DNA of 58,027 nt from Alphaproteobacteria bacterium (GTDB lineage Bacteria > Pseudomonadota > Alphaproteobacteria > Reyranellales > Reyranellaceae), in NCBI GenBank assembly GCA_016870115.1, contig VGCH01000018.1, positions 1 through 58,027 on the forward strand. The letters run 5' to 3'. Under the pieces are notes generated by a model. The model did no database searches. It saw nothing but the letters and a program-made list of their open reading frames with translations, and was not told the DNA's origin. This document shows, piece by piece, positions 1 through 58,027 of this stretch (the stretch's first letter is position 1; every line of letters starts with the position of its first letter). Both the position numbers and the translations under genes were made by a program.

Positions 1-2
1 GC

Positions 3-752
3 CTGCCCCCCCCCCAGAGGGGTCGGAATTGGACGCGAAAAGGGAGTCACGATTGGAAGCGATTTGACAGCCTCGTGCCGGTGAGGGCCGAGGAACGGCT
101 TGGCCTGGTGTTCGTGACGCAGGATGGTTCGGCAGGGATCGACGGCGCGCTTGGTGGGCTTGACCGTTTGCTGGCGGACGATCATCGGCTGTTCGCGACG
201 AACCAGCAGGAGCTCGACGTCAACTGGAAGATCCTGCTCGAAGGATTCATCGAGGGCTATCACATCAAGTCGACGCACCCTCAGAGTTTCCTGCCCTATG
301 GCTTCGACAATCTGAACGTGATCGACATCTTCGGCCCGAACAGCCGGGTCACCTATCCGTTCCAGCGCATCAGGAAGCTGGAGAAGATCGCACCCGACAA
401 GCGGCGCATCGACGGGTTGCTGACCTACGTCTACCACCTGTTCCCGAACGTGCTGGTGACGGTGCTGTCGTGCCACACCAACCTCGTGGTGCTGGAGCCG
501 CTCACGGTCGACCGTACGCGCCAACATATCTACGTGATGAGCAACGGCGGCGGCGATGACCCCGAGGCGCTGGCCGAGGCCAAACGCGACGCGGCGTTCG
601 TCGGCACGACGGGGCGCGAAGAGGACCAGGCCGTTGTGAAGTCGATCCAGCGCGGCCTCGGTAGCGGCGCCAACAGCGACCTCGTGTTCGGTCACTTCGA
701 GAGCGCCATCGTCCACTTCCACAAGACGCTGAAGGCGGCCCTCGGCCCATAG
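3..752 (+). CDS. Rieske non-heme iron oxygenase, alpha subunit (C-terminal part)
   Basis: Catalytic half of a ring-hydroxylating or demethylating oxygenase. The visible 249 codons contain the signature NWKxxLEGFxEGYHxxxxH, with the two iron-ligand histidine codons at 261-263 and 276-278 (H-x4-H). An acidic residue that could be the third ligand lies near the C-terminus (Asp codon 678-680), but I cannot fix that assignment. The frame is open back to position 3, through ...RFDSLVPVRAEERLG, so the gene continues off the left edge. The [2Fe-2S] Rieske motif (CxH...CxxH) is not in the window. A GTG at 75 would be an artificial start. A run of ten C at 6-15 makes the frame upstream of it less certain. 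Substrate unknown. Confidence 0.85.
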   Translation: MPPPQRGRNWTRKGSHDWKRFDSLVPVRAEERLGLVFVTQDGSAGIDGALGGLDRLLADDHRLFATNQQELDVNWKILLEGFIEGYHIKSTHPQSFLPYGFDNLNVIDIFGPNSRVTYPFQRIRKLEKIAPDKRRIDGLLTYVYHLFPNVLVTVLSCHTNLVVLEPLTVDRTRQHIYVMSNGGGDDPEALAEAKRDAAFVGTTGREEDQAVVKSIQRGLGSGANSDLVFGHFESAIVHFHKTLKAALGP

Positions 753-904
753 CGTTCCGGGTCGCGCCCTCAGGGCGGCTCAGCAGTCGGGCGTATGCGC
801 CGGCCGCTCGCTCCGCCGGCATTCCGGTAGCGTCGGCTCTGTCGTGCGAGACGAACTCGCGGGCTTGATCTTTTCTAATCGTCGTCCGATAGCCGGGCGA
901 GGCG

Positions 905-1975
905 CTACTGCGCCGCCGAGACCGCGCCAGCGCCGGTGAGGCGGGCGAACGCGGCGGCGAGCCCGCTCTCGCGGCCGGTGTCGATGCGGACCGTCGCGGT
1001 CATGCCCGCGCGCAGCGGCGGCTCACCGACATGCGGCGAGAGGCGCAGCTTCACCGGCAGGCGCTGGACGACTTTCACCCAGTTGCCCGAGGCGTTCTGC
1101 GGCGGCAGCAGCGCGAACTCCGCGCCGGTCGCGGGGCTGAGACTCTCGACCACCGCCTCCCATGCCACGCCGGGATAGGTGTCGAGCGACACCGTCGCCT
1201 TCTGGCCGACCCGCACATGGGTGAGCTCGGTTTCCTTGAAGTTGGCCTCGATCCAGGGCCGGCTCAGCACTACAAGCGCGAACAGCGGAGTCGCGGCCCT
1301 CACCTGTTCGCCCTGCTGCAGGCGCATGTTGACCACCACGCCGTCGGTCGGGGCACGGACCGTCGTGCGCGCGAGATCGAGCGCCGCGCGCTCCCGCGCC
1401 GCCGTCTTGTCGCGCACCAGATGGTGCGCGTCGGCCGCGAGCTCCGGATCGCCGCTCAATGCCGCCAGCACGCGCTGCAGTTTCTCGCGCGCGGTCGTCA
1501 CGCGGTCGGCCGCGGCGCGCGCCTCGTTCTGCGACTCCTCGCGACGTGCCGCCGAGGTGATGCCGCGCGCGGCAAGCTCCTCCTGCCGCTGCGACTGGCG
1601 GCGGAAATGGTCGGCGCGGGCCTCGGCGTCGGCGAGTTCGCTCACCGCCTCGCGCCACGCGCCGCGCAGCGCCTCGACCTGCACACGCGCGGCGTCCAGC
1701 TCGGCCTCGGCGCTGTCGAGCGCCAGCCGGAAGGGCCGGGACTCGATCGTGACCAGCACATCGCCGGCGCTCACTTCCTGGTGGTCGCGCACCATCACGC
1801 GCCGCACCTGGCCCGCGACCTCGGGCGCGATCTGCACGATGTTGGCCTTCACGTAGGCATTTTCCGTCGAGACATAGCGACCACCGGACAGCCACCACAG
1901 CACCCCGCCGGCGGTAGCCAGCAGCGGAACGCCGACCAGCAGCGCGAGCCGGAGCCAACCCTCGGCGCGTCTCAT
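905..1975 (-). CDS. emrA: HlyD/EmrA-family membrane fusion protein
   Basis: Periplasmic adaptor that links an inner-membrane drug pump to an outer-membrane channel. 356 residues: one N-terminal membrane anchor (about residues 8-30), a biotinyl-lipoyl-like half-domain (residues about 40-75), a long coiled-coil hairpin rich in Ala, Glu and Arg (about 78-205), then the returning lipoyl strand (TTVRAPTDGVVVNM) and a beta-barrel domain. Its ATG overlaps the stop of the upstream marR gene by 4 bp (ATGA), so the two are translationally coupled. The partner pump is the divergent DHA2 transporter at 2465. The split arrangement, adaptor with regulator on one strand and pump on the other, is a little unusual for emrRAB loci. 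Confidence 0.9.
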   Translation of the reverse strand: MRRAEGWLRLALLVGVPLLATAGGVLWWLSGGRYVSTENAYVKANIVQIAPEVAGQVRRVMVRDHQEVSAGDVLVTIESRPFRLALDSAEAELDAARVQVEALRGAWREAVSELADAEARADHFRRQSQRQEELAARGITSAARREESQNEARAAADRVTTAREKLQRVLAALSGDPELAADAHHLVRDKTAARERAALDLARTTVRAPTDGVVVNMRLQQGEQVRAATPLFALVVLSRPWIEANFKETELTHVRVGQKATVSLDTYPGVAWEAVVESLSPATGAEFALLPPQNASGNWVKVVQRLPVKLRLSPHVGEPPLRAGMTATVRIDTGRESGLAAAFARLTGAGAVSAAQ

Positions 1976-2433
1976 GACTCGGCTCCCGCCAGGCTCTGCA
2001 GCCGGCCCTTCACCCGGGCGGTGAGGCGCGTGAACTGTGCGCGCTCGCGTGCATCGAGCGAGGAGAGCGCGTCGTCGACCGTGGCCTCGGCGATCGCCCA
2101 GAGCCGGGTATGCACCTTGCGCGCCTCGCGGGTGAGGTGGAGCCGGTTGATCCGCCGGTCGGCGCGGTCGGGGCGGCGCTCGATCCAGCCCTTGCGCTGC
2201 ATCCGGTCGATCATGCGCCCCGCGCTTGCGCGGTCGATCTCAAGCATCTCCGCGAGCTCGGTCTGGCTGGCGCCGGGCCGGCGATGGAGCCGGGTCAGCA
2301 CCAGCCACTGCGCGCGCGTAAGGCCGCTCTGGCGGACGCGCCGGTCGAAGACCGTACGCATCAGCCGCGCCACGTCCGACAGCATGTAGCCGATATAGCT
2401 GTCGTCCGGCGCGCCGGAAGGGGACTCGCTCAT
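1972..2433 (-). CDS. MarR-family transcriptional regulator
   Basis: Winged-helix repressor of 153 residues, the usual MarR length. The recognition region QTELAEMLEIDRASAGRMID lies around residues 58-77 and the wing (ERRPDRADRRINRLHLT) follows. MarR proteins bind short palindromes as dimers and are released by phenolic or drug ligands. Here the obvious target is the 19-bp palindrome at 2443-2461 in the 31-bp gap shared with the divergent pump gene, so it probably represses itself, emrA and the pump together. The start ATG is 10 bp from the operator. The inducing ligand is not predictable from sequence. Confidence 0.9.
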   Translation of the reverse strand: MSESPSGAPDDSYIGYMLSDVARLMRTVFDRRVRQSGLTRAQWLVLTRLHRRPGASQTELAEMLEIDRASAGRMIDRMQRKGWIERRPDRADRRINRLHLTREARKVHTRLWAIAEATVDDALSSLDARERAQFTRLTARVKGRLQSLAGAES

Positions 2434-2442
2434 AATTGTTGC

Positions 2443-2461
2443 CTAGGCTACATTAGCCTAG
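2443..2461. promoter_or_regulatory. MarR operator overlapping divergent -10 boxes
   Basis: Perfect inverted repeat CTAGGCTA-CAT-TAGCCTAG: two 8-bp arms with a 3-bp spacer. It lies in the 31-bp intergenic space between marR (start 2433, minus) and the DHA2 pump (start 2465, plus). Each arm contains CTAGGCT, the same -10-like heptamer seen upstream of other genes in this window, one copy reading in each direction. A bound MarR dimer would therefore cover both -10 elements. The right arm ends 3 bp before the pump ATG and there is no Shine-Dalgarno sequence, so the pump mRNA is probably leaderless or nearly so. Confidence 0.75.
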
Positions 2462-2464
2462 CCC

Positions 2465-4012
2465 ATGAGTTCAAGTTCCCCCGCCGCCAATCCCGCCGCG
2501 ATGGCCGAGCCGGGCGACGCCCTGTCGCTCGGCCGCCGCGTGCTGATCCTGGTCATGGTGGTTCTGGGCTCGACCCTCTACGCGACCACGCTCTTGGTAG
2601 CCTCGACGCTCCTGCCGCAGATGCAGGGCACGATGTCGGCGACCCAGGACGAAATCGCCTGGACGATGACCTTCAACATCCTCGCCACTGCTGTCATGAC
2701 GCCGATGACCGGCTGGCTCGCCGCGCGCTTCGGTCGGCGCGAAACCATCACCTGGTCGGTCCTGCTCTTTACTCTGACCACCTTCATGTGCGGCGCGGCG
2801 ACGTCGCTGGAGGGTCTGATCTTCTGGCGCGTGCTGCAGGGCGGGCTGGGCGCGCCGGTGATCCCGTTGTCTCAAACCATCCTGCTCGACGCATTCCCGC
2901 GCCGTCAGCAGGGCGTGGTGACCTCGATCTTCGGCATGGCGGTGGTGATCGGCCCGGTGATCGGCCCCACGGTGGGCGGCCTGTTGTCCGACCTCTACAG
3001 CTGGCGCTGGGCCTTCTACATGCTGGTGCCGGTGGGGCTGATCTCGTTCGTCGGCCTGCGTTTGGTGTTGGCGCCCGACCGGCCGGGCGGGCGGGTGGCG
3101 CTCGACTGGACGGGGTTCCTGTCCTTGTCGGTGACCATCGCTTGCGTGCAGCTCGTGCTCTCGCGTGGCCAGCGCCTCGACTGGTTCGAGTCGACCGAGA
3201 TCATTCTGGAAACGTTTCTCGCGGTCGTGGCGCTCTGGATCTTCCTCGCCCACAGCTTCACGACCCGCCGGCCGTTCCTCAACCTTCATCTGCTCGCGGA
3301 CCGCAACTATTCGCTCGGCCTGGTGCTTGTCGCGATCTACGGCATGCTGAACTTCACGCCGATGGTGCTCTTGCCGCCGCTCCTGCAACAGCATGCCGGC
3401 TTTCCCGACCCGCTGATCGGCCAGATCATCGCCGCGCGGGGCGTCGGTGCCACCATCGGCTTCTTCCTCGCGATCTTCGTCGGCAAGCTCGATCCGCGGG
3501 TCGGCGTCGCGGGCGGTTTCGTACTCCAGGCGGTCTCAGGCTACTGGCTGATGGTGCTCGATCTCAATGTCGACGCGACGACACTGATGGCCAACAGCCT
3601 GCTGCAGGGGGTCGCGACCGGCACGATCTGGGTGCCGCTCACGCTGGCGACGTTCGCCACCACCAGCTCGGCCAACCTGCCCGAGGCCACCGCGGTCTAC
3701 CACCTGTTGCGCAATATTGGCTCAAGCTTCTTCATCGCGATCTCGGTGGCGGAGGTGGTGCGCGTCGGCAGCGCCAACTACGGCCGACTGATCGAGACGC
3801 TCAGCCCCTACAACCGCACGCTCCTGATGCCGTGGGTCACCGGCGGCTGGGACCCCGCGACGACGGGTGGCCTCGCGCGGCTATCGAACGAGGTCGCCCG
3901 CCAGGCGGCGATGCTGGGCTACATCAACGCGTTCGGCCTCTACACGCTGGCCTCGGTGGCCGCCGTGGTGCTTGCGCTGATGGTCGGCGCACGGGCTCGG
4001 CCGCCGCCCTAG
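2465..4012 (+). CDS. emrB: MFS drug efflux transporter, DHA2 (EmrB/QacA) family
   Basis: Proton-driven multidrug exporter of 515 residues, consistent with 14 transmembrane helices. MFS motif A appears as GWLAARFGRRETI (about residues 79-91), and the antiporter motif C as VVIGPVIGPTVGG (about residues 160-172). It is divergent from the emrA-marR pair and shares their palindromic operator, so it is presumably the pump served by the adaptor at 905-1975. The ATG at 2465 has no Shine-Dalgarno sequence. A second in-frame ATG at 2501 has none either, so the first start is kept. Substrates unknown. Confidence 0.9.
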   Translation: MSSSSPAANPAAMAEPGDALSLGRRVLILVMVVLGSTLYATTLLVASTLLPQMQGTMSATQDEIAWTMTFNILATAVMTPMTGWLAARFGRRETITWSVLLFTLTTFMCGAATSLEGLIFWRVLQGGLGAPVIPLSQTILLDAFPRRQQGVVTSIFGMAVVIGPVIGPTVGGLLSDLYSWRWAFYMLVPVGLISFVGLRLVLAPDRPGGRVALDWTGFLSLSVTIACVQLVLSRGQRLDWFESTEIILETFLAVVALWIFLAHSFTTRRPFLNLHLLADRNYSLGLVLVAIYGMLNFTPMVLLPPLLQQHAGFPDPLIGQIIAARGVGATIGFFLAIFVGKLDPRVGVAGGFVLQAVSGYWLMVLDLNVDATTLMANSLLQGVATGTIWVPLTLATFATTSSANLPEATAVYHLLRNIGSSFFIAISVAEVVRVGSANYGRLIETLSPYNRTLLMPWVTGGWDPATTGGLARLSNEVARQAAMLGYINAFGLYTLASVAAVVLALMVGARARPPP

Positions 4013-4088
4013 AGTCTTGTCGGTTCAGCCAGAATCAGCCGGATCGGAAAGCCGACGAACCAACCAGTTCAAGCGGTGTGCTCAAGTT

Positions 4089-4118
4089 CAGAGGGAACCG
4101 CGCGAGCGGTTCCCTCTG
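4089..4118. terminator. Bidirectional terminator-like hairpin
   Basis: Perfect 13-bp stem (4089-4101 with 4106-4118) closed by a GCGA tetraloop, in the 131-bp gap between the convergent pump gene and VOC gene. No strong T-run follows on either strand, so termination efficiency is uncertain. Confidence 0.6.
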
Positions 4119-4143
4119 GCCCGGAAGCGCTTTGGGCGGACGT

Positions 4144-4521
4144 CTACCCGCGGTGCAGCGCGCAGATCTTGTTGCCGTAGGGATCGCGCAGATAGGCGAG
4201 ATAGAGCTTCACGCTGCCGCCCTCGCGCCAGCCCGGCGGATCCTCGATGCTCTTGCCGCCATTCTTCACGCCCGCGTCGTGAAAGGCCTTGGCCTTTTCC
4301 GGGCTGTCGCAGGCGAAGCCGACGGTGCTGCCATTGGCATGGGTCGCCGCCTTGCCGTCGATCGGTTTGCTGATGCCGAAGACGCCGCTCGGAGTGCGAT
4401 AGAAGACGCGACCCTTGGGGTCGGTCTTGCCTTCGGGCACGCCGAGGGCGCCCAGCACGGCGTCGTAGAACTTCTTCGAGGCGGCGACATCGTCGGCGCC
4501 CAGCATGACATGCGAGAACAT
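4144..4521 (-). CDS. VOC-superfamily protein (glyoxalase/bleomycin-resistance-like)
   Basis: A 125-residue single-unit vicinal-oxygen-chelate protein. It starts with FSHVMLGADDVAASKKFYDA, and the C-terminal module ends in LRDPYGNKICALHRG, both standard features of small cytosolic VOC proteins. Candidate metal ligands are the N-terminal His4 and a residue of the C-terminal beta strand. The canonical final Glu is replaced (NKICAL), so metal-dependent catalysis is not assured. It is the last gene before a strong hairpin and has no obvious operon partner. The following 246 bp (4522-4767) contain only a weak out-of-frame ORF. Substrate unknown. Confidence 0.85.
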   Translation of the reverse strand: MFSHVMLGADDVAASKKFYDAVLGALGVPEGKTDPKGRVFYRTPSGVFGISKPIDGKAATHANGSTVGFACDSPEKAKAFHDAGVKNGGKSIEDPPGWREGGSVKLYLAYLRDPYGNKICALHRG

Positions 4522-4767
4522 TCCGTCTCCCTTCCTGAACCGGTCGGCGCAGCATCGCGCGCGCCGGGGCGAAGGAACAGGCCCCGTGGCCGCGCAGCGA
4601 AAGTAAGCGCATATGTTCCCAGAGATCGCGCTCGCTCATGCGCCGGCACGCCTCGAGGACCAGTGTCGAGTCCATGAGCACCAGCGGATCGCGTTCCAGA
4701 AAGACATCGGAGAGCTCTCTCATGTCCCGAAACGTAGTCGGTCCGGCGGTCGTCGACTTGATCGGCC

Positions 4768-5964
4768 TTAACTCGGGCGGTCGTCGCGTCCTCCGCGCCG
4801 CGGGAGGGTAAACGCGATCACCATACCCGTGACGTTAGCGGCGCCGGCGATCGCCACCGCCGTCGCGTAGTTGCCCGTGCGGTCGAACAGCCAGCCGGCC
4901 AGCGTTGGCAGGCAGATCGCCGCCAGGCACCAGGCGATGTAGGTGCGGCCGGCGACCCGGCCGAAATCCACCGGCGACCAGTAGATCGCGATGCCGCCGG
5001 CCGTCGCGCCGGAGATGAAGCCGTAACCCATGCCGATCATGCCGAGCCCCAGAACCGCGGTGAGCGGCCCCGGCAGGAGCGTGAGCAACAGCCCGCCGCA
5101 CAGGGCCAGCGCGTGTGCCGCGCACATCACGTGAGGCACCGCGAAGCGATCGACCAGCCAGCCGCCGCCGATGCGGGCCGCGGCGATCGCGCCGGTGATG
5201 CCGGTGGTCGCGGCGACGGCGAGCGTGGCGGCGCCGCCATAGGTGCCGACGATCTCGCGCGCCTGGCTCAGCACCATCAGCCCGGCCGACGCCGCGAAAA
5301 AGAACGTCGCGGAGATTTTCACGAAGAGCGATCCCAGCACGGGTGGGGAATCGGCCGTCGCGCTCGCAGGTGGTGCGAGCCGCGCGCCGCTCACCCGGAC
5401 GAGCAGCGCCGCCAGCGCGCCCGCGACCACGAGGACACCGGCGAGGCCGGCCAGAGTCAGTCGCCAGCCGAACGCCTCGTTGCTGGCATGGAACAGCGGT
5501 GTCGCGATCATCGCGCCCAGCGGATAGAGGCTCACCAGATAGCCGTTCACCAGCCCGCGCCGCGTCCGCACCAGCATGTTCACGCCCTGCTGGCAGAGGA
5601 TGTAGGCGACGCCGCCGCCGGTGCCGAACACGATGCCATAGCCCAGCATCAGTTGCGGCAGCCCTGGCGCTGTGCCGGCGATCGCGATGCCCGCCGCCGC
5701 GATCAGTGCGCTCGCCAGAACCAGCACAGGCGCGGATGCCAGCCGATAAAGGAACGCCGCGCCCACCGATCCCACGGTGAAGCCGATCGTCGCCAGCGCG
5801 AAGACGAGCGATAGCGCCGATCGCGGGACGGCGAGCTCCTGCTCGATCGGCCGCAAGAACACGCTGAAGGAGTAGACCGAGCCCAGTGGAAGGTTGACCA
5901 ACGTCGAGGCCAGCAACGCCGCCCACAGACGTCCGGCGGGCAGCGGGGGCGAGGGGGCAGACAT
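4768..5964 (-). CDS. MFS transporter, OFA/MCT-like
   Basis: Twelve-helix major-facilitator carrier of 398 residues. The start LPLGSVYSFSVFLRPIEQEL and the later GMGYGFISGATAGGIAIYWSP resemble the oxalate-formate antiporter and monocarboxylate carrier branch. It therefore probably moves a small organic acid, but the substrate cannot be read from sequence. I chose the ATG at 5964 (MSAPSPPLPAG), which has AGG six bases upstream. In-frame ATGs at 5988 and 6018 would add 8 or 18 unstructured residues. A near-perfect direct repeat, CCCTATGCTGAGG/CCCTATGCTCAGG, covers this start region. Divergent from the acyl-CoA dehydrogenase at 6160. Confidence 0.8.
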   Translation of the reverse strand: MSAPSPPLPAGRLWAALLASTLVNLPLGSVYSFSVFLRPIEQELAVPRSALSLVFALATIGFTVGSVGAAFLYRLASAPVLVLASALIAAAGIAIAGTAPGLPQLMLGYGIVFGTGGGVAYILCQQGVNMLVRTRRGLVNGYLVSLYPLGAMIATPLFHASNEAFGWRLTLAGLAGVLVVAGALAALLVRVSGARLAPPASATADSPPVLGSLFVKISATFFFAASAGLMVLSQAREIVGTYGGAATLAVAATTGITGAIAAARIGGGWLVDRFAVPHVMCAAHALALCGGLLLTLLPGPLTAVLGLGMIGMGYGFISGATAGGIAIYWSPVDFGRVAGRTYIAWCLAAICLPTLAGWLFDRTGNYATAVAIAGAANVTGMVIAFTLPRRGGRDDRPS

Positions 5965-6159
5965 GGCCTGAGCATAGGGCCTCAGCATAGGGTTTGTACG
6001 GCCTCGGCCTCGACACATCGTTTCTACCCCCGTTCTCGGCGTCGTGCCGGGCGGCTCTCGACCGGCGAAACTGCGCCTAAAGCGATGGCCGCCACCGTGA
6101 TTTCACCCCGCCCGAATCTCGTCTAGGCTCCGGCCCCTGAAACCGGGAGGAAGACATCG

Positions 6160-7455
<1,296 letters not shown>

Positions 7456-7487
7456 GCGGCTCCCGCACCAGGTCGCCTCGTCGTGCC

Positions 7488-7509
7488 CCTCTCCCCCTCG
7501 GGGGAGAGG
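7488..7509. terminator. Convergent terminator hairpin
   Basis: CCTCTCCCCC-TC-GGGGGAGAGG, a perfect 10-bp inverted repeat between the convergent acyl-CoA dehydrogenase and the 101-residue protein gene. It ends exactly at the minus-strand stop codon. It is followed by TAGGTGAGGGGG, which looks like the dispersed CCTCTCCC...GGGAGAGG intergenic repeats of GC-rich alphaproteobacteria. Confidence 0.65.
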
Positions 7510-7815
7510 CTAGGTGAGGGGGCCTTTCAGCAACGCCGCGGCGATCTCCGCCCATTCGCTCTTGAGATCGCCCGACGCCACCGGCTGACGCGCGGCGCGA
7601 TACCAGTAGGCGGCATTCGCGAGGTCGCCCTCGACGCGATGCAGATGGGCGTGGACCCAGTCGCAGTCGCGCTTTCCTTCATGCGCCTGCACGGTCTCGT
7701 GCGCGCGCGTCCAATCCTCGCGGCCGAGCCACCACATCGCTTCCAGCGCCGCTCCCAGACCGGCCGGCGGCGCGGCGACCGCGAGGGTCGTGCGGAACTG
7801 CTCAATTGTGGTCAT
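7510..7815 (-). CDS. Small helical protein coupled to the Baeyer-Villiger monooxygenase
   Basis: 101 residues, predicted all-helical and soluble, with motifs MWWLGREDWTRAHETVQ and HLHRVEGDLANAAYWYRA that read like a single degenerate TPR-type helical hairpin pair. I do not recognise a named family. Its ATG overlaps the stop codon of the upstream monooxygenase (ATGA), so it is co-translated with it. It may assist the enzyme or sense its state, but that is inference from position only. It is last in the two-gene unit, before a strong hairpin. Confidence 0.75.
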   Translation of the reverse strand: MTTIEQFRTTLAVAAPPAGLGAALEAMWWLGREDWTRAHETVQAHEGKRDCDWVHAHLHRVEGDLANAAYWYRAARQPVASGDLKSEWAEIAAALLKGPLT

Positions 7816-9509
7816 GCGCGCGCTGCGGCGTCGGTCCGCGCCGTCGCGGGCGCCGGGGCGCCGGATATCTCGACCCCGTCGTAGCCGCGCGCGGCGCAGT
7901 CATTGATGCGGCTCACATACTTGGGCGAGCCGCCGTTGTAGACGAAGTAGCGCACCTTGCCTTCCTCGTGGCCGGCTACGTTCGAATTGTAGCCGGTGAA
8001 CCAACCCTTGGCCTTGCGCATCAGCATCATCGAGTACATGCCCACGACATGCGCGGTCCAGCGGGCCTCGGCCTTCTCCGTCGGCTCGAAGCGGGTGGCG
8101 CCGCTCGCGCGCACATACTGAAGGAACTCGGTCGCCCAATTCACGCCGGTCTCGATGCCGCGCGGATAGTTGGTCGAGGCCGACCCCGACTGCGGGCCCG
8201 CCGGCATCAGGAAGTTGGGCAGGCCATGCACCATCATGCCGAGGAAGGACGAGCAGGAGTCCTTCCACTTCTCGCGCAGGCTCGTCCCGCGCGCGCCGCG
8301 GATGTCGATATGGTCGAAGGCGCCGGTGATGGCGTCGAAGCCGGTGGCATAGACGATCACATCGAACGCGTAGTCACGCTCCGTCGTGCGGAGTCCGGTC
8401 TCGGTCACCCGCACGAGCGGCGTGTCCTGCAGGCAGACGAGCTTCACGTTGGGCCGGTTGTAGGCCTCGAAGTAGCGGGTCTCCATCGGCACGCGTTGCA
8501 CACCGAAGCCGTGATCCTTCGGGATCAGCTTGTCGGCCGTCCGGGGATCCTTCACGCGGCGGCGAATCCGCTCGGCGATGTATGCGGAGAATTCGGCGTT
8601 GGCCGCCTCATCGACGAAGATCTCGCGGAAATTGGCGAGCCAGATGCCGAAGCCCGGCTCATTGTAGAGCCGATCCCACAGCGCCACGCGTTCCTCGCGC
8701 GTGACCTCGTGGAAGCCGCGGCGATCGGGCTCGTGCACGAAGCCGCCGGGCGAGCGCGCGCAAGCCGCGAAGATCTCGTCGTAGCGGCGGCGGATGTCGG
8801 CCATCTCCGTCTCGGAGATCGGTCCGTTGTTGAGCGGCGCGCTCCAGTTCGGCCGCCGCTGGAAGACGGTGAGCTCGCCCACCTTGTCGGCGATCTCGCC
8901 GATCACCTGGATCGCCGTGGCGCCCGTGCCGATCACCGCCACCCGCTTGCCGGCGAGATCGACGCCTTCCTTCGGCCAATAGTAGGTGTGGAAGGAAGGC
9001 CCCTTGAAGTCCTCGCGCCCCGGCACCCGGGGCAGCGTCGGCTGGGAGAGAAGCCCCAGCGCCATGATGACGAAGCGGCTGGTGAGCTCGCGCGTTGTCG
9101 CGGCGGCGCCCGGCGGCTCGTCGGCCACCGTGAGGCGCCAGATCCGGTTCGCCTCGTCCCAGTGCGCGGCGGTAACACGGCAGTTGAACTGCATGTGCCG
9201 GCGCAGGTCGAACTTCTCGACGACGTACTCGAGATAGCGGAGGTTCTCGGGCTGGCCGGAGAAGCGCTCCTTCCAGTGCCATTCGTCCAGCAGCTCGCGC
9301 GAGAAGGAATAGCCGTAGGTGTAGCTTTCCGAGTCGAAGCGCGCGCCGGGATAGCGGTTCCAGTACCAGGTGCCGCCCGGCCCGCCGGCGAGCTCAAGCA
9401 CCGTCGCCTTGATGCCGAGGTCTCTGAGGCGCTTCATCTGGTAGATGCCGCCGACGCCCGCGCCGACCACGATGCACTCGTAGTCGGGAGTGAGGAGAGT
9501 GTGGTCCAT
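7812..9509 (-). CDS. Baeyer-Villiger flavin monooxygenase
   Basis: Type I Baeyer-Villiger monooxygenase of 565 residues, using FAD and NADPH to insert oxygen next to a ketone and give esters or lactones. The FAD Rossmann motif is VVGAGVGG (GxGxxG at residues 16-21). The class fingerprint FxGxxxHTxxWP is present as FKGPSFHTYYWP at residues 168-179. A second, NADPH-binding Rossmann motif follows (VIGTGATAIQV). Length and motif order match cyclohexanone/phenylacetone-type enzymes. It is followed by an overlapping 101-residue gene and is divergent from an SDR at 9644, which could interconvert alcohols and the ketone substrates. Confidence 0.93.
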   Translation of the reverse strand: MDHTLLTPDYECIVVGAGVGGIYQMKRLRDLGIKATVLELAGGPGGTWYWNRYPGARFDSESYTYGYSFSRELLDEWHWKERFSGQPENLRYLEYVVEKFDLRRHMQFNCRVTAAHWDEANRIWRLTVADEPPGAAATTRELTSRFVIMALGLLSQPTLPRVPGREDFKGPSFHTYYWPKEGVDLAGKRVAVIGTGATAIQVIGEIADKVGELTVFQRRPNWSAPLNNGPISETEMADIRRRYDEIFAACARSPGGFVHEPDRRGFHEVTREERVALWDRLYNEPGFGIWLANFREIFVDEAANAEFSAYIAERIRRRVKDPRTADKLIPKDHGFGVQRVPMETRYFEAYNRPNVKLVCLQDTPLVRVTETGLRTTERDYAFDVIVYATGFDAITGAFDHIDIRGARGTSLREKWKDSCSSFLGMMVHGLPNFLMPAGPQSGSASTNYPRGIETGVNWATEFLQYVRASGATRFEPTEKAEARWTAHVVGMYSMMLMRKAKGWFTGYNSNVAGHEEGKVRYFVYNGGSPKYVSRINDCAARGYDGVEISGAPAPATARTDAAARA

Positions 9510-9643
9510 GGCGCCAGCATGGTACGATCCGGCGCCGTCAACAATCCTCCCAGCGGGTGAAATTCGGTCGCGGTTCCGCCAGTCAGCCGCCTACCGGGGC
9601 CCACGCTATAGTGCCCCTCCACCGAAGCCCCGAGGGAGCCGGC

Positions 9644-10432
9644 ATGTCCTCACCGTCGAACAAGGTCGCCCTGGTCACCGGTGCCGCCCGCGGTATCGGG
9701 CGCGCGACCGCCGCCCGGTTTCGTGCCGAAGGCTGGCGGGTCGCGATGCTCGACGTGCTGGGCGAAACACTGCGCACCACCGTCGGTGAGCTGGGCGGCG
9801 GCGAGGAGCTGCTGGCGCTCGAGGCCGATCTCGCGGATCCCGATGCCATCGCCGCCGCGGTTGACCGCACCATGGCGCGGTTCGGCCGCATCGATGCGCT
9901 GGTGAACAATGCCGGCATCGCGATCTTCAAGCCGATGCTCGACGTGACGCTCGCCGAGTGGCAGCGCGTGCTCGCGATCAATCTCACGGCACCCTTCCTG
10001 CTCAGCCAGACGGTGGCGCCGATCATGCGCGACCAGGGCGGCGGTGCGATCGTCAACATCACCTCGATCTCGGGTCTGCGCGCCTCGACGCTGCGTGTCG
10101 CCTACGGCACGAGCAAGGCCGCGCTCGCGCATCTCACGCTGCAACAGGCGGTCGAGCTTGGCGAGGTCGGCATCCGCGTGAACGCCGTCGCGCCCGGCCC
10201 GGTCGACACCGCGATGGCCAAGGCCGTGCACACCCCGGCGATCCGCACCGACTACCACGACCACATCCCGCTCAACCGCTACGGGCTGGAGACCGAACTC
10301 GCCGACGCCGTCTTCTTCCTGTGCAGCGAGCGCGCGAGCTACATCACCGGGCAAGTGCTGGCGGTCGATGGCGGCTTCGATGCCGCCGGCGTCGGCCTGC
10401 CGACGCTGCGGGCCGAGCGGCGCAACGGCTAG
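9644..10432 (+). CDS. Short-chain dehydrogenase/reductase
   Basis: Classical SDR of 262 residues. NAD(P) motif TGAARGIG is at residues 12-19, NNAGIA follows at about 88-93, and the catalytic YGTSK is at 154-158 with the Ser in NITSISG ahead of it. The C-terminal ITGQVLAVDGGF is typical. The ATG at 9644 is chosen over an upstream in-frame ATG at 9557 because of the well-placed GAGGGAG at about 9632. A TATAGT box at 9607-9612 is a possible -10. Divergent from the Baeyer-Villiger monooxygenase, so it may oxidise an alcohol to its ketone substrate; that link is inferred. The TAG stop is the start of a TAGAGCGGAAG repeat fragment. Confidence 0.88.
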   Translation: MSSPSNKVALVTGAARGIGRATAARFRAEGWRVAMLDVLGETLRTTVGELGGGEELLALEADLADPDAIAAAVDRTMARFGRIDALVNNAGIAIFKPMLDVTLAEWQRVLAINLTAPFLLSQTVAPIMRDQGGGAIVNITSISGLRASTLRVAYGTSKAALAHLTLQQAVELGEVGIRVNAVAPGPVDTAMAKAVHTPAIRTDYHDHIPLNRYGLETELADAVFFLCSERASYITGQVLAVDGGFDAAGVGLPTLRAERRNG

Positions 10433-10452
10433 AGCGGAAGGGGATCGGGATG
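10430..10452. repeat. Partial copy of the TAGAGCGGAAG intergenic repeat
   Basis: TAGAGCGGAAGGGGATCGGGA resembles the left arm of the palindromic repeats at 49286 and (inverted) 43949. It begins at the SDR stop codon. Only the left part is present. Confidence 0.4.
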
Positions 10453-10559
10453 CCCGAGGCGCGACGCGCCAGCCTATCCCCGCCATCCACATACGCACCC
10501 CCGTCCGCGGGCGGCTAGGATCGGGCCTTCCTGTCTCCTGCATCCAGTCCCGAGGCTCC

Positions 10560-11144
10560 ATGTCCGCGCCTGTGTCTTCCTCGACGCCTTCTTCGATCGA
10601 CGCCCAGCTGCGTCCGTTGCCGCGCTTCATCTTCGCCTCGCGCTGGCTGCAGCTGCCGCTCTATCTCGGGCTGATCGTGGCGCAGGTCGTCTACGTGATC
10701 CTGTTCCTGAAGGAGCTGGTCCACCTCGTGATGCACAGCTTCACCGTCTCTGAGCAGCAGGTGATGCTGATCGTGCTTGGGCTGATCGACGTGGTGATGA
10801 TCTCGAATCTCCTGATCATGGTGATCGTGGGCGGTTACGAGACCTTCGTGTCGCGAATGGAGCTCAACAAGCATCCCGACCAGCCGGAGTGGCTGAGCCA
10901 CGTCAACGCCAGCGTGCTGAAGATCAAGCTCGCCATGGCGATCATCGGGATTTCCTCGATCCACCTCCTGCGCACCTTCATCGAGGCCGGCAATCTCGGC
11001 AGGGAGGGCTCGTCCTTCACCGAGGCGGGCATCATGTGGCAATCGATCATCCACGCCCTGTTCATCCTGTCGGCGATGGGCATCGCCGCCGTCGACCGCA
11101 TGAGCCAGCCGGTCTACCGCAACGGCCAGGGCGGCGCGCACTGA
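10560..11144 (+). CDS. YqhA/UPF0114-family inner-membrane protein
   Basis: 194 residues with three or four transmembrane helices: LPLYLGLIVAQVVYVILFL, VMLIVLGLIDVVMISNLLIMVIVGGYETFVSR, KLAMAIIGISSIHLLRTFIEA and IIHALFILSAMGIAAVDR. The block around GGYETFVSRMELNKHPDQPEWL and the SSIHLLRTF segment are hallmarks of the UPF0114 (YqhA) family, of unknown function. The ATG at 10560 is used; the ORF runs further upstream but with no coding character. A CTAGGAT box at 10515-10521 is a candidate -10. The gene stands alone and ends in a shared hairpin. Confidence 0.88.
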   Translation: MSAPVSSSTPSSIDAQLRPLPRFIFASRWLQLPLYLGLIVAQVVYVILFLKELVHLVMHSFTVSEQQVMLIVLGLIDVVMISNLLIMVIVGGYETFVSRMELNKHPDQPEWLSHVNASVLKIKLAMAIIGISSIHLLRTFIEAGNLGREGSSFTEAGIMWQSIIHALFILSAMGIAAVDRMSQPVYRNGQGGAH

Positions 11145-11165
11145 GCGTCGGACGTCAGTCCGCGC
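11145..11165. terminator. Hairpin at convergent gene ends
   Basis: GCG-T-CGGAC-GTCA-GTCCG-CGC: an 8-bp stem with one bulged T, starting just after the yqhA-like stop and overlapping the stop of the minus-strand gene. A modest shared terminator. Confidence 0.4.
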
Positions 11166-11688
11166 CCATCGCGGCTACTCTCGGCGGTGTCGGCGCGACC
11201 GCTGTCTGTCGAAAGGCGGCGATCGCCATCTTGTAGGTCGCCTCGATGCGCGAGCGCCTGGCGACGCCCGACTCTTCGGCGAGTTCGCCGACGCGCAACA
11301 GGTGATAGCCCGCCGCCATTCGCTGTTCGACAGTGAGCGCGGCCGAGCCTGGTCCATAGACGAGGTCGCCGAACCAGGCGACCGGGTCGACTTCGTGGGC
11401 CGGCGGTGCCGGCAGGCCGCTGGTCCTGAAGGAAGCCGTGAGCCCCGCCACTTCGGCGTCGCGCCAGATCAGACGCCACACCAGCCAGCCGATGAAGGTC
11501 CGCAAGACGAAGAGAATGCAGGCCGCGGGCAGGACAATGACTGCTGCGACTAGCAGGTTGAAGAAGAAGCCGTGGCGAGTGGAGGTCATCGTGATGAAGA
11601 CGGCGGCAAACACCAGCCAGAGGCCCCAGGTCAGCGCCTTGTCCTGCCAGTAACGATGAATAGAAGAGTGAGCGAACTGGGAAGGCAT
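11155..11688 (-). CDS. Membrane protein of unknown function
   Basis: 177 residues. Two hydrophobic segments lie near the N-terminus (LTWGLWLVFAAVFITM and FNLLVAAVIVLPAACILFVLR...IGWLVW). A cytoplasmic helical tail contains VDPVAWFGDLVYGPG and RMAAGYHLLRVGELAEESGV. No family recognised. The ATG at 11688 is preferred for its GGAGA Shine-Dalgarno sequence; ATGs at 11718 and 11844 would add residues with no hydrophobic or conserved pattern. It is divergent from the first of the two tandem paralogues at 11883 and shares a 194-bp promoter region with it. Confidence 0.7.
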   Translation of the reverse strand: MPSQFAHSSIHRYWQDKALTWGLWLVFAAVFITMTSTRHGFFFNLLVAAVIVLPAACILFVLRTFIGWLVWRLIWRDAEVAGLTASFRTSGLPAPPAHEVDPVAWFGDLVYGPGSAALTVEQRMAAGYHLLRVGELAEESGVARRSRIEATYKMAIAAFRQTAVAPTPPRVAAMGAD

Positions 11689-11882
11689 CACGATCTCCAA
11701 CGGATACAACGATAGCATGTCCGCGGCCCGATAGCTCGCCCAACCGCGCGCGAAACGACGGATGCCGACAGGTATGCGCAAATGCACATCGCTTCGTGCA
11801 GTCTCATGGCACAGACTCTTGCAACGCTTGCCGGGCGCGACCACGTGAGCGTGGTGTCACCAATGATGGAGCGTTCACCCGG

Positions 11883-12695
11883 ATGATCGCCTCCCTGCGC
11901 TGGCCCACCATCTGGTATTCGACACCGACGCTTCTCGCGTTCGTCTGGGCTCAGAACGTGTGGTTGGATCCCGCGCGTCCCATGCTGGCGGCGTATCTGT
12001 TCTGGGGCGCGCTCGGCGTGATGCTCGATGTGTGGGCGACGCGCCGACATCGGCGCGCGCCGCCGGCCGCCGACGCGAAACGGTTCGGTCGACTATCCAA
12101 CTGGGCCCTGGTGCCGGTCGCCATGGTTTGGCTTGGGGGTTTATTCACGCACCCTGATCCGACTCCGTCCGATTGGTTGATCGATCTGGACGCCATGGCG
12201 TTGCCTGGCGTGTCAGCGCTGTTGCCCGGTCTCGTGGGAACGCGCGACCTGATCGCTGATCAGGGCTATCCGCAGGTCGCGCTGCACTTCTCGAACTTCC
12301 AGGTCGCGTCGGTTTTGGTCTGGGTCGCAACTTGGGTCGGGATCGTTTGGCTGTCGACCAACCGTCGTTGGCGCAGCGAGTTCCTATTGCGGCCCGCAGC
12401 GGCGGATGGCGCACCGCCACAGAGGCCGTCGCGCGTGGGTCTGCGGATACTCCTCTGCGCGGCATTGACGATTCTGGCCTGTGTCTTTTTTTGGTGGATA
12501 CCGGAAACTTGGTCCGGAACGCCGCGGCGATACACCGTAGTCGCCGATGCTCGAGTTTACTTTTTGGCACCAGGCTCGCTCTACCTTGCCCATTTGGTTG
12601 GCTGGTTTGGCATGAACTCACTTTGCGGCGCTTTGGTCGCTGACGCGACGATGCCTCCGACGCAACCCACCGACCAACGCCACCAGAAACCGTGA
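11883..12695 (+). CDS. Multi-pass membrane protein, tandem paralogue A
   Basis: 270 residues with about five hydrophobic segments, including MLAAYLFWGALGVMLDVW, LVPVAMVWLGGLF, VLVWVATWVGIVWL and ILLCAALTILACVFFWWI. No known family. Residues 1-61 (MIASLRWPTIWYSTP...RRHRRAPP) are almost identical to paralogue B at 13669 (59 of 61), after which similarity drops abruptly. The two resemble each other again weakly at VVADARVYFLA versus VVADGQVYILA. An in-frame ATG at 11796 exists, but the homology with B begins at 11883, so this start is used. No clear Shine-Dalgarno sequence. Confidence 0.7.
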   Translation: MIASLRWPTIWYSTPTLLAFVWAQNVWLDPARPMLAAYLFWGALGVMLDVWATRRHRRAPPAADAKRFGRLSNWALVPVAMVWLGGLFTHPDPTPSDWLIDLDAMALPGVSALLPGLVGTRDLIADQGYPQVALHFSNFQVASVLVWVATWVGIVWLSTNRRWRSEFLLRPAAADGAPPQRPSRVGLRILLCAALTILACVFFWWIPETWSGTPRRYTVVADARVYFLAPGSLYLAHLVGWFGMNSLCGALVADATMPPTQPTDQRHQKP

Positions 12696-12802
12696 ACAGT
12701 TTCGCAGGTGCGCTGCTGTCGTCGGCCAGATCGACAGAAGCTGGTCGCGGGACGTGCTGGTCGCGCAAGTGTGGAGTCTCTTCCAAGCCGCAAGGTATGC
12801 AT

Positions 12803-12819
12803 GTTTGCAGGGTGCACGC
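12803..12819 (+). repeat. Direct repeat, copy 1
   Basis: GTTTGCAGGGTGCACGC, repeated exactly at 13542-13558. Looser similarity continues for about 20 bp (GGGTGGgTGCgActGTC versus GGGTGGcTGCaAgaGTC). It lies in the 244-bp gap 12696-12939, in which I see no gene. Confidence 0.6.
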
Positions 12820-12939
12820 CCCGCGGGTGGGTGCGACTGTCAGCGAACGGAGGGCAATGTCGTGACGTCTGCTCTATTGCGGGAGGGAGTCCCAGTTGGC
12901 GGCCTCGTGGCCACTGCCAACGTCTAGGGGCCGCCACGA

Positions 12940-13506
12940 ATGTCCAGAAACCGCTGGCTGCTGGGTTTGGTCCTCGTCGTTGTCGGGAGCCTTGGCTCCC
13001 TCGAATTCTGGTATCGCACTGGGATGGTCGAGGACGCCGAGCGAGGGGACGCGCTGTATATAGCGGCCATCGTCTTCGATCTTGTCCGCGCCGACGCGCC
13101 CGAACTCGCGGATGGTCTCGCCGCTTGCCTAGTTGAAGAGCGTGGGCGTCGTTCCATCGAGCGCACGCTACTTCGGTCGCGATGTGGCCTGCCTGTCGCG
13201 GTCGCGCGCAGCGAGCCGACCTGTGGTCTATGGGCCCGCATCACCCGTTCCTGCCTTGTTGTTGCGGTCGCGGGCAGCTGGGTCGATCAGTTTGGTGGCG
13301 CTTCCGCGCTTGAGAAGAAGCTACACGAACGCGGGTGCGGGATCGTCCGTGGCGGCGGCGGCGACGAGTTCTTCGACTTATTGCGTGGCCGAGGCCCGGA
13401 TGGACGACTGAACCTCACCCCCCGGTGGGGGCCTATCGAAGACAGGCTCTGCGACGGCCTGACCGTCGTGAAAGTCATCGTGCTGGATATGGAGCACCAT
13501 TTCTAA
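12940..13506 (+). CDS. Hypothetical membrane-anchored protein
   Basis: 188 residues. The N-terminal MSRNRWLLGLVLVVVGSLGS is a positively charged signal anchor or signal peptide; the rest is predicted to be outside the cytoplasm. Four cysteines (in ACLVEE, RSRCGL, PTCGLW, ERGCG) could form disulfides, and a Gly-rich RGGGGDEF follows. No family recognised. It lies between the two mosaic paralogues, and the gene is flanked on both sides by the 17-bp direct repeat, which hints that it arrived or was duplicated with that segment. The start has no strong Shine-Dalgarno sequence, and the middle of the gene has weak coding character, so a frameshift cannot be excluded. Confidence 0.5.
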   Translation: MSRNRWLLGLVLVVVGSLGSLEFWYRTGMVEDAERGDALYIAAIVFDLVRADAPELADGLAACLVEERGRRSIERTLLRSRCGLPVAVARSEPTCGLWARITRSCLVVAVAGSWVDQFGGASALEKKLHERGCGIVRGGGGDEFFDLLRGRGPDGRLNLTPRWGPIEDRLCDGLTVVKVIVLDMEHHF

Positions 13507-13541
13507 TGAGCGACTACAGGATTGTGCTGCTCGCGGAGCGA

Positions 13542-13558
13542 GTTTGCAGGGTGCACGC
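13542..13558 (+). repeat. Direct repeat, copy 2
   Basis: Second exact copy of GTTTGCAGGGTGCACGC (first at 12803-12819). It lies in the 162-bp gap between the hypothetical gene and paralogue B. Confidence 0.6.
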
Positions 13559-13668
13559 TCTGAGGGTGGCTGCAAGAGTCGCCATCAGGCACTCTTGGGG
13601 AGAGTTGTGATCGGGCTTCACCGCGGGCCACGTGTGACCCGGAGAACGCATGCCGTGTCGAGCGCGGC

Positions 13669-14472
13669 ATGATCGCGTGGTTGCGCTGGCCCACCATCTG
13701 GTATTCGACGCCGACGTTTCTCGCGTTCGTCTGGGCTCAGAACGTGTGGTTGGATCCCGCACGTCCGATGCTGGCGGCCTATCTGTTCTGGGGCGCGCTC
13801 GGCGTGATGCTCGATGTCTGGGCGACGCGCCGACATCGGCGCGCGCCGCCAGAGACAGGCCGCCGGCGGTTCGCGGCTCCTTTGAACTGGCTGCTGCTCC
13901 CGTTCATTGTTCTTTGGCTAGGGGGCGTCTCTTTGCGCCCCGTGCCGGACGCAGGGTTGGAGTTCAATGGTGTCGAACCCAGTACGTTCCTGATTGTGTC
14001 GCAACTCTTGCCGGGCATTGGCGTCACGGCGGAGCCCCTTGTTCGCAGGGGACTCGTACAAGTCGCAGCGCACTTTGCGATGTTTCAACTCGCTGTGGTC
14101 ATCTGCTGGTCCATCGCATGGCTGGTCCTGCTTCGCATGCTTACGTCACATCGGTGGACCGAGCCGTCCCAACGCAATGGCCCGCCGCCATCTCCGTTTC
14201 AGCAGCGTGCCATCGCGCGGTCCGTTTTCACTCATGCCGCTTGGCGGTTCGTCTTCGCGTGGCTCGTCTGTGTTGGGTTCCTGGTCTTCTGGTGGTATGC
14301 GCCGCAGAGTGGCCACGGCGAACTCGGAGCGTTCGACGTCGTCGCCGACGGCCAAGTCTACATCCTCGCCCTAGTGCCCTACGGGGCTGTGGGGCTTGCG
14401 TTTGCGGGTCACTGGTGGCGCGCCGCTCTGGCGACCCACGCGCCCGCACTGATGGATCCGAATCCTGAGTGA
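13669..14472 (+). CDS. Multi-pass membrane protein, tandem paralogue B
   Basis: 267 residues, about five hydrophobic segments (for example LLLPFIVLWLGGVSL, FQLAVVICWSIAWLVLL and FVFAWLVCVGFLVFWWY). The first 61 residues match paralogue A at 11883 at 59 positions. At DNA level the 5' blocks (11890-12060 and 13676-13846) differ at only about six sites after the first few codons, nearly all synonymous. Downstream the proteins are only distantly alike. Both have DP-containing loops in the middle and VVADxxVYxLA near the end. No known domain. It probably inserts in the inner membrane; role unknown. Confidence 0.7.
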   Translation: MIAWLRWPTIWYSTPTFLAFVWAQNVWLDPARPMLAAYLFWGALGVMLDVWATRRHRRAPPETGRRRFAAPLNWLLLPFIVLWLGGVSLRPVPDAGLEFNGVEPSTFLIVSQLLPGIGVTAEPLVRRGLVQVAAHFAMFQLAVVICWSIAWLVLLRMLTSHRWTEPSQRNGPPPSPFQQRAIARSVFTHAAWRFVFAWLVCVGFLVFWWYAPQSGHGELGAFDVVADGQVYILALVPYGAVGLAFAGHWWRAALATHAPALMDPNPE

Positions 14473-14734
14473 TCGGTCCATAAATCGGTCGTTGTTCAGC
14501 ACCTGAGGCCAGAACCAAGACATCCGGAAACAACCTTGCTCGACCTTAGGGGCCGGGACGGTCGGGCCCGCTACGGCACGAGCGCGATTCCAGAGAAACT
14601 CGCCCAGATGCCACCAACCGCCCGGGCACGCCCCATCGCCGGTCGGTGGCTTCGTGCCCACCCGCGCCGGGTTGTCCCGTGCCCGCTTCTGTCAGGCACG
14701 GAATCTCCTGGATCGGTACAGTCGCCGCGCGGCG
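14473..14734. other. 262-bp gap with no recognisable gene
   Basis: Between convergent paralogue B and the exported protein at 14735. Short open frames on both strands lack coding character. I see no RNA gene, no long hairpin and no repeat shared with the rest of the window. Confidence 0.5.
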
Positions 14735-15151
14735 CTACTGGCGGCGCGTGACGTGGATGAAGGCGTTGTTCGTGCCCGGCCGGTAGCTCACGTCGAAGTG
14801 GCCGTTGCTCGGGATCGAGTCGCAGTGCGCGGCCGGTGATTGGACGCGCGTGATGTTGTAGGTGGTCCAGGCGGTGCCCGAGCTCATGTCAACATCGAGC
14901 TGAAACAGGAGCTGAGGTGAGCTGCGCGAATTGTCGGCGTAGCGCCAGCACATCCAGCTCCGGTAGCCCGGCTGCAACGCCCGGGTCTGCCACTCCGCCT
15001 CGCCCCACTTGTAGCGGTAGTTGATCTGCTGGCCGGTCCGGTTGTGCAGGCACGCGCAGCCATGCGTGTTGGCATTCTGCGCGAGCGCCTCGAACGGAAC
15101 CAGTGGCAGTGTGAAGGCCAGTGAAGCGGCAGCGATAGCGATACGATTCAT
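14735..15151 (-). CDS. Small exported protein of unknown function
   Basis: 138 residues with a clear Sec signal peptide (MNRIAIAAASLAFTLPLVPFEALAQ, cleavage after AxA near residue 24). The mature part is about 114 residues, Trp/Tyr-rich, with the pattern NRTGQQINYRYKWGEAEWQT and ALQPGYRSWMCWRY. It has four cysteines (CAC, WMCW, HCD) suited to disulfides. The beta-rich composition resembles small secreted proteins found in soil alphaproteobacteria, but I cannot name a family. Start ATG at 15151. Upstream is the minus-strand hydrolase gene, 52 bp away, so the two may be co-transcribed. Confidence 0.75.
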   Translation of the reverse strand: MNRIAIAAASLAFTLPLVPFEALAQNANTHGCACLHNRTGQQINYRYKWGEAEWQTRALQPGYRSWMCWRYADNSRSSPQLLFQLDVDMSSGTAWTTYNITRVQSPAAHCDSIPSNGHFDVSYRPGTNNAFIHVTRRQ

Positions 15152-15203
15152 TATTGCTCTCCCCCAAACAGATGCTGGCGCGCCGGCGTGGAGGGGTCAA
15201 GGG

Positions 15204-16202
15204 TCATCGTGGCCCGGCGCGGTCGCGGCCCCATTCGCGCTCGAGATCGGGCCGTGTCAGGGCCGCATCGGCGCCGGAGGGCAGCGGGCTGAGGGGTGCT
15301 GCGATCCAGGCCGCGATGTCGGCCGCGACGCTGGCGCCCGCCTTGTCGCGCAGCAGGAGGTGATAGCCCTCGCGATAGACGGCGAGGCGCGAGTCGGGTC
15401 GGCGCGGCAACAGACGGAGGGCATCGCGCACAGGCGCCTCGGGCACGATGCGATCGCCCAGCCCATGCAGCATCAGGTAGGGCAGATCGACCGTGCCGGC
15501 GGCGCGCTTGCCGGCATCCATCGCCTCGACCAGACCATGGATCATGTCGAGCCGCACCTGGCGCAGGATCATCGGGTCGGAGCGCAGCTTTTCGATGGCG
15601 CGCGGATTGTCGGTCGGTCGCCAGTCGATCGAGCTGGGACCGGTCGGGAACCACGGCACGAGATGGACGAAGAGATCGAGCGCGCCGGAGGCCAGCGGGC
15701 CGAGCGTGTCCCGCGAGCGCAAGGCAGTGGCCAGCAGGATCAGCCCGTCCGGCCGCGCGCCGGCCTCGACCGCGGCCAGCGCGAGAGCGCCCCCCATGCT
15801 CTCGCCCGCGAGATGGATCGGCACGCCGGGATGGCGCTGGCGCAAGAGGGTCAGCACCGTGCCGACATCGTCGACCAGCGAGGCCGTCCCCGCCCAGCGG
15901 CCGCGGGTGGGGCTCGCGCCGAAGCCGCGCTGGTCGTAGGCCAATGTGGCGATGCCCTGAGCCGCCCAGAGGTCGGCCGGCTCCTCCCAGCCGTCGCGAT
16001 GGTCGCCAAAGCCATGCAGGGCAAGCACGATCGCGCGCGGCAGGCCGGCGGCGGGGGTCCAGAAGCGGAGCGGCAGGGCGGTGCCGTCAGCGGCGACGAA
16101 GCGATCGGCCTCCAGCCGCGGCGCCCCCTGCGGCGGGCCGGCCGGCAATACTGTGGGCGCGCACGCCCAGAGCATTGAAGCCGCCGCCGCGGTCGCTATC
16201 AT
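15204..16202 (-). CDS. Alpha/beta-hydrolase lipoprotein (lysophospholipase/monoacylglycerol-lipase-like)
   Basis: 332 residues. The N-terminus from the ATG at 16202 is a lipoprotein signal: [14 protein letters not shown], with lipobox LWAC, so the enzyme is probably lipid-anchored in the envelope. The hydrolase core has the oxyanion strand [13 protein letters not shown], the nucleophile elbow GESMGG, an acid candidate in GLGDRIVPE and the C-terminal His in [10 protein letters not shown]. The overall pattern is that of serine lipases (PldB/monoglyceride-lipase group). The ORF could start at 16280, but that would place the lipobox internally. Its start lies 25 bp from the divergent CHCC zinc-finger operon. 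Confidence 0.85.
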
Positions 16203-16214
16203 CCGCCCGCCTGC

Positions 16215-16220
16215 AAGGAG
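16215..16220 (+). promoter_or_regulatory. Shine-Dalgarno site fixing a TTG start
   Basis: AAGGAG, seven bases before TTG at 16228. The only other upstream in-frame start lies inside the divergent hydrolase gene, so this site decides the start of the CHCC zinc-finger gene. Confidence 0.7.
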
Positions 16221-16227
16221 AAGTCGT

Positions 16228-16413
16228 TTGGCCGAGCCTGTCGAGATCATCGTCGTCGAAACCGATCGCGTCGCCTGCAATGGCGGCGGGGGCGCCCTGG
16301 GACACCCGCGAGTCTATCTCAATCTCGGGGCCGAGGGGGCGGTCGATTGCCCCTATTGCGGCCTGCGCTACGTGCTGAAGGAGGGCGCGACGGCCCACGC
16401 GCACGCCCATTGA
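16228..16413 (+). CDS. CHCC zinc-finger protein (NDUFS6-like)
   Basis: 61 residues with a TTG start and a strong AAGGAG. The zinc motif is C-x8-H...C-x2-C in [17 protein letters not shown] and [11 protein letters not shown], followed by a His-rich tail (TAHAHAH). This matches the zf-CHCC family, whose mitochondrial members (NDUFS6) assist complex I assembly; the alphaproteobacterial proteins are short stand-alone versions like this one. It is the first gene of an overlapping operon with MaoC hydratase, enoyl-CoA hydratase and PhyH genes. The link between a respiratory-chain zinc protein and acyl-CoA enzymes is not explained by the sequence. Confidence 0.88.
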
Positions 16414-16877
16414 GCGCGCCCCGGAAGCTGGGCGAGGGCTGGAACTGGCGCGAGCTGGCGCTCGGCCAGAAGTTCGTGACGCCCGGTCGCACCATCTTCG
16501 AGGCCGACCTGATCCAGTTCGTGACGGCGAACGGGTTTTCTGAGGAGCTGTTCACCAACAAGGAGTACATCGCCCAGCACGCGCCGATGCGCGGTGGCCA
16601 TCCGGTCCCGGGCGCGCTGGTCTACAGTTTCGCCGAGGGGCTGGTGATCCCGCTCACGCTGCAGGGGACCGGGCTCGCCTTCCTGTCGATGACGCTCGAC
16701 ATCAAGGGCCCGACCTATGTCGGCGACACGATCGAGGTCGAGATCGAGGTGAGCGAGCTGCGGCCGACCTCGAAGGACCCGATGCGCGCGCTCGTACGCA
16801 CCACCAACCGGGTGCGCAATCAACGCGGCGAGATCGTGCAGGTCTACACGCCGCTCCGCCTAATGCAGGGACGCTGA
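16410..16877 (+). CDS. MaoC-like hydratase
   Basis: 155 residues from a TTG start that overlaps the stop codon of the zinc-finger gene (TTGA), so it is translationally coupled; no ATG or GTG start exists upstream of the conserved part. Hot-dog fold features are [19 protein letters not shown] near the N-terminus and a hydratase-like [11 protein letters not shown] segment. The usual D-x4-H hydratase pair is altered ([18 protein letters not shown]), so activity as a classical R-hydratase is not certain. It probably acts on an acyl-CoA together with the following enoyl-CoA hydratase. Confidence 0.78.
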
Positions 16878-16878
16878 G

Positions 16879-17655
16879 ATGGGCAAGGTCGCGGTCGAGC
16901 GGGTCGGCACCACCACGATCGTGTCGATCGATCGGCACGCCGAGGCGCGCAACGCCGTCGATCCCGAAACCGCGGTCGCGCTGCGTGAGGCCTTCTTCGC
17001 TTTCGACCGCGACGCCAGCCAATCGGTCGCGATCCTGACGGGATGCGGCGGCACTTTCTGCGCCGGCTACGATCTCAAGATCGCCGCTTCCCGGGCCGGG
17101 GCCGGCCTGCAGGATCCCGAGGGGCCGGGCCCGATGGGGCCGACGCGCCATCTCCTCTCCAAGCCGGTGATCGCGGCGGTCGAGGGGCACGCGGTGGCGG
17201 GCGGTCTTGAGCTCGCGCTCTGGTGTGACCTGCGGGTTGCCTCGGACACGGCGGTCTTCGGCGTCTTCTGCCGGCGCTGGGGTGTGCCGCTGATCGATGG
17301 CGGCACGGTGCGGCTGCCGCGCCTGATCGGCCAGAGCCGCGCGCTCGACATGATCCTGACCGGCCGCGAGGTCGGCGCCGACGAGGCCTTTGCCTGGGGC
17401 CTCGCCAATCGCCGGGCGCCGGCGGGCGAGGCGCTGCCCCAGGCGCTGGCGCTCGCCGAAACGCTGGCGCGCTTTCCCCAGACCTGTCTGCGCTCCGACC
17501 GCCGCTCCGCGCACGAGCAGTGGGGTCTGGCCTTCGCACCGGCGCTGGTGAACGAGGCGCGCATCGGCGCCGATGCGCTGCGGCTCGAGGCGCAGGCCGG
17601 CGCGGCGCGCTTCGCCGCCGGCAAGGGCCGCGGCGGCAGCTTCGGGGACATCTGA
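16879..17655 (+). CDS. Enoyl-CoA hydratase/isomerase (crotonase), copy 1
   Basis: 258 residues, typical crotonase length. The first oxyanion-hole element is GGTFCAGYDLKIAA. The second is VAGGLELALWCDLRVASD, followed by FCRRWGVPLIDGGTVRLPRLIG. The catalytic Glu positions of true hydratases are not clearly both present, so isomerase or another crotonase activity is possible. It starts one base after the MaoC stop, and its own stop overlaps the PhyH start. Its C-terminus (AQAGAARFAAGKGRGGSF) matches that of the second crotonase at 19482 on the opposite strand, so the two are paralogues. Confidence 0.88.
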   Translation: MGKVAVERVGTTTIVSIDRHAEARNAVDPETAVALREAFFAFDRDASQSVAILTGCGGTFCAGYDLKIAASRAGAGLQDPEGPGPMGPTRHLLSKPVIAAVEGHAVAGGLELALWCDLRVASDTAVFGVFCRRWGVPLIDGGTVRLPRLIGQSRALDMILTGREVGADEAFAWGLANRRAPAGEALPQALALAETLARFPQTCLRSDRRSAHEQWGLAFAPALVNEARIGADALRLEAQAGAARFAAGKGRGGSFGDI

Positions 17656-18467
17656 TGGCCGCCCGGTTGCCGAGCGCCGCCGAGGTGGCGCGCTATGCCG
17701 AGGATGGCGCGATCCTGTTGAAGGGTGCGTTCGATCTCGATTGGATCGAGCGGTTGCGGGCAGCGGTCGATGCCGACATGGCGGCACCCGGCCCGATGGT
17801 GCGCATCAACACGCCGGCCGGCTCGCCCGGCCTCTTCTTCGTCGACTTCCAGCTCTGGCAGCGGCACGAGGCGGCGCGCGACTTCGTCTTCCACTCGCCG
17901 GCGGCCGAGATCGCGGCGCGTCTGATGGGCTCGGACGAGGTCGTCTACTATCACGACCATCTTCTGGTGAAGGAGCCCGGCACGCGCGAGCGCACGCCCT
18001 GGCATCACGACCAGCCCTACTATCCGATCGATGGCGCGCAGATCGTCTCGCTGTGGCTGCCGCTCGATCCGGTCGATTGCGAGACCTGCGTCTCCTACGT
18101 TCGCGGCTCGCACCGCTGGGGCCGTTGGTTCCGGCCACAATTCTTCCGCCAGGGCGGCGTGGATCTGCAGGTGAGCGATCCGCGCTTCGAGCCGTTGCCC
18201 GACATCGACGCCGAGCGCGATGCCCACGAGTTCCTCGCCTGGGACATGGAGCCGGGCGATGTGATCGCCTTCCATGCGCTCACGCTCCACGGCGCGTCGG
18301 GCAATCTCTCGACCGCCCGACGTCGCCGCGCCTGGGCCACCCGCTGGTGCGGCGCCGATGCCCGCTACGCCGAGCGCGTCGGCCAGATCTCCCCGCCGCT
18401 CGCCGGTCACGGCCTCAAGCCCGGCGACAAGCTTGCCTGCGACCTGTTCCCGAAGGTCAGGGGGTGA
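17655..18467 (+). CDS. Phytanoyl-CoA dioxygenase (PhyH)-family oxygenase
   Basis: 270-residue Fe(II)/2-oxoglutarate-dependent oxygenase. The iron triad is visible: HHD in TPWHHDQPYYPIDG, and the distal His in IAFHALTLHGASGN, with the 2-oxoglutarate-binding Arg in the following RRRRAWATRW stretch. The family hydroxylates acyl-CoAs or other small molecules. The ATG overlaps the enoyl-CoA hydratase stop (TGATG). This last gene of the operon overlaps the convergent quinone oxidoreductase gene by 11 bp, leaving no room for a terminator. The context suggests alpha-hydroxylation of a branched or unusual acid whose CoA ester is then processed by the two hydratases (inference). Confidence 0.88.
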   Translation: MAARLPSAAEVARYAEDGAILLKGAFDLDWIERLRAAVDADMAAPGPMVRINTPAGSPGLFFVDFQLWQRHEAARDFVFHSPAAEIAARLMGSDEVVYYHDHLLVKEPGTRERTPWHHDQPYYPIDGAQIVSLWLPLDPVDCETCVSYVRGSHRWGRWFRPQFFRQGGVDLQVSDPRFEPLPDIDAERDAHEFLAWDMEPGDVIAFHALTLHGASGNLSTARRRRAWATRWCGADARYAERVGQISPPLAGHGLKPGDKLACDLFPKVRG

Positions 18468-19479
18468 GGACGGCCTTGCCGACGACGCTGCGATCCTCGA
18501 TCAGGCGGAAGGCGGCGCGGAACTCCTCCAGCGGAAAGCGCCCGGCGATGGTGGCCTTGACCTTGCCGGCCACGAACCAGCGCATCAGCTCGGCTTGCGC
18601 GGCGCGCACCATGTCGCGGCGGCGCGCGATCCCTGCGGCCTCTGCCGGTGTCGGCTGCGCCTTGCCGCCCCAACCGTTGTAGTAGCCGTAGTAGAAGCCG
18701 ATCACGGTGACGTTCTTCACCAAGAGGATGTTGGCCGGGATCTGCGGGATCGTGCCCGACGCGAAGCCCATCGGAATGAGGCGGCCCTCGGGCGCCACGC
18801 AGCGCAGCGACTGATCGAACGCGGTTCCACCCACCGGATCGTAGATCACGTCGGCGCCGCGTCCGCCCGTGATCTCAAGCACCCTCGCGCGCAGATCCTC
18901 GCTCCGGCTGTCGATCAGATGCTCGGCGCCAGCCTCGCGCGCAGCCGCGAGCTTGTCGGCGCCGCCGGCCGCCGCGATCACCGTGGCTCCCATGGCGCGG
19001 CCCACCTCGACCGCGGTGAGCCCCGAGCCGCCGCCTGCGCCATGGATCAACAGGACCTCGCCCGGCTGCAGATCGGCTTTCCACTTCAAGGCGCCATAGG
19101 CCGTCGGATAGAGCGTCGGAAAGTTGGTGGCCTCGGCGTAGGGCATCACGTCGGGAATCGGCACCGCGTTGGCCGCGAGCCCGACGGCGTACTCGGCATA
19201 GGCGCCCTGCGACACCGCCATCGCCACGCGTTGGCCGACCTTCAGCCCCGCCACGCCGGCGCCCAGGGCGACGATCTCGCCCGCCATCTCGTTGCCCGGC
19301 ACATAGGGCAGCGGCGGCTTGTTCTGGTGCTTGCCCTGCACGCCCAGCATGGCCGCGAAGCTGATGCCGGCCGCGCCGACCCGGATCAGGATCTCGCCGG
19401 GGCCCGGCGCCGGCTTCTCGCGTTCCATCACCTTCAGATTGTCGAGAGGCCCGTAGGCCTCGCACACCAACGCCCGCAT
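18457..19479 (-). CDS. NADPH:quinone oxidoreductase-like zinc-independent alcohol dehydrogenase
   Basis: 340-residue medium-chain dehydrogenase/reductase. It has the GroES-like N-terminal domain (MRALVCEAYGPLDNLKVME) and a Rossmann nucleotide site HGAGGGSGLTAVEVGRAMGA, and lacks the structural zinc cysteines, as in the QOR/zeta-crystallin subgroup. The start ATG has GGAG nine bases ahead and sits 2 bp after the stop of the upstream enoyl-CoA hydratase. It closes the five-gene urate-hydroxylase operon. Its substrate is probably an enoyl-CoA, quinone or enone; the QOR family is also found with crotonases in catabolic clusters. Confidence 0.88.
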   Translation of the reverse strand: MRALVCEAYGPLDNLKVMEREKPAPGPGEILIRVGAAGISFAAMLGVQGKHQNKPPLPYVPGNEMAGEIVALGAGVAGLKVGQRVAMAVSQGAYAEYAVGLAANAVPIPDVMPYAEATNFPTLYPTAYGALKWKADLQPGEVLLIHGAGGGSGLTAVEVGRAMGATVIAAAGGADKLAAAREAGAEHLIDSRSEDLRARVLEITGGRGADVIYDPVGGTAFDQSLRCVAPEGRLIPMGFASGTIPQIPANILLVKNVTVIGFYYGYYNGWGGKAQPTPAEAAGIARRRDMVRAAQAELMRWFVAGKVKATIAGRFPLEEFRAAFRLIEDRSVVGKAVLTP

Positions 19480-19481
19480 CG

Positions 19482-20261
19482 CTACTCCTTGAAACTACCG
19501 TGCCGTCCCGCACCCGCCGCGAAGCGCGCGGCGCCGGTCTGGGCCTCGCGCCGGCGTGCCGCCAGCGACAGCTCCATCTCGCGTTCGATCGCGGCTGCCT
19601 CGTCGCGGTCGAAGCTCTCGTAGGCCGAACGCCGGTCCGACGTCATGGCGATCGGCGGGAAGCCCGCGATCGTGGCCGCCAGCCGCTCGGCCTCGGCGCG
19701 CGCTGTGCCGCGCGCGACCTTGCGCGAGGCGAGCCCGATCGCCACCGCCTCGTCGGCGCCGACGGAGCGTCCCGTGAGCAGCATGTCCATCGCGCGTCCT
19801 TGACCCACGATGCGCGGCAGTCGCACCGTCGTTCCGTCGCTCATTGGCACGCCCCAGCGGCGCGAGAACACGCCAAACACGGCGGTGTCGTCGACCAGAC
19901 GCAGGTCGCAATAGAGCGCGACGCCAAGGCCGCCGGCGCAGGCGTGGCCCTCGATCGCGGCGATCAGCGGCTTGTCGAGCGGTGCGCGCAAAGGTCCGCC
20001 GGCGCTGCCCGCCCACGGGAAATAGTCCTGCCCGCCGCCCAGCTCCTTGAGGTCGGCGCCGGCACAGAAGGCGCCGCCCGCGCCCCACAGCACGCCGACG
20101 CGCGCCGAGGGATCGCCGGCAAAGGCGCGCAGCGCCTCGGCGAGGCCGTGCGCGGTCTCGTTGTCCATCGCGTTGCGCGCCTGCGGGCGATTCAGGATCA
20201 CGGTGGTCACGGGACCCGCGCGATCGATCAGGATTTTTCCGGAGGCGAGACTTTGGGTCAT
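19482..20261 (-). CDS. Enoyl-CoA hydratase/isomerase (crotonase), copy 2
   Basis: 259 residues from the ATG at 20261, which overlaps the stop of the preceding small gene (ATGA). Crotonase motifs are ILNRPQARNAMDNETA, GGAFCAGADLKELG (first oxyanion hole) and CAGGLGVALYCDLRLVDD (second), followed by FSRRWGVPMSDGTTVRLPRIVG. It is strikingly similar in layout to the copy at 16879 and shares the AxTGAARFAAGxGRxGSF tail, so the two inverted copies probably arose by duplication. The longer ORF to 20381 has no support. Confidence 0.88.
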   Translation of the reverse strand: MTQSLASGKILIDRAGPVTTVILNRPQARNAMDNETAHGLAEALRAFAGDPSARVGVLWGAGGAFCAGADLKELGGGQDYFPWAGSAGGPLRAPLDKPLIAAIEGHACAGGLGVALYCDLRLVDDTAVFGVFSRRWGVPMSDGTTVRLPRIVGQGRAMDMLLTGRSVGADEAVAIGLASRKVARGTARAEAERLAATIAGFPPIAMTSDRRSAYESFDRDEAAAIEREMELSLAARRREAQTGAARFAAGAGRHGSFKE

Positions 20262-20632
20262 TTCACGCGGGCCAGCTCGCGCTCGAATTCGTCGTCGGCC
20301 CGGCGCGGCGCGCGGAAGTACCACCAGTTCCGGGTCGCCGTCCATTTTTCGCGCCGGGCCGTTCTGCTGCCCCACAGGCACACGCGGTGCTCGCGCGTAC
20401 CCAACAGGAAAGCACGGTCGGCCTCGGCCAGCGCGACGCCGTGCGGTCCCAGTTCGTCGGCGCCGAACATCGGCAGGCCCTCGGCCACGATCTGGCGCAG
20501 ATCGACGTCATTCAGCCAGTTGTCGAGATCGAAGCGATAGCCCGCGCCGAGTCCGGCGCAGAAGTTCGCCCATTCGCCGATCGAATGGGCGAGGTCGTCG
20601 ATCCGGGGCGGTCCGGGCGGCGGCGGCTTCAT
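20258..20632 (-). CDS. Small acidic protein, possible immunity partner
   Basis: 124 residues, soluble, no signal peptide. Its core GYRFDLDNWLNDVDLRQIV recalls the (F/Y)-x-(I/L)-D-x-(Y/W)-LN-D-(L/V)-D-x-R pattern I associate with immunity proteins of polymorphic RNase toxins; that is recall, not a database hit. The C-terminal half is Trp/Arg-rich (TATRNWWYFRAPRR). Its start overlaps the stop of the upstream RNase-like gene (ATGA) and its stop overlaps the crotonase start, so translation is coupled through the operon. If the upstream gene is a toxin, this is the natural antidote. Otherwise unassigned. Confidence 0.6.
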   Translation of the reverse strand: MKPPPPGPPRIDDLAHSIGEWANFCAGLGAGYRFDLDNWLNDVDLRQIVAEGLPMFGADELGPHGVALAEADRAFLLGTREHRVCLWGSRTARREKWTATRNWWYFRAPRRADDEFERELARVK

Positions 20633-21075
20633 CCGTCGCGCTCCGCCTGGCGCCGGAAATAGCGTTCGCCATCGTTGGGCTTGAAGAACGTACGGATGAC
20701 GCCGTCGGAATTGAAGGCGAGGAAGGCGCCGCTCGTCCGGTCGAAGCGCGTCACCACACCGTCGCTCCGCTTCAGCTCCAGCACGGATCCGCCCACCGGT
20801 CGGTCGCGCAGCGTTTGCGCCATTTTGAGATACTCGGCCTTGGCGATGCGGCCGAACTCCGCGCCGTGCTTGTCGAAATGCTCGTCGAGTCGGCGGGCGC
20901 TCGCGAAGCCGACCGACGCGCCCCAGACCTTTTGGCCCGCCGGCTCGCGACTCTCGGCCTCGATCGGACCGCCGCCGCCGAACCCGCCCCAGCCGACGGC
21001 GATCGCCAAAGCGGCCAGCACCAGCACTGCGAGCCGCAACCACGGCCAGCGCGCGGCGGGACGGGCCGCGCTCAC
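20629..21075 (-). CDS. Membrane-anchored or exported BECR-type RNase-like protein
   Basis: 148 residues from a GTG that overlaps the puuD stop (GTGA). An N-terminal hydrophobic segment (LRLAVLVLAALAIAVGWGG) is a signal anchor or signal peptide. The C-terminal ~90 residues carry HFDKHGAEFGRIAKAEYLKM, then DGVVTRFDRTSGAFLAFNSDG and IRTFFKPNDGERYFRRQ. This order (KHG-FG...Y, then G-F-V, then TFFKP-G-YF-Q) resembles the barnase/EndoU/colicin E5-D/RelE (BECR) fold domains of polymorphic toxins as I remember them. Family assignment needs a profile search. The following gene is a candidate immunity protein. The longer ORF to 22005 is a shadow of puuD. Confidence 0.65.
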   Translation of the reverse strand: MSAARPAARWPWLRLAVLVLAALAIAVGWGGFGGGGPIEAESREPAGQKVWGASVGFASARRLDEHFDKHGAEFGRIAKAEYLKMAQTLRDRPVGGSVLELKRSDGVVTRFDRTSGAFLAFNSDGVIRTFFKPNDGERYFRRQAERDG

Positions 21076-22256
21076 GGCGTACCGCCGCGGAACCAGCGCG
21101 CGATCAGGCGGCGCTCCGGCTCGGTCATCTCGGTCATGTTGCCGGGCGGCATGGCGCGGGTCGCGGCGCTCTGCTGGTAGAGGCTCACGGCCTGGCTTCG
21201 GATTTGCGCCTCGTTTTCCAGCAGGATCCCCTTGGGCGGCGCGGCGATGTTCTCCTGCGTCGGCTTCAGCGCATGGCAGGAGGCGCAGCGCGCCTTCACG
21301 ATCTCGGCCACCTCCGCAAAGCTCGCGGGGCCCGAGCCGCCGGGCTCGTTGCGTGGCAATGCGAGGATCGCGGCCAGCCCCAGCACCACCAGCCCGGAAC
21401 CGAGCGTCAGCGGATTGCCCGCACCCTTGTGACGCTCCACGAACCACAGCCGCACCAGCCCGCCCGCCAGCGAAATCAGGATCAGCAGGACCCAGTTCCA
21501 TTCGTGCGCCGTCACGCCCGCATAGTGGTTGGCGATCATCGTGAAGAGCACGGGCAGCGTGAAGAAGGTGTTGTGCACCGACCGTTGCCGGCCCATCAGC
21601 CCGTACTTCGGATCGACCGGACGGCCCTCTTCCTTGGCGCGCACCAGCTCGGCCTGGCCGGGGATGATTACGAAATAGACGTTCAGCACCATGATGGTGC
21701 CGAGCATGGCGCCGAAATGGATGAAGGCGCCGCGGCCCGAGAACAGGTGGCAGAGCGCGAAGGCGGCGACGGCACTCAGGAGCGCCACCAGCCCGCCCAG
21801 CACCAGCGGGTCGTCCCCGAAGGCCGACTTGCAGAGCGCGTCGTAGATCACCCAGCCGCCCACGATGAAGCCGAGCCCAATCGCGATGGCGGTGGGCTTG
21901 TCGAGCGCCCGCACGGCCGGGTCGATCAGCGCGATCTCGGCGCCGTAGTAGTAGACGAGGCACAACAGGAAGAAGCCGGTGATCAGCGTGGTGTAGGCTT
22001 CCCACTTGAACCAGTGCAGTTCCGGCGGCAGGCGCTCGGGCGCTACGCGGAACTTGCGCGCGACGTAGAAGCCCCCGCCATGGACCGCCCAGACCTCGCC
22101 GCCGATGCCGCGCGCCTCGTCAGCCGGGTCCAGCGGCTTGTGCAGGTGGTTGTCCAGCCAGATGAAATAGAAGGACGCGCCGATCCAGGCGATGCCCACG
22201 ATCATATGAGCCCAGCGGAGGACCAGGTTCAGCCAATCGAACAGATGCGCATCCAT
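21072..22256 (-). CDS. puuD: Urate hydroxylase PuuD, membrane urate oxidase fused to cytochrome c
   Basis: 394 residues. An N-terminal eight- to nine-helix urate-oxidase membrane domain (start LNLVLRWAHMIVGIAWIGASFYFIW; conserved GGEVWAVHGGGFYVARKF) is fused to a C-terminal c-type cytochrome with heme motif CASCH at residues 324-328 and a Met ligand candidate in PPGNMTEM. Bacterial PuuD oxidises urate to 5-hydroxyisourate and passes electrons to the respiratory chain rather than making H2O2. Strong GAGGGAG ribosome site. It heads a tight minus-strand operon (RNase-like, immunity-like, crotonase, QOR) and is divergent from malate synthase, which would use the glyoxylate released by urate breakdown. 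Confidence 0.93.
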   Translation of the reverse strand: MDAHLFDWLNLVLRWAHMIVGIAWIGASFYFIWLDNHLHKPLDPADEARGIGGEVWAVHGGGFYVARKFRVAPERLPPELHWFKWEAYTTLITGFFLLCLVYYYGAEIALIDPAVRALDKPTAIAIGLGFIVGGWVIYDALCKSAFGDDPLVLGGLVALLSAVAAFALCHLFSGRGAFIHFGAMLGTIMVLNVYFVIIPGQAELVRAKEEGRPVDPKYGLMGRQRSVHNTFFTLPVLFTMIANHYAGVTAHEWNWVLLILISLAGGLVRLWFVERHKGAGNPLTLGSGLVVLGLAAILALPRNEPGGSGPASFAEVAEIVKARCASCHALKPTQENIAAPPKGILLENEAQIRSQAVSLYQQSAATRAMPPGNMTEMTEPERRLIARWFRGGTP

Positions 22257-22370
22257 GCTCCCTCGTACCGCTCCGCGGCCCCCGTTCTCAAGGCCGGTTT
22301 AGCGCTGGCCTCGGGGCGTTTCCGGGGGTAAATCGCCCCGTTCAACAAAGAAACGCGCGATAGCGGGGAT

Positions 22371-23999
22371 ATGCACATGGCGGCTCTGGACCTTCCGCAG
22401 GGAATGACGATCGACGGCGCGATCAAGCCGGGCTTCGAGCGGGTTCTGACCCGCGAGGCGCTCTCGTTCCTCGCCGACCTGCAGCGTCGCTTCAACGGGC
22501 GCCGCGAGGAGCTGCTCGCCGCCCGCGTGGAGCGCCAGAAGCGGCTGGATGCCGGCGAGAAGCCCGACTTCCTTCCCCACACCGCCAAGATCCGCGAGAG
22601 CGACTGGACGGTGGCGCCGTTGCCCAAGGACATCGTCGACCGCCGGGTCGAAATCACCGGGCCGGTCGACCGCAAGATGATCATCAACGCGCTCAACTGC
22701 GGCGCCAACGTCTTCATGGCCGATTTCGAGGATGCCTCGACACCGACCTGGGCCAACATGATCGAGGGCCAGTTCAACATCGCCGACGCGGTGCGCCGCC
22801 AGATCGACTATGTCGATCCGCAGTCGGGCAAGGCCTACAAGCTGAACGAAAAGACCGCCGTGCTGTTCATCCGGCCGCGCGGCTGGCATCTCCTCGAGAA
22901 GCATGTCGAGGTCGATGGCAAGCCGATGTCGGGCTCGCTGTTCGATTTCGGACTCTACTTCTTCCATAACGCCCGCGAGGCTCTGTCGCGCGGCACCGGG
23001 CCCTACTTCTACCTGCCCAAGATGGAGAGCCATCTCGAGGCGCGGCTGTGGAACGATGTCTTCGTCCATGCCCAGAACGTGCTCGGCGTGCCGCAGAAGT
23101 CGATCAAGGCGACGGTGCTGATCGAGACCATCCTCGCCACTTTCGAGATGGACGAGATCCTGTGGGAGCTGCGCGATCACTCGGCCGGCCTCAATTGCGG
23201 CCGCTGGGACTACATCTTCAGCTTCATCAAGAAGTTCCGCGAGCAGTCCTGGGCCGTGCTGCCCGATCGCGGGCAGGTCACCATGACCGCGCATTTCCTG
23301 CGCAGCTACAGTCAGCTCGTGATCAAGACCTGCCATCGCCGCGAGGTGCACGCGATGGGCGGTATGGCCGCGCAAATCCCGATCAAGAACGACGCCGCCG
23401 CCAACGACCAGGCGATGGAGCGCGTGCGCGCGGACAAGCGCCGTGAGGCCGGCGACGGACATGACGGCACCTGGGTCGCCCATCCGGGCCTGGTCGCGAT
23501 CGCCAAGGCCGAGTTCGACGCCGTGATGAAGGAAGCCAACCAGATCGCGCGCAAGCGTCAGGACGTGCATGTGACGGCGGCCGATCTGGTGAAGATGCCG
23601 GAAGGCACCAAGACCGAGGCCGGCCTTCGGCAGAACGTGGCGGTCGGCATCGGCTACGTCGAGGCGTGGCTGCGCGGCGTCGGCTGCGTGCCGCTCTTCA
23701 ATCTGATGGAGGACGCCGCCACCGCCGAGATCAGCCGCGCGCAGGTGTGGCAGTGGGTGCGCCATGGCCAGTCGCTGCAGGACGGCCGCGCGATCACCAA
23801 GGATCTCGTGCGCACGATCGTGCGTGAGGAGAACGACAAGGTGAAGGCGCAGATCGGCGAGGCGGCCTATGCCGCCGGCCGCTACGAGGAAGCCGCGCAG
23901 CTCATGATCGACCTCGTCGAGCAGCCGCAGTTCTACGAGTTCCTGACGCTGCCCGCCTACGACCGCATCATCGCCGACGAGAAGAAGGCGGCGGCCTGA
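22371..23999 (+). CDS. aceB: Malate synthase A
   Basis: 542 residues, right for isoform A. Glyoxylate plus acetyl-CoA gives malate (EC 2.3.3.9). Conserved blocks are FMADFEDASTPTW, FIRPRGWHLLEKH, YFYLPKMESHLEARLWNDVF, LNCGRWDYIFSFIKK, GGMAAQIPIKND and NLMEDAATAEISRAQVWQW with the catalytic Asp. No isocitrate lyase gene is in the window, so its glyoxylate may come from purine degradation through the divergent puuD gene 114 bp away. The ATG at 22371 is followed by another at 22377; the distinction is minor. The next gene starts 1 bp after its stop. Confidence 0.95.
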   Translation: MHMAALDLPQGMTIDGAIKPGFERVLTREALSFLADLQRRFNGRREELLAARVERQKRLDAGEKPDFLPHTAKIRESDWTVAPLPKDIVDRRVEITGPVDRKMIINALNCGANVFMADFEDASTPTWANMIEGQFNIADAVRRQIDYVDPQSGKAYKLNEKTAVLFIRPRGWHLLEKHVEVDGKPMSGSLFDFGLYFFHNAREALSRGTGPYFYLPKMESHLEARLWNDVFVHAQNVLGVPQKSIKATVLIETILATFEMDEILWELRDHSAGLNCGRWDYIFSFIKKFREQSWAVLPDRGQVTMTAHFLRSYSQLVIKTCHRREVHAMGGMAAQIPIKNDAAANDQAMERVRADKRREAGDGHDGTWVAHPGLVAIAKAEFDAVMKEANQIARKRQDVHVTAADLVKMPEGTKTEAGLRQNVAVGIGYVEAWLRGVGCVPLFNLMEDAATAEISRAQVWQWVRHGQSLQDGRAITKDLVRTIVREENDKVKAQIGEAAYAAGRYEEAAQLMIDLVEQPQFYEFLTLPAYDRIIADEKKAAA

Positions 24000-24000
24000 G

Positions 24001-25536
24001 ATGGCGGCGATCGGCAACGTGCGGGCGGCGATCGCCGCCGGCGCGCCGACCGCGCCCGCCATCGGCGCACCCGGCCGGCCCGATCTCGATTTCGCCGGAC
24101 TCGGCCAGTTGGTGGACGCGACGCTGGCGGCCCTGAACGGGGTCGGCATCGGCCGCGACGATCGCGTGGCGATGGTCGTGCCCAACGGGCCCGAGATGGC
24201 GACGGCATTTCTTGCGGTCGCCTCGGGCACGGCGTCGGCGCCGCTCAATCCCGCCTACCGTGCCGACGAGTTCGAGTTCTACATCGAGGACCTGAAGCCC
24301 AAGGCCGTGATCGTCCAGGCCGGCATGGACTCGCCCGTCCGCGCGGTCGCGTCGAAGCTCAAGGTCCCGCTGATCGAGCTGCATCCCGTCGAGGGACCGG
24401 CCGGACGCTTCACGCTCGATGTTTCCGCATTGAAGCCGGCCGCGGCCGCGAAGCCCGGCCCCTCGCAGGGGCCTGAGACGGCGTTGGTGCTGCACACGTC
24501 GGGTACGACCGCGCGGCCCAAGATCGTGCCCCTGTCGGCGACCAATCTCGCGGCGTCGGCGCGCCATATCGGGGCGGCGCTGCGTCTCGCCCCGTCGGAT
24601 CGCTGTCTCAACATCATGCCGCTGTTCCATATCCATGGGCTGATCGCGGCGGTGCTTTCCTCGGTGGCGGCGGGCGCCTCGGTGAGCTGCACGCCGGGCT
24701 TCAACGCCCTGCGCTTCTTCGCGTGGCTCGAGGAGACGAAGCCGAGCTGGTACACGGCCGTCCCGACCATGCATCAGGCGATCCTCGCCCGGCTCGGTCG
24801 CAACCGTGAGGCCGCGCAGGCGGCGAAGCTGCGGTTGATCCGGTCGTCCTCGGCCTCGCTGCCGCCGCAGGTCATGCTCGAACTGGAGGAGGCTTTCGGC
24901 TGTCCGGTGATCGAGTCCTACGGCATGACCGAGGCCGCGCATCAGATGGCGTCCAACGCGCTCCCGCCGGGCAAGCGCAAGCCCGGCGCGGTCGGGCTCG
25001 CCGCCGGGCCTGAGGTCGCGATCATGGACGAGGCCGGCTTGATGTTGCCGCAGGGCGCGATCGGCGAGGTTGTGATCCGCGGCCCCAACGTGACGTCGGG
25101 CTACGACAACAACCCCGACGCCAACCTCAAGGCCTTTGCCAGCGGCTGGTTCCGCACCGGCGACCAGGGTCGCTTCGACGAGGACGGCTTCCTGTTCCTG
25201 ACCGGACGGCTCAAGGAGATCATCAATCGCGGCGGCGAGAAGATCAGTCCGATCGAGGTCGACACGATCCTGATGGATCACCCGTCGGTCGAACAGGTCG
25301 TCACCTTCGCGATCCCGCACGACAAGCTGGGCGAAGAGGTGGGCGCCGTGGTCGTGTTGCGCGCCGGCACCGAGGCGAGCGAGCGCGAGCTGCGCGACTT
25401 CGCCGCCAAACGCCTCGCCGACTTCAAGGTGCCGCGCCGCGTTCTGTTCGTGGCGGAGATTCCGAAGGGCGCCACCGGCAAGCTCCAGCGCATCGGCCTC
25501 GCCGCCAAACTCGGGCTGGGCGGCCCGCCCGCGTGA
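24001..25536 (+). CDS. Acyl-CoA synthetase, oxalyl-CoA-synthetase (AAE3/Pcs60)-like
   Basis: 511-residue adenylate-forming ligase. Motifs are LHTSGTTARPKIVPLS (ATP P-loop), SYGMTEAAHQMASN (adenine site), WFRTGDQGRFDEDGF and LKEIINRGGEKISPIEVD, with the catalytic Lys in PKGATGKLQR. The combination HTSGTTxRPKxVPL with MTEAxHQMxSNPLPP is characteristic of oxalate-CoA ligases, so oxalate or a related small acid is a likely substrate (inferred from memory of that subfamily). It directly follows malate synthase, which makes sense if both handle C2 acids from purine breakdown. Confidence 0.88.
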   Translation: MAAIGNVRAAIAAGAPTAPAIGAPGRPDLDFAGLGQLVDATLAALNGVGIGRDDRVAMVVPNGPEMATAFLAVASGTASAPLNPAYRADEFEFYIEDLKPKAVIVQAGMDSPVRAVASKLKVPLIELHPVEGPAGRFTLDVSALKPAAAAKPGPSQGPETALVLHTSGTTARPKIVPLSATNLAASARHIGAALRLAPSDRCLNIMPLFHIHGLIAAVLSSVAAGASVSCTPGFNALRFFAWLEETKPSWYTAVPTMHQAILARLGRNREAAQAAKLRLIRSSSASLPPQVMLELEEAFGCPVIESYGMTEAAHQMASNALPPGKRKPGAVGLAAGPEVAIMDEAGLMLPQGAIGEVVIRGPNVTSGYDNNPDANLKAFASGWFRTGDQGRFDEDGFLFLTGRLKEIINRGGEKISPIEVDTILMDHPSVEQVVTFAIPHDKLGEEVGAVVVLRAGTEASERELRDFAAKRLADFKVPRRVLFVAEIPKGATGKLQRIGLAAKLGLGGPPA

Positions 25537-26510
25537 CCTCGGTCTGCGTCTTCGGCGCGGGCGCGATTGGCGGCTTGCTCGCCGCGCGACTCGCCGCGTC
25601 GGGGACGGAGGTCGCGGTGGTGGCGCGCGGCCCGCATGCCGAGGCGATGCGTGCGCGCGGTCTGGTGCTTCGCGACGAGCGCGGCGAGAGCGTGACGCGG
25701 CCGCGCGTGATCGACGATCCGCGTGCGGCGGGGCCGCAGGACTATCTGGTACTGACGCTCAAGGCGCATTCGCTGCCCGGCGCGCTGCCACAGCTCGCAC
25801 CGCTCATCGGCTCTGCCACCACGATCGTGGCGGCCGTGAACGGCGTTCCCTGGTGGTACACGCACCGGCTGGGCCGGCCGTTCGAGGGCCGCCGTGTCGA
25901 GGCGGTCGATCCCGACGGCGCGGTCTCGGCCGCGCTGCCGCCCGCCCAGACGATGGGCTGCATCGTCTATCCCGCGGCCGATGTGCCGGAGCCCGGCGTG
26001 GTGCGGCACACCTACGGCGATCGCTTCACACTGGGTGAACCCGATGGCGGGCGCAGCGCGCGTGGCGCGCTCTTGTCCGAGCTGCTCATCAAGGCGGGGC
26101 TCAAGGCGCCGCTGCGGCCGCGCATCCGCGACGAACTCTGGGTCAAGCTCTGGGGCAACATGGCGTTCAATCCGCTGAGCGCGCTCACGACCGCGACGCT
26201 CGACCGGCTGATCGCCGATCCGGACACGCGCGCGGTGTGTCGCGCGCTGATGCTGGAGGGGCAGGCGGTCGCGGAGAAGCTGGGCGTGCGTTTCGCCATC
26301 GATGTTGATCGGCGGATCGCCGGCGGCGCCGAGGTGGGCGCACACAAGACCTCGATGTTGCAGGATCTGGAGCGGGGCAGGCCGCTCGAGATCGAGGCGC
26401 TGTTGGGCGCCGTCGTCGAAATGGCGGGGTGGGTGAACGTGCCGATGCCGATCGGCCAGGCGGTGCTGGCGCTGGTGCGTCAGCGCGCGCGGGAAGCGGG
26501 GATCCCATGA
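25533..26510 (+). CDS. panE: 2-dehydropantoate 2-reductase family protein
   Basis: 325 residues. The start GTG overlaps the stop of the ligase gene. N-terminal Rossmann motif VCVFGAGAIGGLLAARLA. The C-terminal helical domain has DELWVKLWGNMAFNPLSALT, with the conserved Lys/Asn pair, and GRPLEIEALLGAVVEMA. This pattern defines ketopantoate reductases (NADPH-dependent, pantothenate pathway). Many catabolic operons carry a second family member acting on other 2-oxo acids, so pantoate synthesis is not guaranteed here. The stop overlaps the start of the GNAT remnant (ATGA). Confidence 0.85.
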   Translation: MTSVCVFGAGAIGGLLAARLAASGTEVAVVARGPHAEAMRARGLVLRDERGESVTRPRVIDDPRAAGPQDYLVLTLKAHSLPGALPQLAPLIGSATTIVAAVNGVPWWYTHRLGRPFEGRRVEAVDPDGAVSAALPPAQTMGCIVYPAADVPEPGVVRHTYGDRFTLGEPDGGRSARGALLSELLIKAGLKAPLRPRIRDELWVKLWGNMAFNPLSALTTATLDRLIADPDTRAVCRALMLEGQAVAEKLGVRFAIDVDRRIAGGAEVGAHKTSMLQDLERGRPLEIEALLGAVVEMAGWVNVPMPIGQAVLALVRQRAREAGIP

Positions 26511-26934
26511 GTGACGCACCGATTGTCGTGTTCGACCCGATGCCGGCGGAACCGGCGGCGCATCGCGTCCGCGAAGGCGTCTATCTGCACAACGTCGCCA
26601 AGACCGGCCTCGATGAGTACGCGCCAGTCGGCTTCTTCCTGCGCAGCCCGCGCGGCGAGACGCTGGGCGGGTTGCTGGGCTCGATCTGGGGCGGCTGGCT
26701 GCACATCACGCATCTCTGGGTGTCGCAGGGCGCGCGCGGCGCCGGTCATGGCGCGCGCCTGCTGGCCGACGCGGAAGCCTACGCAAAGGAGAAGAGCTGC
26801 TTCGCCGCCACGCTCAAAACCACTCCTTCCAGGCCCGCCCGTTCTACGAGAAGCGCGGCTACGACGTCTTCGCCGAACTCCCGGACTTCCCTCTGGAGCA
26901 CGCGAAGTATTTCATGCGCAAAAACCTGGTCTAG
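26507..26934 (+). pseudogene. GNAT N-acetyltransferase, frameshifted
   Basis: The ATG overlaps the panE stop. The first ~104 codons read as a GNAT: GGLLGSIWGGWLHITHLWV, then QGARGAGHGARLLADAEAYA (acetyl-CoA loop), up to CFAATLK. At the A-run 26816-26819 the frame is lost. The -1 frame continues with NHSFQARPFYEKRGYDVFAEL and FPLEHAKYFMRKNLV, ending at TAG 26932-26934, which is exactly the expected GNAT C-terminus. Adding one A restores TLKNHSFQARPFY. This is either a recent one-base deletion, a sequencing or assembly error in a homopolymer, or (less likely) frameshifting. In the uninterrupted frame the protein would have a nonsense Thr/Ser/Arg tail to 26944. Confidence 0.85.
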
Positions 26935-26952
26935 ACGCACCTAAGGCCTTCG

Positions 26953-27801
26953 TTAGCCGGCCAACTCCCCCAACCGCTTGTCGAGCGCGAGCAGGTCCGC
27001 CCAGACCTGTCGTTTGCTGGCCGGCGTGCGCAGCAGGTACGCGGGGTGGAAGGTCGGCAGCGCCGGCACCGTGCGGCCGTCGCCAAGAGCGAGTTCCGTC
27101 CATTTGCCGCGCATCCGGATGATGCCGTCGGTGGTGTCGAGCAGCGCCTTGGCCGCGACACCGCCCGCCAGCAGCACGACCTTCGGCTGGGCAAGCTCGA
27201 TGTGGCGGCGCGTGAAGGCGAGGCAGATCGCCTGCTCGGCCGGCGTCGGCGTGCGATTGCCGGGCGGTCGCCAGAAGAGAATGTTGGTGATGTAGGCGTT
27301 CTCCGTCCGGCTGCGGCCGATCGCGGCCAGCATGCGGTCGAGCAACTGGCCGCTCACGCCCACGAAAGGCTTGCCGATCCGGTCCTCGTCGGCGCCCGGC
27401 GCCTCACCCACCACCATCAGCGGCGCGCCGGCTACGCCGTCGGCGAACACCGTGTGCTTGGCGGTGCGCTTCAGCGCGCAGCCATCGAAGGCGCGCACCG
27501 CCTCTTCCAGTTCCGCGATGCTGGTGCAGCGGCGCGCGATCTCGCCGGCATCGAGCGCGAGCTGCGGTGTTTCGATCGGCACTGGCGCGCGCGCGGGGGC
27601 CGCCGGCGTCGATGGAGGTGCGGTGCTTCTCGCGACGGGGGGCGCTGCGACAGCCGCTGGAACGGGCGCCGGCGCGGGGCGCGCCGTCTCGGGCCGCGTG
27701 AACCAGTCGGTCGGCACGTCGTCGATCGTCTCGTCGATGCCCTGCTCGACGTACCAGCGGAGCGCGGCGAGCGGATCGGCGGCGGGGTGGGGGGCGGTCA
27801 T
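26953..27801 (-). CDS. Family 4-like uracil-DNA glycosylase
   Basis: 282 residues from the ATG at 27801, which overlaps the stop of the MetX-like gene (ATGA). A Pro/Ala-rich N-terminal linker (about residues 45-85) precedes the glycosylase domain. The uracil-binding motifs are [19 protein letters not shown] and [11 protein letters not shown], with [18 protein letters not shown] between. It removes uracil from DNA (base excision repair). The four cysteines that hold the [4Fe-4S] cluster in thermophilic family-4 enzymes are not all here: one Cys remains at FDGC and Trp occupies the ITNxxxC position. Alphaproteobacterial members often share this. Confidence 0.85.
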
Positions 27802-28862
27802 GTCAGGCGCTCGAGGAACCGCGCCAGGATCGGCGCCCACAGGGCGGCGTCGGCGTGACTCGCCATATGGCCGCGATCCGACGGCAGCTCGACATAGGTC
27901 ACATCGATGCCGGCGCGTCGCATGTCGCTCACATAGCCGGGCGACAGCGCGATATCGAACAGCTTGTCGGTCGGCGACTGGACATAGAGCACCTTCGACT
28001 TCACGCGGTCGTACTGGTGGGCGATGCCGAAGCTGTCGATCGCCTGGCGCAGCACCACCATCGAGTGGCCGTCATAGGTGGTGGCCCAGCGGCGCGCCTG
28101 GGCCCGGATCGCCGCCTCGCGTGCGCCGGCATCGGGGATTTGCGCGGCAAGGATCTCGTTCAGGCCGTAGCTCATCAGCGTCTCGAAGCGCAGCGCCTCC
28201 AGCGTGGCGGCGATGCCGCCGTTCTCGTAGTACCAGCCGCCGTTCCAGTTGGGGTCGGCCGCCAGCCGCGACTGGAGGCGGGCCAGCGCGCCGGCGTGAT
28301 TGGGCGCGGTCGGCGCGGTGACCGAAGGCACGACGGCGCGCGCGAAGCCGGGGAAAGACGCGGCCCACTGGAACGACTGGAAGCCGCCCATCGAGGGGCC
28401 GATCACGGCGGCGAGCCCCGGCAGGCCGAGCCCATCGACCAGGAGCTTCTGCGCCGCCACGATGTCGCGGATCGTGACCATGGGAAAGGTCGGACCATAG
28501 GGCTTGCCGGTGCGCGGGTCGGTCGAGGCCGGCCCGGTGCTCCCATGGCAGGAGCCGAGCGCGTTCACGCTCACGACGAAGAACCGGTCGGTGTCGATCG
28601 CCGCGCCGGGCCCGATCAGGGGGTCGAACCAGCCGACTTCCTCGGCCGGCACACCGCGACCGTGCTTGCCCGGGGCATAGCGCCCGGCGGCGTGGTGGCT
28701 CGAGGTGTAGCCGTGCACGATCAGGATCGCGTTGTCGCGCTGGGGCGAGAGCGTGCCGTAGGTCTCGTAGGCGAGTTCCAGGACCGGCAGCACGGTGCCG
28801 CTTTCCAGCCGGAACCCGGTCGTGGAGAAAAGCTGGCTCTCGATTCCGGTCATTCCCGGCAT
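27798..28862 (-). CDS. metX: MetX-like alpha/beta-hydrolase acyltransferase
   Basis: 354 residues. The homoserine O-acetyltransferase layout is clear: [43 protein letters not shown], a nucleophile elbow [13 protein letters not shown] and the C-terminal [10 protein letters not shown] with the catalytic His. MetX acetylates homoserine with acetyl-CoA in methionine synthesis. Several substrate-loop positions differ from textbook MetX, and family members with other substrates exist, so the gene symbol is tentative. Two candidate starts, ATG 28862 and ATG 28853; the first has a G-run at the right spacing. Divergent from ETF-QO. Confidence 0.8.
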
Positions 28863-28980
28863 GGTCCCCCCAGGTGCCGCCTGTGGCGATCCTGCCCGCG
28901 ACACGCTATCAATGGGGCAGGATCGCCCGCCCCCCCGCGGTGCGTCCATCTGGAAATGGATCGTGCGAAACGGAGCCGAC

Positions 28981-30630
28981 ATGGCGCGCGAGGCAATGGA
29001 GTACGATGTGGTGATCGTGGGCGCCGGGCCGGCGGGCCTCGCGGCGGCGATCCGGCTGAAGCAGCTCGCGGCCGAGGCGGGCCGGGACGTCTCCGTCTGT
29101 ATCCTGGAAAAGGGCTCCGAGGTCGGCGCCCATATCCTGTCCGGCGCGGTGATGGACCCGATCGCGCTGAACGAACTGATCCCCGACTGGAAGCACAAGG
29201 GGGCACCGCTCGATACGCCGGTGACCGACGATCGCTTCCTGTGGCTGACGCCCAAGCACTCGATCCGGTTTCCCAACTTCACGCTGCCGCCGCTGATGAA
29301 CAATCACGGCAACTACATCGTGAGCCTCGGCAATGTCTGCCGCTGGCTCGGCCAGCAGGCCGAGGCGCTGGGGGTCGAGATCTATCCCGGCTTCGCCGCC
29401 GCCGAGGTGCTGTTCAATGACGACGGCAGCGTGAAGGGCGTCGCTACCGGCGACATGGGCGTCTCGCGGACCGGCGACCAGAAGGACAGCTACACGCCCG
29501 GCATGGAGCTGCACGCCAAGTACACGCTGATCGGCGAGGGCGTGCGCGGCTCGCTCGCCAAACAGCTGATGGTCAAATTCGGCCTGCGCGAGGGCGTCGA
29601 TCCGCAGAAGTTCGGCATCGGGCTGAAGGAGCTCTGGCAGGTCGATCCGGCGCTGCACAAGCCCGGGCTGGTGGTGCACACGCAAGGCTGGCCGCTCGGC
29701 GAGAACGGCGCCCAGGGCGGCTCGTTCATGTACCATTTCGGCGAAAATCTCGTGTCGATCGGCGTGGTCGTGCATCTCGCCTACGACAATCCCTACATCT
29801 CGCCGTTCGACGAGTTCCAGCGCTTCAAGCAGCACCCGCATGTCGCGGAGTACTTCAAGGGCGGCAAGCGGCTGGGCTATGGCGCGCGCGCCATCAACGA
29901 GGGCGGGCTGCAGTCGATTCCGAAGCTGGTGTTTCCGGGCGGCGTGCTGATCGGCTGTTCGGCCGGCTTCGTGAACGTGCCGCGTATCAAGGGCAGCCAC
30001 AACGCCATGAAGAGCGGCATGTTGGCCGCCGAGTCGGCCTTCGCGGCGCTCGGCGCCGAGCGACACCACGACGAGCTCGCCGATTATCCGGCGGCGCTCA
30101 AGGCCTCGTGGGTCTGGAAGGACCTCGACAAGGTGCGCAACGTCAAGCCGTCGCTGCAATGGGGCACCGTGCTGGGCACGCTCTATGGCGGGCTCGATAT
30201 GTGGCTGCACGATCTCGGCATCCGCGTGCCGTGGACGCTGAAGCACCACAAGGCCGATCACGAAGCGCTGCGTCCGGCGAGCGAGTTCAGCCCGATAACC
30301 TATCCGCGCCCCGACGGCGTGCTGAGCTTCGACAAACCCTCCTCGGTGTTCCTCTCGAACACCAACCATGAGGAAGACCAGCCGGTGCATCTGCGGCTGC
30401 GCGATCCCTCGATCCCGATTTCGATCAACCTGCCGCTCTACGACGAACCGGCGCAACGTTACTGCCCGGCCGGCGTCTATGAGGTGGTCGTGGAGGGCGG
30501 CGCGCCGCGCTTCCAGATCAACGCGCAGAACTGCGTGCACTGCAAGACGTGCGATATCAAGGATCCGGCGCAGAACATCGACTGGGCCGTGCCCGAGGGC
30601 GGCGGCGGTCCCAACTATCCCGGCATGTGA
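28981..30630 (+). CDS. Electron transfer flavoprotein-ubiquinone oxidoreductase
   Basis: 549 residues, matching the family. It carries electrons from acyl-CoA dehydrogenases, via ETF, to ubiquinone at the membrane. The N-terminal FAD motif is [15 protein letters not shown] (GxGxxG at residues 14-19). Further blocks are [32 protein letters not shown] and [22 protein letters not shown]. The [4Fe-4S] cysteines are at residues 495, 518, 521 and 524 (CPAGVYE and [10 protein letters not shown]). The start ATG at 28981 has GGAG upstream. It serves the several acyl-CoA dehydrogenases in this window and elsewhere. A TPR protein gene follows 5 bp downstream. Confidence 0.96.
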
Positions 30631-30635
30631 GCGCG

Positions 30636-32432
30636 ATGAAGCCGTTCTTTCCGTCGATCGCCGCGATACTGCTGGCTCTCGCCGCACTTGCGCCCGCGAC
30701 TCTGGCCCAACAGGACCCGTCGCCGCGGCTGAAATCGCCGCCCCCGCCGCAACAGGCGCAAGGCCAGCCGCAGCGCCGGCCGCCGGCCCGGCCGGTCGTC
30801 GGGGTCTCGGGCCGCTATCTCGCCGCCCGCGTCGCCGAGCAGATGAACGACTATGACGCGGCGAGCGGCTACGCGGATGTCGCCATGGGCGCGATGCCCC
30901 AGGACGACGAGCTGCGCTACACCGCCTTTCGGCTGCGCCTCTATGCCGGTCGCATCGAACCTGCCGCACAGCTCGCGCCGCATGTGCTGACCGAGCGGCC
31001 GACCGACGGCTTCGCCAATCTGGTGATGGCGTTGCAGGCGGTTAAGCGCGGCGACGCGCGGGCGGCCGAAGCGCAGCTCAACCGGATCGGCGCGGAGAAC
31101 CAGCTTGGACCTCTCAAGGACTATGTCCTCGCCTGGATGAAGGCGGGACAGAAGGACTTCGCCGGGGCCCGCACCCACCTCGCCAAGTTGAAGCCGGCCG
31201 CAGGCCAGCGCGCCGAGGCACCGGCGCTGGTGATCGAAGCGCAGATCGACGAGCTGGCGGGCGACCGCGCCGCCGCCGAGACGAAGTATCGTCGCGCTGT
31301 GGAGCTGGATCGCGCCGGTCTGCGCACCACAATCGCGGTCGCCGACGGGCTGCGGCGGCTCGGCAAGGCCGACGAGGCGCGCACGCTGCTGCGCGTCTAT
31401 GGCGAGAAGCACAGCGACTCTGTGGTGATGGACCCGCTGCTCGCGGCCAACGCCCAGCCGCGCCCGCTCACACCGGCCATCGGGATCTCCGAAATCCTGT
31501 TCGATATCGGCGGCATCCTGGGCGCCGATCCGCGCCAACAGCGCGCCGATCTGGCGCTGGTGTTCCTCAACCTGGCGGTGGATCTGCGGCCCGATCACGA
31601 TTTCGCGCTGCTGATGATGTCGGGCCTGTTCGAGCAGTTCGAGAACATTCCCAAGGCGGTGGCGACGCTCCAACGCATTCCGGTCGCCTCGCCGCTCTCC
31701 TGGCAGGCGCGGCTGCGCGCGGCCTCGCTCGACGCGCAGCAGGATCGCATTGAACAGGCGGTCGAGCGTCTGCGCGCCCTGATGGCCGAGAAGCCCGAGC
31801 GCATCGACGCCGCTATCGCGTTGGGTGACGTGCTGCGCACCAAGGAGCGTTTCGCCGCGTCGGTGGCCGCGTACGATGTCGCGATCCGGCGGCTGAAGTC
31901 GGTCGAGGAGCGGCATTGGGTGCTGTTCTTCAGTCGCGGCATCGGGCTGGAGCGCACGAAGCAGTGGCCCAAGGCGGAAGCCGACATGAAGCGCGCGCTC
32001 GAGCTCGCGCCCGAGCAGCCCTATGTGCTGAACTATCTCGGCTACAGCTGGATCGACCAGGGCATGCATCTTAAGGAGGGGATGAACCTCCTGAAGCGGG
32101 CCACCGATCTCAGGCCCGACGACGGCGCGATCAGCGACAGCGTCGGCTGGGCCTACTACCGGATCGGCAAGTTCGAAACGGCGGTCGAGTGGCTGGAGAA
32201 GGCCGCCGAGCAGAAGGGCGACGACGCGACCATCGTCGAGCATCTGGGCGATGCCTATTGGCATGTCGGACGCAAGCGCGAGGCGCGTTTCCAGTGGGAG
32301 CGCGCGCTGCGCCAGAAGCCGGAGAAAGACCGCGTGCCGATTCTGAACGACAAGCTGGTGAACGGTCTCACGCCGGGCAATGACAAGCCCACGGTCTACG
32401 AGAAGCCGGCGGACCGTCCGCAAGGCGGCTGA
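30636..32432 (+). CDS. Exported tetratricopeptide-repeat protein
   Basis: 598 residues with a Sec signal peptide (MKPFFPSIAAILLALAALAPATLAQ, AxA-type cleavage near residue 24), followed by a Pro/Gln-rich linker and then helical repeats to the end. Recognisable TPR units include GDRAAAETKYRRAVELDRAG, KQWPKAEADMKRALELAPEQPYVLNYLGYSWIDQG, GWAYYRIGKFETAVEWLEKA and GDAYWHVGRKREARFQWERAL. The set FLNYLGYSWIDQG...SVGWAYYRxGxFExAVxWLEKA is conserved across alphaproteobacteria. A periplasmic scaffold is likely; function not established. It sits between ETF-QO (5 bp upstream) and ispE (8 bp downstream), probably in one transcript. Confidence 0.9.
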   Translation: MKPFFPSIAAILLALAALAPATLAQQDPSPRLKSPPPPQQAQGQPQRRPPARPVVGVSGRYLAARVAEQMNDYDAASGYADVAMGAMPQDDELRYTAFRLRLYAGRIEPAAQLAPHVLTERPTDGFANLVMALQAVKRGDARAAEAQLNRIGAENQLGPLKDYVLAWMKAGQKDFAGARTHLAKLKPAAGQRAEAPALVIEAQIDELAGDRAAAETKYRRAVELDRAGLRTTIAVADGLRRLGKADEARTLLRVYGEKHSDSVVMDPLLAANAQPRPLTPAIGISEILFDIGGILGADPRQQRADLALVFLNLAVDLRPDHDFALLMMSGLFEQFENIPKAVATLQRIPVASPLSWQARLRAASLDAQQDRIEQAVERLRALMAEKPERIDAAIALGDVLRTKERFAASVAAYDVAIRRLKSVEERHWVLFFSRGIGLERTKQWPKAEADMKRALELAPEQPYVLNYLGYSWIDQGMHLKEGMNLLKRATDLRPDDGAISDSVGWAYYRIGKFETAVEWLEKAAEQKGDDATIVEHLGDAYWHVGRKREARFQWERALRQKPEKDRVPILNDKLVNGLTPGNDKPTVYEKPADRPQGG

Positions 32433-32440
32433 GCCGCGCG

Positions 32441-33286
32441 ATGCCGCTCACCCGGCTCGCGCGCGCCAAGCTCAATCTATGGCTCGAGATCGTGGGCCGG
32501 CGCGACGACGGCTATCATCTGCTCGACTCGCTCGCGGTCTTTGTCGATCTCGCCGATACGATCGAAGTCGCGCCTGCAGGCGGCCTCTCGCTCGCAGTGC
32601 GGGGACCGCTCGCCGGCGCTTTGGAGGGTGAGTCCGACAATCTCGCCCTGCGGGCGGCTCGTCGGCTCGCCGACGGGGCGGGCGTCGCGCCGCGCGCGGC
32701 GATCACGCTCGTAAAGTCCATCCCCGTCGCCGCCGGTCTCGGCGGCGGCTCGGCCGACGCGGCAGCGACGTTGCAGGCTCTGGTCGAGCTGTGGCGCCTT
32801 GCGCTGCCGCAGGACGAGCTGTTCGATCTCGCGGCCACACTCGGCGCCGACGTTCCGATGTGTCTGGCCGGCCGGCCGGTATTCGTGGGCGGCGTGGGCG
32901 AGCGCCTGCGCCCCGCGCCGCCGCTACCGCCCTTTGCGGTGCTGCTGGTCAATCCCGGCGTCGCGCTCGCGACCAGCGATGTTTTCGCCGCGCGGCGGGG
33001 GCCGTTTCGCGAGCCCGTGCCGCCGGTTGTGGGCTGGCACGATCCGGGGGCGTTCCTTGCGCTCCTGCGCGCGCGGGCGAACGATCTGGAGGCGCCGGCG
33101 ATTGCCTGTGCGCCGGTTGTCGGCGATCTGCTCGGTCGGCTGCGCGCCAGTGCGGGCGTACGCTACGCCGCGATGAGCGGCAGCGGGGCCACCTGCTTTG
33201 CGCTCTACGACAGCGATGCCAGCGCGCGCGCCGTCGCGGCGACGCTGCCGGACGGCTGGTGGCGCCACGTTGGCACCTGGGCGTGA
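32441..33286 (+). CDS. ispE: 4-diphosphocytidyl-2-C-methyl-D-erythritol kinase
   Basis: 281 residues, a GHMP kinase of the MEP isoprenoid pathway that phosphorylates CDP-ME at the 2-hydroxyl. Signatures are the N-terminal RAKLNLWLEIVGRRDDGYH, the ATP-binding PVAAGLGGGSADAAATL (around residues 95-110) and the C-terminal YAAMSGSGATCFALYD. The essential Lys (AKLNL) and Asp (GADVPMCL) are present. It lies directly after the TPR protein gene, an order often seen in Rhodospirillales and relatives. It nearly abuts the convergent Sel1/PGB gene (4 bp apart) with no terminator hairpin. Confidence 0.96.
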   Translation: MPLTRLARAKLNLWLEIVGRRDDGYHLLDSLAVFVDLADTIEVAPAGGLSLAVRGPLAGALEGESDNLALRAARRLADGAGVAPRAAITLVKSIPVAAGLGGGSADAAATLQALVELWRLALPQDELFDLAATLGADVPMCLAGRPVFVGGVGERLRPAPPLPPFAVLLVNPGVALATSDVFAARRGPFREPVPPVVGWHDPGAFLALLRARANDLEAPAIACAPVVGDLLGRLRASAGVRYAAMSGSGATCFALYDSDASARAVAATLPDGWWRHVGTWA

Positions 33287-33290
33287 GGCG

Positions 33291-34916
33291 TCAGGGTCGT
33301 TTGGGCGCGGTGAGGTCGCGCATTTCCTTCAGCTGATCGAACACCGCGCGGCCCGGCTCGCCGATTTCACGCGTGCCCATCGCTCTTTCGAAGGCACGGA
33401 TGGCGCCGCGCGTGCCAGGGCCGAGCAAGCCATCGACCGTGTCGTTGTAGAACTTGAGATCACGCAGCATCGCCTGGATCGCCTTGATCTGATCCGGCGC
33501 CGCGGCGGGCCAGGCATCGGGATCGGGCGGCTCGACCTTCGCCGGTTCGGGTTTCGGCGGCTCGGCCTTGGCTTCGGGCTTGGGCTCCGGTGCTGCCGGC
33601 GGAGTTGGGGCCGGCGGGGGCAGGGCGGTAGCCCCGGCGGCGTCGCGTTTGGCGATGGCCTCGCGCAGCGCCACAAAGAGCTCACGCGAGGATTCGCCCG
33701 TCTCGCGCAGCCCTTGGGCCCGCTGGAAATCTCGGATCGCCGTGCGGGTCACTGGACCGATGGCGCCATCCGGCTTGTCGCGCAACAGCTTGAGATCGAG
33801 AAGCGCTTGCTGGATGGCGGCGATCTGCTCGCTCTGGGTACGCGGCCAGCCCGGCGGATCGGGCTCGGGCGGCGGGGCTGGCGCGGCGACCGGCGCCGCC
33901 CGTGAAGGCGGCCTGGGCACAATTCCGGCCGCTTGCAGCGCTTCGACGATCTCGCGGAACTCGGTGCGGCCGACGCTCTGCGCGCGTTCTAGCTCGGCCG
34001 GGGTAAGCGCGCGTTGCAGCACCTGCGCGCGCTGTGTCGCCGTCTTGGCAAGCGTCGTCTCGGTCCCGCGATTGGCCTGGCGTTCGAACTCGGCGGTGAT
34101 TGCGAACCACGCCAGTGCCAGCGGCGGATCTTTCGGCACGACGTCGCCGCGCTCATAGGTATCGCCGAGCGTGAACATCGATGCCGCCATTCCCTGCCGC
34201 GCCGCCGAGCGCAGCAGATCGACCGCCTCGCGGCCGCTGCGCGCGGCGCCCTTTCCGTCCCGCAGGAGCAGCGCCAGATTGTGCTTGGCGGTGGGAACGT
34301 TCGCCTCGACCGCGCGCCGATACCACTCGACCGCCTTGGTGGAGTCGCGCGCGACCACGAAACCGCGCTCGTACATCACGCCGACGTTGAACGCGGCCTG
34401 CCCCGACCCGGACTGCGCCGCGCGCAGCAACCAGCCGGCGCCCGCCGACTGGTCGCGCGTGACGCCGATGCCCTGGATCAGGCGCTGCGCGAGCTCGTCC
34501 ATCGCGGCCGTGTCGCCGCCCTCCGCGCGCGCGCGCACGTCATCGATCGGAATCTGGCTCCAGTCGGTCGGAGTGGTGGCACCCGGCGCGGCCGCGATGT
34601 CGGCGGACGTCGCGGGCGGCGGAGGATCGGGTGCGGGTATTGCGGAGGCGGGCAGGATGGCGGGTGCCGGTGGCGTGGGCGGCGGCGCCGGCGCGGCCGA
34701 CGGCGCGGGAGCGGCCGGCGGCGCGCTTGCCCTCTGCGGCGGCGCGTCCGGCGGGCTGTAGCCCACCCACGCCGCGACGCCGACCGCCAACATCAGCACG
34801 ACGACGGAGGCGCCGATGGCGAGCCCGCGCCGGCGCGCGGCGCCGTCGTCCATCGGCGTCGGCCAATTCAGACCGCGCGCGCCGTCGTTCGCCTTGCCGG
34901 GATCGCCGTCGCTCAT
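33291..34916 (-). CDS. Sel1-repeat and double peptidoglycan-binding envelope protein
   Basis: 541 residues. One membrane anchor follows a short cytoplasmic N-terminus (LAIGASVVVLMLAVGVAAWVG, about residues 30-50). Then come a Pro/Ala-rich linker, Sel1-like repeats (about residues 130-290, for example GSGQAAFNVGVMYERGFVVARDSTKAVEWYRRA and NVPTAKHNLALLLRDGKGAARSGREAVDLL), and two peptidoglycan-binding units, each ending in a DGxxGPxTRxAIRxFxRAxG signature (about 365-425 and 465-525). It probably spans the periplasm and binds the cell wall; similar multi-domain proteins act in envelope stress and cell-cycle control in alphaproteobacteria. Downstream of heme A synthase by 9 bp on the same strand... 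transcription runs from ctaA side inward. Confidence 0.88.
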   Translation of the reverse strand: MSDGDPGKANDGARGLNWPTPMDDGAARRRGLAIGASVVVLMLAVGVAAWVGYSPPDAPPQRASAPPAAPAPSAAPAPPPTPPAPAILPASAIPAPDPPPPATSADIAAAPGATTPTDWSQIPIDDVRARAEGGDTAAMDELAQRLIQGIGVTRDQSAGAGWLLRAAQSGSGQAAFNVGVMYERGFVVARDSTKAVEWYRRAVEANVPTAKHNLALLLRDGKGAARSGREAVDLLRSAARQGMAASMFTLGDTYERGDVVPKDPPLALAWFAITAEFERQANRGTETTLAKTATQRAQVLQRALTPAELERAQSVGRTEFREIVEALQAAGIVPRPPSRAAPVAAPAPPPEPDPPGWPRTQSEQIAAIQQALLDLKLLRDKPDGAIGPVTRTAIRDFQRAQGLRETGESSRELFVALREAIAKRDAAGATALPPPAPTPPAAPEPKPEAKAEPPKPEPAKVEPPDPDAWPAAAPDQIKAIQAMLRDLKFYNDTVDGLLGPGTRGAIRAFERAMGTREIGEPGRAVFDQLKEMRDLTAPKRP

Positions 34917-34925
34917 GCCCCGAGA

Positions 34926-35936
34926 TTACCGGACCCGGGGGCCGGGGGGGGAGGGGGCGGCGCGGTGGCGCACCACCAGCAAGAGCGTCAGCAGGATGAC
35001 CGCGCCCGCCTGGTGCCCGGCCGCGATCGGGATCGCGACACCGGTCAGGACAGTTGCGGCTCCCAGCGCCATCTGCGCGAGCGCCATCGCGGCCGCGAGC
35101 GTTGCGTCCAGTCGACGCGCGCGCCAGGCGAGGACCACAACGCCCAGCACCAGGAGCTTGGCAAGCCAGCGATGGATGAATTGCACTGTGGTGCCGTTCT
35201 CGAACAGGTTGATCCAGCCCGGGGCCAGATCGAACATGCCGGGCGGGATCCAATAGCCTGACATGGTGGGGAAGCTCGCGTGTGCGCTGCCGGCGCGCAG
35301 CCCCGCCACGAACGCGCCCCACGTCAGAACCACGAACAGGAGACCGATCAGGGCCGCCGCCTTGGTCGCGATGACGCGGTCAGGACGGATCGCGATGCCG
35401 GGGGAGAGGCGCAGGATCAGGTGGACCGTGTAGGCGTAGAGCACGACCGCGAGGCCCAGATGGGCGGCGAGCCGGTAGTGACTGACCGCCGGACGGTCCA
35501 CCAGCCCGGACGCGACCATCGCCCAGCCGAGCGCGCCTTGCAGCCCGCCCAGCGCAAACAGCGCCAGCAGTCGGGGCTTCAGCCAACCGGGCAACTGGCG
35601 CCGCAACCAGAACCAGGCCAGCGGCAGGGCGAAGGCGAGGCCGATCAGCCGACCCCAAAGCCGGTGCAGATACTCCAGCCAGAAGATTTCCTTGAACTCC
35701 GCGATGCCAATGCCGCGATTGACCATCCGGCCCTGCGGCGAGTTGGCGTACTTCGCGAGCTCGGCTTGCCAGGCGGCCTCGCCGACCGGCGGCAGCCAGC
35801 CGGTCACCGGCCGCCATTCGACCATCGACAGACCCGACTCGGTCAGCCGGGTGAAGCCACCCAGCACGATCATGAGCAATATCATGCCAGCCACGGCGAG
35901 CAGCCAGGCGCGGACGGCGGGAGGGGCCTCAGTCAT
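34926..35936 (-). CDS. ctaA: Heme A synthase (COX15/CtaA)
   Basis: 336 residues from the ATG at 35936, eight transmembrane helices. The COX15-type signature is present: GGFTRLTESGLSMVEWRPVTGWLPP at the N-terminus, then the heme-ligand histidines in LEYLHRLWGRLIG, SHYRLAAHLGLA, FIHRWLAKLL and AGHQAGAVILL. It oxidises the C8 methyl of heme O to give heme A for aa3-type cytochrome oxidase, so the host respires oxygen with heme A. The longer ORF to 36107 is not supported, as it would run into the divergent gene at 36076. The short gap to that gene is 139 bp. Confidence 0.95.
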   Translation of the reverse strand: MTEAPPAVRAWLLAVAGMILLMIVLGGFTRLTESGLSMVEWRPVTGWLPPVGEAAWQAELAKYANSPQGRMVNRGIGIAEFKEIFWLEYLHRLWGRLIGLAFALPLAWFWLRRQLPGWLKPRLLALFALGGLQGALGWAMVASGLVDRPAVSHYRLAAHLGLAVVLYAYTVHLILRLSPGIAIRPDRVIATKAAALIGLLFVVLTWGAFVAGLRAGSAHASFPTMSGYWIPPGMFDLAPGWINLFENGTTVQFIHRWLAKLLVLGVVVLAWRARRLDATLAAAMALAQMALGAATVLTGVAIPIAAGHQAGAVILLTLLLVVRHRAAPSPPGPRVR

Positions 35937-36075
35937 GGGAGGTGGACCATGCGGGATCGCGCCCGTCGCGTCATCAGGCAAGAATGTCGCGAAAACCCGC
36001 GCCCGGGGTCGGGGGATCGCCGGCTTGCCGGCGCGCGCGGGCGCCGCTAAGCCGTTCGCCCACAAACGATCCGCC

Positions 36076-39000
36076 ATGACCGACCTAACCCTCGCCCACG
36101 GCCTCACCTTCGCCGATCTCTACAACCGCGCCGGCCTCGTTCGTCTCGACGGCACCTTCGCGACCTGGCTGGCCACCGCGGAGCCCGGTTTGCACGCCCG
36201 CTTCATGGCGGCGCGCGCCGCGCCCGACGCGATGGAGCGCAAGGCGGAGTCGGAGTTGCTGATCGAGCTCGCGCGCCCGCTGGAGGACTTCGTCGCCGGC
36301 CTGTTCGGAGTCGCGGGCGACGCCGCGACGCTGCGCGCCGGCCACACGCGGCTCGCCGCGCTCTGGGACTGCAAGCGGCTCTTTGTGCAACGCCATGTCG
36401 CGCGCGCGCTCAAGCCCGAGCAGGCCGCGGCTCTCGACTCAGCGTCGGTGACCGCCGCCCTGGGCGATAGCGTCGACCTCGCGGGCGCCGTCGGCCGTGA
36501 CGCGCTGGAGGCGGCGGAGCTCGCCTTCGCCGAGGCGGTGCGCGAGCGGTTGGGACCCGAGTTCAAGGTCACCGCGGGCGATGCCGACATCGAGCCGTTC
36601 GTGCGCTATGCCGCCTGGGCGCTGCATCATCCCGAGGGCAAGCGTCGCCACCGCGATGGTCCGCTGTTCAAGCTGCCGCACAAGCTCGACATGGAACGCC
36701 TGGTGCCGATCGAGACCGAGACGGTCGATGGTGTGGTGCGTCTGCGCCTGCCGCGGCCGATGCTGCGGCATCGCGAGGGCTTCGATCTCACCGACGCCGG
36801 TTTCGATCTCGGGCGCGCCCTGGATCACACCCAGTACTGCATCTGGTGCCACAATCAGGGCAAGGACAGCTGCTCCAGCGGCCTGAAAGATCGCAAGACC
36901 GGCGCGTTCCAGAAGTCGGCCTTCGGCGTGACCCTCGCGGGCTGCCCGCTGGAGGAAAAGATTTCGGAGATGAATCTCCTGAAGGGCGAGGGCTTTTCCA
37001 TCGGCGCGCTCGCCATGGCCGCGATCGACAATCCGCTGCTGGCGGCGACCGGTCACCGCATCTGCAACGACTGCATGAAGGCGTGCATCTACCAGAAGCA
37101 GGAACCGGTCGACATCCCGCAGATCGAGACCCGCACGCTCAAGGATGTGCTCGGCCTGCCCTGGGGCTTCGAGATCTACTCGCTGCTGACGCGGTGGAAC
37201 CCGCTCCACCTGCGGCGTCCGCTGCCGCGTCCGGCGACGGGCCGAAGCGTCCTGGTCGTCGGACTGGGACCGGCGGGCTTCAATCTATCGCATCACCTGA
37301 TGAATGACGGTCACGCGGTGGTGGCGATCGATGGTCTCAAGATCGAACCGTTGCCGATCGAACAGTCGGGAGTCGCAGCCGACGGAACGCGGGGCATTTT
37401 CGCGCCGGTGCGCGACATCGCGACCTTGCGCGAGGCGCTGGGCTCGCGCGCGATGGCGGGCTTCGGCGGCGTCGCGGAGTACGGCATCACCGTGCGCTGG
37501 GACAAGAACTACCTCAAGCTGGTGCGGCTCCTGCTGGAGCGACGCTCACAGTTCGCGATGCTGGGCGGCGTGCGCTTCGGCGGCACCGTGACGGCCGACG
37601 GCGCCTTCGCCATGGGCTTCGACCATGTGGCGCTCTGCGCCGGTGCGGGCAAACCCACCGTCCTCGACATGCCGAATGGTCTCGCACGCGGCGTGCGCGC
37701 GGCGTCGGACTTCCTGATGGCGCTGCAGCTCACCGGCGCAGCCAAGACGGACTCGATCGCGAGTTTGCAGATCCGCCTGCCCGTCGTGGTGATCGGCGGC
37801 GGGTTGACGGCGATCGACACCGCGACGGAGTCGCTCGCCTACTATCCCGTGCAGGTCGAGAAGTATCTGGCCCGGCATGAGGCGCTGGTCGCCGATCGCG
37901 GCGAGGCGGCGGTGCGGGCGGCCTGGCGGTCCGAGGAGCGCGAGACCGCCGAGGAGTTTCTGGCGCATGCGCGCGCCCTTCGCGCCGAGCGCGCCGCCGC
38001 GGCGCGCGAACACCGCACCCCGGCGATCGCCGCACTGGTGAATGGCTGGGGCGGCGTGACGATGGTGTATCGCCGCCGCTTGATCGACGCGCCGTCCTAC
38101 ACGCTCAATCACGAGGAAGTGCTGAAGGCGCTGGAAGAGGACATTCGCATCGTCGAGGGCCTGTCGCCCGTGGCGGTCGAGGTCGATGCCGCGGGCGCAG
38201 CCTGCGGGTTGCGGGTGAAGGGCGAACAGGCGGGCGCCGGTCTCGAAACCACGCTGCCCGCCCGCACCGTGCTGGTCGCGGCCGGCACGCAGCCCAATAC
38301 CGTCCTGGCCCGCGAGGACGCCGCGCACGCGACACTCGATGGCAAGTACTTCCAGGCGCTCGATGAGGCGGGCAACCCGGCCACGCCGGAGCGGGTCGCC
38401 AAGCCGGGCGAGGTGCGCGTGCTGATGCATCGCGCGACCGACGGACGGGCCATGTCGTTCTTCGGCGACCTGCATCCCTCCTTCGCCGGCAACGTGGTGA
38501 AGGCGATGGGCGGCGCCAAGCAGGGCTATCCGGTCCTGAGTCGCGTCATGGCCGCGTTGCCCAAGGCAGGCACGACACCTGAGGCGTTGCGCGCGCGCGT
38601 GAACGCCGAATGGCGGGCCCGCGTGGTTCGCGTCGAGCGGCTGACGCCGACCATTGTCGATGTGGTGGTTGAGGCGCCCGCCGCTGCGCGCGGCTTCGAA
38701 CCCGGGCAGTTCTATCGCTTGCAGAACTTCGAGGCGCTCGCACCGCGAGTCGACGGCACGACGCTGGCGATGGAGGGCCTCGCGCTCACCGGGGCCTGGG
38801 TCGACAAGGAAAAGGGCCTGCTGTCGCTGATCGCGCTGGAGATGGGCGGCTCGTCCGATCTCTGCGCGCTCCTCAAGCCCGGCGAACCGGTGATCGTGAT
38901 GGGGCCCACCGGCACGCCAACCGAGATCGAGCCGGGCGAGACGGTCGTGCTCGCGGGCGGTGGGCTCGGCAACGCGGTGCTCTTCTCGATCGGCCAGGCG

Positions 39001-39579
39001 TTCCGCCGCGCCGGCAGCCGCGTGCTCTACTTCGCGGGCTACAAGCGCGTGATGGACCGCTATCGCGTGTCGGAGATCGAAGCCGCCGCCGATGTCGTGG
39101 TTTGGTGCTGCGACGAGGCGCCGGGCTTTGCGCCGGGTCGGCCGCAGGATCGCAGCGTGGTCGCCAACATCGTGGAGGCGATGCGGCTCTATGCGACCGG
39201 TGCGCTCGGACCCGCGACGATCCCGATGTCCGATGCCGACCGGGTGATCGCCATCGGCTCGGACGGCATGATGAACGCTGTTCGGGCGGCCCGGCATGGC
39301 GTGCTGAAGCCGCTGTTGAAGCCCGGCCACGCCGCACTCGGTTCGATCAACTCTCCCATGCAATGCATGATGAAGGAGATCTGCGCGCAGTGCCTGCAGC
39401 TCCATCGCGATCCGGAAACCGGCAAGGAAAGCGTCGTGTTCTCCTGCTTCAACCAGGATCAGGAGCTGGACCGCGTCGATTTCGCCTGCTTGCGCCAGCG
39501 CCTCGGCCAGAACGCCGTGCAGGAGCGCCAGACCGCCGCCTGGATCGACCGGGCGCTGCGGCGCGCCGGAGCGCGCTGA
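36076..39579 (+). CDS. Giant fused Fe-S/FAD/FMN-type oxidoreductase, NfnB-NfnA-like
   Basis: 1,167 residues in one chain. Residues 1-250 are an alpha-helical region with no recognisable family. Residues 255-337 have a cysteine set (C255, C258, C266, C290, C330, C333, C337) like the Fe-S part of GltD/NfnB. From 390 there is a GltD-type flavoprotein with two Rossmann motifs (GLGPAG 396-401; VVVIGGGLTAIDTA near 572). Residues 846-1060 form a ferredoxin-NADP reductase-like FAD/NAD domain (FEPGQFYRLQ; LAGGGLGNAVLF). The C-terminus has a DHODB/PyrK-type [2Fe-2S] set C1097-x5-C1103-x2-C1106-x17-C1124. This is the NfnB plus NfnA architecture fused. No partner genes adjoin it. Pyridine-nucleotide electron transfer or bifurcation is inferred. 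Confidence 0.82.
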   Translation: MTDLTLAHGLTFADLYNRAGLVRLDGTFATWLATAEPGLHARFMAARAAPDAMERKAESELLIELARPLEDFVAGLFGVAGDAATLRAGHTRLAALWDCKRLFVQRHVARALKPEQAAALDSASVTAALGDSVDLAGAVGRDALEAAELAFAEAVRERLGPEFKVTAGDADIEPFVRYAAWALHHPEGKRRHRDGPLFKLPHKLDMERLVPIETETVDGVVRLRLPRPMLRHREGFDLTDAGFDLGRALDHTQYCIWCHNQGKDSCSSGLKDRKTGAFQKSAFGVTLAGCPLEEKISEMNLLKGEGFSIGALAMAAIDNPLLAATGHRICNDCMKACIYQKQEPVDIPQIETRTLKDVLGLPWGFEIYSLLTRWNPLHLRRPLPRPATGRSVLVVGLGPAGFNLSHHLMNDGHAVVAIDGLKIEPLPIEQSGVAADGTRGIFAPVRDIATLREALGSRAMAGFGGVAEYGITVRWDKNYLKLVRLLLERRSQFAMLGGVRFGGTVTADGAFAMGFDHVALCAGAGKPTVLDMPNGLARGVRAASDFLMALQLTGAAKTDSIASLQIRLPVVVIGGGLTAIDTATESLAYYPVQVEKYLARHEALVADRGEAAVRAAWRSEERETAEEFLAHARALRAERAAAAREHRTPAIAALVNGWGGVTMVYRRRLIDAPSYTLNHEEVLKALEEDIRIVEGLSPVAVEVDAAGAACGLRVKGEQAGAGLETTLPARTVLVAAGTQPNTVLAREDAAHATLDGKYFQALDEAGNPATPERVAKPGEVRVLMHRATDGRAMSFFGDLHPSFAGNVVKAMGGAKQGYPVLSRVMAALPKAGTTPEALRARVNAEWRARVVRVERLTPTIVDVVVEAPAAARGFEPGQFYRLQNFEALAPRVDGTTLAMEGLALTGAWVDKEKGLLSLIALEMGGSSDLCALLKPGEPVIVMGPTGTPTEIEPGETVVLAGGGLGNAVLFSIGQAFRRAGSRVLYFAGYKRVMDRYRVSEIEAAADVVVWCCDEAPGFAPGRPQDRSVVANIVEAMRLYATGALGPATIPMSDADRVIAIGSDGMMNAVRAARHGVLKPLLKPGHAALGSINSPMQCMMKEICAQCLQLHRDPETGKESVVFSCFNQDQELDRVDFACLRQRLGQNAVQERQTAAWIDRALRRAGAR

Positions 39580-39593
39580 GCCGGATCAGCGCG
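39572..39593. terminator. Shared hairpin at convergent ends, containing a stop codon
   Basis: CGCGCTGA-GCCGGA-TCAGCGCG: an 8-bp perfect stem with a 6-nt loop. The TGA stop of the giant oxidoreductase lies in the left arm and the hairpin ends one base before the stop of the convergent hydrolase gene. Confidence 0.55.
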
Positions 39594-40364
39594 TCACAAC
39601 GCGCTGGCGAAGGCCTCGATGCGGTCCGCGATCCATTGCGGGCGTGTCACGGTGGGGACATGGCCCGCGCCGTCGGCAATCTCCAGCCGGGCGTTGGGCA
39701 TCAGCGTGCGGAGCGTCTCCGACGACGCAAGCGGCGTGATGTTGTCTTTCGTGCCATGCAGCAGAAGGCACTTGTGCCGCAGTCCGGCGACCCGGCCTTC
39801 AAGGTCGATCCCTTCCATGCATTCCATCAGCTCGATCGCGACCTGGGCGCTCGATCGCAGAACGATCTGCTCGCCCCAGGCCCGCTCGGCCTCGCAATCC
39901 GGTTCGGGAACGCAGGCGGCGACAAAGGCCTTCATCGTCGCCGGGAAGTTCGCGCGGCAGCCGGCCAGCAACTGGTCTCGCTGCGGCATGCGAGTGCCGA
40001 CATAGCGTCCGCTGACCAGCACCAGCGCCTCGAACCGGTCTGGCTTCCGCAGTGCCGCCTCCAGCACGACCGCGGCGCCGGCGGACTCGCCCGCCAGAAT
40101 ACAGCGGTCGATGTGGCAATGATCGAGAACGCGGAAAAGATCGTCGACCAGCAGGTCGAACGTGATGCGGGGCGCCCGCGAGACGGTGGCACCGGTGCCG
40201 CGGTGATCGTAGGTCACAAGACGCCAATCGCCGCGACTGAGCTGCTCGAAAGGGGGAATCCAAAGTTCGCCGCTGCCGACCCATCCGCCGTGCGCAACCA
40301 GTGTTCGCGCGCCGCTACCAAACGATTGGACCATGATGTCGGCATCGGCCGATTTCAGAAACAT
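39594..40364 (-). CDS. Alpha/beta-hydrolase
   Basis: 256 residues from the ATG at 40364 (MFLKSADADIMVQSFG). Nucleophile elbow AGESAGAAVVLEA with Ser, acid candidate in LHGTKDNITPLA, and the catalytic His in ADGAGHVPTVTRP. The oxyanion strand is TLVAHGGWVGSGELWIPPF and the GTG-type strand is YDHRGTGATVSR. Typical small esterase or C-C hydrolase, substrate unknown. The upstream MATE gene ends 91 bp away on the same strand, so the two may be co-transcribed. A longer start at 40406 is possible but unsupported. Confidence 0.85.
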   Translation of the reverse strand: MFLKSADADIMVQSFGSGARTLVAHGGWVGSGELWIPPFEQLSRGDWRLVTYDHRGTGATVSRAPRITFDLLVDDLFRVLDHCHIDRCILAGESAGAAVVLEAALRKPDRFEALVLVSGRYVGTRMPQRDQLLAGCRANFPATMKAFVAACVPEPDCEAERAWGEQIVLRSSAQVAIELMECMEGIDLEGRVAGLRHKCLLLHGTKDNITPLASSETLRTLMPNARLEIADGAGHVPTVTRPQWIADRIEAFASAL

Positions 40365-40455
40365 GCGCGTCCTTCTGCCGGGGCCGCTCAGCCGGTGGGT
40401 GAGCATCGCGATGCCGGGGCGCCTGACCTTAAGGGGCTGACGCCATATCGCAAGC

Positions 40456-41796
40456 CTACGCTTTGCGCGCACGCCACGGGCGCACGGCCAGCGGTCCCGC
40501 GATGCAGGTGCCGAACACGATCATCCCGGCCGCGACCGCCACGAAGACTCCGGGCAGACCCCACCCGAGTACGTCGACGGCGACCCAGGCGCCGACCGTG
40601 GCCACGGCCATCCGGGCGAGGCCCGCGATCATCGGTGCGGCCATGCGGCCCGCCCCTTGGCTCGCGAAGCTGAGCGTCAGCCCAAGCCCGAACAGGCAGA
40701 AGAACGGCGCGACGCGCGTGATGTAGTGGACGGCCGCGGCGATCACCTCGGGGTCGCGACTGAACAGGCGGGCCCATTCCGCCGGCAGCACCGCCACGAT
40801 CCAGCCCAGCACGCCGATCGTGCCGCCGGCGGCGACACCGCCGATCCAGGCCGCGCGCACCGCGCGTTGCCAGTCATTGGCGCCGGCGGCGACGCCCACC
40901 AGCGTGGTGAGCGCGGAGCCGACACCGAAGGCCAGCGGCACCAGCATGAACTCGAGCCGAACACCGATGCCGTAGCCCGCCAGCGCCGCCACACCGAAGC
41001 GGCCGACGAACCCCGTCACCAACATGGCGGTGAGATTGGCGGTCAGCGCGGAGAGCGAGGCGATCAGGCCGACGCGCAGGATGTCCCAGAACAGCCTGCG
41101 TTCGAGACGCGCCGACAGTGTCGGCACGAAGCCGAGCTTGCCGCCCCACAGCGCGCGCGCCTGCAGCAGCGCCGAGACCGCGCTGGTGGCGATCCAGGAC
41201 AGTGCCGCGCCCGCAATGCCGAAGCCGTGCCAGCCGCCGACACCCAGGATGAGAAGACCCGAGAGCGGCACCTGCGCCAGTGACGACAAGAGCATGTAGC
41301 GGCCCGGCGTCGCGGCATCGCCCGCACCGCGCAACAGCGCCGACAGGATGAAGTTGGCCCACGAGGCGACCGCCCCGGCGAACAACACGTTGGAAAAGAG
41401 CATCGCCTCGGCGAGCGCGCCGTCACGCCCGCCCAGCAACCGGTACAGGCTCTCGCCGAAGACCCAGGCACCGAGCGTGAAGAGAGCCGCGAATCCGGCG
41501 CCGACGATCAGGGCGTGCGTCACCAGCGCCGCCGCGTCGTCTCGCCGGCCCGCGCCCAGTGCGCGCGCCATCGCGGCGGCAGTGCCGCCGCCCATGCCGC
41601 CCGCGGCCATCATGGTCATCAGCATCATCAGGGGAAACACCAGCGCGAAGCCGGCCAGAGCGTCGGTCCCAAGCTGGCCGATGAAGTAGGTCTCGGCGAT
41701 CGACACCGCCGTTTGGGCCACCATGACAAGCGTCGTGGGGCCGGCGAGCTTCAGAAGACTGGGCCCGATCGGGGCGGTGAGCAGGGGGTGGGCCAC
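40456..41796 (-). CDS. MATE-family multidrug/Na+ antiporter
   Basis: 446 residues with about twelve transmembrane helices. The start is GTG (VAHPLLTAPIGPSLLKLAGP), with GGAG at good spacing. The MATE repeat is visible: LAGPTTLVMVAQTAVSIAETYFIGQLGTDALAGFALVFPLMML in the first half, and LTANLTAMLVTGFVGRFGVAALAGYGIGVRLEFMLVP in the second. It probably expels cationic or organic toxic compounds. A perfect 14-bp palindrome sits 16 bp upstream of its start, in the gap shared with the divergent cupin gene. Confidence 0.93.
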   Translation of the reverse strand: MAHPLLTAPIGPSLLKLAGPTTLVMVAQTAVSIAETYFIGQLGTDALAGFALVFPLMMLMTMMAAGGMGGGTAAAMARALGAGRRDDAAALVTHALIVGAGFAALFTLGAWVFGESLYRLLGGRDGALAEAMLFSNVLFAGAVASWANFILSALLRGAGDAATPGRYMLLSSLAQVPLSGLLILGVGGWHGFGIAGAALSWIATSAVSALLQARALWGGKLGFVPTLSARLERRLFWDILRVGLIASLSALTANLTAMLVTGFVGRFGVAALAGYGIGVRLEFMLVPLAFGVGSALTTLVGVAAGANDWQRAVRAAWIGGVAAGGTIGVLGWIVAVLPAEWARLFSRDPEVIAAAVHYITRVAPFFCLFGLGLTLSFASQGAGRMAAPMIAGLARMAVATVGAWVAVDVLGWGLPGVFVAVAAGMIVFGTCIAGPLAVRPWRARKA

Positions 41797-41811
41797 GGCG
41801 ACTCCGGTTTG

Positions 41812-41825
41812 CGTGCATATGCACG
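41812..41825. promoter_or_regulatory. Palindromic operator candidate between MATE and cupin genes
   Basis: CGTGCATATGCACG, a perfect 14-bp palindrome. It lies 16 bp upstream of the MATE start (minus) and about 60 bp upstream of the cupin start (plus). The CATAT core also resembles a -10 element. Confidence 0.5.
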
Positions 41826-41851
41826 GTATCGCTCCCGGCGCGCCGCGTCAC

Positions 41852-41880
41852 CTGACTTTCATCCGGGCCCGGGCTAGTTT
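41852..41880 (+). promoter_or_regulatory. Candidate promoter of the cupin gene
   Basis: CTGACT (41852-41857), a 17-bp spacer, then TAGTTT (41875-41880) inside CTAGTTT. The -10 box ends 5 bp before the ATG, so transcription would start at or next to the ATG: a leaderless message. No Shine-Dalgarno sequence is present. Confidence 0.45.
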
Positions 41881-41885
41881 TCCGC

Positions 41886-42182
41886 ATGACCGAGACCCCG
41901 CGCCCGCTCGCCGGTGCCACCCGGCAGATCGAAACCGACCGCGTCGTTGTCACCGAGTGGCGCTTCGCGCCCGGCGCTCACACCGGCTGGCACCGCCACG
42001 AGATGGACTATGTCGTGGTCCCCATCACCTCGGGTGAGCTGCACGCCTTCGACGGCAAGATGACCACGCCGGCGCCGCTGCGTGCTGGCGTCGCCTACAA
42101 TCGCCCGGCGGGCGTCGAGCATGACATCGTCAATCCCAACGATTTCGAGTTCGTCTTCATCGAGATCGAGTTGAAGCCCTGA
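41886..42182 (+). CDS. Single-domain cupin protein
   Basis: 98 residues. The cupin motif 1 appears as WHRHEMDYVVVPITSGELHAFDG (H-x-H...E-like pattern for metal) and motif 2 as NRPAGVEHDIVNPNDFEFVFIEIEL, with the second metal His. Single-domain cupins of this size act as small-molecule isomerases, oxygenases or binding proteins; no clue to substrate. It probably has a leaderless mRNA (see the promoter at 41852). Divergent from the MATE pump, 89 bp away, with which it may share regulation. Confidence 0.82.
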   Translation: MTETPRPLAGATRQIETDRVVVTEWRFAPGAHTGWHRHEMDYVVVPITSGELHAFDGKMTTPAPLRAGVAYNRPAGVEHDIVNPNDFEFVFIEIELKP

Positions 42183-42216
42183 GCCGCACGCCGGGCAGCC
42201 CGGCGGCCGGCGCGGA

Positions 42217-42245
42217 TTGACTTGATCGGGCCCTTCCCGCATATG
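42217..42245 (+). promoter_or_regulatory. Candidate promoter of the RhlE-type helicase gene
   Basis: TTGACT (42217-42222), a 17-bp spacer and CATATG (42240-42245), close to the alphaproteobacterial CTTGAC/CTATAT type. It would give a leader of roughly 80 nt ahead of the helicase start. Confidence 0.5.
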
Positions 42246-42295
42246 GTCCGCGTCATCGGTCCGGCCGCCTTCTGGGCGAAGAGGGGCCGACTCGA

Positions 42296-42317
42296 AGCCT
42301 AGCCGAGAGGGCAGGCT
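42296..42317 (+). promoter_or_regulatory. Hairpin in the RNA helicase leader
   Basis: AGCCT-A-GCC-GAGAG-GGC-AGGCT, an 8-bp stem with one bulged A, ending 16 nt before the helicase ATG and just before the AAACTAA start region. Leaders of cold-induced helicase genes are often structured. A role in temperature control or autoregulation is inference. Confidence 0.4.
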
Positions 42318-42333
42318 AAACCACGGAAACTAA

Positions 42334-43863
42334 ATGACATTTGAGAGTTTGGGGCTGAGCGCCCCGGTCCTGCAGGCGGTCGCCGAAAAGGGCTATACAC
42401 AGCCCACGCCCATCCAGGAAAAGGCCATCCCCATCGTGTTGATGGGCCGCGACGTGCTCGGATGTGCCCAGACCGGCACCGGCAAGACCGCCTCGTTCGT
42501 ACTGCCGATGATCGACATTCTGGCCGAGGGTCGGGCCAAGGCGCGCATGCCGCGCTCGCTGATCCTGGAGCCGACCCGCGAACTCGCCGCGCAGGTCGCC
42601 GAGAATTTCGACATGTACGGCAAGAACCACAAGCTGAATAAGGCGCTGCTGATCGGCGGCGTCTCGTTCGACGATCAGGAGCGCGCGCTGGAGCGCGGCG
42701 TCGACGTGCTGATCGCCACGCCCGGCCGACTGCTCGATCATTTCGAGCGCGGCAAGGTGCTGCTGAACGACGTCAAGGTGCTGGTGATCGACGAAGCCGA
42801 TCGCATGCTCGACATGGGATTCATCCCGGATGTCGAGCGCATCGTCGGTCTGCTGCCGCCGCTCCGTCAGACGCTGTTCTTCTCGGCGACCATGCCGCCG
42901 GAGATCAAGCGGCTCGCCGACCGTTTCCTGAGCAACCCGAAGGAAGTGAGCGTTTCGCCGCCCGCCTCCACCGCCAAGAACATCGTCCAGGGTCTCGCCG
43001 TGGTCGGCGATGAGGACAAGCGCGAGGCGCTGCGCCGGCTGATCCGCGAGCAGGACATCAAGAACGCGATCGTGTTCTGCAATCGCAAGCGCGACGTGGC
43101 GCTGTTGCAGGGTTCGCTCAAGAAGCACGGCTTCAATGCCGGCGCCTTGCATGGCGACATGAGCCAGCCCGCCCGCATGGAAACCCTGGACCGCTTCAAG
43201 CAGGGCGAGATCCAGATCCTGGTGGCCTCCGACGTCGCCGCGCGCGGCCTCGATATCGCCGACATGAGCCACGTCTTCAATTTCGACGTGCCGTTCTCGC
43301 CCGAGGACTACGTCCATCGCATCGGCCGCACCGGCCGCGCCGGCAAGACCGGTCACTCCTTCACTCTGGCGACGCCCGCCGAGGGCGACCTGGTCCAGGC
43401 GATCGAGAAGCTGATCGGCGCCGACATCCCGCGCGTGCCGATCCCCGGCATGGAAGCGCTGGCGCTCGAAGCGGGCGACGGACGGCGTGGTCGGGGTCGC
43501 GGCCGTGGCCGCGGCCGTGGCGGCCGCCCGGAGCGGGGCGAGGGTCGCGGCCCGAGGCCGGACCGCGGCGAACATCGCACGCCGCGCGAGACTCCGACGG
43601 CGACGGCCGAGGCTGCTCCCGTCGAGACGGCGCCGCGTCCGCCGCGCGAACCGAGACCGCACCGCGAAGACCGGCCTTCCCGGCCGCCGCACGAGGGGCG
43701 GGAGTCCAGGCCGCCGCGCGAGTCGCGCGAGTCGAGGCCCGCCCGCGTTTCCGGCGGCCAGCATCCGTCACGCCGCGAGCGACGGCCGGAGCGCGACGAC
43801 GGGACCCAGAAACGCGGGCTCGGCGATCATGTTCCTGCCTTCCTCTCGCGGCCGTCGCGCTGA
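42334..43863 (+). CDS. rhlE: DEAD-box RNA helicase, RhlE type
   Basis: 509 residues. Helicase motifs in order: Q motif PTPIQEKAIPIVL, motif I AQTGTGKT (residues 45-52), PTRELAAQV, motif II DEAD (153-156), SAT in FFSATMP, and VI HRIGRTGRAGK (about 328-338). The C-terminal ~125 residues are low-complexity and very Arg/Gly/Pro-rich (RGRGRGRGRG, then PPREPRPHREDRP), typical of RNA-binding tails. Such helicases remodel ribosomal or mRNA structures, often at low temperature. The gene has its own promoter candidate and a hairpin leader. Confidence 0.93.
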   Translation: MTFESLGLSAPVLQAVAEKGYTQPTPIQEKAIPIVLMGRDVLGCAQTGTGKTASFVLPMIDILAEGRAKARMPRSLILEPTRELAAQVAENFDMYGKNHKLNKALLIGGVSFDDQERALERGVDVLIATPGRLLDHFERGKVLLNDVKVLVIDEADRMLDMGFIPDVERIVGLLPPLRQTLFFSATMPPEIKRLADRFLSNPKEVSVSPPASTAKNIVQGLAVVGDEDKREALRRLIREQDIKNAIVFCNRKRDVALLQGSLKKHGFNAGALHGDMSQPARMETLDRFKQGEIQILVASDVAARGLDIADMSHVFNFDVPFSPEDYVHRIGRTGRAGKTGHSFTLATPAEGDLVQAIEKLIGADIPRVPIPGMEALALEAGDGRRGRGRGRGRGRGGRPERGEGRGPRPDRGEHRTPRETPTATAEAAPVETAPRPPREPRPHREDRPSRPPHEGRESRPPRESRESRPARVSGGQHPSRRERRPERDDGTQKRGLGDHVPAFLSRPSR

Positions 43864-43898
43864 GGCGTCGGAGCAACAGACACCGATAGCGCGCGAAT

Positions 43899-43949
43899 GG
43901 GATCAGGTAGGACCGCCTGCGGTTCCACCTGAACCCGTTCCGCTCTAGA
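43899..43949. repeat. Palindromic intergenic repeat, copy 1
   Basis: GGGATCAGGTAGGACCGC-CT-GCGGTTCCACCTGAACCC (43899-43936), an 18-bp imperfect inverted repeat with three mismatches, followed by GTTCCGCTCTAGA. The same right-arm and tail sequences appear at 49286-49345 in the other order. Confidence 0.65.
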
Positions 43950-43973
43950 CTGCGCATCGCGGGGGCGGTGCGC

Positions 43974-44213
43974 ATGCAGACAATCTTCATCATGGTGAAA
44001 TGCGAGCTCGGGCGGGCCTATGACGTGGCTGACGCTGCGGTCGGGCTTGAGCAGGTGTCGGAGGTCTATTCGACCTCGGGCCAATACGACCTGCTGATGA
44101 AGTGCTACCTGCCCGATACGACCGACATCGGTCACTTCGTGACCAGCCGCATCCAGACGCTTGCCGGCGTTAAGGACACCTTCACGCTGATCACTTTCAA
44201 GGCCTTCGGGTGA
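43974..44213 (+). CDS. Stand-alone Lrp/AsnC ligand-binding (RAM) protein
   Basis: 79 residues. The whole protein is one RAM-type domain: TIFIMVKCELGRAYDVADA, then SEVYSTSGQYDLLMKCYLPD and FVTSRIQTLAGVKDTFTLITF. It has no helix-turn-helix. Such proteins oligomerise like Lrp and bind amino acids or modulate full-length Lrp proteins. The ATG at 43974 is used; a GTG at 43968 would add two residues. A CTAGACT box at 43945-43951 is a candidate -10. The stop overlaps the next gene's GTG. Confidence 0.9.
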   Translation: MQTIFIMVKCELGRAYDVADAAVGLEQVSEVYSTSGQYDLLMKCYLPDTTDIGHFVTSRIQTLAGVKDTFTLITFKAFG

Positions 44214-44815
44214 GTGCCGGCACCGCGGCCGCGCTCGTCCTGCAGGTGGATGTAGCGGCCGGCGACGCCGCAGAGCTGGAGGCGTGGCACGGCGGCGAAC
44301 ACCTTGCCGAACGGATCGCCTGCCCCGGCTGGCAACGCGGCGCGCGCTATCTCAGCCTCGATCGACCGAGCCGGTTCCTGCTCTTCTATGACACGGCTTC
44401 GCTCGCCGCCTTCGAGAGCGCGGCGTATCGCGCGCGGCTCGACGACCCGACACCCTGGAGCCGGCGCGTGTTCCCGCGCTTTCGCGACACCTGGCGCACG
44501 CCCTGCACGGTCGAGCGGCGCCATGGCGGCGGGTTGGGCGGGGCGGCGCTGCTGTTGCGTCCCGATGGCGAGGCGCCCTTCGATGCGCTGGTTGCGGCCC
44601 ACGCGGTGAGAGTCGATCTGCTGGCAGGCCATGCGCCGACGGGCGCGCTGCCCAGCACCGAGAAGACGCTGCGCGCCACGCCGGACCGTCACGCCGATCG
44701 CGTGCTGATCGCCTTCTTCGCCTCCGAGGAGGCCGCTCGGTCCGCACAGGGCGTCGCGAGCGGGGCGGAGCTGTTCGGCTTCCGCCAGTCGCTCGCCCGC
44801 TCGGATCTCAGTTGA
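44210..44815 (+). CDS. Hypothetical protein, ferredoxin-like/EthD-like fold
   Basis: 201 residues from a GTG that overlaps the AsnC-like stop (GTGA). N-terminal half ALVLQVDVAAGDAAELEAWHGGEHLAERI and RYLSLDRPSRFLLFYDTASLAAFES look like an alpha-beta barrel monooxygenase (EthD/DABB) unit, with the conserved WHxxEHLxER typical of that group. The second half (FDALVAAHAVRVDLLAGHAPTG; VLIAFFASEEAARSA) may be a second degenerate copy. Function unknown. Its 3' end overlaps the convergent amidohydrolase gene by 8 bp. Confidence 0.75.
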   Translation: MSAGTAAALVLQVDVAAGDAAELEAWHGGEHLAERIACPGWQRGARYLSLDRPSRFLLFYDTASLAAFESAAYRARLDDPTPWSRRVFPRFRDTWRTPCTVERRHGGGLGGAALLLRPDGEAPFDALVAAHAVRVDLLAGHAPTGALPSTEKTLRATPDRHADRVLIAFFASEEAARSAQGVASGAELFGFRQSLARSDLS

Positions 44816-45950
44816 CCAGGCCGTAGAACTTGCCGGCGTTGGTGCAGGTGATCATGCGCGTGACGTCGGCCGGCACCTCGGCGAACTGCTCGGCAATGTA
44901 CTTGTCCGACTGCGGCCACACGCCGTCGCCGTGGGGATAGTCGGAGCCCCACATCAGCGTCTCCGCCCCCATGTCCTCGATCAGCTTCAGACCGATGCGG
45001 TCGAACTGGAACGTCGCCTTGCATTGCCGGCGCCAATAGTCGGACGGCTTCATCTTGAGGCCGAGATCGGTGAAGCGGTCCTCCCACTCGTAGTCCATGC
45101 GATCGAGCGCATAGGGGATCCAGCCGCAACCCGACTCGCCGAAGGCGATGCGGATGTTGGGATAGCGCTCCAGAACATTGGCCGAGATGATGGCGGCCAG
45201 GATGTTCACGAGGTTCATCTGGAACCCCGAAACGACCGTGAAGAACACCGAGCGGCCGACCCGACCGGGATGCTTCTGGATGGTGTCCGGCGGCACCGTC
45301 GGGAAGGTGTGGAAGTGGAGCGGCAGCTGCACCTCGTTGACCGCCTGCCACAGCGGCTCCCACATCGGATGCCACATCGGCTCCATGTTCCATGAGCAGG
45401 AGAGCTCCAGACCCCGGATGCCCATGCGCGCGACGCGATGGATTTCCTTCACCGCCGCGTCGATGTCGCCGTAGGGCAGGCAGGCAAGTCCGATGTGCCG
45501 GTCGGGATAGTGGCTGCAGAAGGCCTTCAGCCAATCGTTGTAGATGCGCAGCATCTCATTGGCGGCCTCCGGATCGCCAAGCCGTCCGGCGGCGCCCAGA
45601 ATGCCGTAGATCACCTCGGCATCGACGCCGTCGCGGTCCATATCCTTGATGCGCAGATGCGGATCGGAGACGCGGCGGATGTCCTTCGCGCCGTCTGCGT
45701 AGAGGCCGGTCTCGGCCATGATGTCCACCCGATGGTGCTTGCCCGGAACGAACTTCTGGCCCGAAGGACCGACGCCATTCTTGAAGCCGAACGAGGCGCC
45801 GTTGCGCGCCACCCATTTCGGCCCGTCGTCGGTCTCGGTGACGTAGGGCATGCGCTCCTTCAGCGCGCGGGGCGCCATGGACACAAACAGGTCGGGCGGC
45901 ATCCAGGGCAGGTCGAGATGGCAGTCGGCGGAGATGCGGTTGTACTGCAT
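44808..45950 (-). CDS. Amidohydrolase, ACMSD-like metal-dependent decarboxylase/hydrolase
   Basis: 380 residues from the ATG at 45950, preceded by GGAG. TIM-barrel metal hydrolase of the amidohydrolase-2 group: ADCHLDLPWMPPDLF replaces the usual HxH at strand 1, LPLHFHTFPTVPP gives the barrel His, and MWGSDYPHGDGVWPQSD gives the late metal Asp. Members related to 2-amino-3-carboxymuconate-6-semialdehyde decarboxylase act on aromatic or enol acids. It is divergent from a GMC oxidoreductase 101 bp away, which could supply the substrate (inference). ORF extension to 46208 has no support. Confidence 0.88.
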   Translation of the reverse strand: MQYNRISADCHLDLPWMPPDLFVSMAPRALKERMPYVTETDDGPKWVARNGASFGFKNGVGPSGQKFVPGKHHRVDIMAETGLYADGAKDIRRVSDPHLRIKDMDRDGVDAEVIYGILGAAGRLGDPEAANEMLRIYNDWLKAFCSHYPDRHIGLACLPYGDIDAAVKEIHRVARMGIRGLELSCSWNMEPMWHPMWEPLWQAVNEVQLPLHFHTFPTVPPDTIQKHPGRVGRSVFFTVVSGFQMNLVNILAAIISANVLERYPNIRIAFGESGCGWIPYALDRMDYEWEDRFTDLGLKMKPSDYWRRQCKATFQFDRIGLKLIEDMGAETLMWGSDYPHGDGVWPQSDKYIAEQFAEVPADVTRMITCTNAGKFYGLVN

Positions 45951-46032
45951 GGCGGGCTCCCGTCGCGGACGGCGGCGATTATGGACATGCACGCCGCGGC
46001 ACGGCAACGGACGGGTGTTTCGCGCGGCGGGT

Positions 46033-46045
46033 CGTGCTAGGCACG
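46033..46045. promoter_or_regulatory. Short palindrome upstream of the GMC oxidoreductase
   Basis: CGTGC-TAG-GCACG ends 6 bp before the ATG at 46051. The core CTAGGCA is the CTAG-type -10-like box seen elsewhere, so it could be both operator and promoter element. Confidence 0.35.
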
Positions 46046-46050
46046 CCGCC

Positions 46051-47682
46051 ATGAGCGACGCAGCGACACTGGATGGCGAGTACGACTGGATCGTGGTGGG
46101 CGCGGGCTCGGCCGGCTGTGTCCTCGCGAACCGTCTGTCGGCCGACCCATCGAAGCGTGTGCTGGTGCTGGAAGGCGGCGGCAACGACGACTGGATCTGG
46201 TTCCACATTCCAGTGGGCTATCTGTTCGCGATCGGCAATCCGCGCTCGGACTGGATGTACCGCACCGAAGCCGAGCCCGGCCTCAACGGGCGCAGCCTCG
46301 CCTATCCGCGCGGCAAGGTGCTCGGTGGCTGTTCCGCGATCAACGCCATGGTCTCCATGCGCGGCCAGTCCGCCGACTACGACCATTGGCGCCAACTCGG
46401 TCTCGCGGGCTGGGGGTGGGACGATGTGCTGCCGGTCTTCAAGCGGCTGGACGATCATTTCCTCGGCGACACGCCGCATCACGGCGCTGGCGGCGAGTGG
46501 CGCGTGGAAGAACCGCGCGTCCGCTGGGAGGTGCTCGACGCGGTGATTGCGGCGGCCGAGGAAATGGGCGTGCCGGCCTCACCCGACTTCAACACGGGCG
46601 ACAATCTCGGTGTCGGCTACTTCCATGTGAACCAGCGTCGCGGCGTGCGGATCTCGACGGCAAGAGCGTTCCTGAAACCCGTGCTCTCGCGGCCCAACCT
46701 GCGGCTCGAGACCAGCGTTCTGGCCGAGAGCTTGGTGTTCGAGGGCAAGCGCGCGGTCGGCGTGCGCTATCGCAAGAACGGCCGCTCGGTGGTGGCGCGG
46801 GCGCGCGGCGAGGTGATCCTGAGCGCGGGCGCCGTGACGAGCCCCGTGCTGCTGCAGCGATCCGGCGTCGGCCCGGCGGCGTGGCTCGCCGATCATGGCA
46901 TCGCGCCGGTCCACGTGATGGACGGCGTCGGGCGAAATCTGCAGGACCATCTGCAGCAGCGCGCGATCTACCGCGTGACCGGCGCCCGCACGCTGAACGA
47001 GACCTACCATTCGCTGCTGGGGCGCGCCTGGATCGGCCTCGAGTACGCGCTGTTCCGGCGCGGGCCGCTCACCATGGCGCCGTCCCAGCTCGGGATCTTC
47101 ATGCGCTCCTCGCCAAGCCGCGAGCGCGCCAACATCGAGTTCCATGTCCAGCCGCTCTCGCTCGACAAGTTCGGCGACCCACTGCACCGCTTCCCCGCCA
47201 TCACGGTGAGCGCCTGCAATCTGCGGCCCTCGTCGCGCGGCACGATCCGGCTGCGCTCGACCGACCCCGATGCCGCGCCGCTGATCGCGCCCAACTATCT
47301 CTCGACCAACGACGACCGCGAGGTCGCCGCCGATGCGATCCGCGCGACCCGCCGGCTGATGCGCCAGCCGGCGCTCGCCCGCTACGCGCCGAGCGAGTAC
47401 CTGCCGGGCCCGACCGTGGGCGATGACGATACCGCGCTTGCCCGCGCGGCCGGCGACATCGGCACCACGATCTTCCATCCGGTCGGCACCGCGAAGATGG
47501 GTTTGGCCAGCGATCCGCTTGCCGTCGTCGATACGCGCTGCCGGGTCCTGGGCCTGGAGCGCCTGCGCGTCATCGACGCCTCGGTGATGCCGACCATCAC
47601 CTCGGGCAACACCAACACCCCCACCATCATGATCGCCGACAAGGCGGCCGCGATGGCGATCGAGGACGCTAGGGCACGTTGA
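46051..47682 (+). CDS. GMC-family FAD oxidoreductase (choline/alcohol dehydrogenase-like)
   Basis: 543 residues, the normal GMC length. FAD motif VVGAGSAGCVLANRLS (GxGxxG at residues 17-22), GMC signature 1 around YPRGKVLGGCSAINAMVSMRG, the catalytic His in TIFHPVGTAKMG, and the C-terminal INASNTNTPTIMIADKAA-type block. It oxidises a primary alcohol or polyol, with quinone or oxygen as acceptor. A CTAGGCA box sits 7 bp before the ATG and there is no Shine-Dalgarno sequence, so a leaderless transcript is likely. The end is closed by a strong hairpin before mmsA. Confidence 0.92.
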   Translation: MSDAATLDGEYDWIVVGAGSAGCVLANRLSADPSKRVLVLEGGGNDDWIWFHIPVGYLFAIGNPRSDWMYRTEAEPGLNGRSLAYPRGKVLGGCSAINAMVSMRGQSADYDHWRQLGLAGWGWDDVLPVFKRLDDHFLGDTPHHGAGGEWRVEEPRVRWEVLDAVIAAAEEMGVPASPDFNTGDNLGVGYFHVNQRRGVRISTARAFLKPVLSRPNLRLETSVLAESLVFEGKRAVGVRYRKNGRSVVARARGEVILSAGAVTSPVLLQRSGVGPAAWLADHGIAPVHVMDGVGRNLQDHLQQRAIYRVTGARTLNETYHSLLGRAWIGLEYALFRRGPLTMAPSQLGIFMRSSPSRERANIEFHVQPLSLDKFGDPLHRFPAITVSACNLRPSSRGTIRLRSTDPDAAPLIAPNYLSTNDDREVAADAIRATRRLMRQPALARYAPSEYLPGPTVGDDDTALARAAGDIGTTIFHPVGTAKMGLASDPLAVVDTRCRVLGLERLRVIDASVMPTITSGNTNTPTIMIADKAAAMAIEDARAR

Positions 47683-47709
47683 GTTCAGCTGGAATCAGCT
47701 GAGCTCAAC
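47678..47709. terminator. Bidirectional terminator-like hairpin
   Basis: GTTGAGTTCAGCT-GGAATC-AGCTGAGCTCAAC: a 13-bp stem with one G-T mismatch and a 6-nt loop, between the convergent GMC and MmsA genes. It overlaps the GMC stop (TGA 47680-47682). Confidence 0.6.
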
Positions 47710-47714
47710 GCCCA

Positions 47715-49211
47715 CTAGGTTCTTGTCCTGAAGTTGAACTCGGCCCCGGCGCGGATGCCGGTGGGCCACCGCGCGGTGACGGTCTTCAGTCGGGTGTAGA
47801 AGCGCACGCCTTCCATGCCGTAGATGCCGTGGTCGCCGAAAATCGAGGCCTTCCAGCCGCCGAAGCTGTGATAGGCGACCGGCACCGGGATCGGCACGTT
47901 GACACCGATCATGCCGATCCGAACGCCGTTGGCGAAGCTGCGGGCGGCGTCACCGTCGCGGGTGAAGATCGCCGTGCCATTGCCATAGGCGTGGTCGTTC
48001 ACCAGCTTCAACGCCTCGTCGAAACCGCCAGCGCGCACCACCGACAGCACCGGCCCGAAGATCTCGTCCTTGTAGATGGTCATGTCGGGCGTCACGTGAT
48101 CGAACAGGCAGCCGCCCATGAAGTTGCCGTTCTCGTAGCCTTGGAGCTTGAGGCCGCGGCCATCGACCACGAGCTTGGCGCCTTCCGCCACCCCGCGATC
48201 GACATAGCCCATCACCTTGTCGCGGTGCTGTCGGGTCACCAGCGGGCCCATCTCCGACTGCGGATCGAGTCCGGGTCCGACCTTGAGCGCGGCGACGCGC
48301 GGCGCGAGCTTGGCCATCAGCCGGTCGCCCACATCGCCCACCGCGACGGCGACCGAGATCGCCATGCAGCGCTCGCCGGCCGCGCCGTATCCGGCGCCGA
48401 TCAGCGCGTCGGTCGCCTGGTCGAGATCGGCGTCGGGCATGATGACCATGTGGTTCTTGGCGCCGCACAGCGCCTGCACGCGCTTGTTGCGCTGCGTGCC
48501 ACGGTGATAGACGGCCTCGCCGATCGTGGTCGAGCCCACGAAGCTGATCGCCGGCACGTCGGGGTGATCGAGGAGCGCATCGACCGCGACCTTATCGCCG
48601 TTCACGACCTGGAAAATGCCCTCGGGCACACCCGCTTCGGCAAACAGCTCGGCCAGCAGCATCGGCGCGCTCGGATCCTTCTCGGACGGCTTCAGGATGA
48701 AGGCGTTGCCGCAGGCCACCGCCATCGCGCCCATCCAACAGGGGATCATGATCGGGAAGTTGAACGGCGTGATGCCCGCGACGACGCCGAGCGGCTGGCG
48801 GATCGACCAGCTGTCCATGTCGGCCGCCACCTGCTCGGTGAAGTCGCCGCGCATGTGGTGCGCGATGCCGCACGCAAACTCGACCACCTCCAGGCCGCGG
48901 CCGATCTCGCCCTTGGCGTCGTCGAAGGTCTTGCCGTGCTCGAGCGTCAGGAGTCGCGCAATGTCGTCGATGTGCCGCTCGATCAGGCCCTTCAGGGTGA
49001 ACATGGCGCGTTGGCGGCGGAGCGGCGGCGTCGCCGCCCAGCCGGTCTGCGCGCGCCGCGCGATCTCGACCGCCCGCCTGACCTCCTCGATCGAGGCAAA
49101 GGCGACGCGCGCCGTCGTCTCGCCGGTCGCGGGGTTGGTGACGTCGCCCGCGCGACCGCTGGTGCCGGCGACACGCTTGTTGGCGATGAAGTGACCGATG
49201 TCCGCGACCAT
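47715..49211 (-). CDS. mmsA: Methylmalonate-semialdehyde dehydrogenase (CoA-acylating)
   Basis: 498 residues. Aldehyde dehydrogenase with the CoA-acylating subgroup signature: FNFPIMIPCWMGAMAVACGNAF, KPSEKDPSAPMLLAELF, SFVGSTTIGEAVYHRGTQRNKRVQAL, and the catalytic Cys at residue 282 in GERCMAISVAV. It converts methylmalonate or malonate semialdehyde to propionyl- or acetyl-CoA in valine, inositol or beta-alanine breakdown. No mmsB (3-hydroxyisobutyrate dehydrogenase) is adjacent. Good Shine-Dalgarno GGAAGG. The 131-bp leader region to the EthD gene holds an intergenic repeat. Confidence 0.94.
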   Translation of the reverse strand: MVADIGHFIANKRVAGTSGRAGDVTNPATGETTARVAFASIEEVRRAVEIARRAQTGWAATPPLRRQRAMFTLKGLIERHIDDIARLLTLEHGKTFDDAKGEIGRGLEVVEFACGIAHHMRGDFTEQVAADMDSWSIRQPLGVVAGITPFNFPIMIPCWMGAMAVACGNAFILKPSEKDPSAPMLLAELFAEAGVPEGIFQVVNGDKVAVDALLDHPDVPAISFVGSTTIGEAVYHRGTQRNKRVQALCGAKNHMVIMPDADLDQATDALIGAGYGAAGERCMAISVAVAVGDVGDRLMAKLAPRVAALKVGPGLDPQSEMGPLVTRQHRDKVMGYVDRGVAEGAKLVVDGRGLKLQGYENGNFMGGCLFDHVTPDMTIYKDEIFGPVLSVVRAGGFDEALKLVNDHAYGNGTAIFTRDGDAARSFANGVRIGMIGVNVPIPVPVAYHSFGGWKASIFGDHGIYGMEGVRFYTRLKTVTARWPTGIRAGAEFNFRTRT

Positions 49212-49285
49212 TGCGACCTTCCCGTTGGTACGCCGTTGGGGTCGTGCGTTCTAACACCGCTACGTCGCCCTCGGTAGCGCCATGC

Positions 49286-49345
49286 TAGAGCGGAAGCGGA
49301 TCAAGTGGGAGCGTATGCGGTTCCACCTGATCCCACTCAGCTCTA
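49286..49345. repeat. Palindromic intergenic repeat, copy 2
   Basis: TAGAGCGGAAGCGGATCAAGTGGGAGCG then GCGGTTCCACCTGATCCCACTCAGCTCTA: outer TAGAG/CTCTA arms and an inner imperfect stem. It supplies the TAG stop of the EthD-like gene on the minus strand. Shares its arms with the repeat at 43899 and its start with the fragment at 10430. Confidence 0.65.
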
Positions 49346-49681
49346 CGCAATGACGCTGTGCTCTTCCACGACATAGCTGCGGATGCGACCGATGAAACGC
49401 GCGCCGTCCTCGTGCAGCGCCTTCATCTCGGGTGAGGCAAGTGCTCGCTCCCAGGCCGCGCGGTCATCGAACCAGAGCTCGGCGATGCCGTCGATCTCCG
49501 CCCCGAGTTCCAGCGCCGGGATGTCCGCCCGCGAACGTTCGCCGGCCATGTGGTTCTGGACATAGCGGCGTAGCCCCGGGATGGCATGCGCTAGCGGAGC
49601 GTGGACGCGGACCCAGTGATCCATGAAGGCCGCATGGCTCCAGCCAGGCTTGCGGGCGAGCAGGCCAATGGTCTTGATCAT
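49343..49681 (-). CDS. EthD-like ferredoxin-fold protein
   Basis: 112 residues. EthD signature KTIGLLARKPGWSHAAFMDHWVRVHAPLA, with the conserved HWxxxHAPL, then PGLRRYVQNHM and IDGIAELWFDDRAAWERALASPE. The EthD family assists degradation or cyclisation of polyketide- or ether-type compounds, often as small dimeric helpers. The ATG at 49681 is used; 49696 would add five residues. The C-terminus runs into the palindromic repeat at 49286. Divergent from the cupin gene across a 243-bp AT-richer region. Confidence 0.88.
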   Translation of the reverse strand: MIKTIGLLARKPGWSHAAFMDHWVRVHAPLAHAIPGLRRYVQNHMAGERSRADIPALELGAEIDGIAELWFDDRAAWERALASPEMKALHEDGARFIGRIRSYVVEEHSVIA

Positions 49682-49855
49682 CCTATAGCTCCGCATCGAG
49701 AGGGCGGGGGGTGTCCGATCTGCTGAACGGATGCGTACCGTTCCGGGTTCCGTCGTGGCCGCGGTCGATGGTGCCCTCCCGGCGAGGGAAGGCCAAGTCG
49801 CGTCGACGCGCCTGCGGATTTGTACAGATGACACCTTTATCCCGACCCCACCCCT

Positions 49856-49884
49856 TTGACTGACGCTGCGACGATCCGTACCTT
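49856..49884 (+). promoter_or_regulatory. Candidate promoter for the DUF861-type cupin gene
   Basis: TTGACT (49856-49861), 17-bp spacer, TACCTT (49879-49884). Only three of six -10 bases match. It is followed by an AT-rich stretch (CATTAATTTGCGTATTTTTTGAGTG) unusual for this GC-rich genome. Confidence 0.35.
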
Positions 49885-49924
49885 GGTCAACATTAATTTG
49901 CGTATTTTTTGAGTGATTAAAGTT

Positions 49925-50407
49925 ATGGTTTGCCCGCCCGTTACGCGAGCCGCGCCCGGCACGCTCGAGCTCCGTCCCGCTCCCATCCCTCCCGACTGGA
50001 TCCTTGAGGGTCGACCCGACGCCCGGGTGGCTTCGATCTCGCGCAGCGCCTCGGGCGCCATGTGGACCGACCTCTGGGACTGCACCGCCGGTCGCTTCGA
50101 ATGGCGCTACGAGGTCGATGAGACCATCACCATCGTCGAGGGCGGCGCCATCGTGACCGACGCCAACGGTACCGTCTGGCCGCTCAAGCCCGGTGACGTC
50201 GCGAGCTTTCGCGCCGGCACGCGGGCGCACTGGCATGTGCCGACATACGTTCGCAAGATCGCGGTCTGTGCCCATCCAATGCCGAACCTTGTGATGGCCG
50301 TCGGCGACTTCGCCAAACGCCTGCGTCGACGCGCGCGATCCGTGGCCGCAGCTGCCGGCACCGCCACGGCCTTCGCCCTCGGCGCGGCGATGCTCGTGAT
50401 CGAGTAG
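49925..50407 (+). CDS. Cupin protein with C-terminal membrane anchor
   Basis: 160 residues from the ATG at 49925 (a GTG at 49913 would add four). The cupin_3 (DUF861) core is FEWRYEVDETITIVEGGAIVTD, then WPLKPGDVASFRAGTRAHWHVPTYVRKIAV, with the typical TxHWxV-x6-K end. The C-terminus has a basic stretch (KRLRRRARS), then a hydrophobic helix (AAGTATAFALGAAMLVIE), so it may be tail-anchored to the inner membrane. Soluble DUF861 proteins include (S)-ureidoglycine-related enzymes of purine breakdown; whether this one does that is unknown. Preceded by AT-rich DNA. Confidence 0.78.
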   Translation: MVCPPVTRAAPGTLELRPAPIPPDWILEGRPDARVASISRSASGAMWTDLWDCTAGRFEWRYEVDETITIVEGGAIVTDANGTVWPLKPGDVASFRAGTRAHWHVPTYVRKIAVCAHPMPNLVMAVGDFAKRLRRRARSVAAAAGTATAFALGAAMLVIE

Positions 50408-50614
50408 TCGCGACACGGCCACTTCGCTCGCACCGGGAGAAGTGCTTCGGAATGACGAGAGAGAGCGCCTGATCCTGGATCAGACGTCGTTCGCCCGATC
50501 GTGCAGGGCGATGGCTTCTCGGGGACCGATCAGACTGCTAGGGTTTGCAGCATTCCAAGACGCTCGTTCGGGGATGTCTGTTCGTCTCCCCCGCGTCGCG
50601 CCGGAGCACACTCG

Positions 50615-50986
50615 ATGAGCAAGCAACTGATGATCCTGGTCGCGGGCCCCTACCGCGGTGGCACGGGCGACGATCCGGTGAAGATCCAGGCCAACGTGGA
50701 AGCGATGGAGGACATGTCGCTCAAGGTGTTCCGTCGTGGCCATCTGCCGGTGATGGGCGAGTGGTTCGCCTTGCCGCTCCTGAAGCATGCAGGCTCGAAG
50801 AAGATCGGCGATGCCGTGTTTGACGAGATCTTTCATCCCGTGGCCCGCGAATTGATCGGCAAGTGAGATGCGGTGTTTCGCATCGGTGGCCCGTCGAGCG
50901 GCGCCGACGACATGGTCGCGACCGGCGAACGATTGGGCAAAATGATCTTTCGAGATCTCTCGGACATCCCTGAACGAAAGCGCTGA
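50615..50986 (+). pseudogene. DUF4406/nucleoside-2-deoxyribosyltransferase-like gene with in-frame TGA
   Basis: ATG at 50615, with GGAG nine bases upstream. 83 codons read LMILVAGPYRGGTGDDPVKIQANVEAMED (nucleotide-binding strand), GHLPVMGEWFALPLL and DEIFHPVARELIGK, then TGA at 50864-50866. The same frame continues for 39 codons with family-like sequence DAVFRIGGPSSGADDMVATG and GKMIFRDLSDIPERKR to TGA 50984-50986. Family members, as I recall, have a Cys codon where the TGA is. So it is a nonsense mutation, readthrough, or (unlikely) recoding. Even the short form lacks the C-terminal strand. Confidence 0.75.
50867..50884 (+). other. Small hairpin directly after the in-frame TGA
   Basis: GATGCG-GTGTTT-CGCATC, a perfect 6-bp stem immediately 3' of the TGA. 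It is too close to the stop codon and too simple for a standard bacterial SECIS element, which is longer with the loop farther from the UGA. Confidence 0.45.
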
Positions 50987-51039
50987 CCGACAGCGCAACC
51001 GCCCTCGATCCGCTGCTCCTCACCTGAGCGGTGCCGCGA

Positions 51040-52161
51040 TCAGCTTTGGCGGCCGCCCAGGAACTCCAGCAACAGGCGCGTCGTCTCGGTGGGGCGTTCC
51101 TGTTGGACCCAGTGGCCGGCGCCGTCGATCAGCCGCGGCGGGCCCATGCGGGTGCAGGCCCGGTCGCGCATGCGATCGAGCGCGCCGGGACTCTGGCGGA
51201 TGCCCCAGTCGCTCGCGCCCGCGATGAAGGCCGCCGGCACGTCGATCGTGCGGGCGGCGAACAGCTCCAGCTCGCCATCGAACGCGCGGCTGGTCCGCAC
51301 GCGATACCAGTTGAGACCGCCTTGGAAACCGCTGCGGGCATATTCATCGCTGTAGACGCGAAGCTCGTGCTCGGGGAGCCAGCTGCAGCCCGCGATTTCA
51401 GCCGACGTCGGCATCTCGTGCGCCACGGTGCCAGCCATCGTCTCGGCGAGATCCATGATGTAGTAGGTCGGCATCTTCGCGAGCTCGTCGGCGGTCCAGC
51501 CCGCGAGCTCGAACGGCCGGTTCGCGGCCCAGTCGGCGCTCTTGTGGTGATAGTAGGCGCGCAGGAAATCGTGCACGCCCTGCGGCGCCCGCCACATGTC
51601 GGCATTGGCCGGCCGCGTGGAGTAGTACCATTGGTAATGCTTGCGCGGTCGCGGCAAGGCGGCGAGGGCGGCATGGATGTCGGGACCGCGCGCCGGCGCG
51701 AGAGGCGGCGGACCGCCGAACGGCGCGCTCATCAGCACCAGGCGCTGGAAAACATCGGGGCGCACCAGCGCGGCCCAGGCTGCGACCGAGGCGCCGAAAT
51801 CGTGACCGACGACCGCGTGAGCGGAGCGATGGCCGCAGGCCGCCAGCACGCCCAGTGCATCGCGCACCAGATTGAGGAAGCGGAAGGGCGCGAGATCGGC
51901 GTCGTAGTCCGCGCTCCAGCCCGTGGTGCGGCCATAGCCGCGCTGATCCGGCGCGATCGCGTGGTAGCCCGCTTGCGCGAGCGCCGGCATCACCTTGCGC
52001 CAGCTATAGGCGAGCTCGGGGAAACCATGCAGCAGGAGCACGGCCGGCCGGCCCGCGGTCTCGAAGCCCGCCTCCAGCACATGCACATCGAGACCGTTCA
52101 CGCCCGGCAGGAGGCGCGCGCGCACGCCCGCCGGCAGGTGTTCGGCGGCGAGCGGCGCCAC
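51040..52161 (-). CDS. Epoxide-hydrolase/dehalogenase-like alpha/beta-hydrolase
   Basis: 373 residues from the GTG at 52161 (the upstream ORF is a shadow of the acyl-CoA dehydrogenase, whose stop is 8 bp away). Oxyanion motif LLHGFPELAYSW and an Asp nucleophile in VVGHDFGASVAAW (GHDxG, as in epoxide hydrolases and haloalkane dehalogenases), with a His in DGAGHWVQQERP. A substrate Tyr pair for epoxides is plausible in the long cap (YQWYYSTRPAN). Last gene of the minus-strand catabolic operon 51040-55958. Substrate unknown. Confidence 0.88.
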   Translation of the reverse strand: MAPLAAEHLPAGVRARLLPGVNGLDVHVLEAGFETAGRPAVLLLHGFPELAYSWRKVMPALAQAGYHAIAPDQRGYGRTTGWSADYDADLAPFRFLNLVRDALGVLAACGHRSAHAVVGHDFGASVAAWAALVRPDVFQRLVLMSAPFGGPPPLAPARGPDIHAALAALPRPRKHYQWYYSTRPANADMWRAPQGVHDFLRAYYHHKSADWAANRPFELAGWTADELAKMPTYYIMDLAETMAGTVAHEMPTSAEIAGCSWLPEHELRVYSDEYARSGFQGGLNWYRVRTSRAFDGELELFAARTIDVPAAFIAGASDWGIRQSPGALDRMRDRACTRMGPPRLIDGAGHWVQQERPTETTRLLLEFLGGRQS

Positions 52162-52169
52162 GGCCCGCC

Positions 52170-53336
52170 TCAGTAGCTCTTGGGCAGGCCCAGCACGCGC
52201 TCCGCGACATAGCAGAGCACGAGCTGTTCGCTCACCGGCGCGATGCGCGCGATCATGACCTCGCGCAGGAAGCGCTCGACATGGAACTCCTTGGCATAGC
52301 CGTAGCCCCCATGGGTGAGGATGGCGCGCTCGCAGGCTTCGTACGCGGTCTTGGCGCCGAGATACTTGGCGGAGTTGGCCTCCGCGCCGCACTCCTTGCC
52401 GTTGTCGTAGAGCCAGGCCGCCTTGAAGGTGAGCAGGTTGGCGGCCTCGAGCTGCATCCAGCTCTCCGCCAGCGGATGCTGGATCGCCTGGTTCTGGCCG
52501 ATCGGCCGGCCGAACACGACGCGCTCCTTGGCGTACTGCGTGGCGCGGGCCAGTGCCGCCTGGCCGATGCCGATCGCCTCGGCCGCGATCAGCACACGCT
52601 CGGGGTTGAGCCCGTGCAGCAGATAGTGGAAGCCACGGCCTTCCTCGCCGATACGGTCCTCCAGCGGCACCTTGAGGCCGTCGATGAAGATCTGGTTGGT
52701 GTCGATCGCCTTGCGGCCCATCTTCTCGATCTCGCGCACCTCGATCTTCGAGCGGTCGAAGTCGGTGTAGAAGAGCGAGAGCCCGTCGGTCGCCTTGGCG
52801 CATTTCTCGCGCGGCGTGGTGCGGGCGATCAGCAGCATCTTGTCGGCGATCTGCGCGGTCGTGGTCCACACCTTCTTGCCGTGAACCACATAGCCGTTGC
52901 CCTCGCGCTCCGCGCGGGTCTCGAGCGCGGTGGTGTTGAGGCCGGCATTGGGTTCGGTGACGGCGAAGCAACCCTTCACCCGGCCCTTAATGATGTCGGG
53001 CAGGATGCGGCGCTTCTGTTCCTCGGTGCCGAACACCACGATCGGGTTGGGTCCGAAAATGTTGAGATGGATCGCCGACGCGCCCTGCAACGCGGCGCCC
53101 GAGGCGGCGACGGTCTGCATCAGGATCGCGGCTTCGGTGATGCCGAGACCCTCGCCGCCGTACTCCTCGGGCATGGCGATGCCGAGCCAGCCCGCGTCCG
53201 CCATGGCCTGGTAGAAGTCGTGCGGGAAGCCGCCTTCCTTGTCCTTCTTCAGCCAGTAGGCGTCGTCGAAGCGTGAGCAGAGCTTGGCGACCTCGTCGCG
53301 GATGGCGAGCTGGTCGGCTGTAAAGGCGAATTCCAT
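52170..53336 (-). CDS. Acyl-CoA dehydrogenase
   Basis: 388 residues, typical length for the short-chain group. Motifs: CFAVTEPNAGLNTTALETRA (FAD/substrate), ERVLIAAEAIGIGQAALARATQYAKERVVFGRPIGQNQAIQHPLAE, and the C-terminal THGGYGYAKEFHVERFLREV. The Glu that acts as base in the family's usual position is not where it would be in IVD-type enzymes, so the exact subgroup is open. It sits in a five-gene unit with an SDR, two hydrolases and an EamA exporter, suggesting oxidation of a small carboxylic acid CoA ester. Confidence 0.9.
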   Translation of the reverse strand: MEFAFTADQLAIRDEVAKLCSRFDDAYWLKKDKEGGFPHDFYQAMADAGWLGIAMPEEYGGEGLGITEAAILMQTVAASGAALQGASAIHLNIFGPNPIVVFGTEEQKRRILPDIIKGRVKGCFAVTEPNAGLNTTALETRAEREGNGYVVHGKKVWTTTAQIADKMLLIARTTPREKCAKATDGLSLFYTDFDRSKIEVREIEKMGRKAIDTNQIFIDGLKVPLEDRIGEEGRGFHYLLHGLNPERVLIAAEAIGIGQAALARATQYAKERVVFGRPIGQNQAIQHPLAESWMQLEAANLLTFKAAWLYDNGKECGAEANSAKYLGAKTAYEACERAILTHGGYGYAKEFHVERFLREVMIARIAPVSEQLVLCYVAERVLGLPKSY

Positions 53337-53352
53337 CGTCGGGCTCCGGGGC

Positions 53353-54150
53353 TCAGCGATTGACGCCGAGCCAGCTCATCATGATGCGGTTGAATTGCTC
53401 GGGCCGCTCGACATTGGGCAGGTGGCGGGCCTGGGCGATCTCCTCATAGCGGCCGCCGGGGATCAGGGACGCGATCAGCCGGTTGCGGTCGGGCGGCGTG
53501 CCGGGATCGTCGTCGCCACACACGACCAGCGTCGGCACTTTCACGGTCGGCAGGCGCTTTTCGTAGTCGAAGTTCTGGATCGCTGCCGCGCAGCCCAGGA
53601 AGCCGGGCGCCGACGTGCCGACGATGGTGTCGCGGATCTCGCGCCAGCGCGCCGGGTTCGCCGCCTTGAACGACGGCGTGAACCAGCGATCCATCGTGGC
53701 GTCGGCGAGCGTCTTCAGCCCGCCGGTCTTGCGCACGATCGCCTTGCGCTCGTCCCACGAGGCCGTCGAACCCGGCGGCGTGCCGGGCTGGGTGTCGCAT
53801 AACATCGCCGAGATCAGCCGCTCGGGATGCGCGAGCGCAAAGCCCTGACCGATCATGCCGCCGATGGAGAGGCCGATATAGTGGACGCGCTTCAGCTCCA
53901 GCACATCGAGGCTGCGGACCACGTCGGAGACCAGGTCCTCCATCGTATAGTCGCCGGTCACCGGCTGGCTGCCGCCGTGCCCGCGCATGTCGAGCCGCAG
54001 CACGCGATATCCGGCGCCGAGCAGCGGCACCAGCTGCTCCGTCCACATGCCGCCATCCGACGACAGCGAATGGGTGAAGCAGACGACCGGCGCATGGGCG
54101 GGTCCGGCGAGGTCGTAGTGGACGCGGCGGTCGTCGAGTTGCAGCAGCAT
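53353..54150 (-). CDS. Alpha/beta-hydrolase (3-oxoadipate enol-lactonase-like)
   Basis: 265 residues. Oxyanion strand VVCFTHSLSSDGGMWTEQLVPLL, LRLDMRGHGGSQPV, nucleophile elbow IGLSIGGMIGQGFAL, an acid candidate in VCGDDDPGTPPDR and the His in ARHLPNVERPEQFN. This set is the pattern of PcaD-type enol-lactonases and related C-C hydrolases, but no other beta-ketoadipate genes are present, so the lactonase role is unproven. Its stop is 16 bp before the acyl-CoA dehydrogenase start. Confidence 0.88.
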   Translation of the reverse strand: MLLQLDDRRVHYDLAGPAHAPVVCFTHSLSSDGGMWTEQLVPLLGAGYRVLRLDMRGHGGSQPVTGDYTMEDLVSDVVRSLDVLELKRVHYIGLSIGGMIGQGFALAHPERLISAMLCDTQPGTPPGSTASWDERKAIVRKTGGLKTLADATMDRWFTPSFKAANPARWREIRDTIVGTSAPGFLGCAAAIQNFDYEKRLPTVKVPTLVVCGDDDPGTPPDRNRLIASLIPGGRYEEIAQARHLPNVERPEQFNRIMMSWLGVNR

Positions 54151-54267
54151 GGGCGGATCCCGATGTCGGTGAGGCGCCCATATGAGCGGGAACCGCCGCC
54201 CCTGTCACCCGCCCCGTGCCGCGCTGCGGGCGTCAGGCCGGTCGGGATCGCGGACCTGCGATGCCGC

Positions 54268-55038
54268 TCACATCGCCGAGATGCCGCCGTCGATCACCAC
54301 TTCCGAGCCGGTCATGAAGCTCGACTCGTCGGAGGCAAGGAAGACCAGCGCCCAGCCGACTTCCTCGGGGCGGCCGAGGCGGCCGATCGGGACCTGGCGG
54401 CCGAGCTTCTGCTGCATCACCTCATTACCCATCCGCACGCGATGGCGATCGAGGATCGGCGTGTCGATGAAGGTGGGGTGCACCGAGTTGCAGCGGATGT
54501 TGTAGCCGGACTTGGCGCAGTGCAGCGCCACCGACTTCGAGAGCAGCCGGACGCCGGCCTTGGCCGAATTGTAGGCCGCCATGTTGGCGCCCGCGATGAT
54601 ACCCGAGATCGACGAAATGTTGATCACCGAGCCCCCCAGCCGGGACGTGTGTTTCTTGATTTCGGCGACGCCGTGCTTGCAGCCGAGAAAGACGCCGTCG
54701 AGATCGATCGCGTGGACCCGCCGCCATTCCTCGAGCGTGATGTCCTCGACGGTCTTGCTGAGCCCGATGCCGGCCGAGTTCAGGAGCACGTGCAGCCCGC
54801 CGAACTTCGCGACCGTGGCGGCGATCGCGGCCTGCCAGTTCTCCTCGCTGGTGACATCGAGCTTCACGAAGTGTCCCGACGCGCCGAGCGACGCCGCGAC
54901 CGCGCGGCCCTTCTCCTCCTGGATGTCGGCGATCACCACGCGCGCGCCTTCGCGCGCCATCAGGGCGGCGGCGTTCTCGCCGAGGCCCGAGGCAGCGCCG
55001 GTGATGAGGGCCACCTTGCCGGCCAGACGATCGGTCAT
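54268..55038 (-). CDS. Short-chain dehydrogenase/reductase (3-oxoacyl/hydroxysteroid type)
   Basis: 256 residues from the ATG at 55038, whose first codons overlap the EamA stop (ATGA). Classical SDR: TGAASGLGENAA (cofactor), LNSAGIG (variant of NNAG), Ser in NISSISGI, YNSAKAG (YxxxK) and DESSFMTGSEVVIDGG at the end. An Asp after the second strand (IADIQEE) predicts NAD preference. It probably oxidises a hydroxyacyl or secondary alcohol in the operon's pathway. The 117-bp gap to the next gene (hydrolase) has nothing recognisable. Confidence 0.9.
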   Translation of the reverse strand: MTDRLAGKVALITGAASGLGENAAALMAREGARVVIADIQEEKGRAVAASLGASGHFVKLDVTSEENWQAAIAATVAKFGGLHVLLNSAGIGLSKTVEDITLEEWRRVHAIDLDGVFLGCKHGVAEIKKHTSRLGGSVINISSISGIIAGANMAAYNSAKAGVRLLSKSVALHCAKSGYNIRCNSVHPTFIDTPILDRHRVRMGNEVMQQKLGRQVPIGRLGRPEEVGWALVFLASDESSFMTGSEVVIDGGISAM

Positions 55039-55958
55039 GCGTTGTCTCCCTTGGGTTGGCGCGCCGCGACGCTCTCGCGGTGCGCGATGTAGGTCGTGGA
55101 CGCAACGATCAGCGCGGCGCCCGCGAAGGTCCAGAGGTCGGCGGTCTTGCCCCAGACCGCGAGATCCATCAAGGCGGCCCAGATCAGCCCCAGGAAGGTG
55201 AGCGGCTGCAGGGCGGAAATGTCGAGCAGCCGATAGGCCCAGGTGATGAAGAAGTAACCCAGCGTCCCGAAGAAGCCGGCGGACAGGAACAGGAGCAGCT
55301 GCGTCGCCGTGGGCGTCTGCCAGAACCAGATGCCGAGGGGCAGGAAGCAGAGCGTGCCGAGCAGGCTCTGCCAGAACACCACGACCGCCGGCTTGTCGCG
55401 GCCGGCGACAACCTTGGCGACCAGGTTCGACCCCGCGATCAGCGGCACCGACGCCAGCATCATCGCCACGCCGGGGTTCATCTCGACGACGCCCGGCCGC
55501 ACAATCACCAGCATGCCGACGAAGCCGAGGGCCACCGCGGCCCAGCGCCGCCAGCGCACGCGCTCGCCGAGGAACAGCACGGCACCCAGCGTCACGAAAA
55601 TCGGGCCGGTGAATCCCAGGGCCGCGGCGGTGGCGAGCGGCAACCACACGATCGCCTCGTACCAGAGCCCGTAGCCCGTCGTGTGGAAGAATGCGCGGAA
55701 GCCATGCAGCTTCAAATCGCGTGTCGTCATGCCGGCGGGGCCGACCCGCCACAGCAGAAACGCGCCGATCAGCGCAAGCCCGGCGGCCCAGCGGCCCCAG
55801 GCCACGAACAAGGGCGGCAGCTCGTGCGCCAGCTGCTTCACCGACACGTTCAGGAACTGGAACACGACGCCGGCCAGGATCGCCACGACAAAGCCACGCG
55901 CCACGCGGGATGGCAGAAGTCGGGCGAGCGGATCGGAGTCGGAGGCAGTTGCGGCCAT
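55035..55958 (-). CDS. EamA-family (DMT) transporter, paralogue A
   Basis: 307 residues, ten transmembrane helices in two EamA repeats. Start FVVAILAGVVFQFLNVSVKQLAHELPPLFVAWGRW. Repeat ends are LGFTGPIFVTLGAVLFLGERV and LQPLTFLGLIWAALMDLAVWG. First gene of the minus-strand operon. A close relative sits at 56693 on the same strand, on the other side of the VOC gene; both end in an identical-style AGAALIxxxTTYIAxRE tail. Probable metabolite exporter. Confidence 0.92.
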   Translation of the reverse strand: MAATASDSDPLARLLPSRVARGFVVAILAGVVFQFLNVSVKQLAHELPPLFVAWGRWAAGLALIGAFLLWRVGPAGMTTRDLKLHGFRAFFHTTGYGLWYEAIVWLPLATAAALGFTGPIFVTLGAVLFLGERVRWRRWAAVALGFVGMLVIVRPGVVEMNPGVAMMLASVPLIAGSNLVAKVVAGRDKPAVVVFWQSLLGTLCFLPLGIWFWQTPTATQLLLFLSAGFFGTLGYFFITWAYRLLDISALQPLTFLGLIWAALMDLAVWGKTADLWTFAGAALIVASTTYIAHRESVAARQPKGDNA

Positions 55959-56073
55959 CGACCGACCGCTCGCACGCCGCGGGGAAGCCGGTCAAGCGCG
56001 GCGCGGTTGCGCCGGCGCGCGTGCGGGGTAAGCTAGACCGGCCCCGCGCGCTGCGCCGGAGGAGGAGACCGCC

Positions 56074-56673
56074 ATGGACACGATCGCGACGCCGACCGCG
56101 CGTACCCTCGATCCGGCCCCGCAGACGCCGGTGCTGTTCGCGCACTTCGTGCTGCGCTCGGCCAACATCGAGCCGATGATCGACTGGTACAGGGCGGTGC
56201 TGAACATGCGCATCGTCCAGCGCACGCCCTATATCTGCTTCCTCACCTACGACGAGGAACATCATCGGCTGGGCATCGTGAACCTGCCGGCGCTCACGGC
56301 CCCCGACGCAAAGTCCTGGGGGCTGGCGCATGTCGCCTACACCTTCGCCGATCTCGGGGCGCTGCTCTCGACCTATCGCCGGCTGAAGGCGGCGGGCATC
56401 GAGCCCTACCGGCCGATCCATCACGGCCCCACGATCTCGCTCTATTACCGCGATCCCGACGGCAATTCGGTCGAGCTGCAGGTCGACCGCTTCACGACCA
56501 AGGCCGAGACGGCCGCCTTCTTCACCACGCCCGAGTTCGAACGCAATCCGATCGGCGTCGACTTCGATCCCGAGGCGCTCGCGCGTGCGTGGGAAGCCGG
56601 CGCGCCGCTCGACCGCCTGCTCGCCATGCCCGACGGCCCGCCCGCCGCTCCGCAGCCGCTCGCGCGGCGCTAG
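56074..56673 (+). CDS. VOC/extradiol-dioxygenase-like protein
   Basis: 199 residues, with an unusually strong GGAGGAGGAGA ribosome site. Metal-ligand pattern of the VOC superfamily: His in VLFAHFVLRSANIEPMIDWY, His in WGLAHVAYTFADL, and the Glu in DPDGNSVELQVDRF. The length and PDGNxVELQ-type end resemble the catechol 2,3-dioxygenase-like group (one-half of a two-domain type I extradiol enzyme). It is flanked by two EamA exporter paralogues pointing the other way. Ring cleavage is possible but unproven. A CTAGACC box at 56033 is a weak -10 candidate. Confidence 0.88.
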   Translation: MDTIATPTARTLDPAPQTPVLFAHFVLRSANIEPMIDWYRAVLNMRIVQRTPYICFLTYDEEHHRLGIVNLPALTAPDAKSWGLAHVAYTFADLGALLSTYRRLKAAGIEPYRPIHHGPTISLYYRDPDGNSVELQVDRFTTKAETAAFFTTPEFERNPIGVDFDPEALARAWEAGAPLDRLLAMPDGPPAAPQPLARR

Positions 56674-56692
56674 AGCGCTCCCTGACGCCGCC

Positions 56693-57607
56693 TTACCGTC
56701 GCGTCGCGCGTTCCGCGATCGCCTCGCGGCGGGCGATGTAGGTGGTGGCGCCGAAGATCACGGCGGCGCCCGCGACCGTCCAGGCCGAGGGCAGGTCGGT
56801 CCAGATGACGAAGCCGACCAGCGCGGCCCACACCAGCTCGAGGAAGCGCGCGGGCTGAACGGCCGAGACCTCGGCCACCTTGAGCGCGCGGTTCAGCGCA
56901 TAGTGGCCGCTCGATCCCATCGCGCCCACGAACACCAGGATGGCGATGTGCCGCCACTCGACCGGCTGCCAGAACCAGAGCGCGGCCGGCAGCGTGAAGA
57001 GACTGACCAGCAGGCACTGCCAGAAGACGATCGCCTCCGGCGAATCGCGCCGCGTCAGGACCTTGGCCATCAGGAACGAGGCGGCCGACACCGGCGCGGC
57101 GGCGAGCAGCAGCAGGCTGCCGACGCTGGCGCCGACACCGAGCGACAGCTTGGGCCAGAGCACGATCGTGACGCCGAGGAAGCCGAGTCCGATCGCGAGC
57201 CAGCGGCGCCAGCGCACGACCTCGCCCAGAAACAGCATGGCGCCGAGCGTCATGAAGATCGGCCCGGTGAAGCCGATCGCCGTCACCTCCGCCAGCGGCA
57301 CCATGGGAAGCGCGAGGAACCAGAAGCCGGTGCCCACCGTGTGCACGACGTTGCGCCAGATCTGCAGCGACAGATGGTTGGTGCGGAACGCCGCCGCGCC
57401 AGCGCGCAGGATCAGCGGCAGCATCACGAGCCCGCCGAAGAAATAGCGCAGGCACTGGACCTGCCAGGAGTGCAGGTCCTCGGTCAGCACCCGCGAGGCG
57501 CCGTTCAGCAACGCAAAGCAAAGTCCGCTCAGCGCCATCCACAACAGCCCGCGCATGGTGGGGCCGAGGGACTCGATGCGGTTTGGGGACTCCAGGGCGG
57601 CACTCAT
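56693..57607 (-). CDS. EamA-family (DMT) transporter, paralogue B
   Basis: 304 residues, ten helices, two EamA repeats: MRGLLWMALSGLCFALLNGASRVL at the start, AIGFTGPIFMTLGAMLFLGEVVRW closing repeat one, and VQPARFLELVWAALVGFVIW in repeat two. Clearly homologous over its whole length to the protein at 55035. Convergent with the VOC gene, 19 bp away. Probable metabolite exporter. Confidence 0.92.
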   Translation of the reverse strand: MSAALESPNRIESLGPTMRGLLWMALSGLCFALLNGASRVLTEDLHSWQVQCLRYFFGGLVMLPLILRAGAAAFRTNHLSLQIWRNVVHTVGTGFWFLALPMVPLAEVTAIGFTGPIFMTLGAMLFLGEVVRWRRWLAIGLGFLGVTIVLWPKLSLGVGASVGSLLLLAAAPVSAASFLMAKVLTRRDSPEAIVFWQCLLVSLFTLPAALWFWQPVEWRHIAILVFVGAMGSSGHYALNRALKVAEVSAVQPARFLELVWAALVGFVIWTDLPSAWTVAGAAVIFGATTYIARREAIAERATRR

Positions 57608-57690
57608 GCGCGGCGGAAGCTACAGCGCCGCGCTCTGGACGAGCAGACCGGCCCGTGCAGCCCTGCCATGTCGCCGGCTGACGTCGCCGC

Positions 57691-58008
57691 TCAGCAGCCG
57701 GCCTCGGCACCGGCCAGCGCGAGCGCACCCGTCGTGTCGAGCGTGAAGCCTTGGGCGCGGCAGCCCGCAACGCCGCGCCCCACGACACGGCCGCCGCCGG
57801 GCGTGGCCTCGAGCGCGATCGGCGCCGTCCGATCGCTCGATGCGAAGCCGGGGAGCAGCTCAAGCGCGACGCTGCTCTCGCCCCGGCACGCCACCAGCAC
57901 CTGATCGGCCCCCATCGAGTGGTCCAGATGGAATGCTAGTTCAGAGTTGGCCGTTGCGCTAGTTGGAGCGTGGCCGGCGAAGCCGATCGGCGTAGCGCAG
58001 CCGGCCAT
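57691..58008 (-). CDS. Unknown protein, probably continuing past the right edge
   Basis: Reads 105 residues from ATG 58008 (MAGCATPIGFAGH...) to the stop at 57691, but the frame is open to the window end, so the true start may lie outside. If the visible ATG is right, AGC near the start might serve as a lipobox-like cysteine, though it lacks a hydrophobic signal ahead. Gly/Ala-rich, five cysteines, with a GGGRVVGRGVAGC segment. No family recognised. Confidence 0.5.
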   Translation of the reverse strand: MAGCATPIGFAGHAPTSATANSELAFHLDHSMGADQVLVACRGESSVALELLPGFASSDRTAPIALEATPGGGRVVGRGVAGCRAQGFTLDTTGALALAGAEAGC

Positions 58009-58027
58009 GCGGCGAATGCAGGCACGA

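Follow-up and report, generated by a model that had tools for sequence, protein, structure and literature searches.

The 58,027-nucleotide stretch of alphaproteobacterial DNA analyzed here (the window) raises the question of what a one-chain flavo-iron-sulfur enzyme does and to which acceptor it passes electrons. A preliminary description of the locus held that its role had not been worked out, and our literature searches likewise found no paper assigning a function to this family. The best named NCBIfam model for the fused enzyme, NF005128 / PRK06567, is called “glutamate synthase beta / 2-polyprenylphenol hydroxylase.” The match (677.9 bits, residues 7 to 972) is below the cut-off of 1072, as is that of the relative in locus L152 (817.0 bits). 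Neither function is supported, and the name is misleading.

Gene and family

The enzyme is encoded by a single unbroken open reading frame (ORF) (Table 1). Judged by its relatives, this is a genuine gene and not a chance ORF, because the 80 loci retained after scanning genomes share 62 to 80% identity with it over nearly full length, and in every one of them, as in the window, the match, covering at least 99% of the query, falls within a single open frame. At least 580 relatives were found in one genome scan. Of 385 genomes sampled from the window's class (Alphaproteobacteria), 89 had a match, and relatives were also present in acidobacterial, planctomycete, and betaproteobacterial records. 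The family is large, widespread, and apparently unstudied.

Table 1. Positions of the fused enzyme gene, its parts and sites, and the neighboring gene in the window
Feature	Position	Strand	Basis
ctaA (heme A synthase)	34926..35936	-	COX15/CtaA, E 2e-93; divergent neighbor
Fused flavo-iron-sulfur enzyme gene	36076..39579	+	1,167 aa, ATG start, stop codon within range
N-terminal helical domain, residues 1-200 (helices to ~191)	36076..36675	+	Predicted model
Predicted ligands of two [4Fe-4S]: C255, C258, C266, C290, C330, C333, C337, E351	36838..37128	+	60/60 members
NfnB/GltD-like FAD and NAD(P)H unit, residues 386-832	37231..38571	+	Pfam, profile, model alignment
R474, at the position of Arg187 of T. 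maritima NfnB, which contacts N5 of the bifurcating FAD	37495..37497	+	60/60 members
~60-residue helical insert, residues 594-657, in NAD(P)H domain	37855..38046	+	Alignment and model
NfnA/PyrK-like FAD, NAD(H), and [2Fe-2S] unit, residues 840-1167	38593..39576	+	Sequence, profile, model alignment
E900-G-L-A-L-T905, counterpart of NfnA a-FAD strand ERxPxT	38773..38790	+	Profile alignment
Four-Cys [2Fe-2S] site C1097, C1103, C1106, C1124	39364..39447	+	59/60 members, one gap

Architecture and cofactor sites

The ORF, profile comparisons, and AlphaFold alignments agree with the earlier claim of a GltD/NfnB-type and a PyrK/NfnA-type unit in one chain. Only one Pfam family, Pyr_redox_2 (residues 391 to 757), scored above its cut-off, and Pfam found no CysJ-type domain in the protein. 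Residues 849 to 1052 match NfnI beta (5jca_S; E 4.2e-13), while residues 463 to 588 match NfnI alpha and 463 to 595 match GltD. A 60-sequence family profile recovered Pyrococcus furiosus NfnL and NfnS, both Thermotoga maritima Nfn subunits, and GltD, all at an E of 2e-12 or below. In the AlphaFold model (pLDDT 86.6, pTM 0.89), residues 846 to 1165 align to NfnS (Z 27.8, rmsd 2.5, 273 residues) and residues 201 to 827 to NfnL (Z 27.6, rmsd 2.7, 436 residues), and GltD structures align at Z 25 to 26. The insert is missing from the NfnB and GltD proteins compared. The helical N terminus of the preliminary description recurs in the model, and a Foldseek search of the PDB with residues 1 to 235 returned nothing at an E of ≤0.001; the best VIA Z for this domain, 2.7 among 28 chains, says nothing for a new fold.

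The predicted cofactors are two [4Fe-4S] clusters, one [2Fe-2S] cluster, and flavins, with binding deduced from motifs and the model. Seven Cys and one Glu that would hold the [4Fe-4S] clusters are kept in 60 of 60 fused members, with E351 at the position of P. furiosus NfnL E126, counted along the profile alignment row. The set, Glu included, is also kept in six of six GltD-type ORFs (ORFs were labeled NfnB or GltD type by the presence or absence of an adjoining NfnA-like ORF), so this set does not discriminate Nfn from GltD. The N5 position does differ: it is Arg in all 60 fused members and five of five NfnB-type ORFs and Lys (YGIPxFK) in seven of seven GltD-type ORFs. GltD-type enzymes are not known to bifurcate. 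R474 was aligned by profile to the R of YGIPEFRLPK, with a loop one residue shorter; MAFFT alone places a gap there. On the NfnA side, C1097 occupies the Asp position of Nfn (DGTGMCGxC), with Cys in 59 of 60 members (one gap) and Asp in all five NfnA-type ORFs compared. The ERxPxT motif is broken (E in 60/60, T in 57/60, R replaced in 60/60). R666 of the NADPH-side YRR motif is retained in 58/60 and glycines 961 to 963 of the NAD side in 57 to 58 of 60; the loss of one flavin site, named beforehand as a refuting outcome, is not seen at the level of motif and fold.

Because these residue tests are mixed, with the N5 Arg kept, Asp changed to Cys, and ERxPxT broken, the fused enzyme is, by sequence, a relative of Nfn and not a strict member. 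It could nevertheless be a true bifurcating Nfn that exchanges electrons among NADPH, NAD+, and ferredoxin at a bifurcating FAD, in either direction, for general redox balance. We consider this unlikely. In its favor, NfnL and NfnS each match one half of the chain in structural alignment, the N5 Arg is invariant, and the family is widespread, including in genomes without CysI. The proximal-cluster Glu is also kept, and the available text of PMC9503767 reports that its change to Cys uncoupled the half-reactions in P. furiosus, although its presence in GltD-type ORFs makes it nondiscriminating. The changed Asp ligand and ERxPxT motif mean that Nfn-type exchange cannot be assumed, and one genome (G148) encodes split NfnA and NfnB alongside the fused enzyme.

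Linkage to sulfate assimilation genes

The fused enzyme gene is firmly linked to sulfate assimilation genes in nine genomes. In four further genomes it lies beside a siroheme reductase gene with sulfite or nitrite as the substrate; judged from sequence, the reductase in these four of 13 linked genomes could act on nitrite. Locus L152 has a full operon on one strand, cysI-sirohaem domain protein-cysH-cysD-cysNC-fused enzyme, with a final gap of 35 bases. Shorter same-strand arrangements are cysI-cysH-fused enzyme (L136), cysI-sirohaem-fused enzyme (L156), siroheme reductase-DUF934-fused enzyme (L153), cysD-cysNC-fused enzyme (L134 and L138), and cysD, cysNC, and one gene before the fused enzyme (L157). 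In addition, a convergent set, cysH-DUF934-siroheme reductase-DUF2849, adjoins the gene in L061, and cysI-cysH lies ~6 kb upstream in L078. A reductase of 722 to 735 residues is encoded just upstream in L024/L155, L060, L075, and L154.

At a cut-off of 457 bits, the NADPH-type CysI hemoprotein model accepts the reductases of L152 (676.8 bits), L156 (666.6 bits), and L136 (711.0 bits); the unlinked reductase of G304 also passes a CysI model. Those of L024/L155, L060, L075, L154, L153, L061, L151, and L158 pass no CysI model and are nearer to nitrite reductase models; L153, L061, and L151 were kept as cys-linked by adjoining DUF934, cysH, or DUF2849. In the window's genome, the siroheme reductase is unlinked to the fused enzyme gene, set as cysG-DUF2849-reductase-DUF934, and is nearer to nitrite reductase models, yet below their cut-offs.

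PF01077, which covers nitrite reductases as well as siroheme sulfite reductases, was found in 50 of the 89 genomes with the fused enzyme (positives), and in six of these it lies within 5 kb of the fused enzyme gene (G010, G110, G122, G163, G113, and G216, the last two of the either-substrate type). The expected number is 0.27 (Poisson P of ~4e-7, treating genomes as independent of kinship). Another genome, G133, has cysD and cysNC near the fused enzyme gene and no PF01077 match. On a FastTree tree of 127 family members, the cys-linked label needs at least six changes, whether 13 linked or nine firm rows are used. Neighboring genes were called with a purpose-made codon-usage gene finder, duplicates (L089, L096, L101, and L103) were dropped before counting, partial locus L126 was left out of the tree, and L126 and L138 were left out of A2. 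Most of the 131 loci have no cys neighbor within the available flank, and all firm cases are, by record title, in Alphaproteobacteria, the window's class, in a search made with alphaproteobacterial queries only. Weak CysNC matches (25 to 33%) in L044, L068, and L123 were read as translation factors and left out of the counts.

Co-occurrence in a genome panel

The panel was hand-picked. Its 40 positives came from the 73 that are ≥90% complete. Its 40 negatives came from the 47 with numbers up to G058, after omission of six genomes listed as incomplete or contaminated and, without specific cause, of G026; six of the negatives used are <90% complete or >5% contaminated. PF01077 is no commoner with the fused enzyme (23/40 positives versus 24/40 negatives), and CysI cannot be its sole client, since 17 of the 40 positives lack PF01077. 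CysJ is the textbook electron partner of CysI. The CysJ-type domain PF00667 was found in three of the 80 panel genomes and PF01077 in 47, so assimilatory sulfite reduction in many of them may draw on another electron source.

A thioredoxin-reductase-like protein, which we take to be a ferredoxin-NADP reductase (FNR), is present in the window's genome and in 38/40 positives and 27/40 negatives, although no NCBIfam model scored above its cut-off; on these counts, the fused enzyme was rejected as a general FNR replacement. The only two positives without the presumed FNR, G010 and G110, both have the fused enzyme in a cys cluster and no PF00667 match. No FNR motif was found in siroheme reductase regions of 10 negative genomes (a weak test). 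Other candidates were set aside: PF01558 gave no link to 2-oxoacid:ferredoxin oxidoreductases (24/40 positives versus 25/40 negatives), both FAD_binding_6 matches in the window's genome were read as monooxygenase-type reductases, and a PyrK-like role suggested by betaproteobacterial context was not repeated in other lineages.

Proposed role

Tentatively, and with somewhat less than even confidence, we propose that the fused enzyme uses NAD(P)H to supply electrons at low potential and that its best-supported client is the siroheme sulfite reductase CysI. We infer that it would take electrons from NAD(P)H and release them at low potential through its two predicted [4Fe-4S] clusters, reducing CysI directly or through ferredoxin in bacteria with CysI but no CysJ. 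The second flavin unit perhaps makes the reaction a bifurcation, from NADPH to NAD+ and a low-potential acceptor. Where CysI is missing, the enzyme's electrons would go to some other ferredoxin client.

The cys clusters, the proximity of PF01077, the repeated changes of the linkage label on the tree, and the rarity of CysJ-type domains all point to this role. It is further suggested by the two FNR-less genomes with cys-clustered copies, by the invariance of R474 and the Cys/Glu set, and by L024, L060, and L075, in which the reductase gene is inserted between ctaA and the fused enzyme gene, direct neighbors elsewhere. A precedent in its favor is the Ruegeria pomeroyi sulfite reductase SPO2634, which the accessible part of PMC13188885 calls ferredoxin dependent and which was assayed with ferredoxin and the FNR SPO2637; the Fig. 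3 legend there instead puts ferredoxin with Sir1. Against CysI as the client stand the equal frequency of PF01077 in positives and negatives and the window's own copy, which is unlinked in a genome with a reductase nearer to the nitrite type and a presumed FNR. The ferredoxin-reducing role raised in the preliminary description fits better than the transhydrogenase role, and the linked genomes supply a concrete client for it.

A bolder version is rather less probable. Here, a widespread Nfn-like branch in respiring bacteria, absent from the published surveys examined, would drive assimilatory sulfite reduction by a bifurcation that replaces CysJ. NADPH electrons would part at the R474 flavin, the low-potential one passing to CysI or its ferredoxin while NAD+ takes up the other.

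Less probable functions

The neighboring heme A synthase gene noted earlier was confirmed, at a distance of 139 bases provided that both starts are correct; a sigma-70 scan of this gap found nothing. Mitochondrial COX15 is served by ferredoxin and a ferredoxin reductase, and by analogy the fused enzyme might supply reductant to heme A synthase. Among the 88 distinct loci that fall outside the window's own family (some flanks are short), 20 have ctaA as the divergent neighbor no more than 800 bases away, and in the two divergent loci L123 and L137 it is one gene away. This pairing could be inherited synteny, however, and no ctaA match was found in the available flanks of betaproteobacterial, acidobacterial, and planctomycete loci. 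Furthermore, 296 of the 385 genomes of the class have no match to the fused enzyme (the enzyme alone was counted, not ctaA), and the heme A function appears improbable.

The transhydrogenase role offered in the preliminary description, a soluble NADH/NADP+ enzyme without a ferredoxin branch, is weakened and seems a little more improbable still. Two predicted pyridine nucleotide sites favor it, but it leaves the invariant [4Fe-4S] ligands and the cys clusters unexplained. PntB is present in the window's genome and about as frequent with as without the fused enzyme (PF02233 in 34/40 positives and 35/40 negatives). The enzyme is thus no substitute for PntB, and replacement of PntAB was rejected. 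A stand-in for the glutamate synthase small subunit, as the nearest model's name and the GltD structural alignments would have it, is very improbable and was rejected as a partnership, as 16/40 positives have no match to PF01645 (the GltB partner) better than an E of 1e-7, the N5 residue is Arg rather than the Lys of GltD, and separate GltB and GltD-type genes occur in the window's genome.

Comparison with known systems

The fused enzyme shares with NfnAB both units, the ligand set for two [4Fe-4S] clusters, the N5 Arg, and the FAD and pyridine nucleotide motifs. It differs in its single chain in B-A order, its extra 200-residue N-terminal domain, its insert, its all-Cys [2Fe-2S] site, the loss of ERxPxT, and the ctaA gene beside it in many hosts. 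The part of a survey available to us (PMC6085437) records Nfn in one aerobe only and, apart from Fix, hardly any bifurcating enzymes in aerobic cells. A fused family that keeps the N5 Arg, in 89 of 385 genomes and in other phyla, makes that claim directly testable.

CysJ, or FNR with ferredoxin, has the same supposed role, the passage of NADPH electrons to sulfite reductase; the fused enzyme is far larger than FNR and has three predicted Fe-S clusters. For an enzyme with a misleading name, the proposed role provides a growth phenotype that can be tested. AadN of Rhodopseudomonas palustris is likewise a one-chain Nfn-like protein in an alphaproteobacterium, but of pattern B, with both parts ≥51% identical to NfnI; as excerpted, PMC9973337 ties it by genetics to ferredoxin-dependent electron transfer and links it to benzoyl-CoA reductase and anaerobic growth. 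“Pattern C” fused Nfn homologs with B-A domain order are described, in the portion of PMC6405883 consulted, from Actinobacteria, Alphaproteobacteria, and Gammaproteobacteria. They resemble the fused enzyme in being single chains with a C-terminal NfnA-like part, a comparison of domain order and not of kinship with the published members; PRK12779, a 944-position fused model taken as pattern C, matches it weakly (83.6 bits; cut-off, 1519). The domain order is thus already in print, and what is new here is the genomic context of the fused enzyme.

Enzyme gene and predicted fold

The gene encoding the fused Nfn-like enzyme is intact and present as a single copy in the window's genome. Its placement beside heme A synthase in the preliminary description holds, ctaA being the divergent neighbour, and an electron-transfer-flavoprotein:ubiquinone oxidoreductase gene lies on the same contig; together, these two genes suggest that the host probably respires. 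The only Pfam match of the enzyme over cut-off is a Pyr_redox_2 stretch, and the top named model, NCBIfam PRK06567, scored 677.9 bits, below its cut-off of 1072. Residues 849-1052 resemble the small subunit of Pyrococcus furiosus NfnI and residues 463-588 the large subunit, with a slightly longer match to GltD.

Coordinates of the enzyme gene and of features in the window and in other loci (L handles)
Feature	Sequence	Position	Strand	Remarks
Enzyme gene	Window	36076-39579	+	Intact; 1,167 codons
ctaA	Window	34929-35936		Divergent; PF02628, E 2e-93; 139 bases from enzyme gene
Electron-transfer-flavoprotein:ubiquinone oxidoreductase gene	Window	28975-30627		~5 kb from enzyme gene
ctaA, phosphoglycerate kinase, enzyme gene	L123	1700-3965		Divergent locus
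ctaA, phosphoglycerate kinase, enzyme gene	L137	1668-3906		Divergent locus; order common with L123
Eight consecutive ORFs	L078	3173-7942	Same for all	193-210 codons; mutually 47-83% identical; between cysI-cysH and enzyme gene
Ninth, more distant related ORF	L078	11498-12058		28-34% identical to the eight; after enzyme gene

The whole-chain model (pLDDT 86.6, pTM 0.89) matched NfnS (Z 27.8, rmsd 2.5, 273 residues), NfnL (Z 27.6, rmsd 2.7, 436 residues), GltD (Z 26.2, rmsd 2.9, 432 residues) and PyrK (Z 23.8, rmsd 2.9, 251 residues), and the Z gap of 1.4 means that fold by itself hardly decides between NfnL and GltD. Prediction quality is poor in the [2Fe-2S] loop (1098-1101). Modelled alone, the N-terminal 235 residues adopt a confident fold (pLDDT 93.2) that had no PDB match at E ≤ 0.001 and reached Z ≤ 2.7 in a second comparison.

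Conserved residues

Among 60 family members (the 59 others being 31-79% identical to the window protein), C255, C258, C266, C290, C330, C333, C337, E351 and R474 are invariant, and C1097, C1103, C1106 and C1124 occur in 59, the remaining row being a gap. By profile alignment, counting along the row, E351 corresponds to E126 of P. furiosus NfnL. E126 is the Glu that binds the proximal cluster, and replacing it with Cys uncoupled the half-reactions (excerpt of PMC9503767). The Glu is also found in 6/6 GltD-type ORFs and thus cannot separate Nfn from GltD. R474 aligns with the Arg of YGIPEFRLPK in P. furiosus NfnL and, judged by how far the P. furiosus row is offset from that of Thermotoga maritima, with Arg187 of T. 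maritima NfnB, which touches N5 of the bifurcating flavin (excerpt of PMC6405883); in the sampled genomes this position is Lys in 7/7 GltD-type and Arg in 5/5 NfnB-type ORFs.

The NADPH-side YRR is mostly retained (R666 in 58/60; R or K at 667 in 58/60). On the NfnA side, the Asp of DGTGMCG is replaced by Cys1097 in the family, and ERxPxT is not kept, the enzyme having E900-G-L-A-L-T905. In the 16 members compared, the helix that follows the GxGxxA motif has lost its Arg residues, and a helical insert of ~60 residues comes after it.

Distribution and neighbours

A scan of 84,980 species genomes gave at least 580 confirmed relatives; those retained (80) show 62-80% identity along almost the full length. 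Their record titles, many of them those of MAGs and possibly wrong, name Reyranella and other Rhodospirillales, Azospirillum, Skermanella, Betaproteobacteria, Gallionella, Nevskia, Acidobacteria and Planctomycetes. The enzyme occurs in 89 of 385 genomes of the window's class (E ≤ 1e-60), many of them 1-2 Mb; in one such genome (L125) an ATP/ADP translocase gene adjoins it, which suggests intracellular hosts. Matches in four draft genomes (G343:C407, G232:C10, G020:C1 and G250:C31) span two frames or are flagged with an internal stop; the gene may be decaying or misassembled there, or the match may simply end. Among loci L139, L140, L141, L142 and L143 are split NfnB- and NfnA-type genes of some genomes of the class and a fused one of the 0.9-Mb genome G170; G148 has both split Nfn and the present enzyme.

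In the window's own family, every locus except L093, at a contig end, has ctaA as its divergent neighbour no more than 800 bases away; outside the family this holds for 20 of 88 distinct loci. The pairing seems to be long-standing synteny of the class. In the betaproteobacterial loci L047, L064, L085 and L087, ate, an enoyl-CoA hydratase gene and pyrD lie upstream, while the downstream genes are those for a ferredoxin-like Fe-S protein, nth and DUF1841; domains were called for L064, and the other loci were assigned by similarity clustering.

Linkage to sulfate assimilation

Sulfate assimilation is the informative genome context of the enzyme, signalled initially by APS kinase, PAPS reductase and siroheme reductase domains among its neighbours. 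Linkage is firm in nine genomes. L152 has cysI, a sirohaem-synthase domain gene, cysH, cysD, cysNC and the enzyme gene on a single strand, the last gap being 35 bases; shorter sets precede the enzyme gene in L136 (cysI, cysH), L156 (cysI, sirohaem-synthase domain gene), L153 (siroheme reductase, DUF934) and L134 and L138 (cysD, cysNC). A convergent cysH-DUF934-reductase-DUF2849 set lies beside it in L061, and cysI and cysH ~6 kb upstream in L078, where nine related ORFs form a tandem family. L157 (G133) has cysD, with cysNC one gene away from the enzyme gene, yet this 99% complete genome has no PF01077 (siroheme reductase) match.

In four further genomes (L024/L155, L060, L075 and L154) a 722- to 735-residue siroheme reductase is encoded just upstream, between ctaA and the enzyme gene in L024, L060 and L075, and a sirohaem-synthase-like protein intervenes in L154 (Pfam), L060 and L075 (similarity). 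No model exceeded cut-off for these reductases and the nearest are nitrite-type, so that their substrate may be either sulfite or nitrite.

PF01077 was found in 50 of the 89 positives (23/40 and 27/49) and lies within 5 kb of the enzyme gene in six (G010, G110, G113, G122, G163 and G216, from five family codes), against 0.27 expected from tabulated gene numbers per genome. The linkage label requires at least six changes on the FastTree tree, which gave long-branch warnings, with all 13 rows or the nine firm ones.

Possible electron donation to sulfite reductase

The enzyme may be an electron source for sulfite reductase, which perhaps draws on a ferredoxin that several enzymes use in common. 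Since the CysJ-type FAD domain (PF00667) was matched in 3/80 genomes versus 47/80 for PF01077, sulfite reductases of the class must mostly obtain electrons otherwise. SPO2634 of Ruegeria pomeroyi is described as ferredoxin dependent and was assayed with ferredoxin and FNR, although the Fig. 3 legend differs (excerpt of PMC13188885). CysI of G110, whose genome has no PF00667 match, fits the NADPH-type hemoprotein model. Only G010 and G110, among 40 positives, lack a thioredoxin-reductase-like presumed FNR, and both have the enzyme gene in a cys cluster; this pattern, in few genomes, would be expected if the enzyme were the electron source.

PF01077 is not enriched with the enzyme (23/40 positives versus 24/40 negatives), and the enzyme must serve another client in the 17 positives without it, 16 of which have genomes of ≤2 Mb. 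The window's genome has its siroheme reductase in a separate cysG-DUF2849-reductase-DUF934 cluster, and the role is therefore carried over to this organism by homology. Links to transhydrogenase, a role proposed in the preliminary description, to glutamate synthase and to 2-oxoacid oxidoreductase were tested and found unsupported.

Comparison with known Nfn systems

We do not class the enzyme as Nfn because two defining residues were looked for and not found, though it may work like Nfn. A survey of Nfn motifs records one aerobe among the carriers (excerpt of PMC6085437), and for AadN, a pattern B fusion, genetics shows a role in the anaerobic breakdown of aromatics (excerpt of PMC9973337). 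The domain order is that of the 'Pattern C' fused Nfn homologs, described as uncharacterised and from Actinobacteria, Alphaproteobacteria and Gammaproteobacteria (excerpt of PMC6405883). The N-terminal domain, the insert, the NfnA-side residues and the sulfur context set the enzyme family apart from these systems.
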